Source: Symbiodinium natans (lineage: Eukaryota > Sar > Dinophyceae > Suessiales > Symbiodiniaceae). Taken from it: DNA of 64,000 bases. Position 1 is the first letter of the stretch. Every line of letters begins with the position of its first letter. Positions 1 through 64,000 of the stretch are shown in pieces. Position numbers and translations under genes: made by a program. Location: contig CAJNDS010002634.1 in NCBI GenBank assembly GCA_905221605.1, positions 868,001 to 932,000 of the forward strand. The letters are read 5' to 3'. The notes beneath the pieces are model-generated. The model did not search any database. It saw only the letters and a program-made list of their open reading frames with translations, and had not been told where the DNA came from.

Positions 1-130
1 GGCGGTATCCTCAGTCCGTGCTTAAACAAGGGCAGCATGGACGTGATTTTGCAGGCTTGTAGAAGCATGGTCGTGGTGAGTATGTTCGCCCAGACACCGA
101 GTTTGTCAAAAGCCTTGCTGAGTTCAGGAG
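1..130 (+). CDS. possible partial exon at window edge
   Basis: Frame 1 is open from the first base to a stop inside the first CCCTAAA unit near 137 and reads like protein (GGILSPCLNKGSMDVILQAC). A possible GT donor lies near 78 (GTGGTGAGT). I do not recognise the product. The 5' part lies outside the window. Confidence 0.3.
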
Positions 131-212
131 TCAAACCCTAAACCCTCAACCCTGCGGGTTTGAGGTGTGACCAGCCATCCGTACTTGCCACCGACTCGGC
201 GAGAATCATCAT

Positions 213-483
<271 letters not shown>

Positions 484-539
484 TACAATCCTGGACCCAC
501 AGGTGCGCCCTTTGGGGCCGGCGCAGCCCTGGTTTACAG

Positions 540-583
540 GCCTGGTCATCTGCCACTGGGCCGCCATGTCGGATGTCAAGGAG
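540..583 (+). CDS. short exon, hydrophobic segment, possibly ion-channel-like
   Basis: A 44-nt candidate exon lies between an acceptor (TTTACAG, ending at 539) and a GT donor that is the first base pair of a TTTAGGG array. It reads GLVICHWAAMSDVKE. A hydrophobic stretch ending in H-W-A-A recalls the pore-flanking helix of voltage-gated cation channels, but the piece is too short for a family call. Confidence 0.35.
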
Positions 584-627
584 GTTTAGGGTTTAGGGTT
601 TAGGGTTTAGGGTTTAGGGTTAGGGAG
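584..627. repeat. telomere-like TTTAGGG array
   Basis: Five TTTAGGG units begin directly at the proposed exon end at 583. From here to about 1355 I see no convincing gene: ordinary unique sequence with short weak open frames. Confidence 0.9.
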
Positions 628-1356
628 ATCAAGGGCACTCTTTATTACTCCAAAGCTTGGACAAATCCTAGAGATGTGATCCTTCTCAAGCCCCAATAAG
701 AGGAAATACAAGCCTTTGGAAACCACACACATGCACATATGTATATACATGTATGTCTAGTTTTTCTTTGTGCTGACGACCCCTAGTATTGTTCATATTT
801 GTACTGATATCTTGTCATACTATAGCATCAAATATCGCAAGGGTCCTGCAAAGCATGAAGTGGCTTACCTTTACCGCGTCTGCAGGTGGCACTGGCTTTT
901 AGTCAGCAGCCTTTTAGATACGTTGTTTCCATGTTTCGGCGCGCATGAAACCTAGAGACTGGGTAGGTAACCTTGAACCTTGTTGGGATATACAACTCGA
1001 CTACATCTTCCATATTTATTCATAAGGTTAACCTTTTTGGGGCTAGGGTATTCAGCCCCTAAGAAAACGACTTCCTTTCATATCACGTTTTGTGTTGGAG
1101 CGGCAGGGGGCGTGGAAAGCTGTGGAAGGTTTGGCTTGGCGACAAGACCAGAGACACCGAAGCTCTTAAGTCACCGTCGGGGGGAGTGTTCCAAAGTAGG
1201 TTTCCTGCTGCTGGGTTTTTTCAACATAAGAGGTCCCAGACAAATCGGGACCCACGTGTTTTTTTAACAACCTCCACATGGTCTATCCGACCTGGCTGAG
1301 GGTTTTCGCAAAAAGGGCAATCCCCTTTTAACCCTGAGCCTTGTAAACCCCATGCA

Positions 1357-1416
1357 CTACTATTTGCTTATGAACCCCCCCCATCCAAAAAGACAGACTT
1401 AAGCAAACAGCAGTAC
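1357..1416. mobile_element. short introner-like TIR element, family J
   Basis: The ends are inverted copies, CTACTATTTGCTTATGA and TAAGCAAACAGCAGTA, around a short C-rich core. Related copies with the CTACT-TTGCTTAAGAACCCC end lie at 11582, 32150 and 57439. The last is bounded by a GCAT duplication at an exon donor. Confidence 0.5.
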
Positions 1417-1451
1417 AAGCCCTCGTTTGTGTGCCTAGTTTGCTGCGCAAG

Positions 1452-1552
1452 GCGAGCCTCCAGACAAAGAGAACGTCACGCTGACCCCGTCCATAAAGCA
1501 GAATCTCCTGCAGATGACGAAGACACCGAAGGTCAAGGACGCAACTGCCAAG
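1452..1552 (+). CDS. internal exon, unknown protein
   Basis: After an AG acceptor (GCAAG) the frame reads EPPDKENVTLTPSIKQNLLQ and continues MTKTPKVKDATAK. The exon probably ends before a GC donor (AAG|GCACAG); reading on six bases is also possible. The composition is lysine-rich with no hydrophobic segment. I do not recognise the family. The next 850 bases hold repeats and the TIR element at 2020. Confidence 0.55.
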
Positions 1553-2019
1553 GCACAGTGCTTCGGGGGCGGGGGGGTCGGGGTGTAGGCTCTCCTCTTC
1601 AGCAAGCGGCGCCCTCCCTTTGCTTGCGACCTAACAGCCTGACCGAATATGTAGCCTTAAAGAGTCCATGGGTCTGTGGGTCGCTTGGAATCCTGGACAC
1701 GAAGACTTTTCTTGGACTAGCTCCAACCTCAAGCTTGGACACTTCTCCAGCACAAGTCCTGGCAGGGGGGCAGGGGCGGGGAGGGTGGGGGCATGCGTGC
1801 GCGTGTCACTGTGTAGGTATGTATACATATTGTTTTCTTAGTGTGGGATATGTGCGGCTGTTTCTTTTGTTCATATGTCTATTTTTATGTACGTAGGTAC
1901 AGAGTTAGATATCGATATCCGGAGAGAGGACGCCACAGTTGTTGAGTCAAGTGGATGCCACCTCAGCTTGTCTCGACAAGCCTGAGCTTTTAGGGCTCAA
2001 GGGCTTTGAGGATTTAAGG

Positions 2020-2123
2020 TTGGGATGTTCCCCCTTGTACTAACAGTCCTTGATAGGGATCATAGTACCACCTATTATAATTATCCCTATTCAGGACTGT
2101 TAGTATAAGGGGGAGCATCCCAA
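2020..2123. mobile_element. TIR element, family E (introner-like)
   Basis: Long inverted arms: TTGGGATGTTCCCCCTTGTA on the left, with the matching AGTATAAGGGGGAGCATCCC on the right, and an inner pair ACTAACAGTCCT/AGGACTGTTAGT. A second copy at 29070 shares the inner and right arms but lacks the outer left end. Confidence 0.75.
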
Positions 2124-2418
2124 GTTGAAGGGGTCAAGGGTATTTAAGGTTTGGGGTTCTGGGTTTTCGGGGACCCCTGCAGCAAGCAGACATGGCCGGG
2201 TTGCATTAGCCTCCTCCATCTCCAGACGTTTTGACTTATTTGTGTTCTTTGTGGTGCTTTACTGTAACTTTAGATCCTTAGCCTTTTTGGGTTTATTGGG
2301 TTTCCTAGTAAGGCAGCTAACAACTCAGTTTATAGCTACCCTCCTAGGTGCAGCCAAGTGTTGAGCTGTAGGGTTTGGGGTTTGGCTTGGAGTGGTTGGT
2401 TTCCCATTGGTGCTACAG

Positions 2419-2485
2419 GCTCTTGTGGACGAGCTGCTGCTCACTGTCTCCAAGAACTGCACCAACGCGAAGCTTGGTGATTTTG
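2419..2485 (+). CDS. internal exon, unknown protein
   Basis: Acceptor GCTACAG, then a phase-0 frame reading ALVDELLLTVSKNCTNAKLG followed by DF and a GC donor (TTTG|GCAGCTAAG). Good codon composition, no stop, flanked by unique and telomere-like DNA. No family recognised. Confidence 0.5.
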
Positions 2486-2610
2486 GCAGCTAAGATTTCT
2501 ATGGCCCATGTGGCCCACGTGCCGGCCAGACAAGAAGCTCGGAGATTGCATGCGCACCGCCAAAATTTGATTAGCCTTCCCTGACAGGCTTTCAGGCCCT
2601 AAGCACTGCA

Positions 2611-2672
2611 GTTTAGGGTTTAGGGTTTAGGGTTTAGGGTTTAGGGTTTAGGGCTTAGGGCTTAGGGTTTAG
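2611..2672. repeat. telomere-like array
   Basis: TTTAGGG units with two TTAGGGC variants. Between here and 3160 the window holds a C homopolymer of about 23 bases at 2840, a possible family I element at 2897-3016, and another TTTAGGG array at 3103. Confidence 0.9.
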
Positions 2673-2896
2673 CACTTGCAATCCCACGTCTCTTGCAAGT
2701 CTGGACATTCCAGGATCTGCCGTCTTCTCCCTCAGTTTGAGCTTGTGCAGCCATGGTGTCGTACCCCGCAGCACAGCTAGTTTGCTATAAGGGTGTTGTC
2801 TTGCACACGCATGCGCATGCACATGCAAACGACAAAACAGCCCCCCCCCCCCCCCCCCCCCGACTAACTTCGTGTATGGCGATCCTGTGATCTTTA

Positions 2897-3016
2897 CCTT
2901 GGGAACCAAAGGAACCCTAAAATTGCCGTAAAATTGGGGTCACAAACCCTTTTCTACTATTCTTGCGATTAAAGTTTTTGAACCATAAAACCCTTTTAGG
3001 GTTCATTTGGTCCCTA
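2897..3016. mobile_element. probable family I introner copy
   Basis: Begins CTTGGGAACCAAAGGAACCC and ends with GGGTTCATTTGGTCCC, the inverted pair that bounds the proven intron at 61685-61832. The arms are diverged and no clean target duplication is visible. Confidence 0.5.
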
Positions 3017-3164
3017 TTGATGAACCTGCAACATCCTACGCGCACGAAGCACATTCGCCTCCCATCTGGGCCATCTGTGGTTTGGGGGGCCTCGCGGCCT
3101 CGGTTTAGGGTTTAGGGTTTAGGGTTTAGGGTTTAGGGGTATTGCGCCGTACTTAAAACCCAAG

Positions 3165-3213
3165 CTTCTCTGAGGAAAGACCTGAAGATGACCTTCGTGG
3201 CGAATGCACTCAG
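3165..3213 (+). CDS. possible short exon
   Basis: A 49-nt piece between an AG acceptor (CCCAAG) and a GT donor (CTCAG|GTGTCG). Two frames are open and both look plausible (SEERPEDDLRGECTQ or SLRKDLKMTFVANALR), so the frame is undecided. It is flanked on both sides by TTTAGGG arrays. Confidence 0.35.
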
Positions 3214-3243
3214 GTGTCGCTTGAGGGATCTTGAGGGTTTCGA

Positions 3244-3319
3244 GTTAGGGTTTAGGGTTTAGGGTTTAGGGTTTAGGGTTGAGGGTTTAGGGTTTAGGGT
3301 TTAGGGTTTAGGGTTTCAG
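3244..3319. repeat. telomere-like array
   Basis: Ten TTTAGGG-type units with one GTTGAGGG variant. The 240 bases after it hold no gene signal. Confidence 0.95.
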
Positions 3320-3555
3320 GAGTTTTTGGGCGTGCCATTGGGCAGGCTTTGGCTATCACTTCCCTCTATTTCTCATGAACAGCCTACATGAATAGATGGA
3401 CGTTCCAAGCAAAACTCCAATGTGCATGGGGCATTTTCGCAGCAGTTTATTTTTAGGGGCTGGGATGGGCCGGGAAATGGGGGGGGTCAGGGGTTGCAGG
3501 TCCGAACGCAAAACAGCCTGAAACCCTAAACCCTAAACTAAACCCTAAACCCCAG

Positions 3556-3660
3556 GATGTGCCTCACCCCGCTTGCCCCAGTGTGAGCGACCAAACCCCC
3601 AGTGGAGGAATTGGAGCGCCACAAGCACACCAGGGCTTCAAAGCCCTCAGCCGTTTCATG
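3556..3660 (+). CDS. possible exon
   Basis: After a CCCAG acceptor two frames stay open to the next TTTAGGG array; one reads DVPHPACPSVSDQTPSGGIG. A GT occurs at 3662 (CATGG|GTGC). The frame is undecided and no family is recognised. Confidence 0.35.
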
Positions 3661-4098
3661 GGTGCTTTAGGGTTTAGGGTTTATAAAGTTTAGGGTTTAG
3701 GGTTTAGGGTTTAGGGTTTAGGGGTTTTAAGTCCTCCGCCCTCCAACAAGAGTACGGTAAAGCACTTAACCACCAGACTTGAACAACTCTGAACCCCTAA
3801 ACCTGTCGTGACGAGAAACGTGAATTTCGGCGTGGGCCTTTAATTCGACAGCTCGTGTGCCTGAAGCTCAGTGGAGACTGGCTGTAGTTGCAATTGAGTG
3901 GTGTTGGTATAGTCGCTATGAAACACCAGTCGTGCAGCGCGGTTCGTCCGGCTGGGCAGGATAGAAAAGCCCCCAAACCCTGCGCTTTGCCAGGCCTTCC
4001 CTGACGGGACGAGTGCAGGAGGAGAGGTTGCGAGGTCTCAAGGGGTGGGAGAGCTCCTTGGATTTGTATCCTCGAGGATGTAGAGCCACGTTGGGGCG

Positions 4099-4224
4099 GG
4101 GGGGGTTAGGGTTTAGGGCTTAGGGCTTTTAGGGTTTAGGGCTTTTAAGGTTTAGGGCTTTTAGGGTTTAGGGTTCAGGGTTTAGGGTTTAGGGTTCAGG
4201 GTTTAGGGTTTAGGGTTTAGGGGG
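4099..4224. repeat. degenerate telomere-like array
   Basis: TTTAGGG units mixed with TTAGGGC and TTCAGGG variants. The region 3665-4430 otherwise holds short open pieces (3986-4085; 4230-4297) too weak to call, and a CCCTAAA array plus C run at 4355-4405. Confidence 0.9.
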
Positions 4225-4431
4225 GGGGTTCGGGGTTACGGAGTCCTTGGAAGCGCCACAGACCTGCAGACTTGCGTGCGGCTTCTGCAACTCAGGGTGT
4301 GTGTGTTTGGGAGTTGCAGGTTGAACCGACGTCTTCGTGCCATGCCTAAACCCTTCCCCCTAAACCCTACACCCTAAACCCTAAACCCTAAACCCCCCCC
4401 CCCCCTTCTTAAACCCTCTAACACCCCCAAG

Positions 4432-4548
4432 CCCTCCCTGGACCGAGCCTCAAAAGCAGCCCTGCGCCGAGGTTTCCAAGCACTGCCTCCCTCGATCATG
4501 ATCCTTGAAGCAGGCCTGCGGCAGCGCATGATCGCTGATGAGGCCTGA
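4432..4548 (+). CDS. probable terminal exon, unknown protein
   Basis: After an AG acceptor (CCCCCAAG) a 38-codon frame reads PSLDRASKAALRRGFQALPP then SIMILEAGLRQRMIADEA and stops at TGA 4546-4548. The helical, alanine- and arginine-rich composition looks like a real C-terminus. No family recognised. Confidence 0.45.
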   Translation, partial: PSLDRASKAALRRGFQALPPSIMILEAGLRQRMIADEA

Positions 4549-4916
4549 GGGGACCCTCAACCCTAAACCTTAAACCATACACCCTACACCCTACACCCTA
4601 AACTGGTTTCCAGAGTCTCTGTGGGTGGACCCTAGAGCCTAAACCCTGAACCCTAAACCCTATAGACCCTAAACACCTCTGAGAGTGAATCCGGGACTTG
4701 AAACAGGGTGCGGCCTTGGGCGTGGTGATGGCTAGGTTTTTGGTATCGCGGGAGACACAAGCAGAAGATAACTCCTTATAGCTGACATAGCTGCTCAGCG
4801 TTGCAACCTGCTGTGTGCAAGTTGACGTGTTATGATACTCGATTTCATGCATCGCAAGGGAGGGGCTGCAAGTTTAAACCCCGGTCTCGCGATATGGGAG
4901 CGTTGCAGAAGTTGCT

Positions 4917-5501
4917 GTGCAGACCCCTTCTTGTTGCATAGTAGCCCAACAACAGTCCTTGAGAGTTCCTGTGTCTCAGGTCAGCCGCCTGAGCAGCAAG
5001 ATCTTCAAACCTTCCATGCGTCCACGCCGGGTGGAAAGCCAGCACTTCTTTCGGAAGCTGCGGCCACCAAATCTCGTCATCAGCGGAGGGAATTCAGTCA
5101 TCAGCGGCGCCGAGAAACCATCAAAGGCGTTGTTTCAAATTGACCGTCTTGGTGCCTTCAAGGTCCGGACACAAGCCGCGCCTCTTCGACTGGCTGCGGC
5201 CAGCTTCGGCGCCGCCAAACACCAACAGACCTTCGTAGCAAGGGTCTTGGAAGATGTGAAGAAGCTGTTGGAGACATTTGGCCTCCATGTCGCCGATCCT
5301 TTGCCACCGCTGCACCACGAAGGTTCGCGCGAAGAAGTCGAGAATGCTTTGGGATCCGAAGCCATTGCCCATGCCGACGCACTGCTTCTCTTCGGCGGGA
5401 AAATGACTGATGCGATGTACAACCAGGCCAAGTATGACTGCCTACGCTCGCACAACGATGCGGGAAAGCACATCGCCAACCAGTGGCCGCTTGCTTGCTA
5501 A
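4917..5501 (+). CDS. hypothetical protein, 194 codons, unrecognised
   Basis: The longest non-repetitive single open frame in the left part of the window. The C-terminal two thirds look most protein-like, with a helical stretch VARVLEDVKKLLETFG and a segment ADALLLFGGKMTDAMYNQ. No signal peptide, membrane span or known motif is visible. The antisense frame 5135-5479 is also open, so strand is not certain. The AUG choice is arbitrary; the true unit could be an exon starting later, near 5090. Confidence 0.35.
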   Translation: MQTPSCCIVAQQQSLRVPVSQVSRLSSKIFKPSMRPRRVESQHFFRKLRPPNLVISGGNSVISGAEKPSKALFQIDRLGAFKVRTQAAPLRLAAASFGAAKHQQTFVARVLEDVKKLLETFGLHVADPLPPLHHEGSREEVENALGSEAIAHADALLLFGGKMTDAMYNQAKYDCLRSHNDAGKHIANQWPLAC

Positions 5502-5544
5502 GTCGGTTAAGCGGAGTTCTGCAACTTATCGGTGTTTCGGGGGG

Positions 5545-5597
5545 GTTAGGGTTTAGGGTTTAGGGTTTAGGATTTAGGGTTTAGGGTTTAGGGTTCA
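5545..5597. repeat. telomere-like array
   Basis: TTTAGGG units following the open frame that stops at 5501. From here to 6290 I see only degenerate telomere-like DNA, including ATAAGGGTT units at 6081-6140. Confidence 0.9.
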
Positions 5598-6080
5598 AGT
5601 ATAGCCTTAAGGGGTTAAATTGGGGTGTAGGGTTAAGGGTTTAGGGGTGTGCAAGTGGGCGAGGTGGCAAGCCTGTTGCAAAAGGGGTGTGCAAGTCCTC
5701 CTCAGCCTTACCATGCGTAGGTGGTGCGCAGAGCTTGCGAGGCACTGGTAGCTAGGGTTGACCAAAGCCTTATTAGAGCCTAAACAAGACACTCCAAGCA
5801 CTTCACTCCCAAGTCATTCAACCTCCCAAACTCTCGGCTCGGAATCCAAAAACTTCTGAAACCCAAAACCCTAAACCCTAAAACCCTAAGCCCTGCAACT
5901 TCTCATCAGGTTTGACCTGGGCAAGAGCAACGTATGGAGTCCCAATTCGAAAACTCTTGTGTGGGCCGCGCCCTGGCGCCCTCTTTGAGCTTTGGGGTTC
6001 AGGTTTCTAGGGTTCACGGTTTAGGGTTTAGGGCTTGGAAAGGGCTTAGGGTTTAGGGATTTTGATTTAGGGATTAGGGT

Positions 6081-6140
6081 TATAAGGGTCATTAGGGTTA
6101 TAAGGGTTATAAGGGTTATAAGGGTTATAAGGGTTATAAG
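6081..6140. repeat. 9-bp tandem repeat ATAAGGGTT
   Basis: About six ATAAGGGTT units, a variant of the telomere-like motif. A related 14-bp repeat, TTGAACTATAAGGG, occurs at 11648-11750. Confidence 0.85.
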
Positions 6141-6352
6141 TTATAACGGTCAATGGGGCGGCTCGAAGCCTCCCCCAAAAAAGCGCTTTAGGGTGTTGTA
6201 AGGGTCTCGTGATGATATGGCTTAGGTAGTAGAGAGAGAGAGAGAAATGAAATCAAGAAGAAAGAAAGCAAGGAATAAACCGAAGAAAGCAAATGCAAGA
6301 GAGACAAAAGAATGAAATAAATACAAAAAACACCACCAGTACAAAAGATGAA

Positions 6353-6715
6353 TCAAGAACAAAAGAAAGAACTACAGAAAGAACGAAAGGGAGAGAGAGA
6401 GAGAGAGACGTACGATGGAAGGAAGGAAAGAAGAGGAAGAGGGCATCGCCGCCTACACCGGCCTCGCATACAGGCCCATGCAGTAGTGTCAGGGCTCATG
6501 GAAGTGTTGAGGACGGGTGCTTCCTGCACAATCTCGGATCGATCGAAGTGGATAGCAAGCCTCGGTTGCTTCGCTGTTCGCCTGAAGAGATCTGAACTTT
6601 CCTGCTTGAGCCCTTGTAGCTGCATGTCCTGCTCCTCCGCGCGTGTTCTAGCAGGGCCACGTACATGTTCGCAACAGCTCCGCAGCCTGAGATCCACAGC
6701 CTTAGAGAAATTCAT
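6353..6715 (-). CDS. possible minus-strand coding segment
   Basis: A 120-codon minus-strand frame; its first 75 residues look like protein (ARTRAEEQDMQLQGLKQESS, then DLFRRTAKQPRLAIHFDR). Its end runs into an AGAGAG and purine-rich tract and is not credible. The + frame over the same bases is also open, and nearly all other exons are on +, so the call is weak. No family recognised. Confidence 0.25.
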   Translation of the reverse strand: MNFSKAVDLRLRSCCEHVRGPARTRAEEQDMQLQGLKQESSDLFRRTAKQPRLAIHFDRSEIVQEAPVLNTSMSPDTTAWACMRGRCRRRCPLPLLSFLPSYVSLSLSPFRSFCSSFFCS

Positions 6716-7168
6716 TCCTCAATGGCTTCAACAAGGGATGAAATACTCGTGCACCCAAGGTGGTACTCTTCAAGGTTCCCCTTGATACACTCCTAATCTG
6801 GCCCTTTCTTTTCCAATTCCCTTAGGGATCCTTAAGGGATACAACCTCAATATTCCCTCGAGGATCCTTAAAAAGGGATACAACCTTACGGGCTCAAGGT
6901 AGAACCCCTTGATTCTGTAGATTGTTCAAGATGGACCTGAAACTAAGGAGAAGATCTGTGCACTTGGCATCATGGCCAAGTGGCTCGGCTGCTTCTGTGG
7001 CAGTTGTCCTCCGACTCAGATTATCTAATCTGATCTAACGTGTATATATATAGCTCACCCCCCCCAATGGACCCACCGCGGGTGGCAGCCGAGTCCTAGC
7101 CAGATCAAGGGAAAAACAACAAAACAAGAAACTAACAAAAACCAAAAAACCCAAAAAAACAAAAAAAC

Positions 7169-7756
7169 CATCTTTTCCAAAACTATGGGGCTGGGGCCTC
7201 GAAAAGATGGTTTTTTTGGTTTTCTCGAGAAAAAGATGGTTTTTTTGGTTCGAAACCATCTTCTTCTCGAGAAAAAGATGGTTTTACCAGGAGAAGACCT
7301 CCAAAAACCATCTTTTTCTCGAGAAAAAGATGGTTTTTCGAAGGATGGTTGCTCAAAACCATCTTTTTCTCGAGAAAAAGATGGTTTCGAACCAACAAAC
7401 CATCTTTTTCTCGAGAAAACCCAAAAAATCCAAAAAAGTCATCTTTTGGAGGCCCCAGCCCCATACTTTGGAAAAGATGTTTTTTTGGGTCTATTTTGGT
7501 TTTTTTTGGTTTTCTCGAGAAAAAGATGGTTCGTTTGGTTCGAAACCGTTTTTTTTCTCGAGAAAAAGATGGTTTTGAGCAACCATCCTTCGAAAGAACC
7601 ATCTTTTCTCGAGAAAAAGATGGTTTTACCAGGAGAAGACCTCCAAAAACCATTTTTTCTCGAGAAAATGATGGTTTCGAACCAAAAAAGCAAGTTTTTT
7701 CTCGAGAAAACAAAAAATCTTTTGGCGGCCCCAGCCCCATAGTTTTGGAAAAGATG
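7169..7756. repeat. fold-back block of CTCGAG palindromes
   Basis: Ten copies of a TTTCTCGAGAAAAAGATGG-type palindrome, separated by AT-rich spacers. The whole block is bounded by inverted arms containing CTATGGGGCTGGGGCC and GGCCCCAGCCCCATAG, with a third arm copy near 7450. It is open in five frames, producing Phe/Lys-rich readings that are artefacts. Confidence 0.9.
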
Positions 7757-7859
7757 TTTTCTTTTTTTGTTTGGTGTTTGGTTTTTTGTGAAACTTAGGC
7801 ATAACCCTAGGGATTTAAGTTTTATGGGTTTAAGCCTCAAGCACTATAGGGTTATAAGG

Positions 7860-8950
7860 TTCTAATCCTTCAGGTAATGCCTAAACCTTTAATCCTAAAC
7901 CTTCAACTTTAAACCCTGCAGGGTTAACCCCGTGAGAAATTTAGAGATAGACCCCGAAAAGACCCTAAACCTTCTTACAGGGTGTAATGGTTTAAAAACC
8001 GATGTATACCTGCAGGTGCTCGATCCCTATAGGGTGCTAAGGTTCTGACCCTGAAGGGTTTAGGGTTAAGGCTTAAATGCCCTCTAGGTTTAAATGCCTA
8101 AGCCTTAAACCCCAAACCTTCAAACCTTCATCCTGTGGGGTTTGAAGGTCAAGGGTTTCGGCTTGATTGCCGAGGGCTTTAGGGTCCTGACCCTAGAGGG
8201 TTTAGGGTTAAGGAATAGATGCCTAAGCCTTAAACCCTTAAGGTTTAAACTCCATGGGCTTAGGTTTAAATGTCTAAATCTTAAACCCTAAACCTTTAAA
8301 CCTTCACACTACAAAGTTTAAGGGTGTTAAGGGTGACAAATTAATTACATACTTAGGTTTAAATGCCTAAATCTTAAACCCCAAACCTTTAAACCTTAAC
8401 CCTATAGGGTTTAAAGGTTAAGGGTTTATTGTGAACTGCCGTCTTAGATTTAAATGTCTGAATCTTAAACCCTAAAACTTTAAACCTTCACCCTATAGGG
8501 TTTAAAGGTTAAGGGTTTCGGTTTAATTGCAAGCTTAGATTTAAATGTCTAAGTAAAGAATCCTAAACCTTTAAATCTTATCCCTATAGGGTTTAAGGTT
8601 AAGGGTTCAATATGAACTGCCGACATAGGTCTAAATACCTAAACCTTAAACTTAAATCCTAAACCATCAAATATCTTAACCCCATACGGGTTTAAGGTCA
8701 AAGGCTTAGCGTTAATTGCCCGAATCGCTTCAAATGCCTAAATCTAAGGAAGCCCGAAACCTTTAAACCTTAGCCCAACAGGGTTTAAAGGTTAAGGGTT
8801 TAAAATTAAATTGAAGTCTGAGATTTACATGCTTAAATCTTAAATCCTAAACCTTAAAATCTTAACCCTACAGGGTTTCAAGGTTAAGGGCTTGGCTACA
8901 GGTTTAAATGGCTAAATCTTAAACCCTAAGCCTTTTAAACCTTACGGTGA
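7860..8950. repeat. ~90-bp satellite with internal palindrome
   Basis: About ten degenerate units. Each contains TTTAAATGCCTAAATCTTAA, then CCTTTAAACCTTAACCC, then the inverse AGGGTTTAAAGGTTAAGGG around a CTATAG or CTACAG centre. Three more units resume at 10425-10670 after the minisatellite. Each unit could form a hairpin. No gene is visible. Confidence 0.8.
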
Positions 8951-9047
8951 CGTTTTTTAAATAAGTGGAGGGCGGCCAACCAGCAACGGCCAGGGGGGTA
9001 GTATAAAAGACCAGTTTAAATCCGCATGTTTTCGTGTTTATGCACTA

Positions 9048-10300
9048 GCCCCCTCCAGCCAAGCCCCCCTCCAGCCCCCCCTCCAGCCAAACCCAACCCT
9101 TCCTCCACCTCCAGGCTCCACAAACCCCCTCTCCAGCCCCTTCAGCCAAGCCCCCTCCAGCCAACACTCCACCCCCTCCAAGCCCCCCTCCAGCCAACCG
9201 CCCACCCCCTCTCCAGCCAACCCCCACCCCTCTCCACCCTTCCCGCCAACACCCTCAAACCGCCCTCTCTCCAGCCAACCCCCCCTCCAGCCAAGCCCCC
9301 CCCCCTCCAGCCAACCCAGTTTTCTGGGGGCGGTGGGTTTGGAGTTGGGGTGTTGGCTGGAGGCGGTTGGCTGGAGGGGGTTGGCTGGTGGAAACCCTGC
9401 TGGGGTTTGGAGGGGTGCTGGGTGGAGGTTGGCTGGCTGGAGGGGGGGTGTTGGCTGGAGGGGGCTTTGGCTGGAGGGTGTTTTGGGGGGGTGTTGGCTG
9501 GATGGGGGCGGTTGGTTAGGCGGGTGTTTTGGGGGGGGGGGGGGGGGGTGTTGGCTGGAGGCGGTTGGCTGGAGGGGGTTGGCTGGTGGAAACCGGCTGG
9601 GGGTTGGAGGGGGTGCTGGGTGGGGTGTGGCTGAAGAGGGCTTTGGCTGGAGGGTTTTTGGGGGTGTTGGCTGGATGGGGGCGGTTGGCTGTGGAGGGGG
9701 GGGGGGCTGGGGGGGGAGGGGGTGTTGGCTGGAGGCGGTTGGCTGGAGGGGGTTGGCTGGTGGAAACCGGCGGGGTGCTGGGTGGAGGTTGGCTGGCTGG
9801 AGGGGGGGGGTGTTGGCTGGAGGGGGCTTTGGCTGGAGGGTGTTTTGCGGGGTGTTGGCTGTGGAGGGGGGCTTGGCTGGGCGTTTTGGGGGGGGCTGGC
9901 TGGGCGTTTTGGGGGGGGCTGGGGGGGAGGGGGTGTTGGCTGGAGGCAGTTGGCTGGAGGGGGTTAGCTGGTGCTGGGTGGAGGTTGGCTGGCTGGAGGG
10001 GGGGTGTTGGCTGGAGGGGGCTTTGGCTGGATGGGGGCGGTTGGCTGTGGAGGGGGGCTTGGCTAGGCGGGTGTTTTGGGGGGGGCTGGGGGGGGGGAGG
10101 GGGTGTTGGCTGGAGGATGTGGGGTTTGGCTGGAGGGGTTGGCTGGAGGGGTGGTTAGGGTGTTTGGCTGGGGGCTCGAGAGAGGGCGGTTTGAGGGTGT
10201 TGGCTGGAGGGGGTTTGGGTGATTGTGAGGTTGGTGGGGGGGGGGTGTTGGCTGGAGGGGGGGTGTTGGCTGGAGGGGGGCTGGGCGCGGGAAGGCTTGC
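9048..10300. repeat. strand-switching minisatellite (CCCCCTCCAGCCAA / TTGGCTGGAGGGGG)
   Basis: From 9048 to about 9322 the repeat is on the C-rich strand (CCCCCTCCAGCCAA). From about 9325 to 10300 the same motif continues in inverse orientation (TTGGCTGGAGGGGG) with higher-order units of about 190 bp containing CTGGTGGAAACC. The junction is a giant inverted repeat. The long Gly/Trp-rich open frame here is a repeat artefact. Confidence 0.95.
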
Positions 10301-10424
10301 TGGAGGGTCTATTTCCGGATGTTTAAAACGCTGGGCGGCCTGACGCCGCGCTCCACGGAGGTAGTATGAAATACCTGTTTGACTGTTTAGATGTCCGGGT
10401 ATTTAAAAACAGGCACCGTAACCC

Positions 10425-10670
10425 TACAGGGTTTAAAGGTTAAGGGTTTAAAATTAGTTGCAGGCTTAGGTTTAAATGCCTACATCTTAAACCCTAAACC
10501 TGTAAAAATTTTAACCCTATAGAATTCAAAGGTTAAGGGCTTAGGGTTTAATTGCCGACATAGGTTCAAATGCCCAAATCTTAAACCCTTAACCTTGAAA
10601 CCTCAACCCTACAGGGTTTAAAGGTTAAGGGCTTTTTTGCAGGCTTAGGTTTAAATGCCTAAATCTTAAA
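10425..10670. repeat. resumption of the ~90-bp palindromic satellite
   Basis: Same units as 7860-8950, showing that the minisatellite interrupts the satellite array. Confidence 0.75.
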
Positions 10671-10705
10671 TTATAAACAAAAGCCAACAGAAAGAAAAAC
10701 CCTCC

Positions 10706-10732
10706 GTGTGTGTGTGTGTGTGTGTGTGTGTG
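10706..10732. repeat. (GT)n microsatellite
   Basis: Perfect GT dinucleotide run, followed at 10842 by a G homopolymer of more than 20 bases and at 10881-10947 by (TA)n. Confidence 0.95.
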
Positions 10733-10880
10733 AGTGAATTAAGGAATACAGTCAAAATTCCGGTCACCGGAAAATCACCAGACAGCATAGGTTTTAGCGG
10801 TATTTGCAAATTTGCAAAGATCAAGGCCCGCGGTGGGTCCATTGGGGGGGGGGGGGGGGGGGGGGTGACCATATACCATG

Positions 10881-10912
10881 TGTATATATATATATATATA
10901 TATATGTAGGTG

Positions 10913-10944
<32 letters not shown>

Positions 10945-10947
10945 TAT
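10881..10947. repeat. (TA)n tract at the element's right end
   Basis: TA dinucleotides with GTAGGTG and GTA interruptions, just outside the right inverted terminal repeat. A C homopolymer follows at 11104-11126. No gene is visible between 10950 and 12060; the interval holds ACGCCGTCGA-type degenerate repeats and the family J-like copy at 11582. Confidence 0.9.
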
Positions 10948-11647
10948 AATTTTGCAGTGATGTCCACAGGCAATACGTAATTTGCGTTGGAGCCGCGGAC
11001 CTGAGAAGCTGTCGACGCTGTGGACTCGAGTGACGCCGTCGATGCCGTTGGCCTCGTTCACGTCGCAGATTAGGGTGACGCCGTTGACGCCATTCGGCTG
11101 ACGCCCCCCCCCCCCCCCCCCCCCCCCTCCCCCACCCCCCTCACGCGCTTCACGCGCTGCGCCGGAGGTCATGTCTTCACGCGCGTGGCGTCTTCACACG
11201 CTTTGCGGAGATCCACGTCTTAAAGAAACGCTTCACGTCTTCACGCGCTTCGCCCCAAAATTTATCGTGCAGCTACTGTCGACATACTATTATATTATTC
11301 TGCGATTAGATTTTAATATACGACTCTATTGTTACAGTAAGCCTGGACTCCCCGGTTCTGGGCTCAGATTTCGGGTTTGCAAAGCAATGATGCTGCCAAT
11401 GTGAGCCGAATAATATCGTAGAATTACTATCCTACGATGAGAGCAAACCCTAAACCCTAAACCCTATACCCTATAAACCCTAAACCCTATAAATTCCTGC
11501 AAAGGCTCGGCCACGCTCCCTGGGCGATCGATGTTCGGCCTTGGTTCCGCGGCAAGCCGGAGGCTCCAGGGCTTGATCTATAATTACTATTTGCTTAAGA
11601 ACCCCAAAAGAATAAGACATAGTAATCCCTATATTAACCTTGTATAA

Positions 11648-11750
11648 GGGTTGAACTATAAGGGTTGAACTATAAGGGTTGAACCATAAGGGTTGAACCA
11701 TAAGGGTTGAACTATAAGGGTTGAACTGTAAGGGTTGAAGTATAAGGGAT
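11648..11750. repeat. 14-bp tandem repeat TTGAACTATAAGGG
   Basis: Seven units of a 14-bp motif with C/T and T/G variants, ending at a TTTTAGG sequence. Confidence 0.9.
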
Positions 11751-11907
11751 TTTAGGAGACTCAAGTGGCGCTTGCAAGGTTCAGGGTTTAGGGTGTCCCG
11801 AAACCCTATAAAACCCCAAACTCAAAATCCCTTGCAAACGGGTGCTTGGGGTTCATAAACCGAATGGGCCACAAGCTGCGCGTATGTCCTACCTTGATGG
11901 GAACATT

Positions 11908-11999
11908 CCAGGATGGGCTATTCGACCCTTTGACCCCTTAAAAAGGCTCTTTATAGGTTTGATTATGGGGATTCTAAGGCCCAATAGCCCATCCTGGTA
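11908..11999. mobile_element. TIR element, family H
   Basis: Ends CCAGGATGGGCTATT and AATAGCCCATCCTGG are exact inverse copies. The interior carries ACCCCTTAAAAAGGCTCTTTATAGG and GATTATGGGGATTCTAAGG. The better-preserved relative at 15104-15247 has a perfect TCTA duplication. Confidence 0.8.
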
Positions 12000-12120
12000 A
12001 GGCGGTTAGGTTGAGAATGGGTACCTTACAAAGGACATCTTGGGCCCTAGCCAAGATGCGCCATGGTCAGTTAACCCAATTTAGGGTTTAGGGTTTAGGG
12101 TTCAGGGATTCTTTGCGCAG

Positions 12121-12199
12121 GACATCCGGGTGGGCGTGGTTGGCTACGACGTCTGCCACCTGCGCAACCCCAGAGACTTCAAGAAGCCCATCTCTATTG
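12121..12199 (+). CDS. internal exon, unknown protein
   Basis: Acceptor TTGCGCAG follows a TTTAGGG array. The frame reads DIRVGVVGYDVCHLRNPRDF then KKPIS. Both composition and acceptor are convincing; the donor is uncertain (a GC occurs inside ATTGCAGC). No family recognised. Confidence 0.45.
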
Positions 12200-12485
12200 C
12201 AGCAGCCATTCGCGCTACTGGGTTTGCATGGACATCGTTTGTTCCTAAGCTCTTTCGCCCCCGTTCGAACGCCTTGCAGGGCCTCAGCACAAAAATCTTG
12301 CAAACCCCCAAACCCTCAACCCGAAACCCCTAAATCCTAAAACCCTTTTTGGCAGCCGCCAAAAACTCCCTAAACGCCGAAGTTCCAGGTGGACAGCGAA
12401 AGTGACTCAGATCCTTGGCTCCTGAGTCGAATCACCTTTCGGACAGAGCATCCTGGACCATGCCCAGCATTTTTTTATTTTTTTT

Positions 12486-12600
12486 TGGGAAGTATACGAA
12501 AAAAGGGGACCCTCAACAGGATCCCCTTATAATCAGACCCCAATAAGGCACCCCTAATTTGCGTAAACCCCCCATGTGGGTTTTCCGGGGGGTGGATTCC
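12486..12600. mobile_element. probable family G introner copy
   Basis: Internal blocks AAGGGGACCC, CCCCTTATAAT, GACCCCAATAAGG and CACCCCTAATTTGCG match the family G order (see 48841 and 62199). The right end is GTAAACCCCCCATGTGGG. From 12600 to 13150 I see no confident gene. Confidence 0.5.
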
Positions 12601-13150
12601 AGAGATAATGGGATCCGGATTTTCTGGGCTTTCCGGTCATACCTCGGATCGTCAAGATGGTCTCAGCACAGCAGCGTTCAGGCACGTGAGGGCCGAGACG
12701 GTGCCCTCCGAGAGTCTGGAGGAGGGGCTTTCCCTAAACCCTAAACCCTAAACCCTCGAAACCCGTGGCTTGGGGAGGTATCGGGCTGAGGACTCGGGTC
12801 TACGGATCGTTGGCTTCACTTCGACTCGAACATCTTCACCTCTAAGCCCTGTTGCTCTGGGGTGTTATAAGGGCTGGGATGAGTTTAACGCTAAACTCTA
12901 AACCCGAAAGCACCTATTTGTTACGGTTCTGGTACCCATACTACGCCTGGTGAAGTCTGAAGCACGAACTTATTTTACTGTTCGGGCCATTGCCTTGCAA
13001 AGTGCCTAGCAGAAACAGGCGTTTAGGGTTTATCGGGTTTAGGAATGTTTCGGTTTTTTTTCCGCAGCGCCCGGCAGTCTCATCATTCTACTGTCTATCT
13101 ACCCATGAACCTTCAAGTAGCCCTAAACCCGAAACCCTAAATGCTTGTAA

Positions 13151-13246
13151 GTGGGGGAGGAGATGATTCCGGCGAGTTTCGCACGGGGACGACTGCTCAT
13201 CATCCACCGCGACGGCGAGTTCCCGCCGCTCGGGCTCTCGATTTGG
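13151..13246 (+). CDS. internal exon, unknown protein
   Basis: Reads GEEMIPASFARGRLLIIHRD then GEFPPLGLSIW and ends at a GT donor (TTTGG|GTTGAAC). An AG (TGTAAG) precedes it. This is one of the clearest isolated exons by composition. A TTTAGGG array starts 15 bases after it. Confidence 0.5.
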
Positions 13247-13312
13247 GTTGAACGGCATTTTAGGGTTTAGGGTTTAGGGGTTTAGGGTTTAGGATTTAGG
13301 GTTTAGGGTTTT

Positions 13313-13570
13313 TATGCCTCCACTTGGGGGGTTTCCGAAATGAGGGTACCCCCAAGTAAAAGGGGTACCCCTATGGAGGCAGAAATGGGGGGGTTTCCGA
13401 AATGAGGGCAATTCCAAGTAAAAGGGGTACCCCTATGTTCGGAAACCCCCCATTTCTGCCTCCACTTGGGGGGTTTCCGAAATGAGGGTACCCCCCAAGT
13501 AAAAGGGGTACATTTTTCTTCCCTATGTTCGGCAACCTCCCCATTTCTGCCTCCACTTGCAGCCGCAGGG
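13313..13570. mobile_element. nested family G introners
   Basis: The motif GGGGGGTTTCCGAAATGAGGG recurs at about 13325, 13386 and 13467, each followed by CAAGTAAAAGGGGTAC. The inverse GTTCGGAAACCCCCC occurs once, and TGCCTCCACTTG is repeated three times (13316, 13457, 13547). This is best read as insertion of one copy into another. Confidence 0.7.
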
Positions 13571-13704
13571 TTTGGGGGTTGGGGCTGCAAGCTTGGCCGG
13601 GTCTGGGTTGAAAAGGGTTTAGGGCAGAACTGTCTGTGTGCTTTTGAACCCGAAGCCACTACAATGCCTATACACCCTAAACCCTAGACCCTAAACCCTG
13701 GGAG

Positions 13705-13769
13705 GAAGGCGGAGCTCGAATCCTTGCAGCGCTATCACGGCGAGCTGGCCGCCAGTGAGGCCAGCTTTG
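13705..13769 (+). CDS. internal exon, helical
   Basis: After an AG the frame reads KAELESLQRYHGELAASEAS and ends F at a GT donor (TTTG|GTTTG). Regular charged/hydrophobic spacing suggests a coiled coil. Telomere-like DNA lies on both sides. From 13790 to 15000 no confident gene is visible; the interval is degenerate TTTAGGG-like sequence. Confidence 0.5.
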
Positions 13770-15039
13770 GTTTGTAGGGTTCAGGGTCTAATGGGTTTAG
13801 GGTATACAGTTTAGGGTTTAGGGTTTAGGGTGCTTAGGGTTTATAAGCTATGTAGGGTCTATACGGCTCATAGGGTTGACAGGGTTTAACAAGATTTATG
13901 CAGGGTTGCAGGGTTTACGGCTTAAAGGGCTGTCTTGGCGTTTAGATCTAGTGGAGAGATTTGTTTTTTGCGTATATGACGTATATATGTGTGTGTGTGT
14001 GCCTACGTGTGTTAGTTTTTTTCGTAGTTCCGTACTATGTTCAGAGGCTTTAGGTTTATTCAGGGGCTGTTACGTCATTGTTCCGGGCATTTTAGGGTTT
14101 GGACTTTTCATTGAAAGAGCTGGTGTTGTGGTCAAGGCATTCTGGCCTCTAAGGAAACCTAATAGCACCCTTCTTCCATGTATTAGGGTTTAGGGGTTAG
14201 CTTCCCTTGCACGACCCATACAAAGCAGAAACGGCCACCCTTGTATGCTTGGTTCACAGTGGGGAGCAGGAAAGGCCGTGCAGCATGCAATCGAGCGCGC
14301 GAGGCAAAAAATGGCTCATCCAAAGTATTTATTCGTTTCCGAAATGTGTTTTTTGTTTTCGGTTTTGCCATCTGGGGCCCGTGTCTTTTTTTTGACTCAT
14401 AAGTATGTGCTGTTGGGAACCTGTGTGGAGTTCTAATTACTAATTTCATCCCCCTGGCTATTGAATTGCCCGACGACTCCCTGTGGGGTGATTGGGTATG
14501 GGGTTTGGGGGTTAGGGTTAGTTAGGAATCCCAAAGCCCTAATCCCTAGGGGAGGTTCGGGGGGAAGAGCTTCGAAATTCGAGTCGAAACCTAAGGAGAT
14601 GAGGGTTTTGCAGAAAAGAATTCTGGGCTCAGGGTTTCAGGGTATCACTCAAGGCTGGGGTGTAGGGTTTGGGGTTAGGGTTTAGTGGTTTACTCGGGGC
14701 TTCCGGATTGTTCAGGGTCACGCAGAAGTAACACTATGAGGTGTCCAATTGGTTTGGAGGCATTGTGATAGGATTGAGGCTTTGAAGGTTCAGGGCACAG
14801 GGCTTCGGGCTGAGGCATTTTTCCAATAGGGAAACCCATGATGTTCTGGTTGCAATTGTGATCCTCCGGGATGCCCAGAAGGAAACCCAGAATTCAAGGT
14901 TAAAAGGCCCATCCCCTGTTGGGATGCTGTGGTTGTAAGCCGTCGGCCTGAACCCTAAACCCCAAACCTCAAACCCCAAACCCCAAACCCTAAACCCTAA
15001 ACCCTAAACCCTGCTTGCTCCCATGATTCTAAGCCGCAG

Positions 15040-15103
15040 GGCGGAAGCTCCACCACCTTTGTGCTGGTGGAGTGCGTGCCCCGGCAGCTCTCGGGGCTGT
15101 CTA
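15040..15103 (+). CDS. internal exon interrupted by a family H element
   Basis: Acceptor AGCCGCAG, then phase-0 frame GGSSTTFVLVECVPRQLSGL. At 15104 the frame meets a TIR element whose 4-bp duplication TCTA lies at 15100-15103. No family recognised. Confidence 0.5.
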
Positions 15104-15247
15104 CCAGGATGTGCTATTACACCCCATAATCCCTTAAAAGACCCTTTATAGGGTTCATTATGGGGATTCCATCAAAACCTACAATCCCTTAAAGGGCCCT
15201 TTATCGGGTTCATTATGGGCATTTTAAGGCCTAATAACCCATCCTGG
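15104..15247. mobile_element. family H TIR element with perfect TSD
   Basis: Ends CCAGGATGTGCTATTA and TAATAACCCATCCTGG are inverted copies. The 4-bp sequence TCTA is present on both sides (15100-15103 and 15248-15251). The interior is two head-to-tail copies of CAATCCCTTAAA-GCCCTTTAT-GGGTTCATTATGGG. Confidence 0.85.
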
Positions 15248-15483
15248 TCTAAGGACCCTTTTAGGCGTTGGAAAAAATTGACTGGAGGGTGTATGATTAT
15301 CTTGGTGACTAAAACTCAACAGCAAGACCGGGGCGAGAAGGGGGGAGGGGTTCATTTTCAGCTCCTGAGTTCTCCTGGTAAAATTCACTGGCTTAAGGCC
15401 TGGGGCAGAGGGAGGCAGCTTCCGCACACCTTGCTGCAGAAGGTCGTGAGGTTGAGCAGAGCGAAACCCTAAACCCTATCCCC

Positions 15484-15575
15484 GAATGGCATCCGATAAA
15501 ATTGGAACGACACAGAGAAGATTAGCATGGCCCCTGTGCAAGGATGACACGCACAAATCGAGAAGTGTACCAAGG
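15484..15575 (+). ncRNA. U6 spliceosomal snRNA copy with A tract
   Basis: The core matches eukaryotic U6: ATAAAATTGGAACGACACAG carrying the ACAGAGA box that pairs with the 5' splice site, then the AGC triad in GATTAGCATGGCC, the internal stem-loop CCCCTGTGCAAGGATGACAC and a 3' part ending ACCAAGG. It is followed by nine A (15576-15584), not the T run that ends Pol III genes, and is immediately flanked by CCCTAAA repeats on both sides. It could be a functional gene with unusual termination or a retroposed copy. One base of the internal stem-loop differs from the usual CTGCGCAAGG. Confidence 0.75.
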
Positions 15576-15598
15576 AAAAAAAAACCCTAAACCCTAAG

Positions 15599-15746
15599 GA
15601 AGCTCCGGCTTCCTCAGAATATGATGCATGCACTGCAACCCGAGCCCCCGAGAACCCATCAGGTGAAGTGGGCTGGAGGCTCGCCCCGCCTTTACGACGG
15701 GACCAAGTCTGCCCAAGCCGGCGTGATGGCGGCCTTAAGTGACAAG
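15599..15746 (+). CDS. internal exon, unknown protein
   Basis: Starts 15 bases after the U6 A tract, behind a CCCTAAG acceptor. The frame reads KLRLPQNMMHALQPEPPRTH, QVKWAGGSPRLYDGTKSAQA, GVMAALSDK and may end at a GC donor (AAG|GCTCGG). No family recognised. Confidence 0.45.
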
Positions 15747-15779
15747 GCTCGGGGTTCGGGGTGCGGGGTTAATGGGCTT

Positions 15780-16440
15780 AGGGTTTAGGGTTTAGGGTTT
15801 GGGGTTTAAAATGTAGGGTTTAGGGTTTAGAAGTTTAGGCTACTAGGACACGCGAGAGAGACCGAGAGAGGGTTTAGGATCTTACCATCGATAGGCTTTG
15901 GGCTTAGGTTTGCTAGTGCCTCAAATCTAAAGCCTGAATCTCGAGCTTAGCTTCTTTGGGTGCTTTGGATTCTTACCTAGGGGACCAAATGAACCCCAAC
16001 ATCGAGATCATAAACCCTAAACCCTAAACCCTAATACTACTCTAACCCAGTTTGTCCTGACCGTCACTGGCGTACGTATGGGGTTAGTGGGGGTGTTGTA
16101 CCGGAACAGGGTTGTTGGACTGCATCGGGGCCCCTTTTGCCTCTGAACCACATAGACCCACGACTGTTCCCTGCGGAGTGATCCCTCCGGGGTCTGCTAG
16201 GCGGGTGGCAAAAAATACTACTATAACCCCAAAAAAGGTATGTGAGCCATAAACCCTCTTGAGTTCATTTGGCCTAGGGTCCCGTGCTTATGATGGGATC
16301 ATTGGCAAGGGGACCTTATTTCAGAAGAAGTCCCCTGGGGGTAAATTAGAGAGGGTTGGGGCAGTTCCTATTTGTGTAACCCGCTACTGGCTGAGTCGAG
16401 GGGTGGGGGGTTGGGGGTAATTCGTTCGCTGTACTGCTGT
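15780..16440. other. no gene seen
   Basis: Telomere-like units at 15779-15835, AGAGAGA tracts, and family I-like fragments near 15975 (GGGGACCAAATGAACCCC) and 16265 (GAGTTCATTTGGCC). The sequence GCTAGGCGGGTGGCAAAAAA at 16197 recurs at 18318 and, shortened, at 50412. Confidence 0.5.
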
Positions 16441-16474
16441 TTTTTATGTTGCAGGTTTAGAGTTGCTTTGGGGA

Positions 16475-16640
16475 TTTCACTCCACCACTGCCCCACAAGC
16501 GCCAGCAGGTAGCTTTCCCCAAACCTTCGACAAACCTGGACCCCAAATCAAAAAGCCATTCCAGGAAGCGCTCCTGGCATCGAGCAAGGACCTCTTCCAG
16601 GGCACCGCGTGGCTTGGCGCAGGGGGCGAAGGGGGGGGCA
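16475..16640 (+). CDS. possible coding segment
   Basis: Open frame with KPFQEALLASSKDLFQGTAW. No clean splice sites were found, and the antisense frame is also open. Confidence 0.25.
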
Positions 16641-16900
16641 ATCAAGATGACAGGGATCCTGGGTGCGCTTCGTGGTTTCGGCGCAGGATTCGAGTCGTGG
16701 CATTGCCGCCATTGCCTTTCCCAGCATTCGGGTGCCAATTTCCGGGGTCCTTATGAAGTGAGATTGGGCTATATGTGTGTCTTACAAGAGGGCCTCGATT
16801 TTCGAAAAATGCCCAGAAGTTGTGGGCTGGCGAGTTTTGGTGTTTGGGGCATTTCGGCCAGGAGAAACTCCTCACACACGACATTCTCAGGGCGTGACAT

Positions 16901-17209
16901 GTGAGTTTCCGAACCGTGTCCGTTTCTGCAACTGTCCCCACGTTGGCGAACAATCTCTTTCTTGAAGCAGAGGGTGCAGAAGCCATGTCGGATTTGACAA
17001 ATGCCCTGACCCAAGCCCGAATCAACAACCCAATGTCTGACAAACCTTGCCGCCCGAAGCGTCAAGCGAGCAAGGAATCCCATCCGCTTGCGACTCGCAG
17101 GTGGCGGGGGTGTGAGAGGCAGTTGTCCAAATACCAGGCTGAGGTGAAGGATATTCATCTGGTCTTGGCATGTTGTTATCTAGGGCCCCTAGATGAGTTT
17201 GGCAATTAA
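16901..17209 (+). CDS. possible coding segment, 102 codons
   Basis: The central part reads EAMSDLTNALTQARINNPMS then DKPCRPKRQASKE, which looks like protein; the ends do not. It may be an exon near 16970-17100. The minus strand is also open. No family recognised. Confidence 0.25.
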   Translation: MSFRTVSVSATVPTLANNLFLEAEGAEAMSDLTNALTQARINNPMSDKPCRPKRQASKESHPLATRRWRGCERQLSKYQAEVKDIHLVLACCYLGPLDEFGN

Positions 17210-17242
17210 ATCCGTTTGCTATAGGGGTAAGGGTCCCTTATC

Positions 17243-17287
17243 ATGCACACCATGTAGCCCATAGTAGCACACCATGTAGCCCATAGC
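17243..17287. repeat. 22-bp direct tandem repeat
   Basis: Two copies of GCACACCATGTAGCCCATAG followed by TA or CA. From 17210 to 17850 the rest holds a weak open + frame at 17340-17480 (APDIDVNALACAPARISND) and short telomere-like units. Confidence 0.9.
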
Positions 17288-17848
17288 AGGGTACCATTGC
17301 GTTGAATTGGTGACCTATAGTGGATCTTATGGTGAATGTTGACCTGGGGGTGCGCACGGCCCCCGACATCGATGTGAATGCTCTCGCCTGTGCACCCGCG
17401 CGAATCTCAAACGATGACTCTCTCGATGCTTCCGCGTGCCTGCAACCCTCTCGCCCACGCGCTGGCCCCCGCAAAGATCAACCCTAAAACCCAAACCCTA
17501 AACCCTAAAGAATTGAACTTCATGGCAGAGGCCACGTCGCGCTCTCGCCGAGGTCCCGTGCACATCTCGTACCCGAAATCGCGCTCCTGGGTTTAGGGTT
17601 GTGCCTGAATGTGACAGCCGAAGCCCATCTGTGGCAAGGCTCAAAGGTTTTGACGTGAGATGCCCTGAGTGCCGCGGGACCGGGTTTAGGGTTTAGGGCT
17701 TAGGGTGTAATCAAATAGCTTCCCGCACAAAACAAGGCTCAGTCTACCCCCTGCTCGGGTTGAAAGTTTCGGACTTGAGGCTAGCTTATGGGGTAGAATT
17801 GACCAGAGTTTTTTGAAGTGGAGGATGCCCCCCAATCTATCAAAGCCT

Positions 17849-18015
17849 AGGAGCCAGAGTAGGCCCTTATTCCCTTCTTGCCTGTTCTCAGGGTTTAGGT
17901 TTGGGATTTAGGGTTTCGGCCCTCTTTCCCTGTTCTTAAGGGTTTGGGTTCCCTCATAAGCCCCTTCGAACCACAAAGGGTGCCCTTTTTGTCCCGGGTT
18001 GCTCTGTGGCTTTCT
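17849..18015. mobile_element. family B introner-like element, diverged
   Basis: Starts GAGCCAGAGTAGGCCCTTAT and contains AAGCCCCTTCGAACCA-CAAAGGGTGCCC, the family B core. The right end GGTTGCTCTGTGGCT is degraded. TTTAGGG-like units lie inside it. Confidence 0.6.
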
Positions 18016-18059
18016 CCTTCGCTCCCCAAGAGGGGCAGCTTTTTGGTCGTAACTCTGCC

Positions 18060-18249
18060 AGGTGTGTTTGGAGATGCCGCACAGAGCAACTTTGCGATGG
18101 ACAAGCTTCTGGTTTGCATTGTGGTCTTCCTGATAGGCTTTGCGGACCATGAGGATTGTGGCGCAACGAGAGCATGACAGCATGAGCTGGTCAGCATGTA
18201 TGTTCATCCAGGGTTGACTCTGGGCCAAGCACTGGGGGCGCAAACCCAA
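18060..18249 (-). CDS. possible minus-strand segment with Cys/His
   Basis: The minus frame reads MNIHADQLMLSCSRCATILM then VRKAYQEDHNANQKLVHRKV, with CxxC and H residues reminiscent of a zinc ribbon. The + frame over the same bases is also open and hydrophobic. Strand undecided; no family recognised. Confidence 0.25.
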
Positions 18250-18537
18250 GCCATAAACCCTTTCCCTTGTTGATGCTCGGCATCCTCAAATTCAATTAGG
18301 GACCTCGCAATGCTGTGGCTAGGCGGGCGGCAAAAAACCATCAAGCTTACCCTGGCAGATTGCACCATCCAGACCTCCAGTGCGCAAAACGATGTTTTGA
18401 GTTTTGAGGTTTATAAACCCTAAGCCCTAATGGGCCTGGGTCCTGGATGCAAAAAAGGTTTACTCGTATGGTCCCATTGTCGATTCTCTTGGGTTTTAAG
18501 GCCCAAGTTGTCTGAGATCCCTTGGTGTATCCACATA

Positions 18538-18648
18538 CTTGGTAGCCCAGTGGTATTATTTGCCCTTTTTTTGTTTATGGTTTCTCTTGCAAAATAACCA
18601 ACCCCAAAAAGGGTGCCCTGATCATACTTTGGTTACTGGGCTACCATG
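18538..18648. mobile_element. family A introner-like TIR element, TSD CATA
   Basis: Begins CTTGGTAGCCCAGTGGTA, ends TGGTTACTGGGCTACCATG, and is flanked by CATA at 18534-18537 and 18649-18652. The core carries AAAAAGGGTGCCCTGATCAT. Same family as 35092, 42909 and 60530. Confidence 0.9.
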
Positions 18649-19031
18649 CATACAAGGGCGTGCCGGCTGGATGCAAAAGGGCTGCAAATTATGGGAGTAG
18701 GGGCCTAAAACCTAAACCCTAAACCCTGCAGGACATCGGAAGTATCCCAAGGCTCAAAACCCCAGGTCCCAGAGCCCTCTAGCAATTTCCTGCGCAAGAC
18801 CATTCGTTTTTATTCTAGGCGCCTGGGGTGTTTTTGGTGTGATGAAAGGGTGTTCCAAAAAGTAGAACCTTGTCATAGGACGCCCCCCCCCCCCTCTTTA
18901 AGAACAACCAAACGTGCCCATGTGTTTGGAAAACCCTAAACCCTAAACCCTACACACTAAACCCTAAACCCAAACCTGCCCAATAAAGTCACCCTGAGGT
19001 TTGCTTGGGTGCAGACGGTTTTTGACCTCAG

Positions 19032-19088
19032 CTACCTCCACCATGGTTCGGCGATGAAACGGCCAAGGTCATGCTCCGTTTCAAGCTG
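19032..19088 (+). CDS. internal exon, unknown protein
   Basis: Acceptor GACCTCAG and donor GTGTTAGG enclose a 57-nt phase-0 frame reading LPPPWFGDETAKVMLRFKL. Before it (18650-19030) only telomere-like arrays, a C run at 18883 and no gene are seen. Confidence 0.45.
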
Positions 19089-19189
19089 GTGTTAGGGTTT
19101 ACAGTGTGTTAGGGTAAACAGGGGTTTATTTTGATAATGGGCTTTATAGGGTTTATATAGTGCAGTAATGTTAGAATCCCATTTTTAAT

Positions 19190-19910
19190 TGGGGTGGTAA
19201 TACTAAATTTCGCCGGGCCAGAGGGGTCCAGCCGAAGACTACTTTCCATTACGGGAGGTTTTCGGGCCGATGTATGTAAACAAGTCTATTTTGGGGTGTG
19301 CGATGATAATAATAAAGGGTGGTAATTATAAAATTCTGCCGGCCTGGAATGGAAAATTTTACTGAGAATCGCTTAAGAGTTCCATTGCAGAGAAGACTTT
19401 TCAGCTGAGCTGGCTTGAAAGAGCTCCGAGGCTCAGTCTTTAGAGAAGCAGATCTCGTTTGAGAGTGCTTGTCTTCTGAGATTGCTGCAGCTCCAGAGCT
19501 GCGAGAAACTGCTGTTTCAGGGCTGTTTCTTCAGAGAAAGCAGGTATCAGGTGCCTTTTGAGGTTGCTGCAGCTCCCAGAGGCTGAGAAAGAGAGCCTTG
19601 CTACGGAGGCCCCTGCTCTCAGAGCAGCACAGAAGCCGGGCAAGACTTACGGCTGCAGCTCCAGAGCTGCGAGAAACTGCTGTTTCAGGGCTGCTCCCTG
19701 AAGCTTAAGACTTCAGCCTTCGTGTCCTGGTCTAAGTCTCGCTTAAGACTTCAGCCTTCGGGTCCTGGAATTCAGGAAACCGGCAGAGGTCTGAAAGCTA
19801 GGTTTCCTTACTAAAATCCTTATCCGCCGGAGCTCGAAAACAAGTCCGGCAAGGGTACCCCTTACGGGCCTCCAAAATGACAATAATAAAGGGTGGCAAT
19901 AATAAATTCG
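19190..19910. repeat. local direct-repeat cluster
   Basis: AATAATAAAGGGTGGTAAT-type copies at about 19190, 19305 and 19880. A 37-bp unit beginning AGCTCCAGAGCTGCGAGAAA occurs at 19488 and 19656. GACTTCAGCCTTCG occurs at 19708 and 19745. No gene is supported in 19100-20300. Confidence 0.75.
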
Positions 19911-20299
19911 GCGAGGGAGGGGGGGGATCTGAGAGCAGGGTTTCCTTACCTAGAACCTCTTCAACAGATTGAGCTTCATCTCTCAAGCAAGAAGCACACA
20001 GAGAAGCTAAGCTGCCTCCAGACTGGTCTGCTGGGTCTGCTCTGACAGATGACCCCCCCCCAGACCCCCAGACCCCCAGAATTCATTATTGGCACCCCGT
20101 CTTTTTTTCCACCCCTCCAAACCCCGGGGACCAAAACAAGATTTGGGGGGGGGTTTATTAAAGGGACCCTAACATTAGTGCTCATATAGGGTGTACATAG
20201 GGTGATAGGGTTGAAACGTTGAGTTCATCACGAAAAGCTAGCCGAGTTACCTAGCCCAAGCGTTGCTTCCATCTGAGGTGGGTGGGAGGTCGCCGGCGG

Positions 20300-21195
20300 G
20301 TTTTGTCAGGAGAACTGCTCGTCCATGAGCTGCTCCTTTTTACACCTGACCTGCTCCTTTTCGTATATAACCGCTCGCGTATTGCAAAAGACCTCAAGAC
20401 GCTGTAACCCTATTCGTAAATCCTTGTTTGCACTCATGCAACAGTTTATGCCACCCTTGCCCAGGCCATGTGCTGTAGGAAATGCAGTGCATAGGCCAAG
20501 GCCTGCCCTAAACCCTCGCAGAAACGGACCCCCTAAGCCCTAAGGCTCCAAGGTTGCTGTGCCTTCCACACCCCTAAACCTTACACCAGATCTTGTCGGC
20601 TTTTGCAGATGATCCGCTACTTGACCCTAAAGCCTGAAATCCCTAAGACCTAAGCCCTACACCAACCTTAGATCCTCAAAGCCCCTGCAGTGTCCTCAAG
20701 CTCTCGTCCCTGTGCTCTGCCCAAGTTGTGTGCTTTAGCGGGGCCTGTGGGGTTCAGGTTGCCATGAATCATGACAGTAATGATGGATATTCGTGATACT
20801 ATTCATATCAAGAATAATGCTATTAAACCTTATAAATGACAGTAATTATGAATGTCCAGAATAGTAAGCATATTAACAAGACTATCAATATCTTGATACT
20901 GCTAATCGTATCATGCGCAACCTTCTGCTGCGGAGGCTGCCGGTGACTACTCACTTTGCCGACCGCATCTTGTCCGCAAGCTTTGCAGGAGTCGTGCCCA
21001 GTTTAAGAGTCAAGCACAAAGAAACGAAATACAGTGAACTTCTGTATAGAAAGTTGGACGAAGCCCTGAACTTTTGCCTTCTGAGGGTAGTTCTCTAAAT
21101 TAAGGTCCCTTTGGGGGTTCTTTTTAATCAGGTGCCGTACTAGACATAAGACCCACAACAGGGCCCCCAATCCCTGAACTACCAATGAATCGTGA
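20300..21195. other. no confident gene
   Basis: Weak open frames only. Between 20770 and 20910 there is an AT-rich stretch with repeated ATGACAGTAAT and AATACTATCAATAT-like words, some in inverse orientation. Confidence 0.4.
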
Positions 21196-21201
21196 GCTCA
21201 G

Positions 21202-21276
21202 GATTGGCGTACATGCTTTCTGCCTTGGGCAAGGATGGCGGCGAGTGGGAGCGCAACTTGACTCTCATCTGTCGAG
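21202..21276 (+). CDS. internal exon, PPR-like helix pair possible
   Basis: Acceptor GAGCTCAG and donor GTCTTTAG enclose a frame reading LAYMLSALGKDGGEWERNLT followed by LICR. The pattern SALGK-x-W-x-x-x-L resembles dinoflagellate pentatricopeptide repeats, RNA-binding helical repeats usually acting in organelles. One exon is too short to be sure. Confidence 0.5.
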
Positions 21277-21736
21277 GTCTTTAGGCTTTTTGGCAGGAGG
21301 GGGGACTCTCTTCTGCTTTTAGGCTTTGGGCGAGGTGGGGGATTAAGTTTCGGAGGCTTGAGAACTTTCTTGCTCCCCTGCTTAATTCGTTCTGGCCCAG
21401 GCGGGTTCCATCTGGCTTTGTTTTTCCCGCTACCCCCCAAAACCTTGAAACAACATGGACGAGTTCACTGCGCAACGGCAGCCAGCTGCCATGGATGCAC
21501 CAATGATCTAACAAAGTTCATCACGGACCGCCCTCAGAAGACGACAACAGAAGGTAAACCCTAAACCCTAAACCCAAGGCCGCATGCTCATCCAACGCTA
21601 GCCCGAACTGCTGCAGTGGTTTGTTTGTTTTTGGGGTTCACGCTGTCCTTTCACTTGGCTCGCTTGCTCCTGTTTGACCCCTCCTCTGGCTTTTGCCTGT
21701 GAGCTGCCCTGTGGTGCATCCGAGTGTCCGAGTTAG

Positions 21737-21822
21737 GCGGCAAAAACGACCCTCCGACCTGAAGACTCAACCAGAATTCGCTGAAATCGTGCAGCGTACT
21801 GAAGTGGAAAAACATGACAAAA
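21737..21822 (+). CDS. internal exon, unknown protein
   Basis: After the acceptor GAGTTAG the frame reads RQKRPSDLKTQPEFAEIVQR then TEVEKHDKT and runs into a family G-like element. Highly charged. No family recognised. Confidence 0.45.
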
Positions 21823-21895
21823 CCATATGGGGGGTGTACGAGAAGAAAGGACTCCTATCACAAGGACCCACATGAGGTACCCCTGAATGCGGAAA
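21823..21895. mobile_element. family G introner-like element, short
   Basis: CATATGGGGGGTGTACGAG at the left, AAGGACTCC and AAGGACCCACATGAGGTACCCC in the centre, and GCGGAAACCCCATCG at the right. Confidence 0.55.
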
Positions 21896-21969
21896 CCCCA
21901 TCGAACATCACCCTTTGAGGCTGGTGTTGTTTTGGGGTTTGGATGTGAACTCCCCTAGTTTGGCTTGCT

Positions 21970-22096
21970 CTACAAGGAGGGGCCCCCTTGCTATACTAAC
22001 TGTAGTTAAGGGACTTATAACCTAATTTAGGATCATTATAACCCACTTTAGGGTTCTTATAAGTCTACTTATAGCCAGGCGGCCCCTCCTTGTAAG
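21970..22096. mobile_element. family C TIR element
   Basis: Arms TACAAGGAGGGGCCCCCTT and GGCGGCCCCTCCTTGTA. The interior is CTATACTAACTGTAGTTAAG, GGACTTATAACCTAATTTAGG and related palindromic words. Near-identical copies at 56210 and 59531. Confidence 0.85.
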
Positions 22097-22469
22097 GTTT
22101 GGTTTAGGGTTGAGGGCTTAGGGTTTAGGGTTTGGGTGGCGCTTGTCAACTATGATCGCCAAACCAAACGTAACCCAAAACCGCAGGATCTGAAGGGTCT
22201 TAAGAAGCCGCGCTGCCAGGTGAGTTGACGAAAGTGTCTGAAGGGACTGAGCAGTTTTGGCTTTGACGTAGTAGCGATGTGAATTTTTTTTGTTTCTTGC
22301 TGCTGTCAACACGGGGTCTGGAAATGAGCATCCCCGGTTGGCATGCTACTTAGGGTTAGGGGTTAGGGGTTAGGGTTTATGGTTTAGGGTTTACAATGGG
22401 AGGTCTTCCAAGCTCTATAATCTCTAAACCTTAACCCTAAACCCTGCACTTGACGAAGTTGGAGATCCA

Positions 22470-22763
22470 ATGCAGTGCCGTATCATTGCGGGCTTCCCAT
22501 ACTTGGATATCAGTCAGTTTCAAACGGCCAGAAGACAGCATGCGTTGCTGCATAGTGGCTGGGATGGGGAAAGCCATCTTGAATTTTTGATGTTTGGGTG
22601 GCTCTGGCTACTGCGTGCAGCAGTAGCGGCTGATGACGCCATTTATGGCCTTCATCGCCAACTTTGGGGCACACATGAGCTTCAGATGTCCTTTGTGTCG
22701 GATTTAAGCTCCAGTGTTTTTGCTTGTCGGCGGCGGGCAGTGCTCAGTTTCCCTGAGCCCTAA
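22470..22763 (+). CDS. weak open frame, 97 codons
   Basis: Contains FLMFGWLWLLRAAVAADDAI, a possible membrane segment, but splice sites and a family are not evident. Confidence 0.2.
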   Translation: MQCRIIAGFPYLDISQFQTARRQHALLHSGWDGESHLEFLMFGWLWLLRAAVAADDAIYGLHRQLWGTHELQMSFVSDLSSSVFACRRRAVLSFPEP

Positions 22764-23316
22764 ACCCCAAACCCAAAAAAAAAGATCCGAAAACGGATGC
22801 ACTAATCCCGACGTCGTTTGCAAAGGGACGGCTTGTAGCTCATGTCCTGGCCATATGCAAATGGCCAGGGTATAGATTTGGTCTGTTCTCAAAATCCTGG
22901 TCCCCTTTTGGGGTGCCCTAAATATTAGGGGCCGCCTTATATTAGCAACCCCAAAAGGGACCCGAGTTTAGAGAAGTGACCATATGGTTCCAAGCCTAGA
23001 CCCTCACGAAGCCCCTTCGCTGCTAAGCTAGGGGAGAGCTTGTCGATGCGGGCCTGAGGGGAGAAACGGCGTGTCGCGCAGAGCAGGCGCTTCGAGCGCT
23101 GGGGAAACTGCACTTTGAACAATAACACCACAATCGTAATGGAACAAGATCATACTGTATAAGAAAGTCATAACACAATCATTTCATGTTATAAGCTTAA
23201 CAGTTCAGGCAACCATGAGGCTAGCCGAGGAGGAAAAGTGTTTACTGTGGGACTTCTCGGGCGCTTTGAGCCTCCCAGGACGCAAGTCTTAACCTGCGAG
23301 CTGCCATGGACCATGT

Positions 23317-23487
23317 TTAGGGTTTAGGGCTAGGGGTTAGGGGTTTAGGGGCTTAGGGATTTAGGGGTTTAGGGGCTTAGGGGCTTAGGGGCTTAGGGGT
23401 TTAGGGGTTTAGGGGTTCAGGGGTTTAGGGGTTTAGGGGTTTAGGGGTTCAGGGGTTTAGGGGTTTAGGGTTTAGGGGTTTAGGGAT
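23317..23487. repeat. variant telomere-like array, TTTAGGGG
   Basis: About twenty units of the octamer TTTAGGGG (with CTTAGGGG and TTCAGGGG variants) in place of the heptamer that dominates elsewhere. From 22900 to 24560 no gene is supported. A 32-bp direct repeat containing CCCCGAAACCCGA lies at 23805 and 23922. Confidence 0.9.
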
Positions 23488-24289
23488 GCAAAAAGGGTTC
23501 GGGCGGCTGTGAACTGAGGCCTGCTGTACAAAAGCGTAGCTTAGGGTTGACGGTTGAGGCATCACAAGTCCTCAAGTACCTGCTAGTCCCTGCTGGTTTT
23601 TGCAAATAGTTTTCCATGCCTTCAGAGGCGCGGAACAAACAAAATTAGGCTTTAGTGAAGCAGAACCAACCTTGCCTTTCGCACCGGACGGCCTTAAACC
23701 AGTAACTACACTCTAAAATCCGGAAAGTTCACGAGGCGCCACGAACCCCCGAAAGCCCGTAAAGAAGAACCCGCCAACAAGCCTTTCAAGCACGCAAAGC
23801 CAAACCCCGAAACCCGAAAACGGAAGAGGGCTGACCTTGTCGTAGTGGAGTAGCATTTTACATCTTAAGGGTACTTCAGTTTATTAAGGACTAGGAATTC
23901 AAACTCGAGTACTATCCCAACCATGAACCCCGAAACCCGAGAACGGAAGAGGGCTGCGATGCGCCCGGAAGGACAAAGAGGCAGAGATGGTCATGGCCTC
24001 CCTCAGGCACCAGACACGGCTTTGCTTTTCGGGTTTGCAGGGGAGGGGGGGGGGGGGTTAGCACGATCGATTTGTAAGGGAAGCTATTTTGCTGTGTTAG
24101 CTATTTGTTGTTTGTCATTTATTAGTCATTGCTTAGATATTTTCAATTTTTGGAACATACATGCACACCTATAGAACATATTAGCAGAAGATGGACAGCA
24201 AGAAAGCGAGAGAGAGAGGGAGAGAGGGAGGAACAAAAGTGGTGATCTACATATGCGATCAAATTTATGGCCTTTGCACTCACACCCTG

Positions 24290-24440
24290 GACTGCCATAT
24301 ACATATATATATATATGTGCACATATACATACACACACATATATAGATATATGTATACCTATATACATATATATATATACACATAATATATATATATATA
24401 CACGCATTTACGCACGCACACACACACACACACACATGCT
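24290..24440. repeat. (TA)n/(CA)n microsatellite
   Basis: Alternating TATATA and CACACA tracts, just outside the element starting at 24567. Confidence 0.9.
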
Positions 24441-24744
24441 GCCCCCCCTCATGCTGCCATGCCTATGGTTTTCTGTTGGGTTCAGGTGCTCCCACCCGAG
24501 TCTTGCTTATGCAGTCTGCATTATGCCTCGCACATATAAATATATATACACATATATATATATAGCTCACCCCCCCCCCCCCATGATCCGCGATTGTTTT
24601 TAAACAGATGGATCTTGGGAGGAGAGGGGGCTATGAGATAGCGATAAAAACACCGACAGGGCCGATTAAAACCTGGAGCATTTTCAGTCAGGAAGGTCGT
24701 TGAAATCAACATGGTATAAAATATCCCCCAAAACCACATTTGTT

Positions 24745-25115
24745 TAGAAAACTCGAGCCGGCTCGAATTTTCAAAAAACGCTGATGCAGTAGGTCGCCGA
24801 AACACGAGCAGGCTCGAATTTCCAACAAACCTAAAGTTCAGGATCTATGGCCCCAGCAGCCCGGTAGATCCTGAAATTTAGGTCTTTTTTAGAAATTCGA
24901 GCCTGCTCGAGTCTCCGGGACCTGGGGCTTCAAGAATTTGAGGAATATTTTGAGCCGGCTCGAATTTTCTAAAAGAAATGCTGAAACCATGGCTGTGTGA
25001 CCCCAAGGCCTCACAGATGACAGAATTTAGGTGTTTTTTGGAAAATTCGAGCCTGCTCGATTTTGGCGACCTGGTGCATCTTCGGAAAATTCGAGCCGGC
25101 CCGAGTTTTCCCTAA
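24745..25115. repeat. dispersed palindrome GAAAATTCGAGCCGGCTCGAA
   Basis: Seven full or half copies of a palindrome built on ATTCGAGCCGGCTCGAAT (variants CCTGCTCGA and GCAGGCTCGA), spaced 40-130 bp apart at one end of the AT-rich element. Confidence 0.85.
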
Positions 25116-26400
25116 ATCTCTTGAAATTCTGATTGCGAGAATTGATACAGATACAATCAGTACCATTCTGGATTAGTTCTAATTCAATTGTTCCAGTAAG
25201 TTTCCTATATATTTTAACGGCAAATATTGAAATTGTGAGAAGAGGCCACATATTGGCTTGAATCCAACAACCGTTTTATTCTTAAACCCTTGACATTTAA
25301 TATAAGAACCACCTTTGTTTATTTCAAAACATAAATTATCATTGAGGATATCTTCGGGACCAGAAGTTCCATTACATATACAAAGAGGAGAGACAAGGTA
25401 CTTTAATTACATACGCTTTAAACTTATATTTAATCAGATAGTTTCAAACTGTATGATTCTTCTTTACTATTGTTCTTATTCTTACCTTTCACCTCCTTAA
25501 CTGCTTCTTCTACTTCAATATTCTCAACTAACTTTCTTATCTCTTCGTAAGCATTTTGTTTGACTTAATTTTCTTTATTCTCTTTCTCCAGTTGTTCGCA
25601 TGTTGTTGCTTTCTTATGAAGCACTATTAATATAATTTAGGTCATTGAATCAAACTGTTGTAACATCTCTTCTTCAGTTATAGGTAGATTCCCTGATTTG
25701 TTTTTAGCATTGCCTGTATCTTCATAAGAAAGATTTTGTAGATGATCTAACGTTGATTCATTTGATGGTATACTTCCTTTATGAAACATAGTACCGGGGT
25801 CTCCTGCTTTTCGTATTCTTAAATTTGTCCCAGTGTCTTCTGGTCGTAGTGCTGATACAATAGGAGAACCACAACTACGACTTCTGAATACATTACCATA
25901 ATCATTGTTTGATTGTTGTCCCGATGCTGAACCTAAACTGTGACTTAGAATATCAGTAATCCCAGTATCTTTCAACCATCTATTTCAAATAAAACACTTC
26001 TTGCATGAACTGATCTACATCTTTATAACGTTGAGCCTGTTGCGTCTTATGTAAAGGTAGCTTTAAGTCATCATAACATCTCTACCGCTTCTTCATCCCA
26101 GCCATGTATAAAATAGAACCATTTTGATGAGTCCCGTCAGGATTCTCATACGCGATTTAAAGTCCTTGCGTGTCCGTTAAGAATGCCTCTGTCCCCGCTA
26201 ATTCGTCTTAACTTCAATATGGAATCTGCTTCTTGTGTTAGGTGCTTCATTTCAAACCCCTTCACTTCTTCTTTTATGTTTATGCTTGATAAAAATAGTG
26301 TGTAGATTTTTTGTCTAATTAATGAATAATATTGAAGTTCAAGAGGGTGGGGGTAGTTATTATAGAGTGAAGAACAGAGATGTGCAAACCGCACAGCGCC
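25110..26400 (-). pseudogene. decayed AT-rich coding region, possible structural (capsid-like) protein
   Basis: Minus-strand pieces, in 5' to 3' order: EEVKGFEMKHLTQEADSILK (near 26280); YENPDGTHQNGSILYMAG (26145); a 112-codon open frame 25637-25975; NAYEEIRKLVENIEVEEAVK (about 25530); and a segment containing PEDILNDNLCFEINKG, PICGLFSQFQYLPLKY and, after a frameshift, GTIELELIQNGTDC. Frameshifts and stops separate them. The last segment loosely recalls virus-like structural proteins common in dinoflagellate genomes; this is a weak memory-based inference. All pieces face the same way. Confidence 0.4.
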
Positions 26401-27013
26401 AAATCCACAAACGGATTCTGTTTGTAGATTTCTGTTGTTTAAAACTATACGTAATGAATAGCAAGTTGTAGCTATAAAGTATCGTAAATACCCGTGTTTT
26501 TCACTTCAACTACAGGTGTAAGTAAGCACAGGTGCAGAACGGCAAGCAAGAAAAGGACACATATGGATCATGGGGGGGGTGACCATATGTATATATATAT
26601 ATATGTATATCACATAATTGAATTAACATCTGACACCGACTTATCATGCCAGCGTAGGGCGACATGCGAAAAACACAAAATAAATGTTCAAGTTTATCAA
26701 AAACCTGGGATTGAAGATGAAAGATTTGGTGGGGGCGGTGGTGGTGGGTGGCGAACCACGAACCCGATAATATAACAAAATACATATGCATTCGTATATG
26801 TATATACACATAGATTGCATTTTTTGGCAAAGCCCTATTTTATGAGGGAAGACATGCGTATCGGTTTCACCTGTAGAACCTGCGCTAGATCCAACTTGTT
26901 TTGGTTTCCGAATTTAAGGCACCCAACCTCACCCTGAACCCTATATACACCCTGCAAACGCAACTCTAAAGCCCTAAACCCTGCAAACACAACTCTGAAG
27001 CCTCGTTTGCCAG

Positions 27014-27092
27014 GCAAATCTTCCGCGAGGCCGACGAAGATGGCTCGGGCGACTTGGACCACGGCGAGCTGCGCACGGCCTTGGGCAACGGG
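27014..27092 (+). CDS. EF-hand exon (calcium-binding loop)
   Basis: Acceptor TTTGCCAG, then QIFREADEDGSGDLDHGELR. The loop DEDGSGDLDHGE has the canonical EF-hand ligands: D1, D3, S5, G6, L8 and E12. Calcium-binding regulatory domains like this occur in calmodulin-type proteins, kinases and channels; the rest of this protein is not identified. It lies between CCCTAAACCCTG-rich DNA and a TTTAGGG array. Confidence 0.65.
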
Positions 27093-27154
27093 GCATGAAT
27101 CAGTTAAGGGTTTAGGGTTTGTAGGGTTTAGGGTATCAGGTGTTCACCCACCGG

Positions 27155-27272
27155 GTTACTATAGGGGCCTTAATAATTCGAATAGGGTTTTGGGGGGGTT
27201 ATCCTAGTATAGATAAAGGGACTATGAGGGAACATGAATAGTACTGATTCCGACCCCTACATTACCCCATCT
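27155..27272. mobile_element. family K introner-like element
   Basis: Left GGGGCCTTAATAATTCGAATAGGG, core TATAGATAAAGGGACTATGAGGG, right ATTCCGACCCCTACATTA. Relatives at 37862, 49820, 51133 and 52947 occur in both orientations. From 27290 to 28330 no convincing gene is seen. Confidence 0.6.
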
Positions 27273-28071
27273 CCCCCTTTTCAAGTACAGCAAGGGGCAT
27301 TTTTGCTGCCAATCTTGGGTACATGCCAGCCCTGTCATTACAAGGTACCTAGTGACCCATGAATTGCTAGCTGCCTCTGGGGGATGCAGGTTTAGGGTTT
27401 AGGGTCTAGGGTCTAGGGTCTAGGGTCTAGGGTTAGACCCTAGTCCCCATTGAGGCCACAAAGCGTGCAGGCTTGCTGGGGGTCGTACTGCAAGCTTAAG
27501 TCTTATGTCTGAGGGCACGCCATAGGCCCCGAAACCGCCTGACTCCTGGCTAGCTAGGGGGATTTGGCTCCTCATAGACCCATGAGAGGTTGAAAAGGCT
27601 GTCTCCATGTCAGCTTAAAGATGCAACTTAACGAAATGGGCCGGTGGAAAGTGAGCGATAGAACAGGCACTTGCCGTAGAAACCTGAAACCATGCTGCAG
27701 CCCTTCTTGCGGCTTCAACAGGCAAGTTCCGCGTTCGAGATCGCGCCTTGCCTCTGCCATTGGCAACCTCCCAAATCCCTAAGCCCTAAACTTGTCATAA
27801 AAGGGTTGAGGGACTGTAGGGTTCGTGGTTTATGTGGGTGACTCGACTTCAAGTTGAAAAGAGTGTAATTGACTAAAGAATTAGGTTGAACCCAGGCAGC
27901 TGGCTGGAGACCTGGGCTCATCCAAGTAGGAAAATGCTGAGATGTGCGCGCTATAGGGTTTAAGGTTTACGGTTGAACTGCGAAAGGGTCGAACCCATGT
28001 TTGCAATGCTTCTTGCTCATTGCTTTTTTAACAGCTAGGAACAGACAGGTCCTATACATCCGAAGCCTTTC

Positions 28072-28206
28072 AGAGACCCAGAGTAGGCCCTTATTCCTTT
28101 CTTGTTGGGTTTAGGTTCCCTAAGCAAGCCCCTTTTCAACCAAAAAAGGGTTTAGGAACCCTAAACCCTAAACCCTTTTTTGTTCCTAGCTTACAGTCGG
28201 GTCTAG
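28072..28206. mobile_element. family B element with telomere repeats nested inside
   Basis: Starts AGAGACCCAGAGTAGGCCCT, ends GTTCCTAGCTTACAGTCGGGTCTAG. Between the two halves of the core (AACCAAAAAAGGGTTTAGG ... AACCCTTTTTTGTT) there is CCCTAAACCCTAAA. Confidence 0.7.
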
Positions 28207-28334
28207 TATCGGATGTCGTCGTTTGGGGCCTTGTCGCGACGATCTGGACAGCAGTCCAAAGACTCCCAAAACTACTTGAAGGTTCATTGGGGCAGGTTTT
28301 AGGGTTTAGGGTTCAGGGTTTAGGGTTTAGGGCT

Positions 28335-28445
28335 CCTAGAAGGTTCATGGGTAGTTCTAAGTAGGCTTATAAGTACCCCGAATACGGGGAGAACCAGTTA
28401 CAATGTACCTATAGCTACCCGGCTTATTACCCATGAAACTCGAGG
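28335..28445. mobile_element. family D TIR element
   Basis: Left arm AGAAGGTTCATGGGTAGTT, right arm ATTACCCATGAAACTCG, interior TAAGTAGGCTTATAAGTACCC. Related to the copies at 28894, 32665 and 42424. Confidence 0.65.
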
Positions 28446-28487
28446 TATGGACCACCCAGCCCAAACTCTAAGGGCAGCTATATGGGC

Positions 28488-28601
28488 CGTTCATGTGGCC
28501 CCTTTCCTCCTTTTAAAGGGTTCTGAAGTATGGGCCCTTGGGTTGCGTAAAGGGTATGTAAGGGGGTGCCCCTTTAAGGGCCAATATTAAGGAACCATGC
28601 A
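28488..28601. mobile_element. family F element
   Basis: Contains TTTTAAAGGGTTCTGAAGTA, TGGGCCCTTGGGTTG and the distal GGTGCCCCTTTAAGGGCC, as in the copies at 39095 and 45967. Confidence 0.6.
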
Positions 28602-28677
28602 ACTACCCTAAGACCTAAGCCCTAAACCCTAAACCCTAAACCACACCCTGGCAAACTCAGGACTCAAGCTCCTACAG

Positions 28678-30302
28678 ATCCCCTATCCCGATCTTGAGAT
28701 GCTCTTTCTCCTGTTAGACGAGGAGCAGGGAGTCGATCAAACACCGTCGGTGGGGTTTAGGGTTTAGGGTTTAGGGTTTAGGGTTTAGGGTTTCGGGTTT
28801 CGGGTTTCGGGTTTCGGGTTGCCACTATTCAGCCCCCTCAAGAGAATCCAACCTCAAGAGGCAAGACCCTTCCGCTCTTTCATCGTGGGAACCCTACTTG
28901 AAGGTTCATGGGTAGTCATAAGTAGGGTTATACGTACCCTAAATAAGGTTATAACTAGTTATAAGCATAGTTCCCCTATTTATAACCCACTTTTACCTAC
29001 CCATGAACCTCCCAGGGAACCCTACCTAGAGTTACGGTTCAGGGGTTACCCCTCCAGGACAACAAAGGCCTTATACTAACAATCCTTCATTGGGATTATA
29101 GTACCCCCCCCCCCATTATAATCCCTATTAAGGACTGTTAGTATAAAGGGGAGCATCCCAAAGGCTACAGTACACCCTAAACCCTAAACCCTAAACCCTA
29201 AACCCTAAACCCTAAACCCTAAACCCTAAACCCTAAACCCTAACCCCATCCAGGACAACAAAGGCGTTATCAAGTGCGACTACTTCTTCCGCGGCGTAGC
29301 GAAGCTGCGAGGCCTAGCAAAGGCCAAAGACCTGCATCAGCTGACGCTTGGCCGAACACTTAAAGCATACTAAGTACCCTCTTCTTCTTTTTTCTTTTGG
29401 GAGGGGGCGGGGGGGGGGTGCAAGGGTCGGTTCTTTTTGGGGCTAAAGGTTTTGCATGGCCAGTGTGCTGAAGTCTAGATGCAGAAGGAGGTTTTGGGGT
29501 ATGTTGGCCCATTTGCTCTTGAGAAAGAGCACAGGGGAGGCATGCCTGGGCTCACAAGGGCTTCAGGGTTAAGGGGGGTTTTGGGTTTTGGGTTTAGGGT
29601 TTAGGGTTTAGGGGGGAATCTCCTAAACTACTTATGGGGGGCCCCCTCCCACAACATTTTTTCACGCATATGAAGCAAGGTCCATCGACCTTAATCGGCG
29701 CATGCTGTGGGTGGACGAGAACACTGGGAAGATTTCAGGCCCGACGTCGCATCTTGTGGTTCGTGGATGAGTTGCGCACCCTAAACCCCTAAACCCCTCA
29801 ACCCCTAAACCCCTAAACCCCTAAACCCCTAAACCCCTAAACCCTGAACCGCGCAGAAGCGAACGACATTTTGATGGACATGGTGGATCACCTGGACGAG
29901 ATGGATACCCACATCGTCAAAGGACCCACGACTCGTGACTGTAAGGCGCATGAATTTCCCCACCGCCCCAGACGCGACCACATGGAACACCAGCAGGTAG
30001 CAAAGTTTTAGGGTTTAGGGTTTAGGGTTTAGGGTTTAGGGTTTAGGGTTTAGGGTTTAGGGTTTAGGGTTTAGGGTTTAGGGCATGCAGCGTCCTTCTA
30101 TCGCTTTCCACTTCGGGTTCTTTGGTGTTTGACGGGTTTGGGTTGCCAGGAGCCTCAGACCCGAAAGCCTTAGACCCCCAATCCCCAAAAGCCCGGTCCA
30201 AACCTGAAAGCCCAATACCCTACAGTAAACCCTAAACCCTAAACCCTCAATGTGCAGGAGAAACAGATGGCAAAGATCCGGTGATCGCTGCCAGGTGTCT
30301 TT
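28678..30302 (+). CDS. EF-hand ion-channel-like gene, 3' exons
   Basis: Exons inferred at 28678-28722, 29254-29340 (or to 29371), 29676-29765, 29857-29940, 29972-29996 and 30257-30302. The first two join to LLDEDNKGVIKCDYFFRG, giving an EF-hand loop with D1, D3, G6 and I8; VAKLRGLAKAKDLHQL follows. That F-x-x-G-x-x-x-L-R-G-x-A-K-x-x-D arrangement is typical of the region after the pore domain in dinoflagellate voltage-gated cation channels. Downstream come SIDLNRRMLWVDENTGK and EANDILMDMVDHLDEMDTHI, helical. The first donor appears to be GA; the 29941 donor is GTAAGG. The channel pore lies outside these exons, so function is an inference. Confidence 0.5.
28753..28820. repeat. telomere-like array inside an intron
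   Basis: Six TTTAGGG units followed by four TTTCGGG variants, within the intron between 28722 and 29254. Confidence 0.9.
28894..29014. mobile_element. family D TIR element within intron
   Basis: CTTGAAGGTTCATGGGTAGT on the left, CTACCCATGAACCTCCCAGG on the right. The interior has GTTATAACTAGTTATAA, itself palindromic. Confidence 0.75.
29070..29162. mobile_element. family E element, left-truncated
   Basis: CTTATACTAACAATCCTT on the left and AAGGACTGTTAGTATAAAGG-GGAGCATCCC on the right, with a C run at 29105. It lies next to a 17-bp copy of the downstream exon boundary (TCCAGGACAACAAAGGC at 29053 and 29249). Confidence 0.75.
29173..29245. repeat. telomere-like CCCTAAA array directly upstream of an acceptor
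   Basis: Ten perfect CCCTAAA units, ending eight bases before the acceptor at 29252-29253. Confidence 0.95.
30006..30084. repeat. telomere-like TTTAGGG array
   Basis: Eleven perfect units, 10 bases after the GT donor at 29997. Confidence 0.95.
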
Positions 30303-30482
30303 GCCCAATCGTCCCTTTCGGGTTTAGGTTTAGATCTGGTGTTCTGGACTGAGAATAGACAGAATGGGAACCCTAAACCCTAAACCCTAAACAATAAGCC
30401 CTATGTCACAGGACCTCGAAGAAATGCACTGACTTGTTTTTGAATCTCAGCCATACTACACCTCAAATCCCAGAAATGCGAG

Positions 30483-30590
30483 TGCACATCAACCTCGGGT
30501 TCTCGCGTGGCCTTGCGCTGCTGCAACCCCCAGTGCGCAACCACTGCTGCCCCCTTCCTTGAGAAGCTGACCACCGAGCTTGAAGTTTGA
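30483..30590 (+). CDS. probable terminal exon, unknown protein
   Basis: After an AG (ATGCGAG) a 35-codon frame reads SGSRVALRCCNPQCATTAAP then FLEKLTTELEV and stops at TGA 30588-30590. No family recognised. Confidence 0.4.
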   Translation, partial: CTSTSGSRVALRCCNPQCATTAAPFLEKLTTELEV

Positions 30591-30599
30591 GCAACTAAA

Positions 30600-32430
30600 C
30601 CCTAAACTGTAAGCCTGTAAGCCCTGAACGCCATGAATCATCTGAGGCGCAGCAGGGAGCCTGTCTCGAAAGGCACCAGGGTCGGGTGGCGCAGCTTCGG
30701 CTTGGGTTTTCTTGACATTTTTGGGCGCCGTAAGGGCTGTAATGTTTAGTTTCGACAGATTGCAAGGCATGCTTCTTTCAGTTTGTGACTGGTAAGTACC
30801 TCGCAGACGTTTGAAAGGCGCGTTGCCTGCCCAAAGAAGTGCAGCGCGGTCGGGGCGTGCGGAGTAGCCCTACGAATGTGTTCGATGAAACCACAGCCCG
30901 GTTCTGAAGTCTTAAGTGTCAGGGTGGGCAGTTCCGCCCTACCAACCCTATAAGTACCTATGAGCCTGATGAATCCTCAACCCTAACGGCCTTTGTACGA
31001 TGGTTCCAGGGCCTTCGAGTTGTTCTGTGCTTGTTTTCTGGCAGTTTAGGGTTTAGGGTGTAGGGTTTAGGGTCGGAGACCAGTCCAGTTGCCGTCGGAG
31101 TTTGTGCTTTGGGACTCCCTGTTTTGTTTGCTTGAAGTGTCCTGCGTCAGGGAGTTATAAGCAAGAATAAGTGGGGTCAAACGCCGTTTGCAGAATATTA
31201 TGACCAGAGAAGTTGGTTACCCATGAACCTTCAACTGGCAGGGTTGGGACTTCGAGGGTTAAGGCAGACTCGCAACTGGGACGGAAAGTCGTGGAATGTG
31301 CAACCCTTCCCCTAAACCCTTGACCCTGAACCGTTTGGGCAGGGCGAATCCTGCGCGGCGTTTGGAAGGACGGCCGCAACCTGAGTCTCAAAAGAACGAC
31401 GATGTCTTGCGTTTTAGGCAGGGGGGTGCTCGAAGGCCCTCAACCTGCAACCCCAGTCAGGTTTGGCTTCCAAGGACCCAGAGTAGGCCCTCACTGCCTT
31501 TGTTTTAGGGTTATGATTCCTGCATACTGATTTCAGGCTCTGGTGTGCAGTTGCCTGCATGCGCATGAGCGTCTCTTTGCTGCGTCGCGCTAGGCTTCTC
31601 TTATTGACAGGTCGCACACGCGCGATCCTCTTTTACTGTCACTATAGGCTTGGAGATGTTGAGGTTCCGGCTTTCAGGAGGAGTCAAAGAAAGGGATTCT
31701 AGAGATGTGCGTGTAGGTGTCTAGCATTAAGGGTCAGGGTTTCAGATTTAGGTTGTCTGCATGTTAGACGTACTCCGAGCATCTGTTTAATTGGGCCCCC
31801 CCCCACAATAAGAAAGGCAGGTATTGATTCTCGATTTAAAAACAACACGAATGTATTGAAAACAATAGGAATGTATAGAATCTCTATTCAAACTGAATAA
31901 CAAAGAATTGACTATCTATAAAAAACAATAGGAATGTACTGAATCTTTATGAAAAAGAGAAGGAAAATTCCTTTAAATGTGGTGGGTTTGCACCATACGA
32001 AATCCACCTACTGGAAAGTAGTCTTCCGGCAGGCTTCCGGCCAAAAAAAAACTCCTTTAAATGTGGGGGGGGGGGGGGTATTAATTAAACAGATGCTCGG
32101 ATTACCTGCTGCGGTGTTTCCAGGCACGGCTTGTTGAGTGTTCGGGTCCCTATACTATTTGCTGAAGAACCCCCAAAGAATAAAGAATAGTCATCCCTAT
32201 TCTACACTTAATATGGAAGAATGTTTTATTTTCTCGGGGTTCTTAGGGATCGAATCCGATTCTTGGGTCAAGAGGATAAAGCGACAGGCGCTTCGGACGG
32301 CACCCTGAGAATCCAACTCTATCCGAGCCCATACACCCTAAACCCTCTAACCCTAAACCCTCTAACCCTAAACCCCCTAAACCCCCTAAACACCCTAAAC
32401 CCCCAACCCCCAAACCCCCAGAACCCATCT
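30600..32430. other. no confident gene; repeats and element fragments
   Basis: Contains family D (31212) and family B (31476) end fragments, a weak + open frame near 31360-31410, the inverted-repeat element 31774-32100 and a family J-like copy at 32150. Confidence 0.4.
31774..32100. mobile_element. 327-bp inverted-repeat element
   Basis: CCGAGCATCTGTTTAATT at the left and ATTAAACAGATGCTCGG at the right, with C and G homopolymers just inside. The interior is AT-rich with repeated AACAATAGGAATGTA and CTTTAAATGTGG words. Confidence 0.75.
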
Positions 32431-32433
32431 CAG

Positions 32434-32517
32434 GCCGGCCTATGCGCCAGGGCTCGAAGAATCCCTGGATCGACTTCGATGAGTTGCAGAAAGATGCCAA
32501 GGCCTCTGGAAGTTCAG
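32434..32517 (+). CDS. internal exon, unknown protein
   Basis: Acceptor CATCTCAG and donor GTTTTAGG; reads RPMRQGSKNPWIDFDELQKD then AKASGSS. Strong composition and clean sites. The donor GT is the first two bases of a telomere-like array. No family recognised. Confidence 0.55.
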
Positions 32518-32664
32518 GTTTTAGGGTTTAGGGTTTAGGGTTTTAGGGTTTAGGGTTTAGGGTTTAGGGTTCAAGGTTTCTGGGGTTTGGAGTACTGTGC
32601 TTTACTTATTCGTTTGGTTTAGGGGTACTTGGAAAAATTCTAGTTTTGGGTTTGGGGTTTAGTG

Positions 32665-32799
32665 TACTTGGAGGTTCATGGTACTTAGAGACCCAATTAT
32701 AACTGCACTTATAACCCAACTATAACCAGATTAGGGCACTTAAGGGGCTTATAAGGCTTATAAGTGTTATTAAGTACCATGAACAGGCTCCAAGTAAGG
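32665..32799. mobile_element. family D TIR element
   Basis: TACTTGGAGGTTCATGGTAC on the left, GTACCATGAACAGGCTCCAAGTA on the right. Interior AATTATAACTGCACTTATAACC as in the copy at 42424. From 32800 to 35000 no gene is confident: there are a family G-like copy (32995-33110), telomere arrays at 33213 and 33927, short charged pieces near 33400-33660 and 33740-33805, and (TA)n at 34628-34680. Confidence 0.7.
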
Positions 32800-33212
32800 T
32801 TTGGGCGGTCAGGTCTTGAGGACTTGCATAGGCTGCAAAGGCATCAGGTTCATCTGCAGGTATTTGGGATGTTTGGTGCTGAGGGCTTAGATATTTCTGG
32901 TTCATCGTTCTAAGTGGGTGGGTTTGCGTGATTGCAAGTAATCACGCAAAACCTATTGGAAGCCCTCTTAAGAACCCCAAAAACCATTCTTTTGTAGGTT
33001 ACCTGTAATGGTATTTCCCAAAATAAGGTATCGCTTTTGTAGCCCAAATAGAATAGAATCCCTTCAAAGGGACCCCCTAAAAGGGTACCCCTATTTTCGG
33101 AAACCCCCAAACCGACTTTTCGGAGAAGGTGCTCTTGAGAGCTGAGGCCGCGCAGGGAGCGAGAGCGAAAAGCTTATAGTGATCGAGGCGTCAACTAGGC
33201 CCTATGGTACTC

Positions 33213-33312
33213 AGGGTTTAGGGTTTAGGGTTTAGGGTTTAGGGTTTTGGGTTTCAGGGTTTAGGGTTTAGGGTTTAGGGTTTCAGGGTTTAGGGTTTAG
33301 GGTTTAGAGGTT
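33213..33312. repeat. telomere-like array
   Basis: TTTAGGG units with TTTCAGGG and TTTTGGG variants. Confidence 0.95.
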
Positions 33313-34627
33313 TTAGCTTCCCATGTCTTGCCCGAACCGAAGGTTTTTGGAGATGGTTGGGTCAGGGCCCGATGTGGGGGGAAAGCTAATGCAAGTGCAC
33401 ACAGGAGATTCGGAAGAAGAACGCGTCGCCACTCTGCTGCATCATCTTGTCTGATCTAGAGAGGGGCACTGCAGCAGTTTCCGAGACTTGGAGAGCGACT
33501 TACCGGAAACTCCGAAGCAGCAACTGAGGAAGAGGCGCGCGGAGGCAGGGCAGCCCCGCTTCCTGTACTTCCCCACCCAGGAATCCCAATGATCCTTCGC
33601 CTCTTATGTACAGGCTCTTCGTGGAGAAGGAAGGGAAATTCGGCACCCTACAGACTTCCTCAAGAAAGGTACCCAATGTCCTTCATTCCCTACTAGGAAC
33701 CCTAAACCCTACACCCTAAACCCTAAACCCTAAACCAGGGGCTTCCTTGCCAGCCGAATCGCCATGGCAGGCAGAGGCGAAGAAGGCAGCAGAGGCAAAG
33801 CCGCCCCTGGGACCAAAGGAACCCTAACTTGGGGTGTGGGGTTTAGGGTTTTAGGGTTTAGGGTTCAGGGTTGCTGTAAGGGAGGTCCTTAGTACCCGGC
33901 TGGCTGCAGAGACCTGGTTGCAAAAAGGGTTTAGGGTTTAGGGTTTAGGGTTTAGGGTTTAGGGTTTAGGGTATAACATGCCCTATACTACATCAACCCC
34001 TTCTTTTCTTTGTCATAGCGGGGTAACACTTTACAGTTTATGTGTGCTTGAACTCAATAAGGAGGTTTTCATCTTTAATACTATCCCAACCACGAACTAG
34101 CTAAGGTATACGAGCAACAAACCCTTTTCAAGTTCATGTGGTCCCCAGGGTTTCAAAAGCGAATAAAGACCGCCCCCGTGCCGATTCTCTGTAACACCCA
34201 ACTGAGCATCTACTAGAAGGCAATGCATTCTCTCAGCCATTTGTATCTTGTTTTGCTTTATATCTGTGTTTAAGTTTTTTTATGTTTTCTGCCTCTCCCT
34301 TTTTCTCTTTACATTTTATATCGACTCATCGGCGTTCACCTGAAACTATTTGCAAGAGGCTCGCATTTCTTCTATGCCTTTGAGCCCCTTTGGCTCTGTT
34401 GTTGTTTGTGGGGCGTGCGTTTTCCCAGATCCTCCATGTGTTCCAACCCAAACAGCCATGACCGAAGTTGTCAACACATCCCACCAAGCAATGTTGTCAA
34501 CACATCCCAGCACTCAATTGGTCTGCACCATGCGCATGGCTGCAGGCATCTGGACTCGATCCACCTTGCCGGGCTTTGCAAACCGGGTTCCGGAACCCGA
34601 ACTAAACCTAAAGAAGATAATAGAGAG

Positions 34628-34681
34628 TGTGTATATATATATACATATATATATATACATATATACATATATATATATATG
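34628..34681. repeat. (TA)n microsatellite
   Basis: TATATA and CATATA tracts. No poly-C inverted repeat follows, unlike the tracts at 7041 and 24541. Confidence 0.9.
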
Positions 34682-35015
34682 GATCTCTGCTTAATACACA
34701 TCAGCAGGCCAGATTAGGCTTTGAGGTGCCGCAACTGCATAGGATTGGCTCTAACCCTAAACCCCGAGCGATTGGACCCTGTTTGGGGATTATATCGGTA
34801 ACTCTACAGACCAAAATTCTGAGGAAGAAGAAGCGCAGCAGCTTCGACGAGGCACCTGCTGCTAAATCTGGGTTGAGGGCAGGTGGGGTTTGGGGTTTAG
34901 GGTTTATAAGGTTCAGTGTTTGGTACCAACGCCCTTGAATTACCTGAAGCTGTTTGGGGTTAAGGGCTCAGAGAGCGTGAACCACTCTCACCCCTTTCTT
35001 ACAAATCGGCGTCAG

Positions 35016-35087
35016 GACGATCAGCCGACGCCACCGCCGCTCCCGGCGCATTTGCAAATCCTCAAAGAAGACCGCGACAGGACCTGC
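35016..35087 (+). CDS. internal exon interrupted by a family A introner
   Basis: Acceptor GGCGTCAG, then DDQPTPPPLPAHLQILKEDR followed by DRTC. The frame runs directly into the family A element at 35092. Proline-rich then charged; no family recognised. Confidence 0.5.
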
Positions 35088-35091
35088 ACAA

Positions 35092-35201
35092 CTTGGTAGC
35101 CCAGTGGCACCCTTTTCCCTTTTTGTGGTTCAAGGTTCCCTTTTAAATTTACCAACCAAAAAAGGGTGCCCTTATTGTAATATGGTTACTGGGGTACTAA
35201 G
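35092..35201. mobile_element. family A introner, TSD ACAA/ATAA
   Basis: CTTGGTAGCCCAGTGGCACC at the left, GGTTACTGGGGTACTAAG at the right; AAAAAAGGGTGCCCTTATTG inside. The flanking four bases differ at one position. Confidence 0.8.
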
Positions 35202-35552
35202 ATAAGTTCAGGTAGTTGAAGGGACGCTTCAAAGCATCGTCCCTCTACCCTACACAAGACATGGTACAGGCCCAATCCCTGAACGCCCTGCTTGAGGCAT
35301 GAGGTCCCCTGCCGGAGTGCTGGAGTTCTGGTAAACGTGCCGAAATGAGTCCCCGATCGAGTTCGTGCTGTCATCCACAAGCATTTTGGGCTCGTGGGCT
35401 CGCCGGCTCCATGCACGCGAGCTGAGAGCATGGGAGTTCGGTGATTAATATGTTTGGCTCGTTTGGCAGATGTGTCGTCCTGAAATCTATCCCATGGTCC
35501 GAACACTACATGCCCATCCGGCTCCTCAACATGCCGCCCCCAACATTGGCAG

Positions 35553-35609
35553 GAGAAAGAACGAGAAGTTCGTGGTGAAGCAGAAGAAGAAAAGGGCCTT
35601 CACCGCAGG
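35553..35609 (+). CDS. possible short exon, highly charged
   Basis: Acceptor TTGGCAG, donor GTGAGG near 35611. Two frames are open, EKEREVRGEAEEEKGLHRR or RRKNEKFVVKQKKKRAFTAG, so the frame is undecided. From 35620 to 36540 and from 36800 to 37990 I find no confident gene. Confidence 0.4.
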
Positions 35610-36460
35610 GTGAGGTTTCATATTTCGTTGGCTTCTTTCTTGGAGCCTACGGACAAAGCCATCGGACTTTCATGGACTTGGCCCCTCGAAACGAATCTTG
35701 ATTCGGGCATGCTTGAAAAGGGTCATGTCAGGTAAGTGTTGTGTTGTTTGCAATTAGCACATCTTACACAGCATGCATATTTGCCCCAACCTCACGAACA
35801 CCAAGCCTAACCACATCACCTAAACGACCCAACACCCTAAACCCTAAACGCTAAACCCGAAACCCTAAACCGAACGCCCCACCTGGGATCAAATAATTCA
35901 CCCTGCTCACGGGCAGCAGACAGTTAATGACCTGGGGTGCCTGGTTCCCCACATGCAGGGGAGCACGGCACAGCAGCAGCAACGACGGTGTGGTTGTGGG
36001 TTTAGGGTTTAGGGTTTAGGGGTAGGGTTTAGGGTTTAGGGTTTAGGGTCTTCGGGGGGTACTCTAACCGTAAAATGGCCGACATTTGCCCTTGCGTAGG
36101 ACGTTGAATCTGTTATGATACCTTGGTCTACACTCGCTGGGAAGAGGAGGGGTTTGTTGCTGCAGACCCCAGTGGTAGACGTCGCAGGAGTTCGGTTGGC
36201 AAAGCCAGCGTTCGTCCTTGCATGATTGTGCCGGCACCATCGAGAACTACAAAAAATGTTGCCTTCTAGGCGCTGCAGGCCCATAATTATGTGGTAATCG
36301 CTCCACCCTAAGCACCACGCCCTTGAGCAAGTACGCATCTTGGCTGTTACGAAGTCGTCGGAGTCGGTTCTTCTCCGGCTTGTTTTCACCACCTCGAATC
36401 TCAAATCCGAAGGCCTTGCTTTTGCCGGAAGTCGTGTGCATTGGTCTGAAGGTGGTATCC

Positions 36461-36502
36461 TGACACGAAGTGTCGAACTATACGACACGAAGTGTCGATC
36501 TA
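36461..36502. repeat. paired palindrome GACACGAAGTGTCGA
   Basis: Two direct copies of CGACACGAAGTGTCG-like sequence, each internally palindromic (GACACTTCGTGTC). Confidence 0.85.
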
Positions 36503-36544
36503 CACTTTAGGGACCGTGTCTTAATATTGCACTTGGTACTGTGT

Positions 36545-36642
36545 CTGGGACCCAGAGTAGGCCCTCATGCCTTGTCGTATTATAAGCCCCTTTAAACCAA
36601 AAAGGGTACCCTTTTTGATTCCTAGGTTACTCCTGGGTCTAG
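36545..36642. mobile_element. family B introner-like element, TSD GTGT/GTAT
   Basis: CTGGGACCCAGAGTAGGCCC at the left, TAGGTTACTCCTGGGTCTAG at the right, with AAGCCCCTTTAAACCAAAAA inside. GT begins the left flank and AG ends the element, so it could splice as GT-AG. Confidence 0.8.
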
Positions 36643-36790
36643 GTATGGTTCGGCAATTCCACAACTGCACGGGAAGCGAGGCAAGACCGTCTCACCCTTC
36701 GGCTCGCGAAGGGCTCGGGAACCTGCAGCGACGCACGGCAGAAGGATTACTAAAACCCGCTGGCCGCCAATGGCAAACTGGTCCTTCCTA
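36643..36790 (+). CDS. possible exon after a family B introner
   Basis: Directly after the element the frame reads MVRQFHNCTGSEARPSHPSA then REGLGNLQRRTAEGLLKPAG. It is open but of uncertain significance. Confidence 0.3.
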
Positions 36791-37235
36791 GGGGGGTTTG
36801 GCACCCTGCAGCTTCTGTTCAAAGATTCTATCCCTAAACCCCAAACCCTAAAACATGAAACCAACAAATTCTGAGGTTTCGGGGCCTATTCGAGGTCAGA
36901 GCTGTAGCGGGCGAGGGTTTCGATTCCTCCTTTGCCAGGGCCTAAAGTGTTTAATTAAGCAAGGTCGGTTGTTGCTGCCAATTTTAGGGTTTCGGGTTTA
37001 GAGCCAAAGTCAAAAGGATTCAGGGGTGCGGGTTTAGCGTTAGGGTTTGTGACCTTCGGTTGGGGTATGTGTTGCAAGTGGTGTTTTGGTTGGCTTGGGT
37101 TCTGTGGGCTAAAGTGGCAGGGCTCTTCCAAAATCTTGGGGCCCTCCACCCCTTGAACTGGGGGATCCTATAGTGGACAAATGACTGGCAGGGGGCTGAC
37201 TGATAGCGGACAACGAGCCTCTGTAAGCTCGGAAG

Positions 37236-37289
37236 TCCCTAAACCCTAAACCCTAAACCCTAAACCCTAAACCCTAAACCCTAAACCCT
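37236..37289. repeat. telomere-like CCCTAAA array
   Basis: Seven perfect units. A second array, in TTTAGGG orientation, lies at 37676-37740. Between them, 37460-37530 reads MPPPVRYKPPLPVRFKAQNG, a possible upstream exon of the uL16 gene. Confidence 0.95.
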
Positions 37290-38000
37290 GGATTTCGGGT
37301 TCCGGGCTTCCGTGGCTCTGTGCTTCAGAAAGTGTCAGACCCCCCCAACACCTGGCCGCAGTCGGGCTCAGGGCTCCAGTGCTGGTAAGGGTCAGTCTAG
37401 ACTTCGCGTATGGGGTTTTCAAAGGATTCAGGGAGCTTTAGGGGCGACTCTCTGCTTTGGGGAAGCTATGCCGCCCCCTGTGCGCTACAAGCCGCCTCTG
37501 CCAGTGCGCTTCAAGGCGCAGAACGGGGGGTGGGGGGGGTTGGTTCTCCTTTGGTTACACACATGATACATACACGTGTATGTGCGTGTGTGTTGTGTTT
37601 GTGTTCGAGAATTTGGGGTCTCGCCGCTCGCCGCACCCCACAGAGAAGCCATGTACTTTATTTAGGGTTTGGAAGGGTTTAGGGTTTAGGGTTTGGGGTT
37701 TAGGGTTTAGGGTTTAGGGTTTAGGGTTTAGGGTTTAGGGCAACCTCCGCTCCAACACGAAGGCCATGTCCCCTTGCCAGGGTCATATAGGCGCCTGAAT
37801 AGTTAGATGTTTTTTTTTTGTTTGGGTTTGGGGTTTGGGGTTTAGGGTTTCGGCTCATGATTAGTAGATGTATATAGGGAAGGGGCCCCTAGGGGAATAT
37901 ATAAATTTGTCCCGACCCCTACATTATGTTGCCTCCTCCATGTGGGGCCTTTTGTCTGCTTCTGGGCCGCTCGTTTCGGCAGACGGCTTGTCCCATGCAG

Positions 38001-39982
<1,982 letters not shown>

Positions 39983-40019
39983 CTGCTTGCCCGAAGCCTT
40001 AGACTTGGGGGGGGGGGTC

Positions 40020-40860
40020 TAGGGTTTAGGGTTTAGGGTTTAGGGCCTTTTTGTTGGTCGCTGTAGCTTTCCATCCTGTGTTCCCTACCTTGTCGGGTAC
40101 CAAACCGAGAGGGCCCACAATGTCCACCCTCTTCTGTCCCCTAAACCCTAAACCCTAAACCCTAAACCCTCTTCTGTCTTCTGTCTGCTTGGGGGGGGGG
40201 GGGGGGGTTGAGGGAGTCGGCTCCGTGGGCTTCACTCACCGGTGTGAGCAAAAACAAAATTCAAAGCCCGAAGCCCTAAACCAACAAAAACTCTTGAAGC
40301 TTTAGTGTTGAAGTCTGCAACACAACGAAAAAGAGCAACAAAGGCCCCTAGAGCCTTCGGCCCTGAATGTGGACCCGGGAAGGGTTTATCCAGGGTTTAG
40401 GGCTAAGAACTATGTAGCAAGAGCTCAGGATACCTTCGCTGAATCCACTGCCAGGCCGGGACTTGTGTAATGCAGGGGTGCTTGGCAGGTGAAATTGATG
40501 TTTCTCTCGGCTTGCAAGGATCTCATTTCAAGCTCTCCTTGCCGCTGTTTTAGCGTGCCCTGCTGTGCTTAACCTTTGTGAAGTCCATGCTTTTCAAGGG
40601 GAGTCATGCTTTCTTCGACTTACAGTCATGGGCACAAAAGGGCCGGTTGCCCCACAAGCATTGCAACTGATTGCCCTGGCAGTGTTTGCAGGATACAACC
40701 CCAATCTCCGACATTTCCGTGAAATCGCTGATAAGCCGCCTGCTCGCAACGATGAATGCACATTTCGGGCAGGCACCGAAAGCCACGGACAGTTCATGGG
40801 ACAGACACGTAACCCTAAACCCTAAACCTAAGCCTAAACCCTAAACCCCAAACCCTTACG
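40020..40860. other. no confident gene
   Basis: Telomere arrays at 40019 and 40140, a G run at 40191-40208, and a weak open frame at 40565-40825 with FREIADKPPARNDECTFRAG, which may include an exon. I did not find the expected last uL16 exon here. Confidence 0.4.
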
Positions 40861-40880
40861 TCAAAGCAAGATTTAAGGGG

Positions 40881-42087
40881 TATACCCCCCCCCCCCCCCC
40901 CCCCCCCCCCCCGAGATTAACCCCCTTTACAACCAGAATCCCCACTTTACAACCGGAACCCCCGCTTTACAACCACGAACGCCATGTTCAACATGAGAAT
41001 CCCTACTTTACAACTCGACAACATGAGAACCCCTAGTTCGCAACTGCAAAAGCAACTCTGTCTTTCTCTCTGCTCTGCTTGCCCATGGGCTCTTGGAGTC
41101 TCTGTCTGCCTTTCGTCCTTGCCCAAGAAGGTGGTTACCTGCGGCAGCATCAGGCCCCTGTAACGAGGGCTGCTAACTGATGCTTGCCAATGAGCCCCTG
41201 GAGATTCTTCTCCCTTGTCTGGCGTCTGCTTGGGCTCCTTTTTTTGTTTTTGTTGATCTTTCTGCCTGCTTGTTTGTCTGTTTAGTGTGCAGTTTAGGGT
41301 TTAGTATTGCAGGTTTCGGGTTTAAGGAGCTGTGCGAGGCCTAGCAGGAACCAAGGATATCAGAAGTCCAGAAGTCCGAAGATATACTAGCCTACACTAT
41401 GCTGCAAGAACATAGTGGTTCGATTTGATACGTACTGCGTGACACAGTCTACTTGCGTAGTGCAGCGTCGTACAGTAGCATAACAGATAACACGGCCAGC
41501 TGCACATGGAGCTTCCGGCACAGCGACGTTCGTGGCTTCAGAATACATCGTGTGGAAACAGACCTACTCGGTCGCCTCTCATCGTCTCAGAAGAAATGCC
41601 TGAACCCTAAGGGAATTCAATAAATAACTTGCGTTTACGATATTTTACTTTTTGCTTTATTGTAAACCCCAAAACACAAGAAACCCAAAAATCGCATAAC
41701 TATTTCGAAGCACAACCCCAAAAAAGTCTGCGTCGAAATACCCTGAGAATCCCATACAAGCAACCATTATATGTTATACTAAATGTTTTTTATATTATAT
41801 ATATACCATGATATCCAAGAAGTATTATACAATATTGAGTTATTGGCACAAGAACGCCCGCATTGCAACCATCACCACTTTCAAAAGTGCATGGGTGCTC
41901 TAGAGGGTGATGGTGGGAGTTTCAGGTCTTGACACTTTACGTATAAAGGCTTGTCAAGCAGCTTGCCCATTCGGTTGCAAAGTGGGCGTTCCGGAAAGGC
42001 TCACGGGTTGCAAAGTGGGGGTTCTGGTTGTAAAGTAGGGATTCTGGTTGTAAAGCGGGGTACACGCCCCCCGAGATTAACACCCTT
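40881..42087. mobile_element. 1.2-kb element with inverted arrays of TTTACAACC repeats
   Basis: The left side has a C homopolymer and several CTTTACAACCAGAATCCCCA-type 19-20 bp units (40921-41050). The right side has the same units inverted (GGTTGTAAAGTGGGGATTCT, about 41970-42062). Both outer ends carry CCGAGATTAACNCCCTT in the same orientation (40911 and 42071). The interior has no credible gene. Confidence 0.65.
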
Positions 42088-42102
42088 ATTGTGGAAAAAA
42101 CA

Positions 42103-42202
42103 ACGCCCGCCCTGACATGGCTGGATTTGCTGAGGATGCCCATGGCGACGAAATTCCGTCAGCAGTACAACGACTTTGGCGACTTGTCAAAGGGCCGCAG
42201 CT
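42103..42202 (+). CDS. possible exon
   Basis: Two frames are open; one reads TWLDLLRMPMATKFRQQYND, the other ARPDMAGFAEDAHGDEIPSA. The TKFxxxYNxF pattern recurs in the exon at 54264 (TKFANEYNEF). Confidence 0.35.
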
Positions 42203-42345
42203 CGGCAGCTAAGGGTCGAAGCATGGACCCCAGTGAACTTCGGGTCCCGAACAGAAACGAGGGTTTCGGGTTTAGGGTTCAGGTACCTGGAGGAAGCAAC
42301 ACAAAGATCCATGTTGCTTGTCTGGTGGCCACAGAATGTGTGTAG

Positions 42346-42740
42346 CTGACCCGAAGCAGCCTGTGCTGTACTTTAAGCCTGGCCAGCACCTACGTTACAT
42401 CGACACGGGCGGTGTAGGGCATATACTTGGAGGTTGGGTGTATTTAATTAGTAACCCAATCATAACTGTACTTATAACCCAACTATAGCCACATTAGGGC
42501 ACTTAAGGTGGGTTATAGGCACAGTTATTATTGGGTTATGAAGAACCATGAACCTCCAAGTAGGGTTCAGAGCCAACTTGGCTTCACCAACAATGCGTTG
42601 ACCGACACCCAGGATAGACGAAGACGAGCTGAGAAGGGAGGGCCGGTTTCTTTCACCGAGATGATGGCCGTAAAGACAGACTGCGAGGAAAAAAGGGCGA
42701 AGCCGCAAGTGCACCTAGGAAACCCGCCTGTTGAGAATCC
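42346..42740 (+). CDS. two exons around a family D introner, unknown protein
   Basis: The first piece, 42346-42412 after GTGTAG, reads DPKQPVLYFKPGQHLRYIDT. The second, from 42571 after GGTTCAG, reads SQLGFTNNALTDTQDRRRRA, EKGGPVSFTEMMAVKTDCEE. The family D element lies between them. They may belong to the same gene as the SecA-like exons downstream; continuity is not proven. Confidence 0.5.
42424..42565. mobile_element. family D introner between two exons
   Basis: TACTTGGAGGTTGGGTG at the left, ACCATGAACCTCCAAGTA at the right. Interior AACTGTACTTATAACCCAAC as in the copy at 32665. Confidence 0.8.
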
Positions 42741-42872
42741 CAGGGTTCGGACATTGGAGATGAGCCTGTTTTTAAGAAAGCTTTTGAACTTTCATCTCCG
42801 GACTGTCGGGTCTGCACGTGGGAGTGCGTACATGTAAAGTGATTCCGTAACTTGTGCTTCGTGCCTTCCAAG

Positions 42873-43163
42873 TCTACCTGCAGGCAAGGGACTTCCAAGC
42901 TTTCATAGCTTGGTAGCCCAGTGGTACCCTCTACTTTTTTTGTTTATGGTTTCCCTTATCAAATACCCTAAACCCTAAACCCTAAACCCACAAAAGGGTG
43001 CCCTTATCACAATATGGTTACTGGGCTACCATGACAGATAGTTGCACCCTGGCTGCGGCAGTTGGCCCTTCCTCAAGGTCTGGCCGCACGGGTGGATGCA
43101 GATGCTGACATTTGCTACTGCGAAGCAAAGCATGTGCAGCTTGCAGCTCAGCTTCTGAACTTC
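42873..43163 (+). CDS. exon split by a family A introner, unknown protein
   Basis: 42873-42908 (YLQARDFQAFI) joins to 43042-43163 (VAPWLRQLALPQGLAARVDA, DADICYCEAKHVQLAAQLLN) when the element and one ATAG copy are removed. The donor at 43164 is the GT of a TTTAGGG-like unit. Family not recognised; the position suggests the upstream part of the SecA-like gene. Confidence 0.55.
42909..43037. mobile_element. family A introner with nested telomere repeats, TSD ATAG
   Basis: CTTGGTAGCCCAGTGGTACC at the left; GGTTACTGGGCTACCATGACAG at the right. ATAG occurs on both sides (42905-42908, 43038-43041). Four CCCTAAA-like units sit in the loop between the two halves. Confidence 0.9.
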
Positions 43164-43268
43164 GTTTAGGGTTTAGAGAGCTTAGATGGTTTAGATGGTT
43201 TAGATGGTTTAGGGGGCCCTCAACTCGCCCACAACATCACAGCAAGGCTGACGAGTCACCGTGACCAG

Positions 43269-45287
43269 TGCCCATGATCACAAGCAACCATGTCGCAAAA
43301 GTGAACAGGTCTTTCTACGCCAGCATCGCGCGGAATGAGCAGGGCAAGCGGGACTTCGACAGCTACGCAGGTTGCAGCTGCACAGGGTCTTGGGATTGAA
43401 GGAAAGCTCTAAGAAATATTCAACATACCCCTTGGGCATGCCCCTTAAAGAAATTAAGGGGTATGGTAAAATCCTTCCTTGTATTCTCCTTTCAAGGTTA
43501 AGGGGTATGGGTTTGGGGTGTGCTGAATTATTCTTAGAAAAGCAGGATGGAAGGGAGGGTTGAGGGGTTTGATCGTACCGGGTCTACACCTGAAGTTCCT
43601 AGGTTCTAGTTTCTTACCTTTTGTGTAACCTCCCGAGTTCCGACAAAGGCCAACCAAAGCCCTAAACCCTTCAACCCTTTCAACCCTTTAAACCCTTTAA
43701 ACCCTTTAAACCCTTAAACCCTATAGTGAACCCTCAGCCCTCAGCCCTAAGCCTAAGCCCTAAGCCCTTTAAACCCCCAAAACCCTCAGCCGGCCAGGCC
43801 GCGTTCTGATCCTCGACGAGGTCGATGCCTTGGTCATTGACGAGGAACCGAATGAACCGCCCCTCGGCCAAGCAAGGATCCTGGAATTTGGGGTTTAGGG
43901 TTTAGGGTTTAGGGCTACTAGGTAGCTTTTTTTGGTTCTTCAAATGTCTTCAACAAATAGTAGATAACAGGGCATGTTTTCCCAGAGCTTGGCGGAATTC
44001 TTGCCTTAGCAGGTGCTAGTGCATTCCTCCGCGCTTCCCGGAAGATGAAACTCATCCGCTGTCCACCACTGATGAGAATTGTGTCTTCCCCCAAGTTGCC
44101 ATGCCACATCGTCGAAACCGCGTTCGTTTCTAGACCTGTATTTAGGATTCAGGGCTTCAGGGCAGGGATGCGAGAATGCGCGGACTGTCGGCTGTCGTCC
44201 GGTGCACGCCAACGTGGCTATGAACGCTTCCCTCTAACAGGGCCCGCGCCACCCTAAACCCTAAACCCCAAACCCTAAAACCTAAACCCTACATGCAAAT
44301 GAAGATAGTTTTTTTGCCCCACCCTCGGTGTGGGGTTGTTAGATTTTTAACTCAACTCTTCTCCTCGCCCAGAACTCTTCTCCTCGCCCGGAACGGTCTA
44401 CTCCTCGCTCACCGCTGGAGCTCTACAGTGTGTCCCTGGAGTGCCCAACCCCACAGTCTCCCTCAGAGTGTCCCCGGACTGCCCAGCCCCACATTCTTGA
44501 AGTGCCCAATGTGGAGGCCCCACCCGAGAGTCTCCCAAGAGTGCCCAACCCCAGTCCAACCCCAGAGTCTCCCTAGAGTGCCCAACCCCAGAGTCTCCTA
44601 GTGCCCAACCCCAGAGTCTCCTGAAGGGCCGGAGTGCCAACCCCAGAGTCTTCCTGGAGTGCACAACCCAGATTGTCCCAGGTGTGCCGAGCCCCAGAGT
44701 GTTGCTGGAGTGACCAACCCCAGAGTATCTCTACCAAGAGGGTGGGGATGTTCGAAGCAAAATGATTTTGCTCTTTGGTTCTAAGGCGGGTATAGAAACC
44801 CTAGACCCGAAACCGAGGCCAAAACCCCCCTGAACCCTAAACCCTAAACCCTAAACCCTAATTGCACAGCCCTAGGCTTCTGAAAGTTGCCGTCGGAGCA
44901 TGCCCCAAGAACTCTGAGGCCCCTAGAAGGGCACTCTAAATTCGGGTCCCTTCTGGGGTACAGGGGGCCCAACGAAGGGACCCTAACTTAGAGAGCTTCC
45001 TATGCACCTTCCAGACTTCTAGACTCCACGGTGAACTTCAGAGGAGGCTCCACAACCTCAATCCCTCTCTTAGCCCTAAACCCTATACCCCAAACCCTAT
45101 ACCCTATACCCTAAACCCTAAACCCTATACCCCAAACCCTAAACCCCAAACCCTAAATCCCAAGCCCTAAGCCCTAAGCCCTAAGCCCTAAACCCGAACC
45201 AAGCCCTGAACTTTGAAAGACCCTGGAGCGAACAACAAAAAGAACCCATTCTCTAAATTCTGGGCCCTTCTTGGTTACCTTTACATA

Positions 45288-45335
<48 letters not shown>

Positions 45336-45562
45336 TACATATATGTATATCCATCTATCTATCTACCTGTACATATATATATATATATATGTGCAGTTTT
45401 TCTCATAAACGTATAAGGCGCTGTATTAAAATACGAACCCCCCCCCCCCGGCAAAAAAAGGACCATGAGGTTAGAGAACTACCCAGACATCCACTCCGCA
45501 GGTTTGTATACCCCAACTCCGAGTCTGGGAACCCAGTTGCATTGGCCTGGGAGAACCTTCAG
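43269..45562 (+). CDS. SecA-like DEAD motor, internal exons
   Basis: Exons: 43269-43370, 43798-43858, and 45502 to about 45562 or later. The first junction is GT-AG and restores [20 protein letters not shown] then [20 protein letters not shown]. The second is GC-AG and continues [30 protein letters not shown] matches the Walker B (DEVDS-LIDE) motif of SecA, the ATPase that drives proteins across bacterial and plastid membranes; dinoflagellates have many divergent SecA-like proteins whose roles are unknown. The Walker A exon and C-terminal domains were not found. Intron 2 is 1.6 kb and contains a minisatellite, telomere arrays and (TA)n. Confidence 0.6.
43420..43535. mobile_element. inverted-repeat element in SecA-like intron 1
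   Basis: AATATTCAACATACCCCTTG at the left and GGGTGTGCTGAATTATT at the right are inverse copies, with a second pair TTAAGGGGTATGG inside. Its length and structure resemble the other introners. Confidence 0.55.
44435..44735. repeat. minisatellite GAGTGCCCAACCCCAGAGTC
   Basis: About nine degenerate units of GAGTGCCCAACCCCAGAGTC plus TCCC. Open frames on both strands here are repeat artefacts. Confidence 0.9.
45060..45200. repeat. degenerate CCCTAAA array
   Basis: CCCTAAA, CCCTATA and CCCTAAG variants, about twenty units. Confidence 0.9.
45288..45393. repeat. (TA)n microsatellite
   Basis: Long TATATA tract with ATCTATCT units, within SecA-like intron 2. Confidence 0.95.
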
Positions 45563-45966
45563 GTTGAAGTTGTTTCTGGCCGTTTTCAGGATGATTGGTG
45601 GGTTTAGGGTTTAACGTTTTTGGGGTCTGCTGGTCTGTGATGACGAAGCTCGGGCCTCAGTCCTGGCATGAAGCAGCTTCCAGGTTCAAAAAAGATTTTA
45701 GGTTCAAAAGGGCCCTTGAATTCCAAACCCCCCCCCCCCCCCCACTCTACATTGCACCGCAGCTGTCATCACAAAAACACGCTACTGGTCGTCATGGTGG
45801 TGTGGATAATCGGATAATCATGAGTTTAGGGTTTGCGGCCTTTAGGGTTTTGGGATGGAAAAAGGGTTTGTGGCTTAGGGTTTGGGGTCTTTTCGGCTTT
45901 GGGAGTCACGGCATTAGGGAGGTGAACATCCTCTAGGATTCGGAGATCAGCTTCTGTTTCTGAGGG

Positions 45967-46092
45967 TAGTTTCATGGGCCCCTTAATACGGTCCCATACC
46001 TTCTTCAAAGGGTTCTGAAGTCTGGGCCTGTATATAGTTGGTATATACGGGGTCCCCGTGTAAGGGCCCATACTATGGGGCCGTGTAACTTC
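45967..46092. mobile_element. family F element
   Basis: TTCATGGGCCCCTTAATACG at the left and CCATACTATGGGGCCGTG at the right; TTCAAAGGGTTCTGAAGTC inside. From 45610 to 47540 no other gene is confident: C runs at 45729 and 46598, telomere arrays, and short weak frames (46730-46800). Confidence 0.7.
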
Positions 46093-47548
46093 CCTGAGAT
46101 AGTTTGGGCTCGCACGAGAAGATGCAAGGATCGCATGGGGGTTTAATATCAGGGGCCCTTTATTAGCCCTGTTGCTTGTAACATCTTCTACAAGAATGGT
46201 CATAAGAAGTGGCTTGCTGCGCTTTCGAAGAGGTGATCTAAACTACAAGCTTTTGCTCTGGACCTAAACCAGAAGAGAGTCGCAAACAGGGGTCTAAGCC
46301 TTATCGACCATAAAACCCTAAACACCCTAAAGCCTCAAAAACCCTAAACCCAAAAAGGCCTTACAAACCCCCCAAGGCCCCAAACCCTAAACCCTAAAAT
46401 CCCTAAACCCAAAAAACACCTAAAGCAAGATCGGTCCCGCATGCAAGTCGGCCCGAAGACAGATGCCCTAAGCCCTCCCTCCCATCAAGGCAATTGAGCC
46501 TATGTAGGGCTTCAGGGAGTTTAGGGTTTAGGGTTGGGGTTCCCACTCCATCCAAGAGTGTCCAGACATATCCAGAAGAATGTCATCCTGTGCCGACCCC
46601 CCCCCCCCCCCCTAGAATCCAAGCTCTAGAAATCTTCTTCAGAGACCTTAGACTAGACCTTTCCAGCGGGAGCTGAACTCCTGGATATCCGTAATCCTCA
46701 ACCTAAACCCTAAACCCCTAAACCCCTAAACTGTCCGCTTTGGAGGCTCTCCGAGATGGCGACCGCGGTTGCTTCGGGTCTGCTCAGCGGGAAGCGGTAG
46801 GGCACTGAGGCTGTTTAGAGGCTTGGAGGGTTTTTGGGTCTGGGTTTAGGGTTTAGAGTCTAAACTTTAGAGTTTAGGGCTTGGAGGGTTTTAGGGCTAG
46901 GGCCCTTAGGGTGGTTTAGGGCTTGGAGGGTTTTTGGATTCCTTGCTGTGTTGTCATGTGCATAGAGCTTGTGGGGTTGTGCGGTGAAGCAAGGCAGGGT
47001 CCTTACCCCAAACCTCCGCAGTGTAGCTGGTCTGCTTGGCGGGCGTGTTTCGAAGCGTTGCCTTGTTAAAGGCACAAGAATGACCTCTCAGGTCAAACAC
47101 TTAGACGCCCCAAACCAAGCACACTTAGATCGGCAGACAGCTTTCTGAGACACAGTCGGAATGACGACAAACCCCCTAAACATGGCCTAAACCCTAAACC
47201 GCACCGGTGAAGGTTCTCAGGGCTGGTTGGTAGGGTTTGACTACTACTCCACGTCTAGCCTCATATTTACATCTTAGTGACCGCGTTTGGCTGGATGCTG
47301 CTTGTTTAGATTTCAGGGCTTTGGGGTGTGGGGTGTCGCGCGCGCCTGGGTGCTGAAACGAACCACGGCTATCCGGGTGAAAGGAGTGGAAGGATACCAG
47401 CCCAGAAGCAAAAAGGGCCGACCCACCCGCAGCCAGCCTTGCTGTTTAGGGTTTAGGGATGTTTAGGGTCTAGAGTTTAGGGTTTAGGGGTACTAGCCCC
47501 CCCACCCACTCACCCCCCACAGTTCTGCACGTAACGGCCACTCGGCAG

Positions 47549-47727
47549 ACGAATCGTCCCGAACGAAAAGAAGTTCCTGATGGAGTGCCATGGACCACCT
47601 GAGCGCTTGTTGTCGCGATTTTCGGTCCCTGACGTTGCGGCTTAGGATCACGTTTGGCGTGATGACATTCTTGAAAAACCTCCACGCTGGTCCACACACC
47701 CTTCCCAACACAACTTTGGTAGACGAG
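47549..47727 (+). CDS. exon-like segment with one in-frame TAG
   Basis: Acceptor CTCGGCAG and a consensus-like donor GTACGT enclose a frame reading RIVPNEKKFLMECHGPPERL, LSRFSVPDVAA, TAG (47641-47643), DHVWRDDILEKPPRWSTHPS, QHNFGRR. Both halves look coding. Either a stop codon has arisen or 12 bases, GTTGCGGCTTAG, are removed. No family recognised. Confidence 0.4.
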
Positions 47728-47729
47728 GT

Positions 47730-48830
47730 ACGTTATCCCTGAATACTGAAGCTCCGCTTGCGCTCACATTGACAAGCCGCCCCCTGCCCGTACCTGCCCC
47801 CCCCAGGGCAAATAATCTTAACCCTCAACCTTACCCCCCCCCCCCCCAAACCCTAAACCTAAACCCTAAACCCTAAACCCTAAAACCCTAAACAACCCCC
47901 CCCCCCCCTCCCCACACCCTCCGGTCCCTGCCAAAGCCCCTTTGCATGGCGCAAGCCGCAGCCTCGCGCGGCAGCTCGCGCAGCCCGCGCAGGAGCTTCG
48001 CTGGCTTTAGGGTTTAGGGTTCAGGGTTCAGGGTTTAGGGTTTCGGGCTTAGGGTTTACAGGGTTTAGAGCGCAACAAAAAAGGCCTTAGAGTTGTAGTT
48101 GTGGGGCACTCAGGATGGTTTCATGGTTTAGTATGGGAGCCTTGAGATTAAAAGAACAGGGCTTTCAGGGTTAGTTTCAGTATAATTCCACAGAGAGCAT
48201 AAGGGATCACCATTAGTAATTATTCCGACCCCTACATTCGGGCTCTTTCACGAACTCAAGAGGCCGGTAGACATACGCCGATTAAGCGTTTTTTTGTTGT
48301 AGGCCTGAAAGCTACTGGTTGGAAAAAAAGTGTCAGTTTGTCAAACTTTCTCTTCTTAGTAGCTGAGTACACTTGACACCTTTTTGGGATACTCTAATCC
48401 CCTAAAGAACTGCAAGTGTATATTTCTTGGCGCTTATGACTTATGAACTCAGCAAGTAAGTCTTCCTGCGGGCATCCCCAGCCTGAGACAGGGTTCAGAA
48501 AAGGTATCTCTCTCCCTCTTTGTTCTCTCTGTCTTCCTGCTCTCTCTTGCTCTCTTCCCGTTGTGTGCGTGTGTGTGTGTGTCCATGTGCGGTTAAATGA
48601 GTTCACGATCTGCTGGGCAGAGTTTGAGACGGCGCGTGTACACGAGGGTGTCAGCGTTTTCCATCTTGAGTGATTGGTCACCCTCCTGGAAGACGCCGCT
48701 AGTGCCAGGTCATGGGCCCAGCGCGTGCTCAAAGGAGCAGTAGCGCTTAGGCCTGTCATGAGTTGTTTGTCTCACTTGGGCCCTGGGTCTTTTCCGGGTA
48801 CGTAGGCAGAATGACATATATATATATATA
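47730..48830. other. no confident gene
   Basis: C runs at 47835 and 47896, telomere-like arrays at 47850 and 48008, a piece at 47930-48005 (GASRSLARQLAQPAQELRWL) that may be coding, a family K fragment at 48175-48240, and a GT/CT-rich tract near 48510-48585. Confidence 0.4.
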
Positions 48831-48840
48831 TATGTGGGAG

Positions 48841-48952
48841 CTATATGGGGCTTTCGAAAATAGGGGACCCCTTGAATAGACCCCAAATAGTAGCATCCCC
48901 TCATAATACGGACCCCAATAAGGTACCCCTACTTTCGGAAGCCCTCATATAG
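48841..48952. mobile_element. family G TIR element
   Basis: CTATATGGGGCTTTCGAAAA at the left, TTTCGGAAGCCCTCATATAG at the right. The interior order AGGGGACCCC, CCCCTCATAAT, GACCCCAATAAGGTACCCC is shared with the copy at 62199. A (TA)n tract lies just upstream (48815-48833). Confidence 0.85.
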
Positions 48953-48987
48953 GACAAAGGCCGAGCTCCTGTCTGCACTTAGCCCAG

Positions 48988-49268
48988 TTCCTTGTGTGCC
49001 TGGCCTCCTTCGATCACTGTTTCTGCAAAAGGACGAACGATGGAGCCTCTGCCTGCTGCTTCGCCATGAATGGCAGGCCCAGTTGCGACTCGCGAAACAC
49101 GAGTTCTTGATTCGAGGAGCGGGTTGAGATAAGTTCACGTAAGGGCATGGAGTACACTGCAGCTGAGAAGCAGCCAACTTTCGACTCACTTTGGACCCAG
49201 TCGCACGAAATGAGACATGCATTGCTTGTCCCCCAGATGGTGGCAGACACCTGGCGCGAAATCTGGTG
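48988..49268 (+). CDS. open segment with one in-frame TGA, unknown protein
   Basis: One frame reads FLVCLASFDHCFCKRTNDGA, SACCFAMNGRPSCDSRNTSS, a TGA near 49105, then FEERVEISSRKGMEYTAAEK, QPTFDSLWTQSHEMRHALLV, PQMVADTWREIW and TGA 49266-49268. A second frame over the first part (LFLQKDERWSLCLLLRHEWQ) is also open and would need a one-base shift to join. It may be two exons or a disabled gene. Family unknown. Confidence 0.35.
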
Positions 49269-49819
49269 AAAATCCGCTGTCGGACTACGACCGGGACGCA
49301 TCTCGGCAGAAGCCGCCGAAGTCCCTTGACATTTGTCCTTAAAGCAGCAGATGGCAACACTTGAGGAAAGAACAGCTCCAATGTTTAGTAGCCCGAGAAG
49401 TGTGACCTTGTTCAGCCTTGGCTATGGTTGTCGTCTAGGGCTGAGGCTTCAGTAGGGTTTATAGCTCATGAGAATTCTAGGGCTTAGGCTCATTCAACAT
49501 TTCATGAGTATTTACCATTGTGGTTTCTCACATGCCCAATGTTAGGTTACAAACAGCAGTGCTAAGTATGGTCACCTGGTTTGTATCCCCAGGTATAGAA
49601 CCTCCAGGTAGGGTAGAGGACTGCCAGATCCTGGTAGGAGCCCGCACCCTGCGAGGCCATACTGGCTCAGAATCCACTATCTCTGGATCTGGTCCAGCTG
49701 AATGAGCACGTTGTCACTTGCGATGCCCAGCTGAATCTGCCACAAGCATCTTGCCCTAGTACCATGACTTCTTCAAGCGCGATCAGTGATCTTTCCAGCA
49801 ATTGACTGTGTACTATATG

Positions 49820-49915
49820 GGTCGGAATAGTTACTCATAGTATTCCCTTTTGGGCCCTTTGTACTTCTACTATAGTAACCTTCTAAAAACCTATTCTAAT
49901 TATTAAGGCCTATGT
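49820..49915. mobile_element. family K element
   Basis: GGGTCGGAATAGTTACTCAT at the left and TTCTAATTATTAAGGCC at the right; inverse orientation relative to the copy at 27155. The rest of 49270-50150 shows no confident gene. Confidence 0.6.
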
Positions 49916-50160
49916 TATGCTTCTAGCGCCACCGCCCTCCTGAAGGTGGCTGCCGCAACTTCGCAACTCTCCGAAAGCCGGAGCCCCACTCCCGACGCTC
50001 ACATCGAGTACCCGAATCCCCTACCCCTTCTTGAACCTACCGCAGAACTACTATTTGTATAGAAAGACCCCCCCCCCCCCCCGAAAAAACAACAATATCA
50101 TTCCCAATAAGGGTAGTTTGACCTGCCACAGAACGTCCCTGGTGCAACAAAAAACAGCAG

Positions 50161-50247
50161 AGGACAGCCAGGACTCGCAGACTCCGGTGCCAAAGCCGCC
50201 ACCGGCCGAGTGGTGCCCGCAAAGTATTGAAAACCCAGAGTCGCCCT
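50161..50247 (+). CDS. possible exon, proline-rich
   Basis: After AACAGCAG the frame reads DSQDSQTPVPKPPPAEWCPQ then SIENPESP, ending in a CCCTAAA array. Likely a disordered linker of an unidentified protein. Confidence 0.35.
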
Positions 50248-50325
50248 AAACCCTAAACCCTAAACCCTAAACCCTAAACCCTAAACCCTAAACCCTAAAC
50301 CCTAAACCCTAAACCCTAAACCCTA
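50244..50325. repeat. telomere-like CCCTAAA array
   Basis: Eleven perfect units. From 50330 to 51880 no confident gene is seen; there are (TA)n at 50601-50619, a family K copy at 51133-51230, and a weak frame around 50860-50950. Confidence 0.95.
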
Positions 50326-51132
50326 GCCCAGAGACACAGTAATCTGCCAATCTACCAACTGCTGTGGAGTGTGGACCCTCTGAAGTTGTCCCCGGTGTGC
50401 GCGAGTACAGAGCGGGTGGCAAAAAAAACCTCAGCCCAGTGCCCCCTTAGAACCTCTCAAGCCCTACAGCCCTAGCCCGAAAGAATTCCAGGGCCCTAGA
50501 AGGGCCAGGGTACAGGGCAAGAACACGACTTGTTCGCTTTATGTATATATGCACGTATATTCATATATATCTATATATATGCCGGTATATAGAAACAGAA
50601 TATATATATATATATATATGATAATACTTGTAGATGAATGCATGACGATTAATGTTAGAGGTGTTCTTAAACGGAGGACGATGATCTTTTTAGGACGTCC
50701 AGCACACACGTCGGAGCACCCACTTTCGGGGTCGGACAAATTGCTACAGACTATACTAACCCGAAACCCTAAACCCTAAATCCTAAACCCGATAACCCCA
50801 AGTAAAACTAAATACCCTACTCTAATTATCAAGGCCCCTACATCCCTCCCCGGGTCAGCATTCACCTCGCCAACTTTCGCGACATGGGACGGCGCACGCC
50901 TCAGGAAGCGCACGGGACCTCGGGGCGAGTGCGTACTTTGGCACACCTCCGCATAGTCCATACTTAGTACCTACATAGGGACGGCTTTAAGGCCGAAGTA
51001 TATACTGTATAGATACATGGAGCCTTCGAGATTTCGGGACACATGCCTGCGCCTGGAGCGCGATTTTCGTGCGTGTGAGCGGGCTTCGAATCGAGAGTAA
51101 CGTTGCAGCCGTGCCGCGCGCCTTCAGCAATC

Positions 51133-51230
51133 TACTAAAGGGGCCTCAATAATTAGAATAGGGCTTTGGGGGTTAGTATAGTATGCTTATAGAGGGGCCA
51201 TAAGGGAATATAGGACACCCCCCCATACTC
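51133..51230. mobile_element. family K element
   Basis: AAAGGGGCCTCAATAATTAG at the left, then AGAATAGGGCTTTGGGGG and AGGGGCCATAAGGGAATATAGG. Confidence 0.6.
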
Positions 51231-51885
51231 TTGGGGGCACTGTTTGGGGAATATTAGGCCACCGAACCACGAAATCTTGGAACCTCTGTACGGTCCCACG
51301 TGCAGGTACGAAGAGACGCTGAAGCGCCGCCCACACTTTGCAAAGGCAGGGCTCCTGTTGATGGTTGTGTCCTTGAGGATCAAATGACCCGCAAAAATTA
51401 TGATCATATACCCTTTACTGCCTGTACTACTAGAATTTCGATTAAGGTATACATACATATATATGAATGAACCATAAACCCTTTTAGGGTTCATGTGCCC
51501 TCGGCAGTCGTTCTGGAATTGGTTGTATTATTGGGGCTTCGGTCGTCCAGGCTTCGGCGGAGTTGTGCTTGATTTTCGGCTTAAGGCTTCCAGAACACGA
51601 GTTGTTCAGGGCTTCTGATGAGCAGATCTTTAGAGTCGCTTCTTCTAGACGTCTGTGTACCGTAAATTCTGTAACATAGCGGAGTACAGCTGAGAAACAT
51701 GGGCTTACCTTGCCCCGAAATCCGCGATGAAGGCTTTTACAGAACGAGGCTTCTTGGCTGTGCAGGAGTTGGTGCCAAGCTTTCAGGAAACAGTTTGCTG
51801 GAGAGACGGCTCTTTTCAACCGGCCCCGTAAATCCTGAAAGCCCCAAAAAAACCAAACCCTAAACCCTAAACCCTGGCCAATGAG

Positions 51886-52029
51886 ATGCCACTCCAGGAA
51901 CTCGCCAAACACCAGCGGAGGCGCTCGGAGACGGTGCTTCTTCAACGGGCGTACGTTGAGCACCTTGTTTTCAATGCATTGAATGCATCTTCTCCGTGCC
52001 AGGCTGTTCTGCGGGCTTCCGGGGGATGA
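51886..52029 (+). CDS. probable terminal exon, unknown protein
   Basis: After an AG (CAATGAG) the frame reads MPLQELAKHQRRRSETVLLQ, RAYVEHLVFNALNASSPCQA, VLRASGG and stops at TGA 52027-52029. The ATG may be internal; reading back into GCCAATGAG is possible. Amphipathic and helical. No family recognised. Confidence 0.5.
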   Translation: MPLQELAKHQRRRSETVLLQRAYVEHLVFNALNASSPCQAVLRASGG

Positions 52030-52040
52030 AAAGGCTCTCC

Positions 52041-52149
52041 AGGTTTAGGGTTTAGGGTTTAGGGTTTAGGGTTTAGGGCTTGGGGTTTGGGGTTTAGGGT
52101 TTAGGGTTTAGGGTTTGGGGTTTGGGGTTTAGGGTTTAGGGTTTAGGGC
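52041..52149. repeat. telomere-like array
   Basis: Fifteen TTTAGGG units with TTTGGGG variants. From 52150 to 52850 no confident exon is seen except a weak frame around 52415-52510 (EPPAHEAPKPDSPRHHPSHE). Confidence 0.95.
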
Positions 52150-52860
52150 AAGCCCGAGCCCAAAGCGCTCTCATTCCCAAAGGCTTTCTACTCTGGCGTC
52201 GAGCTTCTTGCAACCCAGCAACGCCACCAAAACTGTTCGGCCAGCTCGACCAAAGGCCCTTACAAGTCTTACGTACCCTTGTTTTAACTCAAGAAGAGGT
52301 CTTTCGAGCCCGCTATGACCTCAGATCTTGCACTTTTTTAATGCATGTCTACACTGCGCCACGGTTCATTCTTTTCTCCACCTGTGCTGTTACTTCTTAC
52401 GCTCTACCATACTAAACTCGAGCCCCCAGCCCATGAGGCCCCTAAGCCCGACAGCCCCCGTCATCATCCAAGCCACGAGGCCCTACCCAAGTCGGTGACA
52501 GGGATTCTGAATTTGGGGTTTAGGCTTGAAGACTTAAGGTTTATAAGGTTTAGGGGATCAGAAACCCCAAAGAGTGCTTCAGTCAAGGGTGCGGGTTTTA
52601 GATGGGTTTGGGGTACATACTCAGAGTGGAACTGCATCGCAGGCCAAAGATTCTCCTAACAACAGCCTAAGGATCTAAGGTCCAAGAGCGTGGGCTTTGG
52701 GCCGTTGAGGGTTTTTTTGGTCCCAAAATCCCCAAAACCCCATGGTGCCTACATAGTGCCTATGGAACTCTAATTTAAAGGTTCTAGGTCCCAAAGTCCC
52801 GAAGCCCCTAGAAATCCCACAGTACCGATGGAACCCGACCCTGAGGATGATTTGCCGCAG

Positions 52861-52946
52861 CGAGGAGCAGGCGAGGCGCATCCTCTCCAGCGTGTCCGAC
52901 CTGTGCTACTTTGTGCTGACCCGGCCACTTGGGAGCACCAGGCGAC
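52861..52946 (+). CDS. internal exon ending at a family K element
   Basis: Acceptor TTGCCGCAG, then EEQARRILSSVSDLCYFVLT and RPLGSTRR, donor GTGTTTAA at 52947, which begins the family K element. No family recognised. Confidence 0.5.
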
Positions 52947-53035
52947 GTGTTTAATATGATAGTCCCTTATGGTCCCTAAAAAAATTCTACTATAATAGCC
53001 CTATCCTAATCATTAAGGCCCCTACATTAGGACCC
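52947..53035. mobile_element. family K introner
   Basis: GTTTAATATGATAGTCCCTTA at the left, ATCATTAAGGCCCCTACATT at the right. It starts precisely at an exon donor, consistent with an element that created the intron. Confidence 0.6.
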
Positions 53036-53061
53036 CTTTCCCCTGCAGTAAGCTTGGACCC

Positions 53062-53118
53062 TGAACCCTAAACCCTAAACCCTAAACCCTAAACCCTAAA
53101 CCCTAAACCCTAAACCTA
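53062..53118. repeat. telomere-like CCCTAAA array
   Basis: Eight units. An array in the opposite orientation follows at 53198-53270, so the motif switches strand within 80 bases. Confidence 0.95.
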
Positions 53119-53514
53119 ATGTGGGTTTTCCGGCCATGGCTGCACTCTTAGAGGTCGGATGCCAGCGAAGACGCGCAGCTGCAAAAAGGCTTCTTGGGTT
53201 TAGGGTTTAGGGTTTAGGGTTTAGGGTTTAGGGCTTTAGGGTTTAGGGTTTAAGGTTTAGGGTTTAGGGTGAGTCTGCTCTTACAAGCAAATCCGTCCTC
53301 GAGGGCACTTTTGCAGGCTGCATGAGTTTCGGCGAGATGAGTTTGACCTGGCATGCCCTTTCCATTGTCGACCCCTCGCCGGGTTCTGTTTGTTTCGGCT
53401 TCCATGCTAGATCCCCTGCTCCTTTGGCTTTGAACTCACAGAATTTGCAAGGTCAAGCCCCCATGGCATGCAAACGGCCATCAGGCTTCCAGTGCTCTCC
53501 ATGCCCCCCGCGAG

Positions 53515-53612
53515 GAATACTCCGATATTTTCGATGAGCTGAACACGGATGCACTACCACTGACGGTGATGATCTTTCCAGACCGGAAAGGCTGGTGGAA
53601 GCATGGACTCTG
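53515..53612 (+). CDS. internal exon, unknown protein
   Basis: AG acceptor (CGCGAG) and a textbook donor GTGAGT. Reads EYSDIFDELNTDALPLTVMI then FPDRKGWWKHGL. Among the clearest exons in the window. A short upstream frame at 53320-53500 (MSFGEMSLTWHALSIVDPSP) may also be coding. Confidence 0.55.
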
Positions 53613-54116
53613 GTGAGTCCCGTAGATGCTAGACAGCCAGTTTCTTGAAAGTACTGCCTATATACATGCTGTCCCGAATCGCAGATGTCAGTCTGAAGAT
53701 CTGAGAGAAAAAGAAAGGACCAACTGAAGGAGATAAGTTTCTTTCGCGCTTAAAGGGTGCTTCACCCTCAAGGTTGCCAGACGTTTTTTTGCCCTAAACC
53801 CTAAACCCTAAACCCTAAACCCTAAACCCTAAACCCTAAACCCTAAACCTGCCCCTGTGAGTCGGACAGCCGCCACTTCACTTTGTTCTCACGCACCTCT
53901 TCCGCGGCGTTGGTGCGGAGGACATGGCTGCGGTGTCTTGAAAGCACCCCACGGATCTTTCTGAAGAGTTCAAGTTTAGATCTGCAGGTACCCCTAGCAG
54001 AGCCAGGATAAAATGCGAGACGAGCCGTACCTATGGCTCTCGCCTTTTAAACATGGGAGCCCAAGAGTACGGAACTGCCTCTTCTACTTTGTAATGAGAG
54101 ACCTTAAACTCCCAAA

Positions 54117-54207
54117 CCCTAAACCCTAAACCCTAAACCCTAAACCCTAAACCCTAAACCCTAAACCCTAAACCCTAAACCCTAAACCCTAAACCCTAAA
54201 CCCTAAC
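54117..54207. repeat. telomere-like CCCTAAA array
   Basis: Thirteen perfect units, one of the longest uninterrupted arrays in the window. From 53620 to 54110 no other gene is confident. Confidence 0.95.
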
Positions 54208-54263
54208 CGGAAGAGTATTCTGGTTCAAACCCGGGGGCCGGCCTGCATCCTGCTGTGCCGGCC

Positions 54264-54332
54264 ATGACGTACTACAACTTGCCGCCCACCAAATTCGCCA
54301 ACGAGTACAACGAGTTCGAGAAGCTCCTAAGG
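54264..54332 (+). CDS. possible first exon (of the PUB-domain gene?)
   Basis: ATG followed by TYYNLPPTKFANEYNEFEKL-LR and a GT donor (AAGG|GTGGGG). No acceptor precedes the ATG, so it may be a true start. The phase does not fit the next recognised exon at 54964 directly, so an exon is missing or the gene is separate. Confidence 0.4.
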
Positions 54333-54963
54333 GTGGGGGCACCGGTTTAGGGTTTAGGGTTTCGGGTTTAGGGTTTAGGGTTTCGGGTTTAGGGTTTCGG
54401 GTTTAGGGCTTAGGGCTTGGGGCTCCTATCAACTACAGGGCTCCCTGAGAGGGTTCGTGTTTCGTTTTGAGGTGTCTATGAGGTGCTGCTAAGTTTCGGG
54501 CTCAGGGGCTCAGGGTCCAGGACTTCATAGCCCGGATGCAAAAAAGGTTCAGGGTTTAGGGTTGCTTTGGCTCGTGCATCCGACATGGTCCTCAGTTCCG
54601 GGCTCAAAAGGGTTTAGGGTTCTTCGCAGGGAGGTATGGTTGCAGGGAGGGAGGCCTGGGCGGGGTAGGTTTCGATGCGCTCTCGAGAGTGTTGCTGGTT
54701 AGGGTTAGGGTTTAGGGGGTTGTGCGCGTTGCAAGACATTGTGGATTGAGCTTTCTCCAAGCCCTCTTTCGCAGGTTCAGGAGTTTCATGTCATTTCTTC
54801 CTGTACCCCGTTGTTGACGACCTGTTGGTCTACAAGATCTGGATTCAGACCTGCAAAGCTTAGCTTTGAAAATAAAATACCTACTCCTTAGTCCTCCAAC
54901 CCCTCCAAGCCTAGAATTCTTGAAAGCCTATAAGTTAAACTACTTGGCTTTTTTTTGGCGCAG

Positions 54964-56440
54964 GCCGTTCGGACCGCTTTTATGATGAGACTTGCGATCC
55001 TTGGCAGGCTCTCCCCTTGGATGGTGCTATCAAAGCACTGGACCTGCTCGAGACGATCACTCGAAACACGGCGCAGAACCCCCAGGAGGAGAAGTTCCGA
55101 CGTGTTCGCACCACCAACGAGACTGGGATGTGACGGAAACGATTTTGCACGTGTGCTGGACTAGGGTAGCTAGACCGACTGCTCCACGTGGAGCACTCAT
55201 GAGCTCTTAGAAGCCTTGCAGCCCCCCAGCACGGGCTTCTGGTTGTACATGCATGGGGTTTTCGGACACATGATGCCACACGCAGCTTTGTCAACTGTAA
55301 GCCAAAGATCCGCCCACATGCCCTCAACCCTAAACCCTAGACCCTAAACCCTAAACCCTAAACCCTAAACCCTCGCTAAGGAGAAGCTTGCGGCACTGTT
55401 CACCCTGCCGGGCATCATCCAGGTGATGCAGTGCATGGGCTGGGAGCAAGATGGGGAGTTCATGCAGCCCCCTGCCCTGATTGATCGTTTAGCTTATAGT
55501 TCTTGGGAATTTTTCCGGAAGTCCGGAGGTTTGGGGGGGGCGGGGGGGGGGGCGGGCTGTTTCTTGTTGCTATGCTTGTTTTCAGGCTGATGATGCCTAT
55601 GAACATCATAATATCATGCTTACTAAGAGCAGCATCTCTTTGTCGGAGGCTTCCCAAGGGCGTGAAGCTGGATTTCCCAACGCACGTGGTCAAGATCCTC
55701 GAGGCGCCGTTGCTGCTGCAGGAGGTGATACATTCGTAGAATTTGGACCGTTCTGATAAATTCCTCCAAGCGTGTCAATAAGCATATTAAGAAGACAGAT
55801 GCAACGCAGAGTCTAGGAGTGAATGAACACTGGCCATCTCGCGCTAAATTTCAGCTTGTCCTGCGTATTCTGCGTATTATGTTTTACGATTTTAGTGGAA
55901 AATTAATCATATTGCTATATTCCCTAAACCCTAAACCCTGTTTACGTTAGTGGGGAGCTCCCTGACTTGCCCTGCACCTTCAAGCCGGAAGGCGTTTTTT
56001 GCTTATAAGTTGCTTAGTAGGGAAGGAGGGCATGAGGTACCCTGTATCCCCGTTTTATACCCTTTTAGGGATTAGGGTTTAGGCCTTTCCCAGCTGACTT
56101 CAGGAGTCTGGGTCCAAAAAGGGTTTAAGGTTTAGGGTTTAGGGTGTAGGGTTGTGCCGGCAGTCTCAAAGTCCGTTGCTCAAAAAGGGTGTAGGGTTCC
56201 CTCATTCCCTCACAAGGAGGGGCCCCCTTACTATACTAACTCTAGTTAAGGGACTTGTAACCTAATTGAGGATCCATATAACCCAATTTAGGTCTTTTAT
56301 AACTCTACTTATAACTACAGAGCCCCTCCTTGTACCAACCAACAGCAAGTATATGGGCAGGCCAAGAGCCACTTTGGCAAGCTCCAGGAGTCTGAGAAGC
56401 GTGCGGCAAAGCTGGCTCAGGCCGCCAGCTTCATCTTGAG
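54964..56440 (+). CDS. PUB-domain protein, four exons
   Basis: PUB (PUG) domains bind the C-terminus of the p97/Cdc48 ATPase and link it to ubiquitin-dependent protein handling. Exons: 54964-55121 (ALDLLETITRNTAQNPQEEK, FRRVRTTNE), 55381-55466 (EKLAALFTLPGIIQVMQCMG, WEQDGEFM), 55649-55724 (LPKGVKLDFPTHVVKILEA) and 56346-56440 (QVYGQAKSHFGKLQESEKRA). The order of helix, P-x-E-E-K-F-R, a G-x-x-x-x-M-x-x-x-G core and the F-M/L-P segment fits PUB. Intron 2 is GC-AG; the fourth exon is in phase 0 with the third. The first intron boundary is ambiguous because GAG is repeated at both ends. Confidence 0.62.
55324..55375. repeat. telomere-like array ending at a splice acceptor
   Basis: CCCTAAA units ending about six bases before the AG at 55379-55380 in the PUB gene's first intron. 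Confidence 0.9.
56210..56334. mobile_element. family C TIR element in PUB-gene intron
   Basis: CACAAGGAGGGGCCCCCTTA at the left, AGAGCCCCTCCTTGTA at the right. It lies 11 bases upstream of the acceptor at 56344-56345. Confidence 0.85.
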
Positions 56441-57106
56441 GTGTGGGGTTTAGGGTTTCGGGTTTAGGGTTTAGGGTTTTAGGGTTTTAGGGTTTAGGGT
56501 TTAGGGTTCAGGGTTTCATTGGGGTTGTGGGGGCTTCGGTTGCATCAGGGCTGTCGCACTGAGCCGCGGCCCGCCACAGAGAGCGAGAGAGAAAGAGATG
56601 CAAGCACCATGGGTGCCTTCGAGAAACCCATGAAAACCTCAGCAAAGCCGTCCTGTAACTCAAACTCGAAACAGCGCAAACATCCGTGGGCGCCGGTAGA
56701 CACTCGAGAAAAGCAGCACTCCTACAAGTGAAAAAATAGGGGCCACCGTAAGGTACCCAGCTTACTGTACGCCCCATTCTTAGGAACCCTGCCCTCAGCA
56801 AAAAAGAATAAGGCAAAAAGGAGGGCATGCCCTTCATGTCAGAAAGCTCGGTACCTTGTCCAGTATGGGGTCCTTCACCCTATACTACTGCAATCGCTAT
56901 CACAGTATATGAACCATAGCCCCTTTCGGGGCTGCGTTTGCTCCAAGGGTAATAAGCAACCCGAAGAACCCTAAGCCCTAAAGCTGCAGGGAGTGCCTGC
57001 GGAAGCCCTAGAAACCCTAAATCCTTTAAACCCCAAACCCTAAACCCTAAACCCTAAGAACTTGGTACACTTCTAGCCTAAACCCTAAACCCTAAACCCT
57101 AATCAG

Positions 57107-58015
57107 GATCCCAACAAAGCCGAGCTCTTGAAGCAGCTGGAGCTCGACCGGCGCGAACGGGCATCCGTTCCCGTTCCCAGGTGCCTGATCTTGAGAGCGG
57201 TTGAGGGTTTATAAAGGGTGTGGGGTTTAGGGTTTAGGGCTAGGGTTTAGGGTTTAGGGTGTAGGGTTAGGGGAATCAGGTGCCTTTTAAGCGGGCACAT
57301 AGTGTGAACCTCACTCTGAAACTCCCTACTACGAACCAGTAAGTTTAGGGTTCAGGGGTTTTCAATCCTTTCCTACCAGGCCAGAGGCTGAAGCGGCACC
57401 GGTCGCGCAGATGTCTGAGGAGGAGCAGATGCAGGCATCTACTCTTGCTTAAGAGCCCCTGATAATCCTTATATTACCCATGATAAGGAAGAATAGTTTT
57501 TTTTTTTTTTTGGGGGGGGGGGTTCTTAAGAAATTAGTAGGCATGGGCTTGAGCAAGTGATGTGGGGCTTGCTCTGAGGTTTTGCTTAGTTAGTGTTGGG
57601 GCTTCAGGGTTGTTTGTCCTGAGTCCTTAGGCCCGCGAGCGAGAGTCTCTGAGAGGCGATTTGTCTGAGTACTCATAGACGCTTAGCAACTATGAGCCGT
57701 CCGTACGGGGATGGCGCGGCCCCTGGTTTCGATCTCATCTGTTGTGGATGCCGCCATGGTCCAACCCTGAAAAAGCAGGCCGAAGCAAGCAGCGCTAGCG
57801 TCAGAAGGTGGGCCAGAAAGGTGGAGGTGAGGTTGGATGGCCCAGCATCGTCTGACATGTCACAACGAAGACTAGGCAGGCCCTGCCCTGAAGTTTCTTC
57901 AAGGGCCCTGAACCCCGAACCCTAAACCCTAAACCCTCAAGGCAGCCTTGAAGCTGTCCATGGAGACCGCATCCACCGCAGAGGGGCAGTCGGAGGGCAG
58001 CTCTCCGAAGGAGCA
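57107..58015 (+). CDS. further exons, probably of the PUB-domain gene
   Basis: 57107-57180 (DPNKAELLKQLELDRRERAS), 57380-57434 (PEAEAAPVAQMSEEEQMQ) and 57942-58015 (AALKLSMETASTAEGQSEGS, SPKEQ). Phases of these three agree. The L-K-Q-L-x-x-D-R-x-E-R helix resembles the segment seen before UBX domains in p97 cofactors; this is an inference. No UBX domain itself was found. The joint to 56440 needs a shifted donor or a missing exon. The region 56450-57100 shows no other gene apart from telomere-like DNA. Confidence 0.45.
57439..57540. mobile_element. family J introner, TSD GCAT at an exon donor
   Basis: CTACTCTTGCTTAAGAGCCC at the left, GGTTCTTAAGAAATTAGTAG at the right; GCAT at 57435-57438 and 57541-57544. 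The left GCAT is also the proposed GC donor of the intron. Confidence 0.85.
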
Positions 58016-58445
58016 GCTGTTTAGGGCTGAGGGCTGAGGGTTAGGGTTTCGATTTTAGGGATAAAAAGGGTTTAGGGTTTAGGGTTTGGGGTTTGGGGTT
58101 TGGGGTTTAGGGTTTGGCGGAGAGAGCCCAGGTTCCAAAAGGGTGATTTTGTGGTGTGGTTTAGGGTTCCTAGACCTCCATTTGCAGCTCCTTTTTCGGA
58201 CAGCTGCACGACTTTCGGGCTCGTAAAGTAGAAGAAGCAGCTGGGGGTCATATTACCGATACAAGTCGCGCACCCTATATTGGGCTTACAGGCCATGATG
58301 ACGGGGGGTGCTGGTAGCAATGGGGATCATTGGGCCGTTTCGATGGTTGGGTGGACCCTGACCCTATACCTTAAACCTTAAAGTCTAAACCCTAAACCCT
58401 AGACGGCAACCGAAGTTGGAATCGATGCTTCCCCCCCACCCCCCC

Positions 58446-58528
58446 AGCAGCTTCAAGGTTCTGCATGCAGAGGTCCACTCCTGGAGGTCGACATTCTAGA
58501 GGCCGCAGTAGATGTCTCCGTAGGATTC
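58446..58528 (+). CDS. possible exon
   Basis: After CCCCCAG the frame QLQGSACRGPLLEVDILEAA is open to the next CCCTAAA array; a second frame (SSFKVLHAEVHSWRSTF) ends at a TAG. Undecided. Confidence 0.3.
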
Positions 58529-58618
58529 CCTAAACCCTCAACCCTAAACCTAAACCCTAAACCCTTTTGAGGGTTTAAGGTTTTAGGGTTTTAGGGTTCC
58601 CGAAGATGAGAATGGCAG

Positions 58619-58817
58619 GACGAGTCGCCTGTCCCAGCACCGAAGCCTCAGGAGGAATCTTGGCCGAGTGAGGGTTTAGGATTTAGGGTTAAGGATTTAG
58701 GGTTTAGGGTTTTGTCAGGAAAACTTTCAGAAGGCGCCTTCTCCCAGCCCGGGGAGGGTCGCTTCAACGCCAAAGGGCACGCGTTTCAAACTCCGGGCAG
58801 AAATGCCCTCAAAACAG
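58619..58817 (+). CDS. two exons, disordered C-terminal region
   Basis: 58619-58667 (DESPVPAPKPQEESWP) joins by a GT-AG intron to 58719-58817 (KLSEGAFSQPGEGRFNAKGH, AFQTPGRNALKT). The intron is 51 bases of telomere-like sequence (GTGAGGGTTTAGG ... TTGTCAG), unusually short. Another frame over the second exon (KAPSPSPGRVASTPKGTRF) is also open. Confidence 0.4.
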
Positions 58818-58884
58818 GATTTAGGGTTTAGGGTATAGGGTTTAGGGTTTAGGGTTTAGGGTTTAGGGTTTAGGGTTTAGGGTC
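58817..58884. repeat. telomere-like TTTAGGG array
   Basis: Nine units. At 58964-59019 the opposite orientation follows, with eight CCCTAAA units. Family I end sequences (GGGACCCAATGAACCC at 58928; GGTCATGTGGTCCCCAA at 59080) bracket the second array. Confidence 0.95.
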
Positions 58885-59170
58885 ACCCTATAGGAATGTG
58901 GGGGTCCATGGTCTGACCAGCCATGAAGGGACCCAATGAACCCTACAATTGTTGTCATCCTTCAACCCTAAACCCTAAACCCTAAACCCTAAACCCTAAA
59001 CCCTAAACCCTAAACCCTATGCGACTGTCATCTCTCCTAAGGTATATGAGCCATTCACGCCTTTTTGGGGGGTCATGTGGTCCCCAAAGGCATTGGGGAT
59101 TGTGGGAATTCATATAGGGGGACCCTAAACCCTAAACCTAAACCCTAAACCCTAAACTCTAAACCCTAAA

Positions 59171-59290
59171 CCCTATATATATATATATAAAGAATCATAT
59201 CTACATATATAAATATAAAAGAATACATACATGCATACATACATACATATATATATATATTATATGTATGATATATGTATTATATGTATC
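59171..59290. repeat. (TA)n/(CATA)n microsatellite
   Basis: TATATA and ACATACAT tracts. Confidence 0.95.
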
Positions 59291-59331
59291 TGGAGATTCC
59301 AAGAAGCTCTGGGGCATTTATGCTTGTTTAG

Positions 59332-59397
59332 GCTCCCGCGGCAGCAGCGCCTGCGGGTCCCAAGGGCGACAAGAAGGAGCGGATGACAATGCCCTGA
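59332..59397 (+). CDS. terminal exon, Ala/Pro/Lys-rich
   Basis: Acceptor TGTTTAG, then APAAAAPAGPKGDKKERMTM-P and TGA 59395-59397. Probably the 3' end of the upstream gene; continuity with the PUB exons is not proven. Confidence 0.5.
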   Translation, partial: APAAAAPAGPKGDKKERMTMP

Positions 59398-59530
59398 AAG
59401 GTTTAGGGTTTAGGGTTTAGGGTTCAGTTTAGCTGATGTTCTGAGGCTGGGTTCAAAAGGGTTCAGTTTAGTCACGGTTTAGGAGGGATCTGTGGTCCTC
59501 CTTAGGTCTCCGGCGCTTTAGGGGAGTATG

Positions 59531-59657
59531 TTACAAGGAGGGGCCCCCTTACTATACTAACTGTAGTTAAGGGACTTATAACCTAATTTAGGATCCTTAT
59601 AACCCAATTTAGGGCTTTTATGACTCTACTTATAACTAGGGGGGCCCCTCCTTGTAA
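59531..59657. mobile_element. family C TIR element
   Basis: TTACAAGGAGGGGCCCCCTT at the left, GGGGGGCCCCTCCTTGTAA at the right. Interior nearly identical to the copies at 21970 and 56210. It lies in the interval between two genes, not in a proven intron. Confidence 0.9.
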
Positions 59658-60353
59658 GCTCCTTAGAAGCCACGGGTCCTTTAGGTAAACAGGCTGGTAG
59701 GTCCCGACAATAGGGCAGGATTTTGATGGCTTGGTCTCCGGACAGTCCAAAGCTTAAGTGTCCAGGGGGTTTGATGGTGTAGTCAGGCAGAGCAGTAACC
59801 GAGGGGAAGCCACATACTTGTTTTTGCTCATCTCTGTGTGGGGTGAGTTCTCTTGTGGTCCCTTCTTGGGCACCCTAATTATTCGGGGCAGCCTTATAAT
59901 AGTTACCGCCTATCCAGTATCTCAGAGCCACAGGAGCGAATTCTGTTGCGCGAGTCCTGCGTCATCTTCTGTAGAGCTTTTGTAGGTGATCGTGTTTGCG
60001 CGATTCTGCACGTCCTGAGTGGGTGGCTTTTGTAACTCTGCTTGGGTTGGTTTGCCCTGTGAAGGAGTCTGCCTTCGACTTCAAGCGCCGTGAGGACTAG
60101 CAGAGCACAAGTGGGAGCAGAGTGCACGGGGAGCCCAGTCTTCGGAGCTGCTTTGGGTTTGGGGCTTAGGGCGCTTAGGGTTTAGGGTTTGGGGTTTAGG
60201 GTTTAGGGTTGAGGGTGGATGAGATGTAGGGAAGCAACATGAAGCCTACCCAACACAACCCTAGCTCTGGGTCGACATGGCTACGGCTCAAGCTTTTCCC
60301 CGCACCACTCCAGACATATTGGCCTCGAAGCCTTTAGCTACATTCGTTCGACC

Positions 60354-62159
60354 ATGGCTTCTGTGGATGCGACCATGAAGGCCATCAACAGTGCCTGCCG
60401 ATCCAAAGGAGGCCACTACGCCTCCTACAGCTGCCAAGTAGTCTCTTGGGATGACGTCAGCCGTGGGACCGTCGGCGGCGCCCTCTCTTGCTGGGGGGCA
60501 AACATCACTGACACCTATTTGAAGAGCAACTTGGTAGCCCAGTGGTACCCTTTACGCTTTGTCTGGGTTTCCCTTATAAAATCACCAACCCGAAAAAGGG
60601 TGCCCTCATTATAATATGGTTACTGGGCTACCAAGGCAAGAACGGCCAACAGCTTTTCACGGTGCGCAGCGACAACTGGAACGAGAAGCTCGGCGTCGTC
60701 CCTTCGGATCAGGTGGCGGTCGTAGCCTCCCACTCTGACGGCCCACCTCAGCCCGTGACCCTCCGGATCCTGCTGCAGCAGATGGGCACCTAGGACCCAG
60801 AGTATAGGCCATCATTCCCTTTTTTAGGGTTTATGTAGGTTCCCCTACAAGCACCTTTAAACCAAGAAGCGCACAAGGCACTTATGGCTCCTACGCTGGC
60901 CTTGATGCACAGACCGACCTCTCCGACCCCAACCTGGACACGCACTGCTCCATCCGCTTCCAGACCACCTTCATTCCAGTGGAGGACTGCGCGGATGGCA
61001 AGTCAAGGCTGGAGTTCGCCACAGAAGCCTACAACTACAACACCATGAACGATGCCGATCCGCGCAATCTCGTCTTGCTGTGCACCAGCCAGGGCATGGC
61101 TGTGCAGCAGGATGGACGGGGCACGAAGCAGCTATTTCACCACGCCGTGGATGGAGAGGGCCAGATCCACCGCTACTGGCTGGAGGCAGAAGAGAGCCGA
61201 CACAAGGTCGGCGGTGAGCAAAGGGAGACCCTGCAGGAGCGTGCCGAGGCCTTGATCCGCGGCAAGGCGACGTCCAGCGTCATTGGCATCCAGGCCATGG
61301 GCCAGCGCTTCAACGTGCTGATGACCATCCAGGTGCCCTTGCAGCAGCAGCGAGGAGGTGCTTTCGGAATGGCGGTGCCCTTCGGCATGTTCGGTGCTGT
61401 GTGTGCGGGAGGGGCAGCTGAGATGGAGGAGGAGGATGACTTGTATGGCTTCACATTGGTGCAGGCGTGCCCCCGCTCGGCCCGCTCGGCCCCCTCATTC
61501 TGGTCGAGCATGATGCCTACTAGAGGAACCACCAGCGCAGCGCGGGTGTCGCGGGGCACAGAGCATGACATTTGGGCAGGCCTCTCCATCAAGTCTCCTA
61601 AGCGACATGCTTCCGAGCACGTGACGGTCACTGTGGTGATCTACAACGCTGTGAAAGGCGGCGTGCCCAGCCAGCAGGACGTTCCTTGGGGACCAAAGGA
61701 ACCCTAAAAGGGTTTATTGTTCATATACCCTAATACCCTAATAGTAGTATAGTATAGGGTATACCTTTATAGGGACTATGCTAGTATACAGGGTATAGGG
61801 CCCCCAATTCTCGGGTTCAAGTGGTCCCCAAGGTTGCGGCAGCCATTGACGATCTCGAGGCCCTCTATAACGCCTGTGCCGTCCAGGGCCGGCTTGCGGA
61901 TGCGAAGCTCCTTGCAGACCAAGATGAAGCCCAAAAGGGTTATATGGGTTCATATAGACCCTTAAACGCAGGGAATGTATCAGTAGAGGGTATATGACCC
62001 CCCCCCCCCCCCCCCCCCAATCTAGGGCTCATGTGGTCCCCAAGGTTCGACTTCATGAAGGAGCAGCTGAAGGTTGACGACCTGGTCGACATCACCTCGA
62101 AGCTGACCTTCCAGCCCCCAAAGGTAGATGTCCTCTACCACGATGTCTTTCCGGCCTGA
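60354..62159 (+). CDS. complete conserved-looking protein of unknown function, 447 aa, five exons
   Basis: Exons 60354-60525, 60636-60785, 60878-61680, 61833-61936 and 62045-62159 total 1344 nt, exactly 448 codons including TGA. It starts MASVDATMKAINSACRSKGG, with SCQVVSWDDVSRGTVGGALS, SKNGQQLFTVRSDNWNEKLG, CSIRFQTTFIPVED, FATEAYNYNTMNDADPRNLV, and ends DVLYHDVFPA. No signal peptide or membrane span is visible; an acidic EEEDD stretch follows a Gly/Ala/Met-rich loop. I do not recognise a named domain. All four introns are short. Introns 1 and 2 use GC donors and intron 3 GT; intron 4 seems to start GG. No telomere arrays lie inside, unlike its neighbours. Confidence 0.82.
60530..60635. mobile_element. 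family A introner = intron 1, TSD GCAA
   Basis: CTTGGTAGCCCAGTGGTACC ... GGTTACTGGGCTACCAAG, with GCAA at 60526-60529 and 60636-60639. Splicing from the GC of the left GCAA to the terminal AAG removes exactly one duplication and restores AAG-AGC-AAG-AAC (KSKN). Confidence 0.95.
60790..60877. mobile_element. family B introner = intron 2, TSD GCAC
   Basis: Left end CTAGGACCCAGAGTATAGGC; the right end is degenerate (CACAAG). GCAC at 60786-60789 and 60878-60881. GC-AG removal restores ATG-GGC-ACT-TAT (MGTY). Confidence 0.9.
61685..61832. mobile_element. family I introner = intron 3, TSD GTTC/GTTG
   Basis: CTTGGGGACCAAAGGAACCC at the left, GGTTCAAGTGGTCCCCAAG at the right. GT of the left flank and AG of the TIR end give a GT-AG intron 61681-61832 and join QQD to VAAAID. 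Confidence 0.92.
61937..62044. mobile_element. family I introner = intron 4, left end degenerate
   Basis: The right end GGCTCATGTGGTCCCCAAG is intact. The left end is GGGTTATATGGGTTCATATA without the CTTGGGG tip. A C run lies at 61998-62018. The only frame-preserving join found uses a GG donor. Confidence 0.8.
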
Positions 62160-62198
62160 GAGCTGTGGACCCAACGAGAGGCTGCTAGGGCTTGGCCC

Positions 62199-62346
62199 TA
62201 TATGGGGGTTTTACGGAATTAAGGGACCCCAAGAATACCCCCTCCCCCCCCCAAAAAAAAAATATTAGGATTCCCTTATAAAAAGGACCCAATAAAGTAC
62301 AACATTTTTTTTAAAAATGTACCTAATCTCGGAAGCCCCCTGTAAA
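62199..62346. mobile_element. family G TIR element downstream of the gene
   Basis: CTATATGGGGGTTTTACGGA at the left, CTCGGAAGCCCCCTGTA at the right; starts 40 bases after the stop codon at 62159. A perfect palindrome ACATTTTTTTTAAAAATGT lies inside. Confidence 0.8.
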
Positions 62347-62439
62347 GCCTGCAGCCAAAGAGGCTTCAGGTGGAGCCCCTAGGAGACCCTCAACCCACTT
62401 GAGGACCAGCTGAACCCCAACATTGGGGGGGTCCTATAC

Positions 62440-62545
62440 TACTATACTACTCTATGAATGCTAAGGTGCATGAAGCTCACCCTCAACCCTAAACCCTAAA
62501 CCCTAAACCCGAAACACTTCTAGGGTTCACGTGGTCCCCAAGGTT
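62440..62545. mobile_element. probable family I copy
   Basis: The right end GGGTTCACGTGGTCCCCAAG matches family I, with CCCTAAA units upstream. The left end is unclear. Confidence 0.5.
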
Positions 62546-62640
62546 TCGGGTCACCTCGCAATTTTGAGAGGCGCAAGAGCCGTCCGTGTGCAGCTTGGCA
62601 GCGCTTTGCTGCGCCTTCTTGCTGGGCCCAGATGTTCTAG

Positions 62641-62757
62641 AACCCCTTAATGAAGGAATATACCCTAATTTATACTAAGGAACCTTATTCTGAATTGGAT
62701 AATTTATACCAAAGAACCTTTATTATGAATTAGGGTATATTCCTTAATTAAGGGTTT
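62641..62757. mobile_element. 117-bp palindromic element
   Basis: AACCCCTTAATGAAGGAATA and TATTCCTTAATTAAGGGTT at the ends, and internal direct copies of ATTTATACYAARGAACCTTA. Almost the whole length can fold on itself. No gene is seen from 62160 to 63490 beyond these elements. Confidence 0.8.
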
Positions 62758-63218
62758 TGTGCAAGATCTGGGGGGGATGCCGGCCTCTGGTACAGTGAGG
62801 TCGCAGTGAGGCATCCTCGGCATCTCCTCTTATCACGGAGGATCTTTCTGCACGCGCTTGCAGTCGGATAAAAAGCCCGGCAGAGGCAGGGTTCACCACA
62901 CTTAGGGGGCTGGACCTGAATCTGCTTCGCCTGGCTTGTGTGAATGATTATACCCTGGGCACGTTGATTTCTGTCACTGGGTTCACATCAGGAAAGCCAG
63001 TGCAACCAAGCCTGTAGGTGCAGCCGAGGCCTGAGGGCAACTTGGTGCGGAGCATTGAAACATGCTGTGTCGGGAGTTGGGTTTATAGGATCTGGGCATC
63101 ATCCGACAAGTTTGCCTTCCGTCACCTACTTTTGCACACGCCCCAAGGTTCCTGTTTGTGGCTAGTATTCCGTTCCTTGGATATGGGGCGGGGAGGTGAT
63201 AGCACGGAGCCCCTTATA

Positions 63219-63342
63219 CTAGGACCCAGTAGGCCCTTATTCCCTCCTTTTTTTTTTTTTTTTTGGGGGGGGGGGGGGGGTTAGGTTGCCTTGAAGCCAA
63301 AAAGGGCACCCTGTGTATTCCTAGGGTCACTCTTGGGCCTAG
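63219..63342. mobile_element. family B introner-like element, TSD TATA/TACA
   Basis: CTAGGACCCAGTAGGCCCTT at the left, AGGGTCACTCTTGGGCCTAG at the right, with a T then G homopolymer inside and GAAGCCAAAAAGGGCACCC. Confidence 0.8.
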
Positions 63343-63493
63343 TACATGTAATTAAGGGTACCACAAAAGTTCCTCATGTTTCAGAACCCATCTCTTAGGG
63401 CTTGGGTTTTTTGGGGGGTTAGGGTTGGCTAAAGTGTCAACTTTACCCTGCTGGCTGCAAGAGACTTGGTTGCAACAAGGGTTGGCGCGGCAG

Positions 63494-63568
63494 GACCCGG
63501 AGAAGAAGCGCCAGGAACAGGAAATGAGCCTGGCAGACATCCGCGCCATGCAGAAGCAAAAGTTCAAG
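63494..63568 (+). CDS. internal exon, charged coiled-coil
   Basis: Acceptor GCGGCAG, then DPEKKRQEQEMSLADIRAMQ and KQKFK, with a likely GC donor (AAG|GCCTGG). Strongly helical. No family recognised. Confidence 0.5.
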
Positions 63569-63746
63569 GCCTGGCTGGTTGATTTGGGCTGCACGAGCTT
63601 TGAGCCTGGCTATTGTCAGAAGAGGCTAAACGCCTGAGACCGAGCCCGAAACCCTGCAATCCCAAGAAGCACCCTAGGGCCTGCATAGTTAGGTCCCTGG
63701 AAGGATAGGGTAAAGCCGTGCCTCCGAAACTGGCAAGGATTTCCAG

Positions 63747-63780
63747 GCCGATCCCAACGCCAAGTCGTCCGAGGCCTTTG
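63747..63780 (+). CDS. short internal exon
   Basis: Acceptor TTTCCAG and donor GTATGAGG enclose ADPNAKSSEAF. Probably the next exon of the same gene as 63494-63568: the 63568 end is phase 0 and this exon begins phase 0. The window ends without further exons. Confidence 0.45.
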
Positions 63781-64000
63781 GTATGAGGGCGGCTTACTTA
63801 AGGGTTTTGGAACTTAGAAGTATATGGGTTTAAGCCAGTTTAAGCTATGTAGGCCCTTTGGGATATTTCATATTTTCGCTTATTGAGCTTGCCAGGATTA
63901 TATTGAGGAATGTTGTCAGAGGGTTTTCAGGAGCCATCCTAGTAAGTCTGAGGGTTCGTAAAATTGTCTATGCTTTCGGGCTTATAGGGCTTATATAAGG

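Follow-up and report, generated by a model that had tools for sequence, protein, structure and literature searches.

Introns 1, 3 and 4 of a gene in Symbiodinium natans, and probably intron 2 as well, are in all likelihood introners: non-autonomous, MITE-like DNA transposons that landed in exons and are now read as introns. The gene lies on the plus strand at 60354–62159 of the window, by which we mean the whole stretch of 64,000 nucleotides analysed here. Each of introns 1, 3 and 4 holds an element with inverted ends that extends exactly from the flanking tetramer to the terminal AG. The core of this proposal, that transposons turned into introns, was made in an initial annotation of the same DNA. 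For introns 1, 3 and 4 it stands on the intron boundaries, the inverted ends and the reading frame; for intron 2 it is plausible only. The gene is a well-supported further case of intron formation by a route already published.

Four introns interrupt one conserved reading frame

The initial annotation had placed a gene with three introns here, and this gene was borne out: the spliced frame is open, and a protein search found homologues. The donors, acceptors and flanking tetramers given for introns 1–3 also proved correct (Table 1). The predicted product did not. It had been put at 447 codons, but removing introns 1–3 alone leaves an in-frame stop. Translation carried on from exon 4 meets a stop at 61995–61997, which calls for a fourth intron, absent from that annotation. 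Once all four introns are removed, the product comprises 437 codons, or 1311 coding bases, with no stop or frameshift. For a product of 447 codons and the acceptor at 62044, the arithmetic puts the donor at 61937, where the sequence reads GG.

To place the 5′ end of intron 4, we scanned all GT, GC, GA and AT dinucleotides from 61880 to 61959 with the acceptor fixed at 62044. Four donors kept the frame open, and only 61907 gave the residue count of the related proteins. The resulting junction, RLADAK/FDFMK, aligned without a gap in 20 of 20 relatives. The other three donors (61892, 61904 and 61952) were rejected, since each loses or gains residues relative to these proteins.

Table 1 Features of the gene and of related elements in the window. 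Positions count from the first base of the window.
Feature	Position	Strand	Length, splice sites, phase	Flanking tetramers	Remarks
Exon 1	60354..60525	+			begins with ATG; ends in phase 1
Intron 1	60526..60635	+	110 nt, GC-AG, phase 1	GCAA (60526–60529) / GCAA (60636–60639)	family-1 element plus putative left target copy
Intron 1, left terminal inverted repeat	60530..60543	+			CTTGGTAGCCCAGT; perfect 14-nt match to 60622–60635
Intron 1, right terminal inverted repeat	60622..60635	+			terminates in the acceptor AAG
Exon 2	60636..60785	+
Intron 2	60786..60877	+	92 nt, GC-AG, phase 1	GCAC (60786–60789) / GCAC (60878–60881)	family-2-like element; left end CTAGGACCCAGAG
Exon 3	60878..61680	+
Intron 3	61681..61832	+	152 nt, GT-AG, phase 0	GTTC (61681–61684) / GTTG (61833–61836)	family-3 element
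Exon 4	61833..61906	+
Intron 4	61907..62044	+	138 nt, GC-AG, phase 2	GCTC (61907–61910) / GTTC (62045–62048)	second family-3 copy
Exon 5	62045..62159	+			includes the stop codon
Family-1 copy	18538..18648	+		CATA/CATA	terminates in ATG
Family-1 copy	35092..35201	+		ACAA/ATAA (3/4)	terminates in AAG
Family-1 copy	42909..43033	+		ATAG/ACAG (3/4)	terminates in ATG
Family-2 copy, both ends	36545..36642	+		GTGT/GTAT (3/4)	ends set by eye

The protein search scored 8000 candidates and returned 467 homologues at E ≤ 1e-3; homologue details rest on the best 120 of these 467. Named homologues among the best 120 come from Symbiodinium (70–73% identity), Effrenium (66–69%) and Durusdinium (59%). This set also contains P0023 (61%), whose Skav name we take to denote Fugacium kawagutii. 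For the alignment, 21 proteins were chosen from the best 120; 20 of them span the junctions, and P0062, the window's own partial frame, was excluded. Transcriptome-type names (MMETSP, Trinity, MRDRNA2) are carried by 9 of the 20 aligned relatives. We checked about five residues on either side of each junction: 19 of 20 rows were free of gaps at intron 1, and all 20 were at each of introns 2, 3 and 4.

The sole exception was P0023, which has one extra lysine exactly at the junction of intron 1. This lysine could mark an intron at that position, which would give intron 1 an older date. It may also be a gene-model error, given that the same row has a second one-residue insertion close to its start. 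A search for orthologous DNA with peptide patterns matched 27 stretches in the viral_contigs set and 173 in the genome_contigs set, none of which encodes a relative. The 16-mer CTTGGTAGCCCAGTGG was present in nine viral_contigs entries, about the number that a rough estimate predicts by chance.

The spliced protein had no confident Pfam family, the only match being DUF2525 (E 0.14; 12.7 bits, with the cut-off at 27), and no confident relative among solved structures, where a single match had E 0.44. GC content was 43–54% in the introns versus 61% in the exons.

A gene interrupted in this way could be a pseudogene, its elements plain insertions that are never spliced. The lengths of introns 1–3, which are not multiples of three, and the in-frame stop within intron 4 are what such a copy might show. 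Against this, at every junction the number of residues comes out as in the relatives, all four introns combine a GT or GC donor with an AG acceptor, and the 1311 coding bases are intact. We therefore regard a pseudogene as very improbable, and the gene as probably spliced in S. natans at the predicted sites.

Inverted ends lie close to the splice sites in introns 1, 3 and 4

Intron 1 has perfect inverted ends (Table 1). Those of intron 3, CTTGGGGACCA... and ...TGGTCCCCAAG, were found by the repeat search as 26 nt at 81% identity. Intron 4 has a decayed left end (CTTGCAGACCAAGATGAAGCCC) and is laid out like introns 1 and 3: GCTC, CTTGCAGACCAAGATGAAGCCC, an interior, GGGCTCATGTGGTCCCCAAG, and then the exonic GTTC.

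The initial annotation had assigned inverted ends to introns 1–3. This held for introns 1 and 3 and failed for intron 2, which has no inverted right end and for which the repeat search lists no bounding inverted pair. In an anchored test, we aligned the two ends of each element and compared the score with those of 3000 random window pairs. The scores of introns 1, 3 and 4 were reached by 0.17%, 0.03% and 0.27% of random pairs, respectively, and that of intron 2 by 69%. Intron 2 is not counted here as an element with inverted ends.

RNA folding gave a matching picture. In introns 1, 3 and 4, predicted hairpins pair the two ends, with z-scores of -5.5, -3.3 and -1.8, where intron 3 was folded minus its last three bases. 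No shuffle out of 200 folded as well as intron 1 or intron 3; for intron 4, 11 of 200 did, a modest gain over shuffles. The predicted fold of intron 2 was ordinary (z -0.65, 50 of 200 shuffles as good), and its ends are not joined.

The elements form two detectably distinct groups

Family 1 has four copies in the window: intron 1 and three near-full copies outside the gene. One of the latter (42909–43033) contains a short CCCTAAA-repeat insert. Two of the three (18538–18648 and 42909–43033) end in ATG rather than AG, and thus offer no plus-strand acceptor as placed. On the minus strand, the end of both is still CCAAG.

Family 2 is represented outside the gene by one copy with both ends, CTGGGACCCAGAGTA... 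and, as the reverse complement of its other end, CTAGACCCAGGAGTA, and by partial copies near 17847 and 31472. In the family-alignment comparison, the two-ended copy was taken with its bounds one base leftward of those in Table 1. Directly after the tetramer, the left end of intron 2, CTAGGACCCAGAG, begins to match CTGGGACCCAGAG of a family-2 copy; for the right part of the intron, the alignment is confined to the interior of copies of this family.

The initial annotation had described the elements as three unrelated families, a view that the alignments contradict on two counts. First, families 1 and 2 align collinearly over most of their length. When three family-1 copies were compared with intron 2 and with the family-2 copies at 17847 and 36544, between 0 and 0.45% of 2000 random stretches of the window scored as high. 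With the fourth family-1 copy included, the twelve pairs gave z-scores of 4.0 to 6.8 against 200 dinucleotide shuffles each. Values were lower for the partial copy near 31472 against family 1 (z 0.4 to 3.2), and for the fourth family-1 copy, which contains telomere-like repeats, 7–16% of random window stretches scored as high against family 2. Second, introns 3 and 4 belong to one family: their local alignment score of 38.5 was reached by 0.15% of 2000 random window stretches, and in both introns the element extends to the splice sites.

Family 3 had no detectable relation to family 1 in eight comparisons (6–83% of stretches scored as high). Against family 2, one of four comparisons, between introns 2 and 3, was borderline (1.7%, z 3.1), and the other three lay at 9–19%. 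By sequence comparison, then, the detectably distinct groups of elements number two rather than three: group A, comprising families 1 and 2, and group B, comprising family 3.

Five family-3-like stretches lie outside the introns, near 2898, 15977, 33806, 58928 and 62398, and by eye none had clear matching flanks. The last of these, an element at 62398–62542 just 3′ of the gene, has inverted ends CTTGAGGACCAGCTGAACCCC and CTTGGGGACCACGTGAACCCTAG and unmatched flanks.

These comparisons bear most directly on intron 2, which might have had a separate origin from the other three, either as an ordinary intron or as an element that inserted inside a pre-existing intron. Its missing inverted ends and ordinary fold fit such an origin, as does its right end (...GCGCACAAG), since the right part of the intron resembles only the family-2 interior. 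The match of its left end to family 2 immediately after the tetramer argues in the other direction, together with the exact GCAC/GCAC flanks and a length of a mere 92 nt. We consider a separate origin possible but less likely, and favour reading intron 2 as a copy of family 2 that appears to have lost its right end. Its removal restores the frame, as does that of each of the other three introns; the right extent of the element within it is uncertain.

Flanking tetramers suggest a four-base target duplication

Across the four introns, the paired tetramers agree at 14 of 16 bases. By themselves, these tetramers are weak evidence. Among all 24 possible pairings of the same tetramers, 14 agreements were reached by the observed pairing and by one other. 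A generic scan of the window found exact 4-bp flanks at 4 of 273 14-nt inverted pairs, intron 1 included; six offset controls of the same type gave 1, 2, 3, 4, 2 and 0, so that the real count was not above the controls. The tetramers count because they abut the ends of the elements and because family-1 copies elsewhere show flanks of the same length.

For family 1 this length was constant: all four copies in the window have a 4-bp flanking repeat, exact in two and matching at 3 of 4 bases in the other two. The flanks of the copies outside the gene (Table 1) point to a 4-bp target duplication that would be independent of the splice consensus. In family 3, the flanks match at 3 of 4 bases in intron 3 and again in intron 4.

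The weakness of the tetramers leaves room for another account, in which old, ordinary introns were later hit by MITE-like elements and the tetramers mirror the splice consensus, with a G after the acceptor and a GY donor. The pairing statistics are compatible with this account, and so are the decay of introns 3 and 4, the family-3-like stretches that lack clear flanks, and the extra residue of P0023 at the first junction. It is harder to reconcile with introns 1, 3 and 4, where the element fills the intron from its fifth base to the acceptor and no older intron sequence is left, or with the family-1 copies outside the gene, none of whose 4-bp flanks starts with G. We judge it improbable, and favour insertion of the elements into exons.

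A model for the origin of the introns

On this favoured reading, each insertion, presumably catalysed by a transposase, would have duplicated four bases of the target. The left copy, starting with GC or GT, would have become the 5′ splice site, and the 3′ end of the element (...AAG) would have provided the AG acceptor. The right copy would remain exonic, and splicing would thus bring back the original reading frame. With inverted ends that begin with CT, the element would end in AG in either orientation, which would make it a ready acceptor both ways. Introns 1 and 2 would derive from group A, introns 3 and 4 from group B.

The four introns may also be arranged as a series of decay. Intron 1 has perfect ends, those of intron 3 match at 81%, those of intron 4 are ragged, and intron 2 has apparently lost one end. 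Such a series within one gene suggests how an introner may decay until it looks like an ordinary intron.

A bolder proposal is that every intron of the gene is an introner with CT...AG ends and a 4-bp duplication, and that a single lineage of transposase rebuilt a gene that was once intronless, perhaps through retroposition. We put this forward tentatively, as something that may well not be so. A relic of the dinoflagellate spliced leader upstream of the ATG was considered as a sign of retroposition and rejected. Only the last eight bases of the leader, GGCTCAAG, occur there (60285–60292, 61 bases before the ATG), which is too short, and the counts are near chance: the window holds four occurrences against 2.98 expected. 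A 12-base stretch of the leader with at most two mismatches was found 10 times in the window against 9.64 expected, with none near the ATG site. For comparison, a published search for spliced-leader relics used BLASTn with a word size of 9, according to its description (PMC8045281).

Relation to known introners

In Micromonas and Aureococcus, Huff et al. (2016) reportedly described DNA transposons that give one splice site while the target duplication helps to form the other. The splice-site logic is similar to that proposed here, but the algae and the element families are different.

Although the initial annotation implied novelty, the same logic is in print for Symbiodinium (PMC9860276), and many introner families per dinoflagellate genome have been reported (PMC11453091). 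The introners of Symbiodinium microadriaticum (Gozashti et al. 2022) have 4-bp duplications and inverted ends, according to the legend of Fig. 2B, and carry the 3′ splice site within the element while the duplication supplies the 5′ splice site (PMC9860276). The example in that figure belongs to their family 1 and lies on scaffold LSRX01000224.1 (86725–86839). By description, the S. natans introns are alike in all four respects, and on protein similarity the two algae probably share a family, Symbiodiniaceae. Gozashti et al. also describe introner families that lack inverted ends (PMC9860276), and the missing ends of intron 2 therefore do not alone exclude an introner.

For Polarella glacialis and other dinoflagellates, Roy et al. 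(2023), as summarised in PMC11453091, reported 15 introner families with at least 100 introns each. The likeness lies in the presence of several kinds of introner in one dinoflagellate genome; the difference is one of scale, genome-wide there and at base level in four introns of one gene here. The GC donors seen in this gene are of a kind common in the lineage, GC and GA donors being given as widespread in dinoflagellates, at 25–74% in Symbiodiniaceae (PMC11453091). The introner elements of Amoebophrya (Farhat et al. 2021) have inverted repeats of 8–20 nt and direct repeats of 3–5 nt over the exon/intron borders (PMC7789003). They resemble the S. natans introns in both features, but they are reported mainly from introns whose splice motifs are non-canonical, whereas those of the S. 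natans gene are all GT-AG or GC-AG.

Among groups of Symbiodiniaceae, 3–5% of genes are stated to contain introner elements (PMC11114475); by that figure, a single gene with three or four would stand out. In the open literature library we found no paper on multiple introner families within the same gene, a result that does not imply absence from print. With both the mechanism and the lineage already published, the gene adds an example at base level rather than a principle.

Other features of the window

Ten other open reading frames were scanned, nine taken from the 36 that reach 130 aa and one of 93 aa, and none of these ten had a Pfam match at E ≤ 0.1. Repeat arrays of the TTTAGGG type are numerous across the window, for example at 30007–30083, 50244–50325 and 54101–54206. 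The window also contains a full-length U6 spliceosomal RNA gene on the plus strand at 15473–15579 (Rfam RF00026, 85.8 bits, model positions 1–105 of 105).
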